Under the pieces are notes generated by a model, which made no database searches, was not told the DNA's origin, and saw only the letters and a program-made list of their open reading frames with translations. Made by a program: the position numbers and the translations under genes. 35,741 nt of DNA from Mariprofundus sp. Lineage in GTDB: Bacteria > Pseudomonadota > Zetaproteobacteria > Mariprofundales > Mariprofundaceae. This document shows positions 1 through 35,741 of this stretch, one piece after another. The stretch lies in assembly GCA_027019785.1 (NCBI GenBank), contig JALUWF010000313.1, positions 1 to 35,741 on the forward strand, written 5' to 3'. Every line of letters starts with the position of its first letter. Position 1 is the first letter of the stretch.

Positions 1-863
1 GCCAGATCGAATAGCTCGATCATTTTCTCGCGGCTGAATACTTCATCATCACCGTGCGACCAGCCGAGCCGAGCCAGATAATTATTCACAGCATCCGGCA
101 AATAACCCTGTTGGCGGTATTCGGTAATGGCTACGGAGCCATGACGTTTGGACATCTTGGCACCATCGGGTCCATGAATCAGCGGGATATGGGCAAATTG
201 AGGGATTGGCAGACCGAGCGCCTGATAGAGCTGAATCTGGCGCGGCGTATTGTTCAGGTGATCGGAGCCGCGCACCACATGTGTAATACCCATGGCGGCA
301 TCGTCAATGACCACGGCCAGATTATAGGTCGGCGTGCCATCGCTGCGCAGCAGGATCAGATCATCGAGCTCGGCATTGGGAAAGCTGACTTCGCCCAGCA
401 CCAGATCATTAACGATCGTTTCACCATCATCAGGAGAGCGAAAACGAATCACATAGGGCTGATCATCCGGTTGATCGGAGCGATGACGACAACGGCCATC
501 GTACATCGGCTTCTTGCCGGCGGCGCGCTGCGTTTCGCGCATGCTATCGAGCTCCTCCCTGCTGCAGTAGCAGCGGTAGGCATGGCCTTTTTCAAGCAGT
601 TGTTCGACAGCGCGGACATGTTCAGCCTGCCTTGAGGCCTGAAATACCGGCTCTTCATCCCAGTTTAGCCCCAGCCAGGAGAGGCCATCGAGAATGACCT
701 GCGTGGCTTCGTCGGTTGAACGCTCGCGATCCGTATCCTCAATGCGCAACACAAACTGGCCACCGTGATGACGGGCGTAGAGCCACGAAAACAGCGCAGT
801 GCGAGCACCACCAATATGCAGCATGCCGGTTGGCGAAGGGGCGAAGCGGGTGCGAACGGTCAT
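1..863 (-). CDS. gltX: glutamyl-tRNA synthetase, N-terminal part (cut by window edge)
   Basis: Charges tRNA-Glu with glutamate in the cytoplasm. Reading the minus strand from ATG at 863 gives [19 protein letters not shown], the class I synthetase N-terminus with the HIGH-type motif in its usual GltX form HIGG, followed by [15 protein letters not shown] and FVLRIEDTD. The second signature, KMSKR, lies about 240 residues in, and the Zn-type CYCS segment falls between them. The start is supported by AGGAGAT about 4 bases upstream (revcomp of 867-873). About 287 codons are present, so the anticodon-binding C-terminus of this roughly 470-residue family lies beyond position 1. It is divergent from the small gene at 1062. 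A GluQ-type paralogue is unlikely because of the length and the full KMSKR motif. Confidence 0.95.
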
Positions 864-974
864 AATATCTCCTGATTGCAAAAGGCGGCGCAAGCTATCG
901 CGATAAAAGTGTGATTTCATCTGTTTCTCTTGGCTGCGGCGCAAGCGCATCGGTTGTCTGTTCCATATTCATCA

Positions 975-1005
975 TTGCCAATATCCGGATCATGGTCTAT
1001 ATAAT
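975..1005 (+). promoter_or_regulatory. candidate sigma70 promoter for the small gene at 1062
   Basis: TTGCCA at 975-980 is followed by a 17-base gap and TATATAAT at 998-1005, a good -35/-10 pair. It lies 57-87 bases upstream of the ATG at 1062. The rest of the 198-base gap between gltX and this gene shows no other gene. The call is by eye only. Confidence 0.4.
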
Positions 1006-1061
1006 AGATATCAGGAAGAAAATCACACCACATGGATGCGGCGACACGAGGAAACACAACC

Positions 1062-1214
1062 ATGGGCGTAAACAGAGAAGATGATGGCAGCGGCGATAGC
1101 TGGAACCGCAATTCAAAATCGGGGGGCAAAGGTGATTTCCGCGGCCCGAACTATTTGGGCTTCGGGCTGATTGTAGTGTTCATTGTGCTGTTGGCTATCG
1201 CGATCAACTCTTGA
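1062..1214 (+). CDS. small single-pass membrane protein, 50 aa
   Basis: Not a family I recognise. The 50-residue product has a hydrophilic, Gly/Ser/Asn-rich N-terminal half (MGVNREDDGSGDSWNRNS) followed by one hydrophobic helix, LGFGLIVVFIVLLAIAIN, at the C-terminus, so it is probably a tail-anchored inner-membrane peptide. The start at 1062 is preferred over the in-frame ATG at 1032 because GAGGAAA sits 7 bases before it, while 1032 has only a distant AGGAAG. A promoter-like pair is present upstream. It stands alone between gltX (divergent) and ilvE (convergent). It could be spurious, but the good ribosome-binding site, promoter and clean transmembrane segment together favour a real gene. 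Confidence 0.55.
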   Translation: MGVNREDDGSGDSWNRNSKSGGKGDFRGPNYLGFGLIVVFIVLLAIAINS

Positions 1215-1245
1215 GTAACAAAATGGGGATCATTGTACCGTAAGT

Positions 1246-1282
1246 GCGACTTCAGTCGCGCCTTGACTCACTATTTGGCGCG
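1246..1282. terminator. possible bidirectional hairpin terminator between convergent genes
   Basis: Two overlapping stem-loops lie between the small gene and the convergent ilvE end. GCGAC-TTCA-GTCGC is at 1246-1259, and CGCGCC pairs with GGCGCG across a 14-base loop at 1257-1282. No strong T-run follows on either strand, so termination function is only suggested by position. Confidence 0.3.
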
Positions 1283-1317
1283 GCTGTTTAAAATGAAATA
1301 AACAACGCGCAATTAGA

Positions 1318-2238
1318 TCAGACGTAAGCCAGCCAATGCTTGGCGGTTTCGAGGCGACCATGCACAACATCAAAATATGTTTTCTGTAACACTTCTGTCA
1401 CCGGGCCACGCGAGCCACTGCCGATGGTACGGCCATCCAACTCCCGAATTGGCGTCACTTCAGCCGCCGTACCGGTAAAGAATGCTTCATCAGCCACATA
1501 GACTTCATCGCGCGTTATACGCTTTTCTCGCACTTCATAACCGGCCTCTCTGGCCAGGTGAATCACCGTGGCGCGGGTGATACCATCCAGTGCGCTGCTC
1601 AATTCCGGCGTGTAAATCACGCCGTCGTACACCATAAAGAAATTCTCGCCGCTGCCTTCGGCCACAAAGCCGTCCACATCAAGAAACAGCGCCTCGTCGT
1701 AGCCATCACGCTGAGCATCGGACAGGCCCAGCATGGAATTGATATAATTGCCATTGGCCTTGGCCTTGCACATAACCACATTAACATGATGGCGGGCAAA
1801 CGAGGAGGTGCGGATACGAATACCCTGCTCCAGCGCGTCCTTCCCCAGATAAGCACCCCAGTTCCATGCCGCCACAATCACATGGGTCTTGAGATTATCG
1901 GCTCTGAGTCCCATGCCTTCGGAACCGTAAAACACCATGGGACGCAAATAGGCGGAATCCAGTCCATTCTCACGCACGGCGGCAAGCTGTGCTTCGTTGA
2001 GATCATCTTTTGAAAACGGCATAGTCATATTCATGATTTTCGCGGAACGAAATAGCCGATCAGTGTGCGCCTGCAGACGAAAAATTGCCGTGCCTGCATC
2101 GGCATGATAGGCACGCACTCCTTCAAATACGCCCATGCCGTAGTGCAGCGTGTGCGTCAGTACATGCACCTTGGCCTCGCGCCACTCCACCATTTCGCCA
2201 TCGAACCAAATCAAGCCGTCACGATCCGCAAAGTCCAT
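1318..2238 (-). CDS. ilvE: branched-chain amino acid aminotransferase
   Basis: PLP-dependent fold-type IV transaminase, the last step of Ile, Val and Leu synthesis (2-oxoacid plus Glu). The protein opens MDFADRDGLIWFDGE, then VHVLTHTLHYGMGVFEG and the PLP-lysine region VVMCKAKANGNYINSML. It continues with EALFLDVDGFVAEGSGEN and FFTGTAAEVTPI, all standard IlvE blocks. ATG at 2238 gives 306 residues, the usual length. GGGG lies 8 bases before it, whereas the in-frame ATG at 2244 is too close to that site, and the longer reading frame up to 2358 adds a non-homologous N-terminus and would overlap mlaF. It is divergent from mlaF. Confidence 0.93.
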   Translation of the reverse strand: MDFADRDGLIWFDGEMVEWREAKVHVLTHTLHYGMGVFEGVRAYHADAGTAIFRLQAHTDRLFRSAKIMNMTMPFSKDDLNEAQLAAVRENGLDSAYLRPMVFYGSEGMGLRADNLKTHVIVAAWNWGAYLGKDALEQGIRIRTSSFARHHVNVVMCKAKANGNYINSMLGLSDAQRDGYDEALFLDVDGFVAEGSGENFFMVYDGVIYTPELSSALDGITRATVIHLAREAGYEVREKRITRDEVYVADEAFFTGTAAEVTPIRELDGRTIGSGSRGPVTEVLQKTYFDVVHGRLETAKHWLAYV

Positions 2239-2271
2239 TGCCATTACCCCTGAAAGAAAGTTCACGAAATG

Positions 2272-2296
2272 TAGCGCCTCACCGTGATCGGCGCTA
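2272..2296. promoter_or_regulatory. 7-bp inverted repeat in the ilvE/mlaF divergent intergenic region
   Basis: TAGCGCC at 2272-2278 and GGCGCTA at 2290-2296 form a perfect 7-bp inverted repeat with an 11-base spacer, about 45 bases upstream of mlaF and about 35 upstream of ilvE. It could be an operator or a leader hairpin. The site itself is seen directly; its function is inferred only from position. Confidence 0.3.
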
Positions 2297-2340
2297 TCAC
2301 TTACACGTGCAATGATGTTTTGCCGTGTTAGCCTGTCGGC

Positions 2341-3150
2341 ATGATTCGTGGAGAACAACTGAGCAAATCTTATGGCGACGTCGCTGCGCTATCGCCTACC
2401 GATATCCAAATCCGGGCAGGCAAGATTACCGCCATTATGGGCGGTTCGGGATCAGGTAAAACCACGCTGTTGCGACTGCTGGCCGGACTGGAGAAACCGA
2501 GCTCCGGCCATGTCTGGTACGGCGATGAAGATTTGTGTTCCATTGCAGATCAGCGACTATACGAACTGCGCCAGAGCATGGGTATGTTGTTTCAGTACTC
2601 GGCGCTGCTCAATTCGTTGAATGTCTATGACAATGTCGCATTCCCGCTGCATGAACACACGGATCTGGATGAAACCATCATCCAGACCATGGTCTCCATG
2701 AAGCTGGAACAGGTTGGGTTGCGCGGCTTTGAAGAAATGATGCCGTCCGAACTCTCCGGCGGTATGGCGAAGCGTGTCGCCTTCGCCCGCGCCATGTCCA
2801 TGGATCCGAAAATTGTCTTTTTCGATGAGCCGACTTCGGGACTGGATCCGATCTCTGCCGGCGTCATCAGCACGCTGATTCGGGATACTGCCAGTAAAAA
2901 CCGTATGACTTCGATTGTGGTCACCCATGATGTGCAGGCCGGTCTGTCCATTGCCGATCATGTGATTCTACTCTGGCAGGGGTGTATTATCGCCAAAGGG
3001 CCTCCGGATGCGATTCGCGACAGCGATGATGCGCGCGTGCAGCAGTTTCTCGAAGGTCGTCCAGACGGCCCCATTCCGTTCTCACGCAGTACCACATCCT
3101 ATATTGATGACCTGACGCACAGACCCGGCACAGTGCGGCTCTCATCATGA
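2341..3150 (+). CDS. mlaF: phospholipid transport ABC ATPase MlaF
   Basis: ATPase of the Mla system, which moves phospholipids between the inner and outer membranes and keeps lipid asymmetry. Walker A GGSGSGKTT is at residues 34-42. LSGGMAKRVAFARA is the ABC signature, with the family-typical MAKR in place of QRQR, and VFFDEPTSGLDP is Walker B, followed by the switch VVTHD. At 269 residues it matches MlaF. There is no strong ribosome-binding site before the ATG at 2341, but the frame upstream offers nothing better. It is first gene of mlaFEDC and ends 7 bases before mlaE. LptB or a generic ABC ATPase is ruled out by the MAKR signature and the neighbours. Confidence 0.93.
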   Translation: MIRGEQLSKSYGDVAALSPTDIQIRAGKITAIMGGSGSGKTTLLRLLAGLEKPSSGHVWYGDEDLCSIADQRLYELRQSMGMLFQYSALLNSLNVYDNVAFPLHEHTDLDETIIQTMVSMKLEQVGLRGFEEMMPSELSGGMAKRVAFARAMSMDPKIVFFDEPTSGLDPISAGVISTLIRDTASKNRMTSIVVTHDVQAGLSIADHVILLWQGCIIAKGPPDAIRDSDDARVQQFLEGRPDGPIPFSRSTTSYIDDLTHRPGTVRLSS

Positions 3151-3157
3151 GGTGCTT

Positions 3158-3958
3158 ATGAGTGATATCATGGCCAAACAATCCGCCACAACCATCTTTT
3201 TCGGACAGCTGGGACGCCATGCTTTGCGTGGCATCGAGCAACTTGGCGACGGTGTTATGCTGGGGCTGAATGCACTGGGGCTGGTTTTCAGAAAACCGTG
3301 GCAGGGCAAACACTTCGTGCTGCAGATGCATGCTCTGGGCGTGGGTTCGCTGGTCATTATTATTATCACCGGTGCATTTACCGGCATGGTGTTGGCGTTG
3401 CAGGGTTATTATACGCTGGCCAAATTCGGCTCGACATCACTGCTTGGTGCCGGTGTCGGCATGTCCATTATCCGGGAATTGGGGCCCGTGCTGGGTGCAT
3501 TTATGATTATCGGACGAGCCGGCTCCAGCATCACCGCCGAAATCGGCATCATGCGCGTCACCGAGCAGACCGATGCGCTGGAGATGATGGCGGTCAACCC
3601 CAAGCAACGCATTCTACTGCCTCGCATTGTCGCTGTGACGTTGGCCGTGCCGCTGCTGGTATCCCTGTTTGACGTCATCGGAATTGGTTCCGGCTATATT
3701 GTCGGGGTGGAGTTGCTGGGTGTGAATCCCGGCGCTTATATGGCGGAATTGATCGCCAAAGTCTCCATGCATGATCTGTATGGTGGCTGGGTCAAGGCGG
3801 TCGTGTTCGGATTTCTGATTAGCATGATCTGCACCTATATGGGCTACCGCTCAGAACCAACCACGGAGGGCGTGGCGCGTGCCACGACGCAGGCCGTGGT
3901 GGTCGCTTCAGTCAGCGTGTTGATTATTGACTATATATTAACCTCGTTTTTCCTCTAA
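3158..3958 (+). CDS. mlaE: phospholipid transport permease MlaE
   Basis: Inner-membrane permease of the Mla complex (MlaE family, formerly DUF140). The sequence has several hydrophobic helices, including VGSLVIIIITGAFTGMVLAL and IRELGPVLGAFMIIGRAGSS, and the conserved block AEIGIMRVTEQTDALEMM that is diagnostic for the family. ATG at 3158 follows GAGG with a 5-base gap; the in-frame GTG at 3152 lies inside that site, so 3158 is chosen, giving 266 residues. It sits between mlaF and mlaD, as in the standard operon, with a 10-base gap to mlaD. Confidence 0.94.
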   Translation: MSDIMAKQSATTIFFGQLGRHALRGIEQLGDGVMLGLNALGLVFRKPWQGKHFVLQMHALGVGSLVIIIITGAFTGMVLALQGYYTLAKFGSTSLLGAGVGMSIIRELGPVLGAFMIIGRAGSSITAEIGIMRVTEQTDALEMMAVNPKQRILLPRIVAVTLAVPLLVSLFDVIGIGSGYIVGVELLGVNPGAYMAELIAKVSMHDLYGGWVKAVVFGFLISMICTYMGYRSEPTTEGVARATTQAVVVASVSVLIIDYILTSFFL

Positions 3959-3968
3959 GGAGTATTGC

Positions 3969-4418
3969 ATGCAACCGTATCGACGAACTGAAATGAGCGT
4001 GGGCGTATTTGTGTTTCTCGGTCTGCTGGCCATCGGCTGGATGGCGTTGAAGCTGGGTCAGGTGGGCGGGCTGGGTCAATCCGGCTATACGTTGAGCGCC
4101 AATTTTGACGATGTCGGCGGCGTGCGAAAAGGCAGCGACATCATGATGGCCGGCGTGATTATCGGCCGCGTGGACCGCGTAGCGTTGACCGATAATGATC
4201 ATGCTACCGTAATTTTGCGTATTCATGATGGCGTCAAGGTCGCCGATGATTCATTCGCCTCCGTGCGCACCAAGGGCATTATCGGAGACCGCTATATCCG
4301 TATTACCCAGGGCGCTGATAACACTTACCTCGATCCGGGCAGCGAAATAGAAGAGACCCAATCGGCTATCAATATCGAAGATTTGATCAGCAAGTATATT
4401 TTTAAGGGTAAGGGGTAA
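3969..4418 (+). CDS. mlaD: phospholipid transport MCE protein MlaD
   Basis: Membrane-anchored MCE-domain subunit that forms the periplasmic hexameric ring on MlaFE. A single helix near the N-terminus, VGVFVFLGLLAIGWMALKL, is followed by the MCE core: SGYTLSANFDDVGGVRKGSD, then VMMAG-type VIIGRVDRV, and TKGIIGDRYIRITQG. ATG at 3969 has AAGGAG 6 bases upstream. At 149 residues it is the short form of the family; the E. coli protein is longer at the C-terminus. It lies in the mlaFEDC operon, 79 bases before mlaC. Confidence 0.93.
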   Translation: MQPYRRTEMSVGVFVFLGLLAIGWMALKLGQVGGLGQSGYTLSANFDDVGGVRKGSDIMMAGVIIGRVDRVALTDNDHATVILRIHDGVKVADDSFASVRTKGIIGDRYIRITQGADNTYLDPGSEIEETQSAINIEDLISKYIFKGKG

Positions 4419-4431
4419 TGATTCCGCCTCG

Positions 4432-4451
4432 AGCACCGACTTGCAGGTGCT
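4432..4451 (+). other. small hairpin between mlaD and mlaC
   Basis: AGCACC at 4432-4437 and GGTGCT at 4446-4451 form a 6-bp stem with an 8-base loop in the 79-base gap between mlaD and mlaC. There is no T-run after it, so it may be an mRNA processing or stability element, or an attenuating hairpin. This is seen in the sequence; its role is unknown. Confidence 0.3.
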
Positions 4452-4497
4452 ACGATAAGCCCATTGTTTGTCTCATGTTAAAGCCAAGGAGTTGATT

Positions 4498-5106
4498 ATG
4501 AAATTCTTCCATCGTATCGCCATCATTGTCGCCATGCTATTTTCCGTCTCTGCATGGGCTGCGGAAGAAGGGCCGAGAGCGGTGATCGAAACCACCGTCA
4601 ATCAGTTGATTCATGTGCTGGAGCAACGCAAAGATAAAAGCGTTATCTCCGCTACTGATCGAAAAGCCATTCGCCAGGTTGTGGAGGGGCGCTTTGATTA
4701 TCGTGCTATGGCCCGACGCAGCCTGGGCAGACCATGGAAAAAACTGGATGAGGCCGAACGCACGCATTTCACCCAACTCTACCGCGACCTGCTGGAGGGC
4801 TCATACGGTAACCGCCTGAGCGAATATAGGGGTCAGAAGGTGGTGTTCGCCAAGGCTGAAATCAAAAGAAACAAGGCCCGCGTCAAATCAACGATCATTG
4901 ATGGCGAACGCGAAACACCCGTTGAATATCGACTGCACCAGACGAGCAGCGGCTGGCAGGTGTATGATATCCGTATTGAGGGAGCCAGCATGGTATTCAC
5001 CTTCTATCAGGATTTCAAAGCGACCCTTGAAGATGGCGGTTATGAACATCTGGTGAAATCGCTAGAAAAACAGGTTGCCAAACTCAAGGCGAAGGATCAG
5101 GACTGA
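4498..5106 (+). CDS. mlaC: periplasmic phospholipid-binding protein MlaC
   Basis: Soluble shuttle that carries phospholipid across the periplasm between the outer membrane and MlaFEDB (Tol_Tol_Ttg2 family). The N-terminus MKFFHRIAIIVAMLFSVSAW is a signal peptide with probable cleavage after AWA. The mature part carries RKAIRQVVEGRFDYRAMARR, LGRPWKKLDEAERTHF, and GWQVYDIRIEGASMVFTFY, the conserved MlaC core and C-terminal motif. ATG at 4498 has AAGGAG 6 bases upstream; the in-frame ATG at 4468 would put extra residues before the signal peptide. The product is 202 residues. The stop codon overlaps the putative CTG start of the next gene. Confidence 0.93.
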   Translation: MKFFHRIAIIVAMLFSVSAWAAEEGPRAVIETTVNQLIHVLEQRKDKSVISATDRKAIRQVVEGRFDYRAMARRSLGRPWKKLDEAERTHFTQLYRDLLEGSYGNRLSEYRGQKVVFAKAEIKRNKARVKSTIIDGERETPVEYRLHQTSSGWQVYDIRIEGASMVFTFYQDFKATLEDGGYEHLVKSLEKQVAKLKAKDQD

Positions 5107-8100
5107 ACCAGCCTGAGACGTCTGCCAGATCCGGCGGCACTCTGAAGCGCGCGCTGGCATCATGCCGGCGCGTCTTCCTTGCGCTACTGTTTTCAACGAT
5201 ACTGTTCGCAGTCTGGATCTGGTGGCAGTCTCCCAGCCTGCAGACACTGAAACCGGCCATCGAAAGCTATATCCAGCAGACCCTGCAGTTAAAAGATTTG
5301 CACCTTGGCCGGTTATCCTGGCATTGGGCGGGTTTTCTATGGTTACAGGCCGATCGACTCGATTTTACCAGTGCAGATCATAGCATGGCCTTCCACGATG
5401 GTGGCGCTGCTATCCGCATTCCTCTGGTTGCACTGCTCAGCGGCAACATCACACCTGATCGAATTCGGTTGCAGCGAGGAGCCCTGACTCTGCAAATCGG
5501 TGAGGCCAACATGCAGGCTCTGACCAGCCAGCTAATGCTGGAAAATGTCGACCTGAACTGGCGTTATGACGACTGGCATGGTCACATCGCATCGCTTTCA
5601 CTCAGGCTCGATAGTGCTGCGCGTAATCTGCAGGCTACATCACCCTCACTGCATGCCTCAGTTCAGCTTGATGATGATGGCTACCCCCGGAGTATGACGC
5701 TGCATTGTCAGCATACAGACTGGTTGCCCGTCAGGCTGTCCCGGCAACTGCACGGCGACCCGGAAGTCAATATCGGGCTACTCCGCCAATCACCTCATCG
5801 CTGGGCGATTAAATTTTCTGTCATATCGGATCACCCGCTGTCGATCATGCCCGGTACGACCCGTGCCATGCAGTTGAACCACCTGAATTCAGATATGGTT
5901 ATCACCACGGCATTGGACAACGGCAAACAGATGTTGCAACGGATTGATGTCAACAGCCTGCACTGGGAGCTGGGAAAAAATTATATTTCCGCACGGGGGC
6001 ACTGGCAAGATGGCATCCTGAATATGCGGGGAGATTCCGATCATCTGAGTATGCCACTGATCTGGTCGTGGTTACGACCATTCGGAGACGATGACTGGCG
6101 GCACTGGCTGGCTCTGATGCACGATGGTGTCGCCAGCAACCTGAAGGCAGATGTGACACTCTCCTGGCCTGATCCGCTACAACACTGGCCAACTGCTGAT
6201 GCCCTGCATGCCATGCAGTATCATCTTCAGGCACAAATGAATGATGCCGATTTTGCGCTGGGTGTGTCGGACAATGCCCTGCGCCACAGCAAGGTGCGGG
6301 TGGATTTGAATCAGGACGGTATGCATGCCGATTTTCTCGATGCGGTACTGCCACGCCAACTGGGCCATTTTTCCGGAAAGCTGTATGCCCCGTGGGATAC
6401 CATGGAGATGCATATCTCCGGCAATGCATCCACGGATGTAAACCGCCTGTTGCAATGGCTCGGCCCGACCAATATCCCCAATTGGACATGGAAAAAGGCC
6501 AAGGCGCACAGCACCTTTAAACTGTTATGGAAATTGAATGAATCCACGCCGAAACAGGCCAGTGCCACGCTGCATCCGGACGGCGACTGGCAGGTATCCC
6601 TGCTGGGGCTGGATATGCAACTCTCCGACGGCGAGGTACAGTGGGATGAACATGCTGGGTTGACGCTCAAGTCCATGCATATCAAAAACAACCTGATGCA
6701 GGCCACCCTGTCGTTACAGGCGGCGGCAACGGGTGATACGTGGTCAATTACTGCACTCAACGCGACTGGAACAGCCCGTCTGGCACCGCTTGCCGCGCAT
6801 TTTCAACTTCCGCTTTCCCATCCTGACGGCAGCATAAGCACCAGTCTGGTCTTTGATGGCAAATGGCATGGGTTGCTGGATTTGAAGAACGCCAGTTGGG
6901 AGCAACTGCTCGGCTCCAGTAAAAAAACAGGCGATCCGCTGGTTGTCCGTTATCAGGGCGAACTGGATATGCAGACCAGTACACCCACCATCCACCTTAA
7001 CAAGCTGGCCAGTCATGGTAACAAGATTAAACTGTATGAAGGTAGTCTAAGCATCAATAAAAACGGCTTAACTGCACAGCTTAACGGGCTACATACGCCA
7101 TCCTTCAGCGGCTCACTGGGTATTAATGTACCATTCGACAATACAAGCCCATGGAAAATTGATGCCAGAGCGAGTTACCTGAATCGCAATGCATTGCCGA
7201 AGACAATCGATCATCCCGATCAGATACTACTAAATAAAGGCTGGCTGCTGCGTGCTGATATCCAGCAGCTGGATTGGGATGACGCCCGCATGAGCGGCGT
7301 GCATATCAACATGTCATCGGACAAGAACAGTATCGGTATTCTTGAAGCGGCCCAGATCCACACCGCACAACTCGATATCATGGATGTGGATGCCCGTTTT
7401 ACATTGCCGGGTCAGGGGCGCGTGGAGTTGCGCAAGTTTGTCGCCAACCTGGAAAAACAGCACCTGACCATGTCGGCAACGCTAACGCCGCAAACAGGCG
7501 GCGGCATGCGCTGGCAGGGATTTGCAGAACTGAGCGGCGATTTTGGTTACCTGATGAAATTGTCAGGCTTGTCGGCACGTTTCACTGGCGGCAAAAGCCA
7601 TATTCTGTTCTCCGGTCAGGGTATGATGCTGCGCGAGCAACCGTGGTGGCAAGGGCTGGACGGGCGCCTGCGCCTGCGCGTGGATGATGGCCGTATTCTT
7701 GAAGGCGGCACCCTGACCACCCTGCTCTCTACCATTAATCTGTCCCAACTGCCCGCCCTGCTACTCGGCCAGCGCAAGGATCTCTCCGGCCCCGGCATCA
7801 TGTATGAACGCTTGCAGATGGAGGCGATTATGCAGAATCAGAATATCCGTATTCGCAATGTCGCCATGCGCTCATCCGCTTTTGATCTGGTTGGTCACGG
7901 CAGCATGGATATTGCCAAGGCTATGATCGACCTCTATCTGGTTGTCAAACCATTGCAGAATCTGGATGCGATACTGGCCAAAATCCCGCTGCTGCGCGAT
8001 ATACTGGGCGGCGCCTCGCATAGTCTGATGCGTAAAGTTTATCATATGCACGGCCCGTTCACCGATGCCAAAGTCGAAGCGGTCAGCCCGGAAAAGGCTG

Positions 8101-8195
8101 GCCTGGCCTCAAAAGGGTTTATTGAACATCTGCTCAGCCTGCCCAATGACTGGTTTGGCACGGATGAAAAACCGGAGGCGCAACCGGTTCGATAA
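5103..8195 (+). CDS. AsmA/YhdP-like (DUF3971-type) envelope protein, probable CTG start
   Basis: Large inner-membrane-anchored periplasmic protein of the AsmA-like/YhdP superfamily, whose members form long beta-groove bridges for phospholipid transport to the outer membrane. The frame is open from 5046 to 8195. From CTG at 5103 the product is 1030 residues, with positive residues then one membrane helix at about 22-41 (RRVFLALLFSTILFAVWIWW). A repetitive beta-rich body follows, then a C-terminal AsmA_2-like region with FSGQGMMLREQPWWQGLDGR and DLVGHGSMDIAKAMIDLYL. No ATG, GTG or TTG occurs in frame before TTG 5298, which would remove the helix. CTG 5103 overlaps the mlaC stop as CTGA and has AAGGA 6 bases upstream. 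The place directly after mlaC supports a lipid-transport role. The family call is good; the exact subfamily is uncertain. Confidence 0.8.
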   Translation: MNQPETSARSGGTLKRALASCRRVFLALLFSTILFAVWIWWQSPSLQTLKPAIESYIQQTLQLKDLHLGRLSWHWAGFLWLQADRLDFTSADHSMAFHDGGAAIRIPLVALLSGNITPDRIRLQRGALTLQIGEANMQALTSQLMLENVDLNWRYDDWHGHIASLSLRLDSAARNLQATSPSLHASVQLDDDGYPRSMTLHCQHTDWLPVRLSRQLHGDPEVNIGLLRQSPHRWAIKFSVISDHPLSIMPGTTRAMQLNHLNSDMVITTALDNGKQMLQRIDVNSLHWELGKNYISARGHWQDGILNMRGDSDHLSMPLIWSWLRPFGDDDWRHWLALMHDGVASNLKADVTLSWPDPLQHWPTADALHAMQYHLQAQMNDADFALGVSDNALRHSKVRVDLNQDGMHADFLDAVLPRQLGHFSGKLYAPWDTMEMHISGNASTDVNRLLQWLGPTNIPNWTWKKAKAHSTFKLLWKLNESTPKQASATLHPDGDWQVSLLGLDMQLSDGEVQWDEHAGLTLKSMHIKNNLMQATLSLQAAATGDTWSITALNATGTARLAPLAAHFQLPLSHPDGSISTSLVFDGKWHGLLDLKNASWEQLLGSSKKTGDPLVVRYQGELDMQTSTPTIHLNKLASHGNKIKLYEGSLSINKNGLTAQLNGLHTPSFSGSLGINVPFDNTSPWKIDARASYLNRNALPKTIDHPDQILLNKGWLLRADIQQLDWDDARMSGVHINMSSDKNSIGILEAAQIHTAQLDIMDVDARFTLPGQGRVELRKFVANLEKQHLTMSATLTPQTGGGMRWQGFAELSGDFGYLMKLSGLSARFTGGKSHILFSGQGMMLREQPWWQGLDGRLRLRVDDGRILEGGTLTTLLSTINLSQLPALLLGQRKDLSGPGIMYERLQMEAIMQNQNIRIRNVAMRSSAFDLVGHGSMDIAKAMIDLYLVVKPLQNLDAILAKIPLLRDILGGASHSLMRKVYHMHGPFTDAKVEAVSPEKAGLASKGFIEHLLSLPNDWFGTDEKPEAQPVR

Positions 8196-8284
8196 TGAAT
8201 GATTTGAATGGCAAGAAAGAGAGCCTGATGTTGCTACAAAAGCTGGCTGAGGCGACATCCAACAGCATTGGCAGTCCGCGCTAG
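8195..8284 (+). CDS. possible 29-aa ORF overlapping the previous stop
   Basis: ATG at 8195 overlaps the TAA of the YhdP-like gene (TAATG) and opens a 29-residue frame beginning MNDLNGKKESLMLLQKLAEA, helical in character, ending at TAG 8282-8284. There is no clear ribosome-binding site beyond translational coupling. It may be a real coupled microprotein, a remnant of a longer gene, or chance. I recognise no family. Confidence 0.2.
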   Translation: MNDLNGKKESLMLLQKLAEATSNSIGSPR

Positions 8285-8357
8285 CAGTTGCGTTTACGCT
8301 AACTCGACGACAAACTTGGGAAATATCCTGACCGAAAAAGTGGCGCCCCGAGGTGAT

Positions 8358-8903
8358 ATGATCAACAACGATTGCATACAGGATGTTTCCTTCACTGACT
8401 GCGAAAGCAGTCATGTGGGGAAATTGTGTCTGCAACTGAACTGCGATAGTGATTGCATTCTTGTACTGCGATCCATGGTCTCGGTGATGACAGCCCGGGC
8501 CGGCATGGATGCATTGCAGAGCAATCGTGTCGCCATTGCCGTGGACGAGTTGTTTGCTAATATTGCGACCCATGCCTACCTGGGCAAACCGGGCAAAGTG
8601 GAATTCGTCACTCGTATTGATAATCGACGGCATAGCGGACAGATACAAGAAGGACAGGAACTGGTGTTCGACTTCCGGGATTACGCCTCGATAGGCTGGA
8701 ACGGCGACCTTGCCGAGGTGGCATCCCGCATACTCGCAATCGATGAACTGTGTCCGGGCGGGCTGGGATTGCGATTGATCTGCTCGGTGGCAGACCATTG
8801 CGAGCATAAAATCCTTGAAGATGGCAATCAGTGGCGACTGACATTTAATATTGATCACGGCAAACGCTCGAAAGGTGAAGCGCATCATGAATACAGATCT
8901 TAA
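8358..8903 (+). CDS. anti-sigma factor kinase, RsbW/SpoIIAB-like HATPase
   Basis: GHKL-fold serine kinase of the partner-switching type, which phosphorylates a STAS antagonist and in many systems sequesters a sigma factor or another target. The sequence shows the N-box AIAVDELFANIATHAYLG (motif E-N-A-H region, here DELFANIATHA), the G1 box LVFDFRDYASIGW in degenerate form, and the G2 segment CPGGLGLRLICSVADHCEH. ATG at 8358 is preferred because GAGGTGAT lies directly upstream and it gives a 181-residue product of normal family size; an in-frame ATG at 8268 would add 30 unmatched residues. It overlaps the STAS gene by 17 bases, as expected for a partner-switch pair. No sigma factor gene is adjacent. 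Confidence 0.82.
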   Translation: MINNDCIQDVSFTDCESSHVGKLCLQLNCDSDCILVLRSMVSVMTARAGMDALQSNRVAIAVDELFANIATHAYLGKPGKVEFVTRIDNRRHSGQIQEGQELVFDFRDYASIGWNGDLAEVASRILAIDELCPGGLGLRLICSVADHCEHKILEDGNQWRLTFNIDHGKRSKGEAHHEYRS

Positions 8904-9216
8904 ATTTGAACAGGAAGAGGGGGACGAAGGTTGCACCCTGCTGCGAGTGTATGGAGATGTCACTATCCAGACATCTCCGAAGCTGCGCGAGCAGTTAAAA
9001 CCATTGCTGGGCACTTCTACCAAGGAAATTCATGTGGCGCTGGAGCATGTTGATTTTATGGATTCATCCGGCATCGCAACGCTGGTCGAAGGCTTGCAGT
9101 GGGCTCGAATGACAGGGGGGCGATTTGTGCTCTCCGGCCTGAGCGAAAATGTACGCGACGTGTTTGAACTGGCCAAACTGGATACGGTATTTGAAATCGA
9201 GGAAAGCCCTGCATGA
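8887..9216 (+). CDS. STAS-domain anti-anti-sigma factor (SpoIIAA/RsbV-like or MlaB-like)
   Basis: A 109-residue STAS domain. The phospho-acceptor loop reads [15 protein letters not shown], with D59-S60-S61-G62; S60 aligns with the phosphorylated Ser58 of SpoIIAA. It probably acts with the kinase encoded just upstream, whose 3' end it overlaps. ATG at 8887 has AAGGTGA upstream. The upstream Mla operon has no mlaB gene of its own, and MlaB is also a small STAS protein, so this gene could serve as MlaB, as a classic anti-anti-sigma factor, or both. The sequence alone does not decide. It overlaps ubiD by ATGA at 9213. Confidence 0.85.
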
Positions 9217-10682
9217 GTCAGCCCGGATATCCAGATCTGCGTGCTTTTATCGCCGATCTGGAACAGAGGGGATTATTAAAACGCATTACCACTGAAGTCA
9301 GTACTGAACTGGAAATCACCGAGATTTCCGACCGGGTGCTGCGCGTCGGCGGCCCGGCGCTGCTGTTCGAGCATGTCAAAAACTCCCATATGCCGGTCTT
9401 AACCAATCTGTTCGGTACAGCCGAGCGTATTGCGTTGGGTATGGGACGAGAGTCTGCTTCCGAGTTGCGCGAAATCGGTGAATTGCTGGCCTACCTGAAA
9501 GAACCCGAACCGCCCAAAGGTATTAAAGACGCATGGGATAAATTCCCGGTGTTGAAAAAAGTGATGCACATGCAGCCCAAACGGGTCAAAAAAGCGGCCT
9601 GGCAGCAGCTTGTACTCACAGGCGATGATGTCGATCTGGATCGCTTGCCCATTCAAACCTGCTGGCCCGATGATGCTGCGCCCCTATTAACCTGGGGTTT
9701 AGTCGTGACACGCGGCCCCAACAAGGAACGCCAGAATATCGGCATCTATCGGCAGCAGAAAATCGGCAAAAACAAACTTATCATGCGCTGGCTCAAACAT
9801 CGCGGCGGTGCGCAGGATCATCTGGAAGCCAAAAAAGCCGGGGCGGAATCATTCCCGTGCGCAGTCGTCATCGGCGCTGATCCGGCCACCATTCTGGCTG
9901 CGGTCACACCGATTCCGGACTCCTTGTCCGAATATCAGTTTGCCGGTCTGTTGCGCGGCAAGAAAACCGTCTTGTGCGATTGCCTGTCGGTGCCATTGCA
10001 GGTGCCGGCTTCGGCGGAAATCGTGCTCGAAGGACATGTCTCGCTCAGTGAATATGCCAAAGAAGGGCCATTCGGCGATCACACCGGCTATTACAACGAA
10101 ACGGAGATGTTCCCCGTATTTACGGTGGAGACCATGAGCATGCGCTCCGATGCCATCTACCACTCCACCCATACCGGCAAGCCGCCGGATGAACCGGCTG
10201 TGCTGGGGCTGGCGTTTAACGAAGTGTTCGTGCCGATTCTGCAAAAACAGTTTCCTGAAATTGTCGATTTTTATTTGCCTATGGAGGGCTGTTCCTACCG
10301 CGTCGCCGTCGTCTCCATCCGCAAGGGTTATGCCGGCCATGCCAAGCGGGTGATGTTCGGCATCTGGTCGTATCTGCGCCAGTTTATGTACACCAAATAC
10401 ATTATCGTGGTCGATGAAGATATCGATTGTCGCGACTGGAAAGAGGTGATCTGGGCCATCTCCACGCGATGCGATCCGGCCCGTGATTTTACCATAACGG
10501 AAAATACGCCCATCGATTATCTCGATTTTGCCTCTCCCGTGGCCGGACTGGGCTCGAAAGTCGGCATCGATGCCACCAACAAGTGGCCGGGCGAAAGCAG
10601 CCGCGAATGGGGGCGGCCAATCAGCATGGATGCAGACGTGAAGGCGCGTGTTGACGCCATCTGGCAGGAACTGGATCTGTGA
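9213..10682 (+). CDS. ubiD: UbiD family prenylated-FMN decarboxylase (3-octaprenyl-4-hydroxybenzoate decarboxylase)
   Basis: Cytoplasmic decarboxylase of ubiquinone synthesis that uses prenylated FMN made by UbiX, which is not in this window. At 489 residues it has the usual UbiD length. It starts [19 protein letters not shown] and holds [29 protein letters not shown], the cofactor region [16 protein letters not shown], and the catalytic [12 protein letters not shown] with E284 and D289. The C-terminal block SRPVSM-type [17 protein letters not shown] is also present. The ATG overlaps the STAS stop (ATGA), so the genes are likely co-translated. The close match to proteobacterial UbiD makes an aromatic-acid decarboxylase less likely. 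Confidence 0.94.
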
Positions 10683-10730
10683 AGATCGGAATGCAACTGG
10701 CAGCCCGGGAAACTGATAGCGTTCATACTC

Positions 10731-12635
10731 ATGTCTAAACAACTACGCATTGCTCTGATCACTATTCTGCTGGTTGTGGTCGGTGCGGTTTACATGCTGA
10801 TATCCACGCCGGACTATGGCGATATCAATGCCGATGGGGTGAGGCTGGGCAAGGCGGCTTACCAGCAGGGGGATTATGATGAAGCGGCCAAATGGTTCCA
10901 TCTAGCTGCCAAAAAAGGTAACAAACAGGCCCAGTATCAGTTTGCCATGCTCTATCGCAACGGCAAGGGCGTTGATCGCGATGATACGCAGGCCGTGCGC
11001 TGGCTCAAACTGGCTGCCGCGCAACATCATCAAGAAGCCGAATATCAACTGGGCGCCATGCTGGAGCATGGACGCGGGGTGGATCGCGCTGATGCTGCTG
11101 CCGCCTTCAAATGGTTTCGACAGGCAGCGCTGAGCGGTCACAGCGGCGCGCAGTTGCATCTGGCCTTGATGTACGAAAAGGGGCACGGCGTTAAAAAGAG
11201 TGATGCGCAAGCTCTGGACTGGGCCGTAAAAGCCGCCGCATCCGATAACACCGATGCCAAATCATATTTGCAGCAACTGTTGAATCGCATCAATGCCAAA
11301 GCGTCCAATGGCGATGCTGCGGCCCAGTTCGTACTGGCCCGCCTCTACGAGCGTGGCGAGGGGCTGCAGGCTGACAAAAACAGAGCCGAACAGTGGTTAC
11401 GTCAGAGTGCCGCCAAAGGCAATCCGGCCGCGCAATTTCATCTGGCGGAGCTGTTGCGACAAAGAAAAGGTTCGCAGTCGATACAACAAGCCGCCGATTT
11501 ATACCTGCAAGCCGCCCGGCAAGGCGTCATGCAAGCTGCCGCGAAAATCGGTGCGCTCTATGCAACAGGACAGGGGGTGAATCGGGATTTAACTGCAGCG
11601 ATCAGCTGGCTAAAAAAAGCCGCCGATGCCGGACAGAGTCAGGCGCAGACCAATCTGGGGATTCTGCTAGCCGCGAAACATCAGGATCAGCAGGCCATCC
11701 ACTGGCTAACGCAGGCTGCGCAAGGCGGAGCGGCGGATGCCCAAAATAATCTGGCAGTCATGCTGGCGCTGGGCCGGGGTGCTAAACGGGATCTGCGCAG
11801 TGCACTGCAGTGGATGAAAAAAGCTGCGGCGGCTGATCCTCTGGCACAATATAATCTGGGGCTGATCTACTTGCGCGGCATCGGCATCATGCAGAATGAG
11901 GAGACGGCCGCACAGTGGCTTCAAAAAGCGCAGGCCAGCGGCAATAAACAGGCCAGATTCATACTGGGGCTACTTTACGACACGGGCCGAGGCGTTGTTT
12001 CCAACACTGCAACAGCCCAGCACTGGTATGGCCTGGCTGCTGAGGCAGGCGACACCAATGCCATATACAATCTGGCTGTACTCTATTATGGCCAATCCGA
12101 TTTTAACAAAGCTTTTGCGCTATTCAAACGGGCTGCCAATGCGGGTGACTTAGAAGCGCAAAATATAGTCGCTTCGATGTTGCAGTTGGGACAGGGCGTA
12201 ACATTCGATGTGCAACAGGCCTTAACATGGTACAGTAAAGCTGCCAGCCACGGCTATGCCCCGGCTCAATTCAACCTGGGAAATCTGTACAGGAAGGGCG
12301 ACGGCATGGAACAGCGAGACGATATTGCCGTAAACTGGTATCGCAAGGCAGCTGCTCAGGGCTATGCCCCGGCGCAAAATGCGCTGGCCTACATGGTTGC
12401 CCAGGGTCGCGGCATAGCGGCGAACAGGGAACAGGCGCTGCAATGGCTACAAAAGGCCTCCGCCCAGGGCTTCAGTATTGCCGGGCACAACCTTTCGCTG
12501 CTCAGGCAAAAGCAGAGCGGCTTCACGCTGGTCAGTCTGGAAGTGAATTTTCAGGTGCGTGCCAATATTCTAACAGAAAACCCGTTTGATTTAGCTCATC
12601 GTTTACAGATCTACCATACGCCACAGTTACATTAA
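10731..12635 (+). CDS. membrane-anchored Sel1-repeat protein, 634 aa
   Basis: The N-terminus MSKQLRIALITILLVVVGAV is a membrane anchor or uncleaved signal. The rest is an array of Sel1-like TPR units of about 36 residues, each with the pattern A-Q-x-x-L-A-x-x-Y-x-x-G-x-G-V-x-x-D-x-x-x-A-x-x-W-x-x-x-A-A; examples are AQYQFAMLYRNGKGVDRD and AQFNLGNLYRKGDGMEQRDD. By eye there are well over ten units. The last 45 residues (after FTLVSLEVNFQVRANIL) break the repeat. Sel1 proteins are adaptor scaffolds; no partner can be inferred. No clear ribosome-binding site precedes 10731. It ends before the non-coding region that leads into the B12 operon, and is probably the end of a transcript. Confidence 0.85.
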   Translation: MSKQLRIALITILLVVVGAVYMLISTPDYGDINADGVRLGKAAYQQGDYDEAAKWFHLAAKKGNKQAQYQFAMLYRNGKGVDRDDTQAVRWLKLAAAQHHQEAEYQLGAMLEHGRGVDRADAAAAFKWFRQAALSGHSGAQLHLALMYEKGHGVKKSDAQALDWAVKAAASDNTDAKSYLQQLLNRINAKASNGDAAAQFVLARLYERGEGLQADKNRAEQWLRQSAAKGNPAAQFHLAELLRQRKGSQSIQQAADLYLQAARQGVMQAAAKIGALYATGQGVNRDLTAAISWLKKAADAGQSQAQTNLGILLAAKHQDQQAIHWLTQAAQGGAADAQNNLAVMLALGRGAKRDLRSALQWMKKAAAADPLAQYNLGLIYLRGIGIMQNEETAAQWLQKAQASGNKQARFILGLLYDTGRGVVSNTATAQHWYGLAAEAGDTNAIYNLAVLYYGQSDFNKAFALFKRAANAGDLEAQNIVASMLQLGQGVTFDVQQALTWYSKAASHGYAPAQFNLGNLYRKGDGMEQRDDIAVNWYRKAAAQGYAPAQNALAYMVAQGRGIAANREQALQWLQKASAQGFSIAGHNLSLLRQKQSGFTLVSLEVNFQVRANILTENPFDLAHRLQIYHTPQLH

Positions 12636-12689
12636 CCCAACCCGGCATCGCCGCAACCAAACAGGTTGGAACCACAACTGATTTTGATT

Positions 12690-12717
12690 TCTTCGCGTCC
12701 TTTGCGGCTTTGCGTGA
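12690..12717. repeat. intergenic repeat-like sequence with CTTTGCG motifs
   Basis: The stretch downstream of the Sel1 gene holds TTCGCGTCC, CCTTTGCGG and CTTTGCGTGAG in close succession. From memory this resembles a family of short intergenic repeats found in many bacterial genomes. Only one copy is visible here, so the repeat status is recalled, not shown. Confidence 0.3.
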
Positions 12718-12747
12718 GTCGCTTTTGATCTTGTGGCCGAAAAGGAT

Positions 12748-12781
12748 TTAACCCGGACTATTCATGAATGGTCCGGGTTAA
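12748..12781. repeat. 34-bp near-perfect palindrome
   Basis: TTAACCCGGAC at 12748-12758 and GTCCGGGTTAA at 12771-12781 are exact inverted copies. The 12 bases between them contain ATTCATGAAT, itself a palindrome, and the only unmatched pair is T12759 with G12770, a wobble in RNA. The whole element folds into one stem with almost no loop. It ends about 30 bases before the riboswitch and about 110 bases after the Sel1 gene. It may act as a terminator for the Sel1 transcript, though no T-run follows on the plus strand, or be a REP-like mobile palindrome. Confidence 0.6.
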
Positions 12782-12810
12782 GAGTATAGACGCAAGCTGG
12801 AGCCGTCGTT

Positions 12811-13158
12811 ATGGTTCGCCCCGTTTTGGGTGCCCAACGGTTGATTGTCACACATTTGACCACGGGTGAAACGGGAAGTCCGGTGCGGAGAATCAATAAC
12901 CAATTCGGTCAGATCGCCTGATATTTGATTTCTGGCAAGGCGCGAGCAGCGCAAAAGCGGAGCATACTTATCGTATGTGAGCATCGAGCAGCAGAGCAAC
13001 GCAGCCAGCAGTCAAATAGCAGGATGAGATGAGCGGATTGAACCAATGCCGGCGCAGCCCCCGCTACTGTAGGCCTGACAACGCTGTTTTAATCCACTGC
13101 GACACCAGTCACGGGAAGGAGGCAGCCGCGAATGAAGGCAAGCCAGGAGACCGGCCCG
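12811..13158 (+). promoter_or_regulatory. cobalamin riboswitch upstream of btuB, interrupted by an insertion
   Basis: A B12-binding leader RNA that normally lowers expression of B12 uptake and synthesis genes when cobalamin is present. Conserved blocks in order are GGTT at 12813, GGGTGCCC at 12828, GGGTGAAACGGGAAGTCCGGTG around 12864-12885 (split here as GGGTGAAACGGGAAG then TCCGGTG), AATGCCGGCGCAGCCCCCGC at 13045-13064, CTACTGTAGGCC, CCACTG at 13095, GGGAAGGAGGC at 13123, and the B12 box AGCCAGGAGACCGGCC at 13141-13156. A GACATG-CGTGT-CATGTC hairpin at 13165-13181 and a possible closing pair GCCGTC/GACGGC (12802 and 13222) lie outside the core. The family's normally short loop between the CCGGTG and AATGCCGG blocks is enlarged by about 160 bases. 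The btuB start follows at 13330. Confidence 0.9.
12905..13047. mobile_element. MITE-like hairpin element inserted within the cobalamin riboswitch
   Basis: Between the riboswitch blocks CCGGTG and GCCGGCGCAG lies a symmetrical non-coding element. AACCAAT occurs at 12898-12904 and again at 13041-13047, like a 7-bp target duplication. Inside, CCTGATATTTGATTTCTGGC (12917-12936) pairs with GCCAGCAGTCAAATAGCAGG (13004-13023) at 17 of 20 positions, and GCATAC-TTATC-GTATGT (12962-12978) forms the apex; all three pairs share the centre near 12970. It has no ORF. Removing one copy of the 7-mer and the insert restores a nearly normal riboswitch loop. The element type resembles hairpin repeats dispersed in proteobacterial genomes (recalled, not searched). 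Confidence 0.65.
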
Positions 13159-13329
13159 AGACAAGACATGCGTGTCATGTCGACGGTATGGGGCCTCGGA
13201 GGGAGACTGGTTGCCGGATGTGACGGCCTGCTCCCGAATGTTCAGCCCATTATATCCCGTATTCCTTTCTCTCTCTCGTGATTCATACCGCACATTATAT
13301 ATGCGCGGCGGGCGCGAAGGAGAAACATC

Positions 13330-15174
13330 TTGATCAAACGTACCAACAAAAATATGCAGAAATATCCATTATGGATAGCAGGAATGCTGTTGTTTGCACC
13401 AGTGCAGGCGCAAGCGACTGAAACATTAAAGCCGTTGGTGGTGACTGCGGGGCGTATCGCACAGGATCCGGCCAAGGTGAGCGCCGATGTAACTGTGATC
13501 GACCGGCAGGCTATTATCCAGTCGCAAAAGACATCAGTGGCAGATATTTTGCGTAGTCAGCCGGGTATAGATGTGGCGGCCAGTGGCGGGCCGGGCAAGG
13601 CGACATCCGTTTTTTTAAGGGGTGCGAATTCAGGACAAACGCTGGTCTTGATCGACGGTGTGCGCGTGGGTTCGGCAACGCTTGGTTCCTTTGATTGGGC
13701 CACTCTTTCCACTGCGGATGTGGAGCGCATAGAAATTGTACGCGGTCCGCAGTCTTCGCTATATGGCGCCGATGCGATGGGCGGCGTGATTCAGATTTTT
13801 ACTCGCAATGGCAAAGGTAAGCCGCGCGTGCGAGTGTACGGGGAGGCGGGAACCTATCATACAGTGTCGGGCGGTGCGAGTGTCAGCGGATCGACAGATT
13901 CCGGAGTGTCCTATGCCCTGACAGCAGATAGTTCCCGCACACGCAGCGTTTCTGCAGCAGCCCGTGGCAATGAACCAGACCCCTACCGCCAGGTCACGGT
14001 TTCCGGGCGCCTGGGCATACCTGTCGGAGATGGAACACTGGATGTCATCCTGCGTAATGTGGACGGCAAAACGGGCCTGGATGGCTTTGGGCCTGTTGAT
14101 GCACTGAATTTCACAAGTGATACCAAACAAACGGTGAGTAGTGCGAAGCTATCCTATCCGCTGGGCGATTGGCTGGATACCAGTTTGCAGGTTTCCCGTT
14201 CGACAGATGAAGTCATCAACCATGATCCTGCCGTCAGCTTCAACAACTCGGATTTTCGAACCCGCATTGATCAGATAACATGGCAGAACACACTGGACTG
14301 GCAGTCTCTGACAATGCTGGTGGGTCTGGACTTGCACTGGGACAGAGGATTGAGCGGTAGCGCCAAGCTGGATCGAACCATTATCCAGCGGGCTGGATTC
14401 GCGGCTTTGTCGTGGGATGGTAACTGGGCGAATCTAAGCGTATCGGTACGCAATGATCGTAATTCGACCAGCCGGAATAAAACCACATATCATGCCGGGG
14501 GCGTGCTTCGACCGCTGGACGGGCTGAAGCTCACAGCCAACTACGGTACGGGATTTAAGGCTCCGTCGATCAACAATTTGTTCTTTCCCGGTTTTGGCAA
14601 TCCAAACCTGGCACCTGAACAAAGTAAAGGCTGGGATGCTGGGGTTCATTATCAGCTGCAGGAAAAAGAATTTAGCACAGAAGTGAATGCAGTTTGGTTT
14701 GATCAACGGTTTACCAATCTGATTCAAACGGTTCTGGTGTTGCCGCCATTTACCTACGCTCCGCTCAATACAGGCAAAGCGCGGACGAATGGATTGGAGT
14801 TATCGACAAAGCTCGCCTATGGCCCGGTCTATGCCAGCGCCAACTGGACGTTTTTGCATGCCATCAACTCACTGGATGGCACCCGTTTGGCCAGGCGGGC
14901 AAAGGACTCCGGTAGTTTTATTGCAGGCGTGCGTATGATGGGAGTGAATGCTGAAGTGCAGTTGGATGTTGTCGGCCCGCGATTTTCTGCAGCCGGGAAT
15001 AAAAAGCCGATGCGGGGTTACCATAAGACGGATATCCGTGTAAGTTATCAACTCAATCCCGTATGGACGATTCATGCTCGTGTGGATAACCTTGAAAATA
15101 AGAAGTACGAAGAAGTATCGGGGTATAGCGTATTGGGGCAGGCATTCTATGGCGGGGTAAGCGTGGCATTGTAA
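13330..15174 (+). CDS. btuB: TonB-dependent outer-membrane cobalamin receptor BtuB
   Basis: Outer-membrane beta-barrel that imports corrinoids using TonB energy. The start is TTG at 13330 with AAGGAG 7 bases upstream. A signal peptide, WIAGMLLFAPVQAQA, is followed by the TonB box ETLKPLVVTAGR and the plug domain (KTSVADILRSQPGIDVAASG, SVFLRGANSGQTLVLIDGVR, VERIEIVRGPQSSLYGADAM). The barrel follows, with the late FKAPSINNLFFPGFGNPNL and a C-terminal strand ending GQAFYGGVSVAL. At 614 residues it is the size of E. coli BtuB. The B12 riboswitch upstream and the B12 genes downstream decide BtuB over a siderophore receptor. Confidence 0.94.
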   Translation: MIKRTNKNMQKYPLWIAGMLLFAPVQAQATETLKPLVVTAGRIAQDPAKVSADVTVIDRQAIIQSQKTSVADILRSQPGIDVAASGGPGKATSVFLRGANSGQTLVLIDGVRVGSATLGSFDWATLSTADVERIEIVRGPQSSLYGADAMGGVIQIFTRNGKGKPRVRVYGEAGTYHTVSGGASVSGSTDSGVSYALTADSSRTRSVSAAARGNEPDPYRQVTVSGRLGIPVGDGTLDVILRNVDGKTGLDGFGPVDALNFTSDTKQTVSSAKLSYPLGDWLDTSLQVSRSTDEVINHDPAVSFNNSDFRTRIDQITWQNTLDWQSLTMLVGLDLHWDRGLSGSAKLDRTIIQRAGFAALSWDGNWANLSVSVRNDRNSTSRNKTTYHAGGVLRPLDGLKLTANYGTGFKAPSINNLFFPGFGNPNLAPEQSKGWDAGVHYQLQEKEFSTEVNAVWFDQRFTNLIQTVLVLPPFTYAPLNTGKARTNGLELSTKLAYGPVYASANWTFLHAINSLDGTRLARRAKDSGSFIAGVRMMGVNAEVQLDVVGPRFSAAGNKKPMRGYHKTDIRVSYQLNPVWTIHARVDNLENKKYEEVSGYSVLGQAFYGGVSVAL

Positions 15175-15187
15175 TGGAGAGCTTCTG

Positions 15188-15898
15188 ATGCGGGATGGGC
15201 ATGTTCGGCTGATGGCTGCACTGGTAGCGGCAGGCGGCCTGCATGCCCTCCTGCTAAGCTGGCCGCTGCAAGTATTCAAGCCAGTGAGCATTAGTAACGG
15301 CCCGTTACATGTCGAACTCTTGAAGCCCTCCACGCCAGCCTTAACAAAGCCTGCCCGTCCATCCCATGCCCTTGCACATACAGAAGTAAAACAGCAACAA
15401 AAAAAAGTTATTCCTACAAAAAAATTGCAGCGCAGGCAAACACTTCCGGTCGCTGACTCGGTGCGCGTGAAAAAAAAACCAGATCCAGAGAGCGTAATAC
15501 GGTCGCCCGGAGTAAAGGCAGCCAGCGCAACACGGCAACATGTCCATAAACCATTGGATTCCGGGCGCTCCACTATCTCAAACAGGCAAGTTCACCTGTC
15601 ACCGCAAGATCATAACGAATCAGCAGTACCACACATGCCACCTTCCATGTCGGCAGCTGCGCAAGCCATGTTGCTGGCGAACATCCGTTACCCCCGGCTG
15701 GCACGCCGGCGCAGGTGGCAGGGAAAGGGGGAGTTTCAACTGGCTATTGTTAGTCAGAGCATTCGCAATATCACCATGTTGGTCTCCACCGGCCATGCCG
15801 TTCTGGATCGCGCTGTGCAGCGGGGATTATCCGGCGTCGATCATATCCCCGTTGCAGATGGACAATATCGGCTGCCTGTCGAATTTCGCCTGCAATGA
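15188..15898 (+). CDS. TonB-like energy transducer
   Basis: Links the proton-motive force of the inner membrane to outer-membrane receptors, here most likely BtuB. The 236-residue product has an N-terminal anchor (VRLMAALVAAGGLHALLLSW), a Pro/Lys-rich periplasmic linker, and a C-terminal TonB domain with ANIRYPRLARRRRWQGKGEF and a final LPVEFRLQ strand. ATG at 15188 has GGAGAG 6 bases upstream, 13 bases after btuB. Runs of 8, 7 and 9 adenines occur in the linker (15399-15406, 15418-15424, 15470-15478). No exbB or exbD is present in the window. It overlaps btuF by ATGA. Confidence 0.82.
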   Translation: MRDGHVRLMAALVAAGGLHALLLSWPLQVFKPVSISNGPLHVELLKPSTPALTKPARPSHALAHTEVKQQQKKVIPTKKLQRRQTLPVADSVRVKKKPDPESVIRSPGVKAASATRQHVHKPLDSGRSTISNRQVHLSPQDHNESAVPHMPPSMSAAAQAMLLANIRYPRLARRRRWQGKGEFQLAIVSQSIRNITMLVSTGHAVLDRAVQRGLSGVDHIPVADGQYRLPVEFRLQ

Positions 15899-16719
15899 AA
15901 TCCGCACAGGTAATCTCCAGACTGCTGATGCGCGCCATCGGTTTATGGCTGCTCTGCCTCTGCTTACCCTATCCGGCGACTGCGGTTGAACGCATTCTGG
16001 CGTTATCGCCCCATGTTTGTGAAATACTCTATGCCATCGGCGCAGGCGATGAGGTTGTCGGCGCTGTGGATTATTGTGATTATCCCGCAGCGGCCAGGCA
16101 TGTGCCGCGCGTGGGTAACTATACCGGCATCAATCTGGAAGCGGCACTGATGCTAAAGCCTACCATGGCTATTATTTCCGGTACCAGCCGGCAGAGAGAG
16201 CAGCTGCAGGCGCTGGGCATTCGCGTCGTACGCAGCGCGCCGCAAAGCGTCGATGATGTACTGGTGGATATTCGTCGTCTGGGCCGCCTGACCGGCCATG
16301 CCAGAGAGGCCAATGCACTAGCTGAAAATATACAACTGCGCCTGGATCATCAGGCTAAAATTCGGCGAAAGCGACCGATCAGAGTGTTTTATGAAATCTG
16401 GAACGACCCGCTACAAACTGTCGGTGGCAAGGGGTTTATCAATGATCTGTTGCAGCGGGCTGGCTTGATAAATGTGTTTGCATCCATTCCGCTGGAGACG
16501 CCACGCACCAATCTCGAATCAGTATTGCGCGCCGCACCTGACGTGGTCATCATACCGTCGGAACATCGAGATGTTGCGGCGCGCGCCCGATATTGGAAAC
16601 GGTGGCTGGGCAAGGATGTGCGTATCATTGTAGTGAATCCCGACCTGATACATCGTCCCGGGCCGCGCATTATCGATGGCATTGAAGCCTTGCAAAAGGC
16701 GCTGGAGCAGCAGCCATGA
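15895..16719 (+). CDS. btuF: periplasmic cobalamin-binding protein BtuF
   Basis: Binding protein of a B12 ABC importer. The signal peptide region (AIGLWLLCLCLPYPATA) is followed by the class III binding-protein fold: VERILALSPHVCEILYAIGA, VGAVDYCDYPAAA, VGNYTGINLEAALMLKP and ETPRTNLESVLRAAPDVVII. The pattern of LSPH and DYCDYP is characteristic of BtuF. At 274 residues the length fits. The ATG overlaps the stop of the TonB-like gene. The permease and ATPase partners BtuC and BtuD are not in this window, so they must be elsewhere or replaced. Confidence 0.88.
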   Translation: MKSAQVISRLLMRAIGLWLLCLCLPYPATAVERILALSPHVCEILYAIGAGDEVVGAVDYCDYPAAARHVPRVGNYTGINLEAALMLKPTMAIISGTSRQREQLQALGIRVVRSAPQSVDDVLVDIRRLGRLTGHAREANALAENIQLRLDHQAKIRRKRPIRVFYEIWNDPLQTVGGKGFINDLLQRAGLINVFASIPLETPRTNLESVLRAAPDVVIIPSEHRDVAARARYWKRWLGKDVRIIVVNPDLIHRPGPRIIDGIEALQKALEQQP

Positions 16720-17384
16720 GTAAACAGTTCAGTAATACGGAGCGCGAAGCTATTTACAGCGTTATTCACGAGCGACGTGACATGCGTCATTTTGCCAGCG
16801 GCAGTGTTGCGCCGGATGTCCTGCAACGGATTTTGGAAGCAGCTCATGCAGCGCCTAGCGTTGGTTATATGCAGCCATGGCGTTTTGTGCGCATCACCAG
16901 GCCGGAATTGCGCCAGCAACTGATTGCATTGGTTGAAGCAGAAAAAGACAAAACAGCCGACCAAATGGATGCGCGTAAAACCGAGTTCATGCGCTTGAAA
17001 GTCGAAGGCATTCGCGATTGCGCCGAGTTAATAGCTGTCGTACTGGCACCCGACGACGGCACAGTGTTTGGTCGGCGCACCATGCCGGAAGAGATGGCAC
17101 TGTGTTCGGTATCGTGCGCCATTGAAAACATGTGGCTGGCCGCTCGCGCCGAGAATCTGGGCATGGGTTGGGTATCATTCTTTGAGCCTGCGGATGTGGC
17201 GGCACTATTGGGCTGCCCCGAAACAGCCAAGCCGATGGCATTGCTTTGTCTGGGGCCGGTTAAAGCCTTTTACGATAAACCGATGTTGGAGCAAGAGGGC
17301 TGGCGGAAACGCGAATCGATGGATGTCGTACTAAGTGAAAACCAATTTCCTTTAGCCACAGATGCTTTGGTTTATCATGGCTGA
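16716..17384 (+). CDS. bluB: 5,6-dimethylbenzimidazole synthase BluB
   Basis: Flavin-destructase of the nitroreductase fold that breaks down FMN with oxygen to make DMB, the lower ligand of cobalamin. The sequence shows VIHERRDMRHF, AAHAAPSVGYMQPWRFVRI, the RRTMPEEMALCSVSCAIENM region that distinguishes BluB, and ENLGMGWVSFFEPADVAALL. At 222 residues it is of normal size. It overlaps btuF by ATGA, and its 3' end overlaps the first possible starts of jetA. Having BluB with CobT in the same cluster implies aerobic synthesis of true B12. Confidence 0.93.
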   Translation: MSKQFSNTEREAIYSVIHERRDMRHFASGSVAPDVLQRILEAAHAAPSVGYMQPWRFVRITRPELRQQLIALVEAEKDKTADQMDARKTEFMRLKVEGIRDCAELIAVVLAPDDGTVFGRRTMPEEMALCSVSCAIENMWLAARAENLGMGWVSFFEPADVAALLGCPETAKPMALLCLGPVKAFYDKPMLEQEGWRKRESMDVVLSENQFPLATDALVYHG

Positions 17385-18837
17385 TCAGAGTTCGATGTCC
17401 TTCAGTCACGAAGCACTGGATAGCCTGCGTAAAAATCATCCTGCATGGCGTTTATTGCGGGCGGACTCTGCGCCGTTGGTGGCCAGTTTTTTACATCGTG
17501 TATTTCTTGTGCCAAATGTTCGTGAGATTGCTCAGGTGGATTTGCAAGAGGCATTGGAAGATGAGCTTTTTGCCTTGCGGGAACGGCTCGGTGAAGATGC
17601 TTATCCGCGCGATGCGCAGGATTATCTGAATGACTGGGCCGATAATGCCCAAGGCTGGCTGCGTAAGTTCTACCCGAAAAACTCCGATGAACCGCATTAT
17701 GATTTAACACCGGCCACAGAAAAAGGTATTCGCTGGCTGGCCGGTTTAACCGAGCGCAGCTTTATTGGCACAGAGTCACGCTTGTTGACCTTGTTTGATC
17801 TGTTGCAACAAATCGTCGCAGGTAGTGAGACTGATCCCAAAGTACGCATTGCCGAATTGCGTAAAAAACGGCGCGCCATTGATGCCGAAATCAAACAGAT
17901 TCAGGCTGGTGATATTCCTCTATTGGATGAAACAGCCTTAAGAGACCGCTTTCAACAGTTTGTCATGATGGCGGGCGAGTTGTTGAGTGATTTTCGCGAG
18001 GTCGAGCAGAATTTTCGCCTGCTGGATCGGCGCGTGCGCGAACGCATTGCACTCTGGGAAGGTGGCAAAGGCGCATTGCTGGAAGATATTCTCAATGAGT
18101 GTGATGATATTACGGAATCCGATCAGGGTAAGAGTTTTCGCGCCTTTTGGGATTTTTTGATGTCCAGTTCCAGGCAGGAAGAGCTCACCGACTTGCTGGA
18201 TCAGGTGATGGCATTAACCCCGATTGCCGAATCCCGACCTGATTCACGCTTGCGCCGGGTGCATTACGATTGGCTGGAAGCAGGGGAGCATACCCAGCGC
18301 ACCGTAGCGCAATTATCCAGCCAGTTGCGCCGTTTTCTGGATGATAAAGCATGGCTGGAAAATAAGCGTATTATGGAAATCTTACGCCAGATCAAAAGCA
18401 ATGCGCGCGATACCATGCATCAACCCCCACAAGATTTGGGCATGAGCATGGATGAGATGAAAGTCGAATTCACCCTGCCGATGGAGCGCCCATTGTATCA
18501 ACCGCCATTGCAGACCGTGCTTGATGCCGTGCAATTGGAAATGGGCGCAGAAGATGCCGATGCAGAAGCCCTGTTCTCACAAGTGGTGGTCGATAAAGGC
18601 CGTTTGAAACAAGTGTTAGCTCAGGCATTGCAACAGCATTCACAAATATCATTGGCAGATTTACTGAACGAGCATCCTTTGCAACATGGCTTGGCGGAGC
18701 TGGTGGTGTGGTTGCAAATGGCCAGCGACATGACGCAATGTATGATTGATGATGGCAAGGAAGATGTAGTGCAGTGGCAAACCAATGACGGTCTGGTGAA
18801 GCAGGTGACACTGCCGCATGTGTTGTTTGTGCGATGA
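17377..18837 (+). CDS. jetA: Wadjet subunit JetA (DUF3375)
   Basis: Kleisin-like subunit of the type I Wadjet SMC complex, which extrudes plasmid DNA loops and directs cleavage of small circular DNA. The N-terminus LRKNHPAWRLLRADSAPLV, then SFLHRVFLVPNVREI and LEDELFALRERLG, is typical of DUF3375, as is the C-terminal block LADLLNEHPLQHGLAELVVW. The chosen ATG at 17377 gives 486 residues and overlaps the bluB stop as ATGGCTGA. In-frame ATGs at 17362 and 17395 are possible, and 17395 fits the family N-terminus well; none has a strong ribosome-binding site. It is the first gene of the jet block, 15 bases before the TPR-like gene. Confidence 0.9.
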   Translation: MADQSSMSFSHEALDSLRKNHPAWRLLRADSAPLVASFLHRVFLVPNVREIAQVDLQEALEDELFALRERLGEDAYPRDAQDYLNDWADNAQGWLRKFYPKNSDEPHYDLTPATEKGIRWLAGLTERSFIGTESRLLTLFDLLQQIVAGSETDPKVRIAELRKKRRAIDAEIKQIQAGDIPLLDETALRDRFQQFVMMAGELLSDFREVEQNFRLLDRRVRERIALWEGGKGALLEDILNECDDITESDQGKSFRAFWDFLMSSSRQEELTDLLDQVMALTPIAESRPDSRLRRVHYDWLEAGEHTQRTVAQLSSQLRRFLDDKAWLENKRIMEILRQIKSNARDTMHQPPQDLGMSMDEMKVEFTLPMERPLYQPPLQTVLDAVQLEMGAEDADAEALFSQVVVDKGRLKQVLAQALQQHSQISLADLLNEHPLQHGLAELVVWLQMASDMTQCMIDDGKEDVVQWQTNDGLVKQVTLPHVLFVR

Positions 18838-18852
18838 AGAGAAGAGGTTTAT

Positions 18853-19599
18853 ATGCGTTACTTTAATCGAGAGATGTTACTGGATACTTTTACAACGGAA
18901 GACAGTGATGAAAGACGTAAACTCATGGCATCTGTGGATAAAAATCAGGTAGAGCAGGATATTCTGGATGATACTGGTGAGGTATTTCGTCCATTAGCGT
19001 GTACATATGAGGTCATCGAAGATAAAAACTATGCCAAGATGAAAGAAGAGGATAAGTCATTATTGGCTCAAATTTTTGAGTGGGTACAGGGCAGTAACGT
19101 TGAGGCTAGGCGTGGATTAAAATACTTGCAAAAGTTGAAGAAAAAATACCCCCGGGTGCCGGTTATTTACAATTTTATGGGTGTTGCCTATAAAACGCTT
19201 GGTAAAGAAGTGAAGCGCCGCCATGTTATCAAAGAGACCAGCAAAAAGTTCCCGCACTATGTATTTGGAAAAATATCATTGGCTGAATATTACTTAAACG
19301 CCGGGCATCATGAAGAGATCCCTGAGGTTTTTAACCATAAGCTTCAACTTTATATGCATTACCCCAACGCGGGGGAGAATCCCGTATTTCACGGTGTTGA
19401 GGTGCAATCATTTTATACCGTGATAGGTAGGTATTACGCTAGAAATAAGCAACTTGCTCACGCAATCAAATGTTATTTTATAGTTGAAGGGGCAGATCCT
19501 GAATGTCCGCATCTAAATGTGCTTGCCCGAGAGATTCTTGTTGCAGAAACAGCAGCATTAGTCGCTAGCAGTTTCGGATCACTCAATAAAGATACATAG
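18853..19599 (+). CDS. TPR-like helical protein embedded between jetA and jetB
   Basis: I do not recognise a named family. The 248-residue product has a charged N-terminus, then helical pairs resembling TPR units: KKKYPRVPVIYNFMGVAYKT, KKFPHYVFGKISLAEYYLNA and VIGRYYARNKQLAHAIKCYF. No catalytic motif or signal peptide is seen. ATG at 18853 has AGAGG about 6 bases upstream; the gene begins 15 bases after jetA and ends 9 bases before jetB, so it is in the operon. It is AT-rich compared with its neighbours: lines 19021-19080 and 19141-19200 hold 19 and 24 G+C of 60, against 30 in 18301-18360 of jetA. It could be an adaptor for the Jet complex or a passenger. Confidence 0.8.
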   Translation: MRYFNREMLLDTFTTEDSDERRKLMASVDKNQVEQDILDDTGEVFRPLACTYEVIEDKNYAKMKEEDKSLLAQIFEWVQGSNVEARRGLKYLQKLKKKYPRVPVIYNFMGVAYKTLGKEVKRRHVIKETSKKFPHYVFGKISLAEYYLNAGHHEEIPEVFNHKLQLYMHYPNAGENPVFHGVEVQSFYTVIGRYYARNKQLAHAIKCYFIVEGADPECPHLNVLAREILVAETAALVASSFGSLNKDT

Positions 19600-19608
19600 G
19601 AGCTTTTC

Positions 19609-20220
19609 GTGGATGAATTAGAGCTACAAGCAAGTACGCAGCGAAATCCCAAGTTATCTGCCGTGGTGATTGCCTTATGCAAAGGCATGATTGATCGGGA
19701 GGCGGATGGTCAGTTGTGGCAATGGCTGTTGAATATGCAGATTACGGTGTCTGACTATGTTGAAACGCTGGGTTTGGATCTTATTCTGGATGAAGCAGAA
19801 GGCTATGCGTTTTTGCGGGCGCGGGAGTATGAGGCGGAGAGTGATAAATTGCCGCGTTTGATTGCACGTCGGCAGCTATCGTTTCATGTCAGTCTGTTGT
19901 TGGCTCTGCTGCGTGAAAAGATGGCGGAATCGGATGCGGCCGGTGGTGAGGCGCGGGTGATTGTGTCGCGCGATGAGGTATTGGAAATGATTCGCATCTT
20001 TTTGCCAGAAGGCAGCAATGAAGTGCGGCTGATTGATCAGGTCGATAGTTACATCAATCAGATTGTGAAGATGGGCTTTGCACGGAAGCTGAAGGGTTCG
20101 GATAAAATGCTGGAGTTGCACCGTATCATTAAATCCTTTGTCGATGCACAGTGGTTGGCGGAATTTGATCAGCGCTTAGATGAATATCGCAAGCAGTTAC
20201 TGCCGCAAGGGGCGAACTGA
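19609..20220 (+). CDS. jetB: Wadjet subunit JetB (DUF4194)
   Basis: Kite-like (MukE-like) subunit of the Wadjet SMC complex that binds JetA and DNA. Features are [59 protein letters not shown] and the winged-helix-like [19 protein letters not shown], all typical of DUF4194. The start is GTG at 19609 with AGGAG 6 bases upstream, giving 203 residues. The stop overlaps the jetC start as TGATG, so the two are translationally coupled. Confidence 0.9.
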
Positions 20221-23200
20221 TGGAGCCCACCTTAAACCTTGAATTTGTACAGGACGATGCCTTAACAGGCTTTCGCCTCAAACGCCTGGAAGTGTTGAAC
20301 TGGGGAACCTTTGATAAAACAGTGTGGTCCTTTCATCTCAACGGCAAAAACGCCTTGCTGACGGGTGATATTGGTTCCGGGAAATCTACCTTGGTGGATG
20401 CTGTAACTACCTTGCTAGTGCCCGCTCACCGCATTGCCTACAATAAAGCGGCGGGTGCAGCCTCCAAAGAACGCGATTTGCGATCCTATGTATTGGGGCA
20501 TTATAAATCCGAACAGAGTGAATCGGTGGGTACAGCTAAACCGGTGGCCTTGCGGCAGGCGGGTAGTTACTCGGTCATTCTGGGTGAGTTTCATAATGAG
20601 GGTTATGATCAAACGGTCACCTTGGCGCAGGTGTTCTGGTTTCGCAAACCACAAGGCCAGCCGGAGCGTTTTTATGTGGTGGCGGATCACAGTTTAACCA
20701 TTCAACATGATTTCGGCGGCTTTGGCTCTGAGATGGCTGCATTGCGCAAACGCTTGAAGCAGCAGAATGCCAATGTGTTTGATGCATTCCCTGCTTACGG
20801 TGCGTTTTTTCGCCGTCGCCTTGGTATTGAAAATGATCAGGCTCTGGAATTGTTTCATCAAACCGTATCCATGAAATCCATTGGCAATCTGACTGAATTT
20901 GTGCGCGGACATATGTTGGAACCATCCGATGATGTGGAGCAGCGCATTCATGATTTGATTGCTCATTTTGATGATCTGGATCGCGCCCATAAAGCGGTAC
21001 TGACAGCAAAAAAACAGGTGAGCTTGCTGCAACCGTTGGTGGCGGATTGTCATCAACATGAGAAGCTTGCGCATGAGAAAGATGAACTGGATGGCTGCCG
21101 TAATGCCTTGCAGGCGTATTTCTCAAACCTGAAATCAGAGTTGCTGACAGCGCGGATTAAAAAATTAGATAGCGAACTGGAGCGATTGCAGCAACGCATT
21201 GTGCAGCTCACGGATAAGGTTGAGCAGGGCAAGCAGCAAGAGCGCGAACTGGAGCGGGCGATTGCTGATCAGGGTGGTGATCGTATTGCCGCGTTGGAAC
21301 AAAAAATTGCCGAAAAAGAAGCTGAGAAATCGCGTTGTTTGCGTCGAGCTAAATCTTACGATGATCTCATCGCTCAGCTTGAGCTTGCAGCCGTCAAAGA
21401 TGTCGATGCATTTTTGCAACATAAACAGGATTGTTTGGCCATGTTGCTGACGCTGCAGGATGAGCAAGCGCAAGCGCAAAACAGCATGAATGCATTGGGG
21501 GCGGATTTGGCAGCGGGCAAGCGGGAATGCGAAGCGCAGCAACGTGAGATCACGAGCCTGAAACAGCGCAAAAGCAATATCCCTGAACAACAAATCGCCA
21601 TTCGCGCGCGATTGTGTCGCGAGTTGGGCGTGGATGAGCAGGCCATGCCGTTTGCGGGTGAACTGATTCAGGTGCGCGCGCAGGAATGCGATTGGCAGGG
21701 GGCGGCGGAACGGCTGTTGCATAACTTTGCCTTGTCCATGTTGGTTTCCGACCAGCACTATGCCCAGGTGGTTGAATGGGTGAATGAGAACCATTTGAAA
21801 GGTCGATTGGTGTTTTATCGGATGCGCGCGCATGTGCAAACCCATAGCCCACAGCATGCGACATCGTTGGCGCATAAATTGGAAGTAAAACCGGATTCGG
21901 TGTTTTACGATTGGTTGCAGCAAGAATTGGCACTGCGCTTTGATTATGCATGCTGTACGGATATGGAAACATTTCGCAGGGAAAGCCGTGCCATCAGTAT
22001 CACCGGTCAGATCAAGGCGAAGGGTGGCCGCCATGAGAAGGATGACAGGCATAAACTCAATGATAAACGGCATTTTGTCTTAGGCTGGAGCAATGCCGAG
22101 AAAATTGCCGTGCTGGAAGCCGAAGCCAACCTGGCGCAGCAGGCATTGGTCGCATTGGGTAAACAGATCAGCGATTTGCAGCAGTCGCTTGAAATGAAGC
22201 GAGAGCATTTGTCGCTGCTCAATAAATTGGAAACCTATACCGATTTTCAGGATATTAACTGGCGACCCCTGGCCGCTGAAGTGGAGCAGCTAAGCGCGGA
22301 AAAGGCCAAACTGGAGGCGGCATCGGATCAGCTGCGTTTGTTGGCCAAGCAGCGCGAAACAGTGTTGCAGGTATTAGCCAAGGATGAAGAAGCTCTCTTA
22401 AATCGCCGCGCGGAATGCGCCAAAACCGAGCAAAAACGGGATGATGCAGCGGCGATGTATCAAGCCTTGCAAGCAATGCTGGCAGAACATGATGAGGCAC
22501 TGGATGCGTATGCGGAACGGCTGGATGCGCTTGCCAAAACAGTGCTGGGCGATGTGAAGCATACGGTGGAATCATGCACCAGCCATGAACAGGCATTGCG
22601 CGCCGCATTGGGCAAACAGATCCAAAGCGTAGACGGAAAATTATCACGTTTGCGGGATCGCGTGATTAAAGCCATGACTGATTTTCATCAGGCTTATCCC
22701 TTATTGACGCAGGAAATGGATGTGAATGTGCGCGCGGCGCATGAATATAGAGCCTTGCTGGATGGCTTGAATGCCGATGATTTGCCGCGATTTGAAGCAC
22801 GTTTCAAAGATCTGTTGAATGAAAACACCATTCGGGAAATTGCCAATTTTCAAAGCCAGTTATTGCGCGAACGCGAGACCATCAAAGAGCGTATTGAGCG
22901 CATCAATGAATCGTTGGTGCAGATTGATTATGTCGAAGGTCGCTATATCACTCTGCTGGCGCAGGCCGCGATTGATTCTGAAATTCAGGGCTTTCAACAA
23001 GATATGAAGGCGTGTACCGAGGGCAGTGTCACCGGCTCGGAAAGCGAACAATATTCAGAAGAAAAATTCTTGCAGGTACAGAAAATCATTGAGCGTTTTC
23101 GCGGTCGTGAGACCTATATCGACTCTGATATCCGTTGGTTGCGCAAGGTAACGGATGTGCGCAACTGGTTCCGCTTTGCCGCATCCGAACGCTGGCGTGA

Positions 23201-23615
23201 AGATGATTCGGAATATGAACATTACGCCGATTCCGGTGGTAAATCAGGCGGCCAGAAAGAAAAATTGGCCTACACGATTCTGGCCGCCAGCCTGGCCTAT
23301 CAATTCGGCCTGGAATGGAATGCCGTGCGTTCACGCTCGTTTCGTTTTGTGGTGATTGATGAAGCTTTCGGTCGCGGCTCGGATGAATCCGCAGAATATG
23401 GTTTGCGCCTGTTCAAGCAGCTAAACCTGCAACTCTTGATTGTCACTCCCTTGCAAAAAATCCACATCATTGAACCGCATGTGCAGCATGTTGGCTATGT
23501 CAGCAATGATGGCGGAACCAACTCCAAATTGCGCAATTTATCCATAGAAACCTATCGCCAGGAGAAGCAGCAACGTGAGGAAAATAAACCTACTAGTTCC
23601 AATTTGGAAGACTGA
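20220..23615 (+). CDS. jetC: Wadjet SMC-like ATPase JetC
   Basis: SMC/MukB-like motor that drives loop extrusion on plasmid DNA. Walker [14 protein letters not shown] lies at residues 49-61. Long coiled-coil arms occupy the middle (Lys/Glu/Gln-rich, such as [20 protein letters not shown]) around a hinge-like globular region near residues 480-640. The ABC signature [14 protein letters not shown] is near 1005 and Walker [18 protein letters not shown] near 1040-1056. At 1131 residues it is the length expected for JetC. It follows jetB by a 1-base overlap. The absence of an SbcC-type zinc hook CxxC supports JetC over SbcC. Confidence 0.93.
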
Positions 23616-23616
23616 T

Positions 23617-24984
23617 ATGACTGAACACCAAACTGTCGAATACAAGCAGATATGGAAAGATGCATATTTGAAATGGATTTGCGGCTTTGCTAATGCGCAG
23701 GGCGGTGTGCTGGTGATCGGGCGCAATGATGCGGGGGTGGCGGTAGGCGTAGCCCATGCTGGTAAGCTGCTGGATGATATTCCGAACAAGGTTCGGGATA
23801 TTTTGGGCATCATGGTTGCTATCCGATTGCTGGAGGAAGAGGGCAAGGCGCTGTTGGAAATTGCCGTGGATGCCTATCCCAGTCCGATTAATTATAAAGG
23901 CGAGTATTATTTCCGAAGTGGCAGTACCAATCAGTTACTCAAGGGTGCGGCACTGGATCGTTTTCTGCTACGGAGATACGGACGTACCTGGGATGGCTCG
24001 CCTCTGCCGGGATTGAAGGCGGATGATCTGGATGGGCGGGCATTTGATCAATTTCGGAAACTGGCGTTGCAAAGCAAGCGGTTGCCGGAGGCTGTACTCA
24101 ATGAAGATGACCGTTATTTACTGGAAAAACTGCATCTGGTGAATGGCGATTATCTGACCCATGCGGCTGCGTTGCTCTTCTATGACGAACCGGAACGATT
24201 GGTCGGTGGTGCTTATGTGAAGATTGGTTATTTCGAGAATGATGCCGATCTGCGTTATCAGGATGAGGTGCAGGGATCTTTGCTTGTGCAGGTCAATCAA
24301 GCGATTGATATTCTCAAAAGCAAATACCTGCGGGCATGGATCAGCTACGAAGGCTTGCAGCGTATCGAGACCTTTCCTGTGCCTGAGCCGGCACTGCGCG
24401 AAGCGGTGCTGAATGCGGTGGTGCATAAGGATTATGCCAGCAGTATTCCAATTCAGATCAGCGTTTATCCCAACAAATTGATGATATGGAATCCGGGTGA
24501 GTTGCCACAAAACTGGACGGTGGAGAAGTTGCTGGATAAACATGCGTCGCAACCATTTAATCCCGATGTTGCGAATGTGTTTTTTCGCGCCGGTATGATT
24601 GAATCGTGGGGGCGCGGTATTGAACGCATTATGCAGACATGTGCGGATGCCTGTGTGCCAACCCCGGAGGTTAGCAGCGATGTGAATGGGCTTTGGATGA
24701 CGTTCCATTTTTTGCCTGAACATCAGTTGAACAGCGGCCAAGGTAAAGAGGGAAGCACTGCCCAAGAAGGGTTGGGTGAAAAGTTGGGTGAAAAGTTGGG
24801 TGAAAACCGCCGACGGATACTGGAGGCAATGCAGGCTGAACCGACGGTCTCTATTGTTTCGTTGTCAGCATTGTTGAGGATGAGTAGTACAGCGATAGAA
24901 AAAAATATCCGTTGGCTAAAAGAACATGATTTAATCCGTCGCGTGGGGCCTGCCAAGGGTGGTTATTGGCAGGTGCTGAAATGA
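23617..24984 (+). CDS. Schlafen/AlbA_2-type ATP-binding protein with winged-helix tail, embedded in the jet operon
   Basis: Resembles the AlbA_2 (Schlafen-like, divergent AAA_4) family, often annotated as a transcriptional regulator or RNA-binding protein. N-terminal block: VEYKQIWKDAYLKWICGFAN then AQGGVLVIGRNDAG. The middle holds FPVPEPALREAVLNAVVHKD and WNPGELPQNWTVEKLL, a GHKL-like ATP-binding half, and SWGRGIERIM. A C-terminal winged helix ends LIRRVGPAKGGYWQVLK. A 12-base unit is repeated three times at 24772-24807, encoding LGEKLGEKLGEN as a linker. ATG at 23617 lies one base after the jetC stop, and the stop overlaps jetD as ATGA, so it is inside the operon. It could regulate the operon or act in defence. 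The product is 455 residues. Confidence 0.85.
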   Translation: MTEHQTVEYKQIWKDAYLKWICGFANAQGGVLVIGRNDAGVAVGVAHAGKLLDDIPNKVRDILGIMVAIRLLEEEGKALLEIAVDAYPSPINYKGEYYFRSGSTNQLLKGAALDRFLLRRYGRTWDGSPLPGLKADDLDGRAFDQFRKLALQSKRLPEAVLNEDDRYLLEKLHLVNGDYLTHAAALLFYDEPERLVGGAYVKIGYFENDADLRYQDEVQGSLLVQVNQAIDILKSKYLRAWISYEGLQRIETFPVPEPALREAVLNAVVHKDYASSIPIQISVYPNKLMIWNPGELPQNWTVEKLLDKHASQPFNPDVANVFFRAGMIESWGRGIERIMQTCADACVPTPEVSSDVNGLWMTFHFLPEHQLNSGQGKEGSTAQEGLGEKLGEKLGENRRRILEAMQAEPTVSIVSLSALLRMSSTAIEKNIRWLKEHDLIRRVGPAKGGYWQVLK

Positions 24985-26186
24985 ACAGGACTCGTCCTGC
25001 TAATATGAAGAAACAGCTTGAGCGAATGTGGGTGCGAGGGGATATATGCCGGGCGGCGGTGAAAGATGGGGTCGTGTTCCCTCTTACACTTCGCTTAAAA
25101 CAGCCGACATCCAAGGCCATGCTGGATGATTTGGCCGGTACGCAAGACTGGGTGAAAGAGGTGCAGGCCTATACCAATAAGCACCATATCACATTGCATT
25201 GGCAGAGTATCAATCATCGTGTGCTGGGTCGACAGCAATTGCCTGCGCATATTGTGCTGGATACGCCACAACAGGCGGCGCGTTTGATTGGTAAATCGGA
25301 AGCATTAAAACAGTTCACCATGCTTTATCGGCAAAGTATTAAAACACTTGCCGCGTTGGAAGGCTGGCTGCTTCAGTATCCATTAAAAGTGCTGGCATTG
25401 GCCGATGAGTGGCCGCAACTGTTGGCATTGTGCGCATGGATGCAGGTACACCCGAATCCACGCATCTATTTGCGGCAAGTCGATGTACCGAAGGTGGATA
25501 GTAAATTTATTGAACAACATCGAAAAGTGCTGGCGCAACTGTTTGATATTGTATTGCCTGTGTTTGCCGTGAATGATGATTATACAGGGGTGGCAGGGTT
25601 TGCGCGACGATATGGCTTTCTGGATAAGCCAGCCATGATTCGCGTGCGCCCTTTGGATGATGATATTCCGTTGCTGCTAAGTGATGGCGAACAAGATGCG
25701 GCGATCACAAGCAAGGCTTTGGCTCGCTTGCATCAGGATGTACGCAGCCGGATCGAGCGGGTATTTATTGTTGAAAATGAAATCAACTACCTCGCATTTC
25801 CGGCAGTGCCTCGCGCCTTGCTGATATTTGGTAAGGGCTATGGTTTTGAAGCACTCAAACAAGCGCAGTGGCTGCATGAGTGTAGCATGTATTACTGGGG
25901 CGATTTGGATACGCATGGCTTTGCCATTTTGAATCAACTGCGTACGAGCTTACCGCAAACAACTTCTTTTTTAATGGATAAACAGACATTATTGGCGCAT
26001 CAACATGCTTGGGGTACAGAGCCCAGGCAGGAGACAAAAGAACTGAAATATTTGAATGCGGATGAGGCAGCGGTATATGATGTTTTGCGTAATAATACAC
26101 TGGGCGATCAACTGAGGCTGGAACAGGAACGCATTTCTTTTGGCTATGTGAAAAACATATTATTAGCCACAGATGAACGCAGATGA
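24981..26186 (+). CDS. jetD: Wadjet nuclease subunit JetD (DUF3322 + DUF2220 Toprim)
   Basis: Topoisomerase VI-like endonuclease subunit that cuts plasmid DNA recognised by JetABC. The N-terminal DUF3322 part includes WVRGDICRAAVKDGVVFPL and the C-terminal DUF2220 Toprim part has RVFIVENEINYLAFP with the metal-binding Glu (about residue 266), and SMYYWGDLDTHGFAILNQLR with the DxD (about 307). ATG at 24981 overlaps the upstream stop (ATGA), giving 401 residues. The last six codons, ATDERR and the stop, are read from the left arm of an inverted-repeat element (26164 onward), so the natural C-terminus may have been slightly changed. Confidence 0.91.
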   Translation: MNRTRPANMKKQLERMWVRGDICRAAVKDGVVFPLTLRLKQPTSKAMLDDLAGTQDWVKEVQAYTNKHHITLHWQSINHRVLGRQQLPAHIVLDTPQQAARLIGKSEALKQFTMLYRQSIKTLAALEGWLLQYPLKVLALADEWPQLLALCAWMQVHPNPRIYLRQVDVPKVDSKFIEQHRKVLAQLFDIVLPVFAVNDDYTGVAGFARRYGFLDKPAMIRVRPLDDDIPLLLSDGEQDAAITSKALARLHQDVRSRIERVFIVENEINYLAFPAVPRALLIFGKGYGFEALKQAQWLHECSMYYWGDLDTHGFAILNQLRTSLPQTTSFLMDKQTLLAHQHAWGTEPRQETKELKYLNADEAAVYDVLRNNTLGDQLRLEQERISFGYVKNILLATDERR

Positions 26187-26350
26187 ACACAGATAGAACC
26201 ATTGATAAAAATGGATTCCTAGATTCTGTGCATGATCAGTGGTTGTTTCACTGTTTGTCAGGTTTCTGTTGCATACGCAGAGGTAGTCAAAACCGGTACA
26301 TTCTTTTTTTACGCCTTTATCTGTGTTCATCAGTGTCCATCTGTGGCTAT
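26164..26350. repeat. inverted-repeat element between jetD and cobQ
   Basis: TAGCCACAGATGAACGCAG with GATGAACACAGATAG (26164-26196) and its inverted counterpart TTATCTGTGTTCATCAG with TGTCCATCTGTGGCTA (26317-26349) match at about 29 of 33 positions and bound a 187-bp segment. The left arm also has CAGATGAAC twice in tandem. Similar ACAGATGAACACAGAT sequences are, from memory, a common intergenic repeat in several phyla. The left arm runs into jetD and the right arm ends 18 bases before cobQ. The middle, about 120 bases, has no ORF that I can support. Confidence 0.6.
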
Positions 26351-26367
26351 AAAAGGTTTTTTCTTTC

Positions 26368-27825
26368 ATGAATGCACTGATGATTCAAGGCACGGCCTCG
26401 GGCGTAGGCAAGTCGGTCTTGGTAGCGGGTCTGTGCCGTTTACTGGCTAGGAATGGTATCTCGGTGGCACCCTTCAAACCACAAAATATGAGTAATAATG
26501 CCGCCGTCACCATTGATGGCGGCGAAATCGGGCGAGCACAGGCATTGCAGGCTCTGGCTTGCGGCATTGAGCCGACTGTAGACATGAATCCGGTGCTGAT
26601 CAAACCCGAAGCCGATCAGACAGCGCAATTGATTGTGCGTGGAAAAGTGGTTGGTCAACTACAGGCCAAACGATTTCGCAAAGATCGGATTGGTTGGCTT
26701 GATACGGTGCTGGAATCATTCAACCGCCTGCAAGCGCAATATGATGTGGTGATTATCGAAGGTGCAGGAAGTCCCGCCGAGCCGAACTTACGTGAAGGCG
26801 ATATCGCCAACATGGGCTTTGCCGAAGCGGCCGATGTGCCGGTCTGGCTGGTCGGCGATATTGATTGCGGCGGCGTATTTGCTGCGCTGAAAGGCTCGCT
26901 CGATATTCTGTCTGAGTCTGAAAGGGGGCGCGTCAAAGCGCTGCTGATTAATCGCTTTCGTGGCAACCTGTCTCTGCTTGATGATGCGCTTACATGGCTG
27001 GAGTCTGAAACGAATAAACCGGTGGCCGGCGTCATTCCTTATCTATCACTGGAGCTGCCCGAAGAGGATGCCCCATACCGCCATATAGCGTTGCCTGCCC
27101 CATCTTCCATCTCACCTCTCACATCTCGCATGTTCCACATCGCTGTCATTGCCTACCCGCACTTGTCTAATCACGATGATATTGATCCGCTGGCAGCTGA
27201 AGCCGGAATCAAGCTCCGTTTTGTTCGTTCAGCTACCGAACTGCAACCTGCCGAGCTGATTATCCTGCCCGGTTCCAAGCATGTTTCCTCTGATTTGGAT
27301 TGGTTGCGCGATAGCGGCTTTGAGCCGGCACTGAAAAAGCACCTGCGTTACGGCGGTCGAATTCTCGGCATCTGCGGCGGCATGCAAATGCTGGGTAATG
27401 TCATTGACGATGAAGGCATTGAAGGCGGCAGCGCAACAGCTCTGGGCTGGTTACCGTTTTCAACCACTATGCAGGCAGAAAAAACACTGCGCCGGATCGA
27501 TCAGCCATCCAGTTACCCTGTGGGTTTCAGAGTAACCGGTTACGAAATTCATCACGGTGCATCAGATGAAGATCTGGGGCTATTTCCATTTGCAGCCTGC
27601 TCGGATGATCGTCAGGTGTGGGGCACGTATGTACACGGCCTATTTGAACAGGGGGCTTTTCGACAGGCATGGCTGGCTTCGGTCGGTTTCCAAGCCAGTA
27701 ATGGAATTGATCAGCGAGAACGTACACTGGCCTCGCTGGATCTGTTGGCCGACGCTTTGGAGCGTGAGCTGAATTCTGATCTTTTAGCTCCATTATTATC
27801 GACTCGGTTAATGCAGGATGGCTGA
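26368..27825 (+). CDS. cobQ: cobyric acid synthase CobQ/CbiP
   Basis: Glutamine-dependent amidotransferase that amidates four side chains of adenosylcobyrinate a,c-diamide. The N-terminal dethiobiotin synthetase-like domain has the P-loop GTASGVGKS at residues 8-16, then FKPQNMSNNAAVT and EGAGSPAEPNLREGDIANMG. The C-terminal class I glutaminase domain has ILGICGGMQMLG with Cys336 and the catalytic His423 in GTYVHGLFE. At 485 residues it has the standard length. The ribosome-binding site is weak (AAAAGG 11 bases before ATG). It follows the inverted-repeat element, which may have separated it from the original bluB-side operon. Confidence 0.95.
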   Translation: MNALMIQGTASGVGKSVLVAGLCRLLARNGISVAPFKPQNMSNNAAVTIDGGEIGRAQALQALACGIEPTVDMNPVLIKPEADQTAQLIVRGKVVGQLQAKRFRKDRIGWLDTVLESFNRLQAQYDVVIIEGAGSPAEPNLREGDIANMGFAEAADVPVWLVGDIDCGGVFAALKGSLDILSESERGRVKALLINRFRGNLSLLDDALTWLESETNKPVAGVIPYLSLELPEEDAPYRHIALPAPSSISPLTSRMFHIAVIAYPHLSNHDDIDPLAAEAGIKLRFVRSATELQPAELIILPGSKHVSSDLDWLRDSGFEPALKKHLRYGGRILGICGGMQMLGNVIDDEGIEGGSATALGWLPFSTTMQAEKTLRRIDQPSSYPVGFRVTGYEIHHGASDEDLGLFPFAACSDDRQVWGTYVHGLFEQGAFRQAWLASVGFQASNGIDQRERTLASLDLLADALERELNSDLLAPLLSTRLMQDG

Positions 27826-27860
27826 ATATCTGCAAGGTTATGTTGCGATTTGGAGGGGGA

Positions 27861-28289
27861 ATGACTGTTGAACCTGATATGATTGAAAAAATGAAGAAAA
27901 TTGAGGCTCTGTTTGCGAGAGCAGGTACAGATGGAGAACGACTGGCCGCAGAAGCTGCCATTGATCGGATCAAAAAACGTATCGAATTGTGTCAACAGAT
28001 TGATCCGCCTGTGGAATATAAATTTTCACTGGATAATACATGGTCAAGACGACTATTCATTGCTTTACTTCGCAGGTATGACATAGAGCCTTATCGGCGT
28101 TATCGACAGCGACGCACGACTGTGATGGCGAAGGTATCAAAATTGTTTGTTGATCAAACGCTCTGGCCCGAGTTCACCGCGTTGAATGGGGCTCTTCAAG
28201 CTCATCTGGATGAAATTACTAACAGTGTTATTTCGGAAGCTATTTTTGCCAATGGTGGTGATATAGAAGAAATGCCAGCGGTTAATTAA
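27861..28289 (+). CDS. DUF2786-like small protein, unknown function
   Basis: A 142-residue protein. The N-terminal helix pair MIEKMKKIEALFARAGTDGE, then RLAAEAAIDRIKKRIE, resembles the DUF2786 motif (K-I-x-x-L-x-x-A, then E-A-x-A-A). The rest, with DNTWSRRLFIALLRRYDIEP and FVDQTLWPEFTALNGALQ, resembles a conserved proteobacterial hypothetical protein. ATG at 27861 has GGAGGGGGA directly upstream; the in-frame start at 27840 has nothing. It lies 35 bases after cobQ and before the helicase gene, at the edge of the second accessory block. No function is known to me. Confidence 0.75.
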   Translation: MTVEPDMIEKMKKIEALFARAGTDGERLAAEAAIDRIKKRIELCQQIDPPVEYKFSLDNTWSRRLFIALLRRYDIEPYRRYRQRRTTVMAKVSKLFVDQTLWPEFTALNGALQAHLDEITNSVISEAIFANGGDIEEMPAVN

Positions 28290-28400
28290 AGACTGGGGTC
28301 TGTCCGACTTAACATGAAACAAACAACGCGCCTGCATGATTTTTTCCTGGTGTACAGGGAAGTAAAAACATACTTGATGTGTAGGGAGAACCTTTGAGCA

Positions 28401-31400
28401 ATGGATATCACTAAGACAGAATTAAGGAAAGCATTTTCAAGTACTTACTTTTCACGTGGTGAAGCTTATTTTCGTAATGGGAAGGTGCTGGCCGTGGAGG
28501 TATGCGAAACAGGGTGCCTGGAAATAAGTGTTACATCAGAAGTGGAAGGGAGGGGTAAGCCTTATACGCAGGATATTACGATTGAAAAACATAGCGCGAA
28601 GGGTCCACTGGATGTTGATGGATTTTGTAGTTGTCCTGTGGGGTATAACTGCAAGCATGTTGTGGCTGCCTGTTTGGAATATCTGGAAGTCTTGAGTGAT
28701 CATCCGGTGCTCACTGATGAGCCCGAGCAGGTCTCCCTGGCTTGGCTGGAAACATTTTCGAAGTCATTTCAAAAGGTTGATGCTGCCCAGGGGAGCAATG
28801 AAAAGTTTCTGGTGTATGTGCTTGATCTTGATCGTGCTAAGCAGCAATTAACCGTTGATGTTTGTCTTACCAATGTCTTGAAACGGGGTGGGTTATCCAA
28901 AGGTAAGTCCATCAAGGTGAACGACCTGTGTTATTATCCACCATCCTTTGCGAAAACGGTGGATGTTGAGGTGGCCAAGCTTATTTCAGCAAGCAATGAT
29001 CAATATGGTTATTACGCGGTGAAATATATTCAGGGAAAAGCAGGTTATTTGGCATTAAAGCAGATATTGGAAACGGGGCGTTGCTATTGGAAAAATCACC
29101 AGACGGAACAGATTCTGCGGGAAGGGAAGTCAAGAGCGTTTGCCTGTGAATGGAAATATGATGAATATGGGTGTGCCAATTTAAATATTTTAATTACACC
29201 CAAAGCGACCGTAATCAAAACCGATCCGCCCATGTATTGGGATGAATCGACGCATGAAGTTGGCTTGCTTAACAATGTCCCTTATACCACATCGCAGTTG
29301 GAGATGTTGATGCAAGCACCTGCTATTCCAGCATCGCTTGTCGATGAATTTAGTCAGCGTGCGGTATTGTCTATGCCTGAGCATCTGTTGGCTCCTCCGA
29401 AAGCCATTGAGATGGAGGTGATTAAAGAAGCTGAGCCTAAAGCGCAGGTGTTACTGTATGTTAAACACCATCAGGGCATTGATTATCGTCTGGCGCGGTT
29501 GCGTTTTAGCTATGCTGAACATGAACTGGCTGTCTTTCCACAGCATCAAGAAACTAAAATAATCGAAGCGCATAAAATCATCAATGTTTTCAGAGATATG
29601 GCGGCAGAAAGCCTTTTCTTGGGAGAGCTGCACCGCATTGGTTTAGTCGATTGGATGTATGCTAACGAGAAGGATTGTAATTTCTTCTTTAGCGAAAGAA
29701 ATGAAGTAGCCAATGACACATTATGGGCTGACTTTATGATCAATGGGATACCAAGCCTGGAAGCCGATGGCTGGTCTATTGAGGTGGCGGATAACTTTAA
29801 TATGCAGTTGCATGAAGCTGATCAGTGGCATGCAGATATTGAGGAAAAGGGAAATGACTGGTTTAGTTTAAGTTTTGACATCGAGATTAACCAGCGGAAA
29901 CAAGCCCTGTTGCCGTTGATAACGAAGGTGTTGGAACATTATGATCTGAATGATCTGCCTGAAACCTTGGTGGTGAATTTGGGCGGTGGTCAATACCTGC
30001 AGTTGCCCAGCGCGCAGATAAAGCCGGTGCTGGAAATTGTTTATGAGCTTTATAACCAAGAGCGGCTATCTGATGATGGTGTGTTGGAGATGTCGCATTT
30101 TGATGTTGTTCGTTTAGCTGATTTGGAGCAACAAAACTCGAATATACAATGGTGTGGCGGTGAGGAGCTTAGATCGCTTGGCAAGCAGTTGAAGGATTTT
30201 GAAGGCATTCAGGCGGTGCAATCGCCACAAGGTTTGCAGGCTGAATTAAGGGATTATCAGCAACAGGGGCTGAATTGGTTGCAGTTTTTACGCAGTTATC
30301 ATCTGAACGGTATTCTGGCTGATGATATGGGGCTGGGGAAAACGGTACAAACCCTGGCGCATCTGCTGTTGGAAAAAGAACAGGGGCGCATGGATAAGCC
30401 CTGTTTGGTTATTGCGCCGACCAGCCTGATGGGCAATTGGCGGCGCGAAGCTGCTGTGTTTGCACCAGAGCTAAAAGTGCTGATTTTACAAGGCTCTGAT
30501 CGTCACCAATATTTTGAACATATTGAGGATTATGACATTGTTTTAAGCACTTACCCGCTATTGGTCAGGGATGATGAGGTGCTTTTAAGCCATGAATATC
30601 ACATGCTTATATTGGATGAAGCACAAGTGGTGAAAAATCCGAAATCCAAAGCCGCAAAAATTATCAGACAATTTAAAGCAGCGCATAAAGTATGTTTGAC
30701 AGGCACGCCGATGGAGAATCATCTGGGCGAATTGTGGGCGCTGTTTGATTTCCTCATGCCGGGTTTTTTGGGCGATCTTAAACAATTTAACAGCTTGTTT
30801 CGTAAGCCGATTGAGATTCATGGCGATGGTGAATTGCAACAGCGCTTAGTGAATCGTGTGAAGCCATTTATGTTGCGCCGCAGCAAAAGTGAAGTGGCCT
30901 CGGAATTACCGGAAAAAACAGAAATCACACGCATGGTGAGCCTTGGAAAACAGCAAGCCGCTCTGTACGAAAGCATTCGTATTGCGATGGAAGATAAGGT
31001 GCGAAAAACCATTGCCACCAAGGGCTTAGCGAGAAGCCATATCACGATTCTCGATGCCCTGTTGAAGCTGCGCCAAGTCTGTTGTGATCCGCGTATTCTA
31101 TCCTTAAAGCAGGCACAAAAAGTCCAGGAATCAGCCAAGCTGGATATGTTGATGGAGATGTTGCCTAAAATGCTGGAAGAGGGGCGGCGGATATTGATTT
31201 TCTCACAGTTCACTAAAATGCTGGCTTTGATTGAAAATGAGATAAAAACGCAGCATATCAGCTACACCAAGCTGACAGGGCAAACACGCAAACGTGATGC
31301 GGTGATTGATACATTCAAACAGGGCAAGGCCGATGTGTTCTTGATTAGTCTGAAAGCCGGTGGTGTGGGGCTAAATTTAACGGAAGCCGATACCGTGATT

Positions 31401-31646
31401 CACTACGATCCCTGGTGGAATCCGGCGGCTGAAAATCAGGCCACCGACAGAACACACCGCATTGGACAGGATAAAGCCGTATTTGTGTATAAGCTGGTGG
31501 TGGAAAACAGCGTGGAGGAAAAAATCATTGCCATGCAGGTTAAGAAAAAAGCCTTAGCTGATGCCATTTACCAACAGGGTAAGGGAAAAGATGAGCTTGT
31601 GATCACCTCAGATGATATGCAGGCGCTGTTTGCACCGTTGACGTAA
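28401..31646 (+). CDS. SWIM zinc-finger SNF2-family helicase/ATPase
   Basis: A 1081-residue SF2 translocase of the SNF2/RapA type that moves on duplex DNA. The SWIM zinc finger FCSCPVGYNCKH is at residues 75-86 (C76, C78, C84, H86). The SNF2 core has ADDMGLGKTVQTLAHLL (K647), the DEAQ box at 739-742 in LDEAQVVKNPKSKAAK, LTGTPMENHLGELWALF, then helicase C with ILIFSQFTKMLALIENE and motif VI QATDRTHRIGQ (1013-1023). It is AT-rich against the cob genes (19 G+C of 60 in 29161-29220; 35 of 60 in 33661-33720). ATG at 28401 has AGGGAG 12 bases upstream. Similar proteins occur in ordinary genomes and in defence islands; the role here is open. Confidence 0.92.
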   Translation: MDITKTELRKAFSSTYFSRGEAYFRNGKVLAVEVCETGCLEISVTSEVEGRGKPYTQDITIEKHSAKGPLDVDGFCSCPVGYNCKHVVAACLEYLEVLSDHPVLTDEPEQVSLAWLETFSKSFQKVDAAQGSNEKFLVYVLDLDRAKQQLTVDVCLTNVLKRGGLSKGKSIKVNDLCYYPPSFAKTVDVEVAKLISASNDQYGYYAVKYIQGKAGYLALKQILETGRCYWKNHQTEQILREGKSRAFACEWKYDEYGCANLNILITPKATVIKTDPPMYWDESTHEVGLLNNVPYTTSQLEMLMQAPAIPASLVDEFSQRAVLSMPEHLLAPPKAIEMEVIKEAEPKAQVLLYVKHHQGIDYRLARLRFSYAEHELAVFPQHQETKIIEAHKIINVFRDMAAESLFLGELHRIGLVDWMYANEKDCNFFFSERNEVANDTLWADFMINGIPSLEADGWSIEVADNFNMQLHEADQWHADIEEKGNDWFSLSFDIEINQRKQALLPLITKVLEHYDLNDLPETLVVNLGGGQYLQLPSAQIKPVLEIVYELYNQERLSDDGVLEMSHFDVVRLADLEQQNSNIQWCGGEELRSLGKQLKDFEGIQAVQSPQGLQAELRDYQQQGLNWLQFLRSYHLNGILADDMGLGKTVQTLAHLLLEKEQGRMDKPCLVIAPTSLMGNWRREAAVFAPELKVLILQGSDRHQYFEHIEDYDIVLSTYPLLVRDDEVLLSHEYHMLILDEAQVVKNPKSKAAKIIRQFKAAHKVCLTGTPMENHLGELWALFDFLMPGFLGDLKQFNSLFRKPIEIHGDGELQQRLVNRVKPFMLRRSKSEVASELPEKTEITRMVSLGKQQAALYESIRIAMEDKVRKTIATKGLARSHITILDALLKLRQVCCDPRILSLKQAQKVQESAKLDMLMEMLPKMLEEGRRILIFSQFTKMLALIENEIKTQHISYTKLTGQTRKRDAVIDTFKQGKADVFLISLKAGGVGLNLTEADTVIHYDPWWNPAAENQATDRTHRIGQDKAVFVYKLVVENSVEEKIIAMQVKKKALADAIYQQGKGKDELVITSDDMQALFAPLT

Positions 31647-31718
31647 TCAGTCAGCGCACCCTGTTTCTGATGGAAGAGTGGCGTTTAATGAGGAATTAGA
31701 TCTTGATTGATGCCGTTA

Positions 31719-31767
31719 TTGACAAAATAGTTACATCCATCCAAACTTAACCAGTTTGTTAACTAGT
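31719..31767 (+). promoter_or_regulatory. promoter and operator-like repeats before the Phd-VapC pair
   Basis: TTGACA at 31719-31724 is a perfect -35 hexamer; the -10 is not clear. Downstream, overlapping inverted repeats AAACT-TAACC-AGTTT (31743-31757) and TTAAC-CAGTTT-GTTAA (31748-31762), then the palindrome ACTAGT (31762-31767), lie just before AGGAG and the antitoxin ATG. This layout suits autoregulation by the antitoxin. It is inferred from position. Confidence 0.45.
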
Positions 31768-31777
31768 AGGAGTTGGT

Positions 31778-32029
31778 ATGGCCCGTGAGTCTCATAAACA
31801 GGTTTCAGCCTTTGATGCAAAAACACATCTTTCTTCCCTTATTCGAGAAGTGGAAGGCGGGCAAAGTTTTACAATTACCCGAAGGGGTTCGCCTGTTGCG
31901 CGACTAGAGCCCATTCATGATCAGGGCGGCGATGTAAGAGATTTGCTGGCTCGTTTCAGAGCAGTTCGGCAGCGTATTAAAGGTGATATCAATATTCGGG
32001 AACTGATTGATGACGGTCGGAAATACTGA
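31778..32029 (+). CDS. Phd/YefM-type antitoxin
   Basis: Antitoxin of a VapC-type toxin-antitoxin pair; it binds the toxin and the operon promoter. The 83-residue product begins VSAFDAKTHLSSLIREVEGG, followed by FTITRRGSPVARLEPI, the Phd family pattern. The C-terminal tail (VRDLLARFRAVRQ) should be the toxin-binding part. ATG at 31778 has AGGAG 5 bases upstream. The stop overlaps the toxin start as TGATG, as usual for such pairs. Confidence 0.88.
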   Translation: MARESHKQVSAFDAKTHLSSLIREVEGGQSFTITRRGSPVARLEPIHDQGGDVRDLLARFRAVRQRIKGDINIRELIDDGRKY

Positions 32030-32442
32030 TGCTTTGGGTAATGGATTGTTCAATAGCGGCAGCACTGGGGCTACCCGATGAGTATTCTGAAAAAGCCGAT
32101 GCATTCATATTGCAGATGCAGAATAGCGAAACGTGGGTTCCTTCACTCTGGTGGCATGAGGTTGGCAATGTGCTTGTCTCTGCCAAACGAAGAGGACGCA
32201 TCAGTGATAATGACACTTCCCGATTACTTCAATTATATGGAGAGATGCCAATCAGAACTGACAGCCCAACAGGTTCAGGCATGCTTGAGCGGGTTCATCG
32301 CTTGTCCATGACCTGCAATCTTTCAGCTTATGATGCGACTTATCTGGAATTGGCCGAGCGCAAGCAGGCGGGCCTGGCCACGTTGGACAAAAAACTACTT
32401 CAGGCAGCCAGGGGTTGCGGTATTAATGTTTTTTCGTCTTGA
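32029..32442 (+). CDS. vapC: VapC-type PIN-domain toxin
   Basis: Probable Mg-dependent ribonuclease of the PIN fold that cleaves RNA when released from its antitoxin. Acidic residues expected in the active site are visible: D6 in VMDCSIAAAL, E43 in WHEVGNVLVSAKRRGRI, the Asp of LSAYDATYLELAERKQA and the Asp of LATLDKKLLQAA. At 137 residues it has the usual length. It is translationally coupled to the antitoxin by TGATG. Confidence 0.9.
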   Translation: MLWVMDCSIAAALGLPDEYSEKADAFILQMQNSETWVPSLWWHEVGNVLVSAKRRGRISDNDTSRLLQLYGEMPIRTDSPTGSGMLERVHRLSMTCNLSAYDATYLELAERKQAGLATLDKKLLQAARGCGINVFSS

Positions 32443-32466
32443 ATGCGTAACCGACTAAGGAGTTCA

Positions 32467-32583
32467 ATGTGGAAGTTAACCAAATTCTATATAATATTGA
32501 TGAAAAAATGTTGTTTGTACATCACTTATGTCTGTCACGCTAATCTTGGGTGGAGCCCGCAGTGGCAAGAGTCGCCGGGCTGA
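32467..32583 (+). promoter_or_regulatory. cobU leader region: short ORF with strong RBS and a TATAAT box
   Basis: AAGGAG at 32457-32462 precedes ATG 32467 of a 38-codon frame (MWKLTKFYIILMKKCC and so on) that ends at 32583 inside cobU in another frame. A TATAAT hexamer lies at 32490-32495, about 33 bases before the cobU ATG at 32528, which itself has no ribosome-binding site. This may be a leader peptide, a promoter (the -35 is weak), or the remains of older upstream sequence. The elements are seen; their use is inferred. Confidence 0.35.
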
Positions 32584-34117
32584 AAGCATTGCTTTATCGC
32601 TGTGCGCAAATCCGATTTATATCGCCACCGCCCCGATCATTGCGGGCGATCCTGAATGGCAGGCGCGTATTGATCATCATCGTAGCAGCCGCAGTGATTG
32701 CTGGCAGTTGATTGAAGAAGAGCTGGAACTGGTCAGTGCGCTTCAGAAACACGCGAGCACGAATCGCGCTGTGCTGGTCGATTGTCTGACACTCTGGCTA
32801 TCCAACCTGATGTTTGCCGGTGAAGATGTGGAGGCGGAGATCGAAGCGTTGGGAGCATGCCTGCCGACACTGGCTGGTGAAGTGATTCTGGTGGCCAATG
32901 AGGTCGGCATGGGGCTGGTGCCGGAAACAGGCGAGGGACGTAGATTTCGCGATGCACAGGGGCGCTTGAATCAAACCGTAGCCGCAGTGGCGAATCGGGT
33001 GGAGTTTGTCGCGGCAGGTTTGCCGCTCAATTTGAAATCAGCAGCCCGAATTCATACAGTTTACACCAGCGCATCAAGGAGATTCACATTGTCTGTTAGA
33101 CAGATTCATATTGATATCGAAAAAGAAGCGCGGGCGCATCAGGATAACCTGACCAAACCGCGCGGTGCGCTGGGCAGGCTGGAGGATGTCGCTTGCTGGT
33201 TTGCCGCTCGTCAGGGCAACGTGAAACCCGACCAAATCAAACCGCATATCGCTGTGTTTGCTGGCGATCATGGTGTGGTGGATGAGGGGGTTTCGGCTTA
33301 TCCATCTGTGGTGACTGGCGAAATGGTGAAGAATTTCGCGCGTGGCGGCGCTGCAATCAATGTATTGGCGCGACGTTGTGGTGCCAGCCTGTCGGTGGTT
33401 GATGCCGGCGTCGTCACCAACCTGGAAGCAATAGACGGCGTTGTGCATGCCAAAGTCAAACCCGGCACGGGGAACCTGTTACATCAATCGGCAATGAGTA
33501 CCGATGAATGTGCTGCGGCTATTGATGTAGGCAAGGCTGAAGCTCGCAAGGCGATCAATGGCGGCACGAATCTGCTGATTGCCGGTGATATGGGCATCGG
33601 AAATACCACGGCCAGCGCCTGTATCATTTGCCGGCTGACGCAAGCATCGCCTGAAAACGTGGTCGGTTTCGGAACCGGCGTGGACGATACCGGGCGCTTG
33701 CTGAAAATCGATGTGGTGAACCGGGCTCTGCAACGGATTGCAGATCTATCCGATGCGCAGGTACTTCAACAGGTCGGTGGTCTGGAGATTGCAGCCATGG
33801 CCGGTTTCTATTTGCAGGCAGCCGAATCCGGCGTGCCTGTGCTGATTGACGGCTTTATTGCTTCAGCGGCGGCGCTGGCTGCCTGCGTGATTGAACCGGA
33901 TGCGCATAACTGGATGCTCGCTTCCCATATCTCGCATGAAAACGGCCATGCGCTGGCGCTGGAAGCATTGGGTCTCTCTCCGCTGATTGATCTGGGTATG
34001 CGCCTTGGCGAAGGCTCGGGGGCGGCATTGATTGTGCCGTTATTGCAATCGGCCATCGCCCTGCATAACGAGATGGCGACTTTTGAAAGTGCCGGTGTGA
34101 CTGATCAAGATGGCTGA
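32528..34117 (+). CDS. cobU-cobT: fused CobU-CobT: adenosylcobinamide kinase/guanylyltransferase + nicotinate-nucleotide-DMB phosphoribosyltransferase
   Basis: One uninterrupted 529-codon frame encodes two enzymes of nucleotide loop assembly. Residues 1-187 are CobU: P-loop GGARSGKS at 8-15, His pair H50-H51 in ARIDHHRSSR, VLVDCLTLWLSNLMF and VANEVGMGLVPETGEGRRFR. From residue 188 onward the sequence is a complete 342-residue CobT: LTKPRGALGRLEDVA, VFAGDHGVVDEGVSAYPSVV, AGDMGIGNTTASACI, and the catalytic Glu in MRLGEGSGAALIVPLL. CobU activates adenosylcobinamide to its GDP form and CobT activates DMB made by BluB. No stop separates them, yet a ribosome-binding site and TTG sit exactly at the junction. 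It overlaps cobC by 8 bases. Confidence 0.92.
   Translation: MSVTLILGGARSGKSRRAESIALSLCANPIYIATAPIIAGDPEWQARIDHHRSSRSDCWQLIEEELELVSALQKHASTNRAVLVDCLTLWLSNLMFAGEDVEAEIEALGACLPTLAGEVILVANEVGMGLVPETGEGRRFRDAQGRLNQTVAAVANRVEFVAAGLPLNLKSAARIHTVYTSASRRFTLSVRQIHIDIEKEARAHQDNLTKPRGALGRLEDVACWFAARQGNVKPDQIKPHIAVFAGDHGVVDEGVSAYPSVVTGEMVKNFARGGAAINVLARRCGASLSVVDAGVVTNLEAIDGVVHAKVKPGTGNLLHQSAMSTDECAAAIDVGKAEARKAINGGTNLLIAGDMGIGNTTASACIICRLTQASPENVVGFGTGVDDTGRLLKIDVVNRALQRIADLSDAQVLQQVGGLEIAAMAGFYLQAAESGVPVLIDGFIASAAALAACVIEPDAHNWMLASHISHENGHALALEALGLSPLIDLGMRLGEGSGAALIVPLLQSAIALHNEMATFESAGVTDQDG
33076..33091 (+). promoter_or_regulatory. internal ribosome-binding site and TTG start at the CobU/CobT junction
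   Basis: AAGGAG at 33076-33081 is followed by 7 bases and TTG at 33089-33091, in the same frame as cobU. TTG is codon 188, exactly where CobT homology starts (LSVRQIHIDIEKEA). The position and spacing are ideal for independent initiation of a separate 342-residue CobT. Confidence 0.6.
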
Positions 34118-34724
34118 AAACATCATCACTATTGATCTGCTGCGCCACGGCGCAGTAGATGCCGAAGGCTGGGCTTTTCGCGGCAGCACCGATCTGCCGC
34201 TTTCGGAGGCCGGCTGGCAGCAGATGCGCAGCGTGGCAGCATCGTTTGAACCGTTTGACCAGATCGCCACTTCCCCATTGCAACGCTGTCGCCTGTTTGC
34301 GAATGAATTAAACAAAAAACAGCAGACACGCCTGATGACATTGCACGATATGCGCGAAATGGATTTTGGTGACTGGGAAAATCGTAGTTTTGACGAAATC
34401 GAAACTGAGTATGGCACGTTATTACGCCAGTTCTGGCAGTCGCCTGTCGGCATACAGCCACCGGGCGGGGAAGAGTTTGACGATTTTAGTCAGCGCGTGA
34501 TTCACTGCTGGCAGCGGTGGATAGAGAGCGATTGCGGCAATCACCGTCTGCTGGTGGCGCATGGCGGAGTGATCCGCGTACTGCTGGCGCATCTGTTGGA
34601 TATGCCGATAGCGGCACTCTGGCGGCTACATCTGCCCTATGCCTCATGGAGCCGGGTGTCGTTATGCGAAGGGCATCAGCCTCGTCTGCTGTTTATGAAT
34701 CGGGAGCCGACATGCGCGGATTAA
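34110..34724 (+). CDS. cobC: alpha-ribazole phosphatase CobC (histidine phosphatase family)
   Basis: Removes the phosphate from alpha-ribazole-5'-phosphate or adenosylcobalamin-5'-phosphate at the end of B12 synthesis. The catalytic RHG motif is at residues 12-14 (DLLRHGAVDAEGWAF), followed by TSPLQRCRLFANELNKK, the MREMDFGDWENRSFDEIE block typical of the family, and the second His151 in LLVAHGGVIRVLLAHLL. The product is 204 residues. The ATG overlaps the cobT stop (ATGGCTGA), and the 3' end overlaps cobS by 13 bases. A general phosphoglycerate mutase-like role is unlikely in this context. Confidence 0.9.
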   Translation: MAENIITIDLLRHGAVDAEGWAFRGSTDLPLSEAGWQQMRSVAASFEPFDQIATSPLQRCRLFANELNKKQQTRLMTLHDMREMDFGDWENRSFDEIETEYGTLLRQFWQSPVGIQPPGGEEFDDFSQRVIHCWQRWIESDCGNHRLLVAHGGVIRVLLAHLLDMPIAALWRLHLPYASWSRVSLCEGHQPRLLFMNREPTCAD

Positions 34725-35437
34725 TCCTGGCGGTGCAATTCCTGACCCGGCTGCCGACACCGCAGCTGACCGATTTCAGGCAGGAGGAGTTCTCACGCTC
34801 CGCCGCCTGGTTCCCGCTGGTTGGTATGATCATCGGCCTGTTGCTGATGATTGCGGCCTGGCTCGGCATGCATGCAGATTACCGGATTGCGGCGCTGCTG
34901 GTCGTGCTGGTCTGGGCAGGCGTTACCGGGGCGCTGCATCTGGACGGCGCTGCTGATCTGGCCGATGCGCTGGGCGCATCGCATCGCGACGCCGAACGAT
35001 TTATGGGCGTGCTCAAGGATCCACATATCGGCACCTTCGGCGTGGTGATTCTGATATCGCTGATACTGACCAAATTCGTTACTGCAGCATGGCTTATTCA
35101 GTCATCCGATACATCATTATGGACGCTGCTGCTGATCCCTGCCTGGGCGCGGCTGGGTTCAATGTATTGGTCGCAATCGCTAAAGCCATTGGCACCGGGT
35201 AGCGGCGAACAATTCTCGTGGCAAATCGCAGAAAATACCATCTGGTTGTGGGGTGCGGGGCTATTATTGCTGAGTTGGTTAACCGTATCACTGCTGTTTG
35301 CGCTGACAGCTATCGCCACCCTGCTACTATGGCGCGCCTTTCTGCAGTGGCGGCTCGGCGGCATGAGCGGCGATTGCCTCGGCGCCGGCATCGAGTATTG
35401 TGAGTGCGCCATGCTGCTGGCGGTCTGTCTGCTCTGA
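34712..35437 (+). CDS. cobS: adenosylcobinamide-GDP ribazoletransferase (cobalamin synthase) CobS
   Basis: Integral membrane enzyme that joins AdoCbi-GDP with alpha-ribazole. The start chosen is ATG 34712 (MRGLILAVQFLTRLPTPQL), the family N-terminus; the frame is open further upstream to 34517 but that part overlaps cobC in another frame. The motif TGALHLDGAADLADALGASH and DPHIGTFGVV match CobS, with hydrophobic helices on both sides such as LVGMIIGLLLMIAAWLGM. It ends YCECAMLLAVCLL. At 241 residues it has the usual length. It is the last gene of the cobUT-cobC-cobS operon and overlaps cobC by 13 bases. Confidence 0.94.
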   Translation: MRGLILAVQFLTRLPTPQLTDFRQEEFSRSAAWFPLVGMIIGLLLMIAAWLGMHADYRIAALLVVLVWAGVTGALHLDGAADLADALGASHRDAERFMGVLKDPHIGTFGVVILISLILTKFVTAAWLIQSSDTSLWTLLLIPAWARLGSMYWSQSLKPLAPGSGEQFSWQIAENTIWLWGAGLLLLSWLTVSLLFALTAIATLLLWRAFLQWRLGGMSGDCLGAGIEYCECAMLLAVCLL

Positions 35438-35454
35438 CCTGACAGAGCGGTCAT

Positions 35455-35484
35455 TTGATAGGTGTAAAATATATTGCATATATT
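35455..35484 (+). promoter_or_regulatory. promoter with overlapping operator before the ParD-like gene
   Basis: TTGATA at 35455-35460, an 18-base gap and TATATT at 35479-35484 form a sigma70-like pair. The perfect inverted repeat AATATAT-TGC-ATATATT (35468-35484) covers the -10, a normal place for autoregulation by a ribbon-helix-helix antitoxin. A small TGACC/GGTCA hairpin (35435-35453) at the end of cobS may act as a weak terminator just before it. Confidence 0.5.
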
Positions 35485-35525
35485 GTTCACAGTATTAAAG
35501 TCTCAGATAACGTGAGGTGATAGAA

Positions 35526-35741
35526 ATGGCTTCTGCAAATATCAATGTAAGAATTAAAGGGGAGCTGCAAGCGCACCTGCAACAGCAAGTGGGGGATCAT
35601 GGGCTTTATGAAAATGCGAGTGAGTATGTTCGCGCCCTGATTCGCAATGACTTAAAAAGCCGAAGTGAATCATGGGAGTGGTTAAAGAGAGAACTGGAGC
35701 CCGCAATGCGAGCTGATGAGAGTGAATATGTGGCAGTGACG
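35526..35741 (+). CDS. ParD-like ribbon-helix-helix antitoxin (cut by window edge)
   Basis: ATG at 35526 follows GAGGTGA with a short gap. The visible 72 residues begin MASANINVRIKGELQAHLQQ, then GLYENASEYVRALIRNDLKS, a ParD/CopG-type ribbon-helix-helix DNA-binding start. The rest (SWEWLKRELEPAMRADESE) is the usual acidic toxin-binding tail. The frame is still open at the window end. A ParE-type toxin would be expected just downstream but cannot be seen. Confidence 0.8.
   Translation, partial: MASANINVRIKGELQAHLQQQVGDHGLYENASEYVRALIRNDLKSRSESWEWLKRELEPAMRADESEYVAVT

Follow-up and report, generated by a model that had tools for sequence, protein, structure and literature searches.

A MITE-like hairpin element probably inserted in the L4 arm of a btuB cobalamin riboswitch of Mariprofundus

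The window analysed here, a stretch of 35,741 nucleotides from a Mariprofundus sp. (contig C313 of genome G000; GenBank JALUWF010000313.1), carries a cobalamin riboswitch upstream of btuB. A palindromic, non-autonomous MITE-like element of 136-140 bp has most probably inserted in the apical loop of its P4a helix, leaving a switch that likely still senses B12. The riboswitch is the sole Rfam match at gathering in the window, with a score of 84.5 bits against a gathering threshold of 31.5. The full RF00174 model (1-189) is aligned around the insert, in agreement with an earlier sequence-only reading of this stretch, according to which both halves of the aptamer are otherwise intact. The coordinates of the features are collected in Table 1.

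Table 1. Features of the riboswitch locus and of the Wadjet genes in the window (position 1 is the first nucleotide of the window)
Feature	Position	Strand	Basis
Cobalamin riboswitch aptamer (RF00174) with insert	12811-13173	+	Rfam cmscan, 84.5 bits, E 1.3e-19, model 1-189
P4 5' strand CCGG	12880-12883	+	Paired in the Rfam alignment
L4 T-loop 5' half TGC	12884-12886	+	Rfam alignment; L4 as T-loop from the accessible part of PMC10907184
P4a 5' strand GG	12887-12888	+	MFE pairs with 13043-13044; pairs 1 and 2 of P4a standard in all 19 btuB-type riboswitches
AACCAAT, left copy of the target-site duplication	12898-12904	+	Single copy in the empty site L058
Inserted hairpin element	12905-13040 (12901-13040 if the ends are CAAT...ATTG)	+	Comparison with L058; R1 match at 12916-13025
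Conserved core AAGCGGAGCATAC-loop-GTATGTGAGCA	12955-12983	+	Pattern match; near-invariant in the 19-copy alignment
AACCAAT, right copy	13041-13047	+	Supplies the P4a CC (13043-13044) and the T-loop 3' half AAT (13045-13047)
P4 3' strand CCGG	13049-13052	+	Rfam alignment
L5 kissing loop CCCCCG, intact	13058-13063	+	Identical in 19 of 19 genus riboswitches
Candidate P13	13192-13208	+	L13 GGAGG at 13198-13202
btuB, TonB-dependent vitamin B12 receptor	13330-15174	+	Best NCBIfam match TIGR01779, E 1.4e-107 (360.7 bits, under the model's curated cut-off of 599.7)
jetA	17362-18837		PADLOC
jetB	19609-20220		PADLOC
jetC	20220-23615		PADLOC
jetD	24966-26186		PADLOC

The direct 7-bp repeat AACCAAT described in the earlier reading is present at both ends of the insert, and the 20-bp arms said to pair at 17 positions were recovered in the predicted RNA fold of 12901-13040, which pairs 17 of the first 20 positions. 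As btuB-sense RNA this segment folds at -56.8 kcal/mol (z -5.1), and none of 200 shuffles was as stable; the opposite-strand RNA gave -44.1 kcal/mol (z -3.2), with one of 200 shuffles equally stable. In the riboswitch L058 of a same-genus relative, G007, the corresponding stretch is GGAGAATCAATAACCAATGCCGG; AACCAAT stands there once, and the insert is absent. Taken without the L4 segment, the aptamers of G000 and G007 are 94% identical, the closest pair for G000 among the 19 compared. Because G007 has the same site with a single AACCAAT and no insert, the window appears to be the filled site and G007 the empty one, and the repeat is read as a duplication arising from insertion, not as chance. 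The ends of the element are ambiguous: a 7-bp duplication gives a start at 12905, whereas homology gives one at 12901, 4 nt away, which would leave AAC alone as the duplication; an 8-bp version is possible with one mismatch. Terminal inverted repeats (CAATTCGGTCAGATC / CAATCCGCTCATCTC) are present but imperfect. The longest ORFs inside 12905-13047 encode 45 aa (minus strand) and 35 aa (plus strand), and transposase coding capacity is absent. A blastn search with the insert found no second copy in G000 at E<=0.001 and no match in plasmid and phage records at 1e-5. A search of 12880-13060 against Rfam (E<=10) yielded one 10.7-bit match to an unrelated lncRNA family, which was taken as chance.

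Related copies were searched for with R1, a covariance model built from 19 class copies, the five copies from btuB-type leaders included. The core columns of this alignment are near-invariant partly because the copies were picked by the core pattern, whereas the arms were not so picked. In the RNAalifold consensus, 14 of 22 pairs show a two-sided change in at least one copy. R1 matched the window's insert with 75.7 bits, the window copy itself belonging to the training set. At E<=0.1, with rough E-values and up to 150 candidates scored per genome, the model gave a sum of 177 matches in 20 of the 23 genus genomes. Five are in G000, the leader copy is the only one in each of G003, G010 and G017, and no match was found among the candidates scored in G002, G020 and G021. 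The heaviest family load in the genus was observed in G022, with 75 R1 matches in a genome of 2.0 Mb. The empty site together with these related copies, present in G000 and in further genomes, supports the proposal of a MITE-like hairpin within a riboswitch loop. That proposal was to be abandoned if there were no other copies and the same arm were conserved in relatives; the nearest relative lacks the insert.

Duplications were checked in the 12 class copies with both ends recognised (11 of 30 loci, plus L057). Clear 8-bp duplications flank L057 (GAAAATTC) and L305 (GTTTTATT), and a T-rich one of the same length, TTTTTTAT, surrounds a 152-bp unit at L308; the other nine showed no exact duplication. 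Class copies such as L305 have inverted ends GTAACTGTTCAGATTG ... CTGAACAGTTAC. The clear family duplications are thus of 8 bp against 7 bp in the window, which counts against the explanation preferred here.

The insert combines a target-site duplication of 7 bp and its empty site with terminal inverted repeats, dispersed copies and the lack of a transposase ORF, as a MITE does. The end motif GTAACTRTTCAGNTTG was found in 19 of the 78 class genomes (its reversed control, twice) and not in G000. No transposase lay between two element ends in the 30 loci read, in only 11 of which the second end was recognised. An ORF about 530 nt from the L305 copy, which we take to be transposase-like, was considered as the parent and rejected, as it is not bounded by the element's ends. 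Like the bacterial MITEs described in the accessible part of PMC10969869, the insert is short, palindromic and dispersed, duplicates its target and contains short ORFs only. It differs from them in that its core is conserved well past the terminal repeats and that no parent insertion sequence was found in the loci read. The same part of that paper raises the idea that MITEs might themselves form riboswitches, a different matter from a MITE inside a riboswitch, and it links BOX elements of Streptococcus pneumoniae, a small repeat, to a riboswitch-like structure. There the repeat itself is the proposed switch, whereas in the window the repeat lies within a known one. Judged by title and opening of the abstract, the open-licence literature searched yielded no paper reporting that a MITE had entered a cobalamin riboswitch and none on the core described below; the listed papers that contain a word of the core looked unrelated.

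The sequence-only reading had placed the insert in L5 and suggested that it could alter switching through the L5-L13 contact. According to the accessible part of PMC10907184, L4 meets L6 through a T-loop contact at the P3-P6 junction, and the P5 loop kisses that of P13; the L4 T-loop contact and the L5-L13 contact are also named in what is accessible of PMC5359240. In the Rfam structure line the insert is inside the loop of the CCGG/CCGG hairpin, and the loop of the next hairpin is CCCCCG. Because the latter fits L5, for which the accessible text of PMC10653944 gives the consensus UCCCG, the insert is placed in L4, the T-loop arm. A P5a/L5 reading of the arm was ruled out by the Rfam alignment and by the L4 and L5 descriptions in the same portions of PMC10907184 and PMC10653944.

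The downstream hairpin with loop GGAGG is a candidate for P13/L13 by our own assignment. A script placed this P13-like hairpin in 18 of 19 riboswitches, with the loop GGAGG in 16 and GGTGG in two. For G017 it picked an earlier, wrong CTCGG, and ACCTC-GGAGG-GAGGT was recognised further on by eye. The inner three pairs hold in all 18 script-placed rows, and the fourth is mismatched in the window only. The window thus has both L5 and a downstream hairpin whose loop can meet it. Since the insert is in L4, and L5 and the P13/L13-like hairpin are intact, the insertion need not harm the L5-L13 contact. Compared with RF00174 riboswitches, the window shares the full model, the L5 CCCCCG and the P13/L13-like hairpin, and differs in that its L4 arm holds a mobile hairpin.

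The Rfam search gave 21 cobalamin riboswitches in 19 of the 23 genus genomes. Nineteen of the window's type, one per genome, were compared; they are called btuB-type from alignment of the ORF behind each with the window's BtuB, this alignment serving as the sole annotation, and two shorter riboswitches were left out. The latter are a second cobalamin riboswitch in G018 (L077) and G004 (L078), each followed by a gene whose start resembles, as we presume, a ribonucleotide reductase. The empty-site riboswitch L058 scores 114.3 bits, 30 bits above the window's. Between G000 and G007, the partial BtuB proteins share 59% identity when gaps and ragged ends are scored as differences, and the protein nearest to that of G000 is from G020 (62%); because of this, btuB leaders and receptors may have been reshuffled.

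Further observations were made in the window outside the riboswitch. A near-perfect, loopless palindrome, TTAACCCGGACTATTCA/TGAATGGTCCGGGTTAA, lies between the upstream gene and the riboswitch (12748-12781). PADLOC models identify Wadjet (type I) defence genes at 17362-26186. Two further products are encoded between them, one of 248 aa that PADLOC did not match and one of 469 aa (ORF 23575-24984) that partly matches prokaryotic Argonaute models (best E 1.1e-18). Downstream of the Wadjet genes, a 1081-aa protein (28401-31646) matches the PADLOC models for DpdE and for a ZorD-like helicase.

Of the two outcomes envisaged earlier for the insert, a tolerated helix extension fits best, as a P4a of at least two pairs is possible in all 19 btuB-type riboswitches. 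Their L4 segments, 19 to 164 nt long, start with T followed by GC (16) or by GA, AC or AA (one each) and end before CCGG with AATT (15), AATG (2) or AAGT (2). All 19 have standard first and second P4a pairs, and 14 have a standard third; over the first three pairs, 52 of 57 cells are standard, compared with 26, 8 and 25 after sliding of the 3' side by 1, 2 and 3. Because the pair types differ among the 19 (GC, AT, CG, GT, TA and TG), the helix appears to be kept through two-sided changes. P4a of G007 consists of GG/CC only, closing AGAATCAATAA, and in both G007 and the window a mismatch follows straight after GG/CC. In the MFE fold of 12880-13055, P4 is kept, 12887-12888 pair with 13043-13044 and the element folds on its own; the same fold closes T-loop residues as wobble pairs (12884-13048 and 12885-13047). 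The method cannot model a T-loop, and the fold therefore speaks neither for nor against one.

From these folds and from the relatives, the following course of events is suggested. The element most probably entered the apical loop of P4a, a peripheral helix within L4 of the btuB riboswitch, and its insertion duplicated AACCAAT, as the empty site shows. The right AACCAAT would then re-supply the 3' strand of P4a (CC) and, beside P4, the 3' half of the T-loop (AAT). In this way the T-loop could re-form, with the element as a long, self-folded rod on a naturally variable arm. With P5/L5 and the P13/L13-like hairpin in place, B12 sensing has probably survived, and any change in folding or mRNA processing would be modest.

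Long L4 arms of another kind occur in three further genomes, in btuB-type riboswitches with L4 segments of 148 nt (G004 and G018) and 145 nt (G011; L067, L073 and L075). A blastn search with the window's insert listed nothing in these arms. Used as query, the G018 arm matched G004 with 99% identity over 150 bases and G011 with 86%, and at E<=0.01 it has matches, many of them partial, in 22 of the 78 class genomes, these three included. The segment is multi-hairpin and is near-identical in G004 and G018, though by eye their aptamers differ more. A 90-nt segment with similar ends is present in G081, of another genus. The class gave 73 riboswitch matches; of 29 loci tried outside the genus, 11 had a readable L4, and two of these represent one and the same stretch of G081. 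The L4 arm thus seems to grow repeatedly.

The element is also found at a second place in the btuB leader. In G003, G010, G016 and G017 it lies 3' of the aptamer and before the P13-like hairpin, in the same orientation, and cmscan placed a cobalamin riboswitch beside the element in L002-L005. A blastn search of the 23 genus genomes with 12925-13020 (E<=0.01) gave six places. One is in the window, four are in the leaders of G016, G003, G017 and G010, and the sixth is a match of 36 nt in G013 (L006), where cmscan found no cobalamin riboswitch. The closest relatives of the window copy by blastn are therefore these four btuB-type leader copies, and there was no nearer dispersed copy in the 23 genomes. 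A FastTree analysis of 23 copies (22 hand-chosen of the 177 genus matches and one from another genus, over about 110 nt of alignment) joined the five leader copies in one clade (0.889), with the window copy beside that of G016 (0.795); the node joining these two to G003 and G010 is weak (0.372). One element lineage thus appears to occupy two positions of one leader. By our own after-the-fact estimate, the number of copies expected in a leader by chance is 0.04 (177 copies, a 500-nt leader and about 2.4 Mb), or about 0.3 if the element can insert in only about an eighth of the genome. On this estimate, two independent leader insertions would be unusual, though not extreme in the latter case.

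The same observations can be read in other ways. The element might have been co-opted, altering btuB regulation through RNase processing or slower folding of the aptamer and being kept by selection. The occupation of two leader positions by five copies, all in the sense orientation, would fit this, as would the three genomes in which the leader copy is the sole R1 match, and ERIC elements can change mRNA decay, as stated in the accessible parts of PMC10969869 and PMC2229807. The outer arms of the downstream copies differ, however, and the leaders of G007 and of G001, whose aptamer is the nearest to that of G016 (97%), contain no copy. In G002, moreover, an apparent half-copy at the same place in the leader, seen by eye only and not detected by R1, looks decayed. 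We consider such a role unlikely. Somewhat less likely still is that the insertion weakens the L4-L6 T-loop contact and deregulates btuB. So stable an element could nucleate competing folds, and the window has the lowest Rfam score of the 19 btuB-type riboswitches, but a drop in score is expected from the length of the insert alone. P4, both T-loop halves, L5 and the L13-like loop are all present, and the 145-148 nt segments of the three other genomes lie at the same spot.

Two further readings deny the insertion itself. An inherited expansion of the L4 arm without transposition could draw on the variable length of this arm in the genus and on the other long arm type, common to a different genus. 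It is already contradicted by the empty site with its one AACCAAT in the nearest relative and by the homology of the insert to a dispersed repeat family, and has very little probability. An artefact of assembly or binning is conceivable for a genome in 413 contigs, but it accords poorly with the precise duplication, with flanks conserved on both sides and with the failure of blastn to find a second copy in G000, and is the least probable of all. Insertion of a MITE-like element in a switch that continues to sense B12 is thus the reading retained. The two leader positions and the shared core described next are more novel and less certain than the insertion itself.

The core of the element recurs in several phyla. 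Its consensus is GGAGC-N-TAC...GTA-N-GTGA, often with AAGGC on one side and AACGC on the other. At least 119 stretches of genome contigs contain the exact pattern AAGCGGAGCATACT-N3-6-TATGTGAGCAT; by our own arithmetic, the entire collection should yield about 0.002 matches by chance. Among the matches listed, about 89 of 119 belong to Alistipes/Rikenellaceae, counted by record title, and the remaining 30 include Nitrosomonas, Burkholderiales, Pseudolysobacter, Legionella, Erwinia, Deltaproteobacteria, Anaerolinea, Clostridia, Listeria, Bacteroidales and Mariprofundus; the outer arms of the matches listed vary by taxon. Hairpins with the same core are frequent in the Rikenellaceae records (L085-L203), and some are repeated close together (L108, L118 and L179).

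The flanks were tested at 132 sites in L085-L203 (136 minus four of the window's genus). At 128 of them the sequence extends 60 bases to either side of the core, and 120 were left once sites with the same inner 25 bases had been merged. Of these 120, 40 have AAGGC within the 60 bases before the core (mean 11.5 and maximum 20 in 200 shuffles), 29 have AACG[CA][AC]G after it (mean 3.6, maximum 10) and 26 have plain AACGC after it (mean 13.5, maximum 21); the words were picked after viewing the flanks, and kinship within a taxon inflates the counts. Most of the 120 sites lack the flank words. A second pattern, GGAGCTTAC-N2-8-GTAAGTGA, was found in 25 of 398 phylum genomes, 10 of the 25 being from the window's family; no genome contained its reversed control. 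Twenty places outside the window's class were read. AAGGC lies within 45 bases before the pattern at 12 of them, AACGC within 45 bases after it at 13, and both words at 10; at least three of the 20 (L317, L329 and L330) look like an unrelated sequence.

An ERIC copy between cusF and cusC of an E. coli strain is AAGGCGACAAGCGAGTGAATCCCCAGGAGCTTACATAAGTAAGTGACTGGGGTGAGCGAACGCAG. At its apex this copy shares GGAGCTTAC...GTAAGTGA with the class copies; it folds with GA/GA next to the core stem and shows the same order as the window, AAGGCG - core - AACGCAG. The window's GGAGCATAC...GTATGTGA equals GGAGCTTAC...GTAAGTGA except for one compensated pair. The likeness does not extend over the full length, the R1 match being a local one of 21 nt (16.2 bits, E 0.0016 over 888 bases), and the outer arms of ERIC, also known as IRU or RU-1, show no visible similarity to those of the window element. 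ERIC termini are described as 5'TA3' in the accessible part of PMC2229807, a 2007 review, whereas the window copy has none; the same part of the review found no experimental support for the means by which ERIC moves. We put forward common descent of ERIC and the window element as a proposal, the R1 signal being weak. More broadly, and with a little less than even confidence, we suggest that the insert belongs to a hitherto unrecognised, bacteria-wide superfamily of hairpin elements with a shared RNA-like core (in full, AAGGC ... GGAGC-N-TAC loop GTA-N-GTGA ... AACGC) and taxon-specific arms, of which ERIC would be the enterobacterial branch. One Mariprofundus lineage would have settled in the btuB leader and entered two of its hairpin arms, that of L4 and the one preceding P13, at which an added hairpin would leave the switch unbroken.

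Closely similar aptamers with and without a 140-nt hairpin on the T-loop arm provide a natural test of how a riboswitch survives an insertion. If the homology of the core is true, ERIC gains relatives across bacteria in which to look for the mobilising enzyme and for what the core does.
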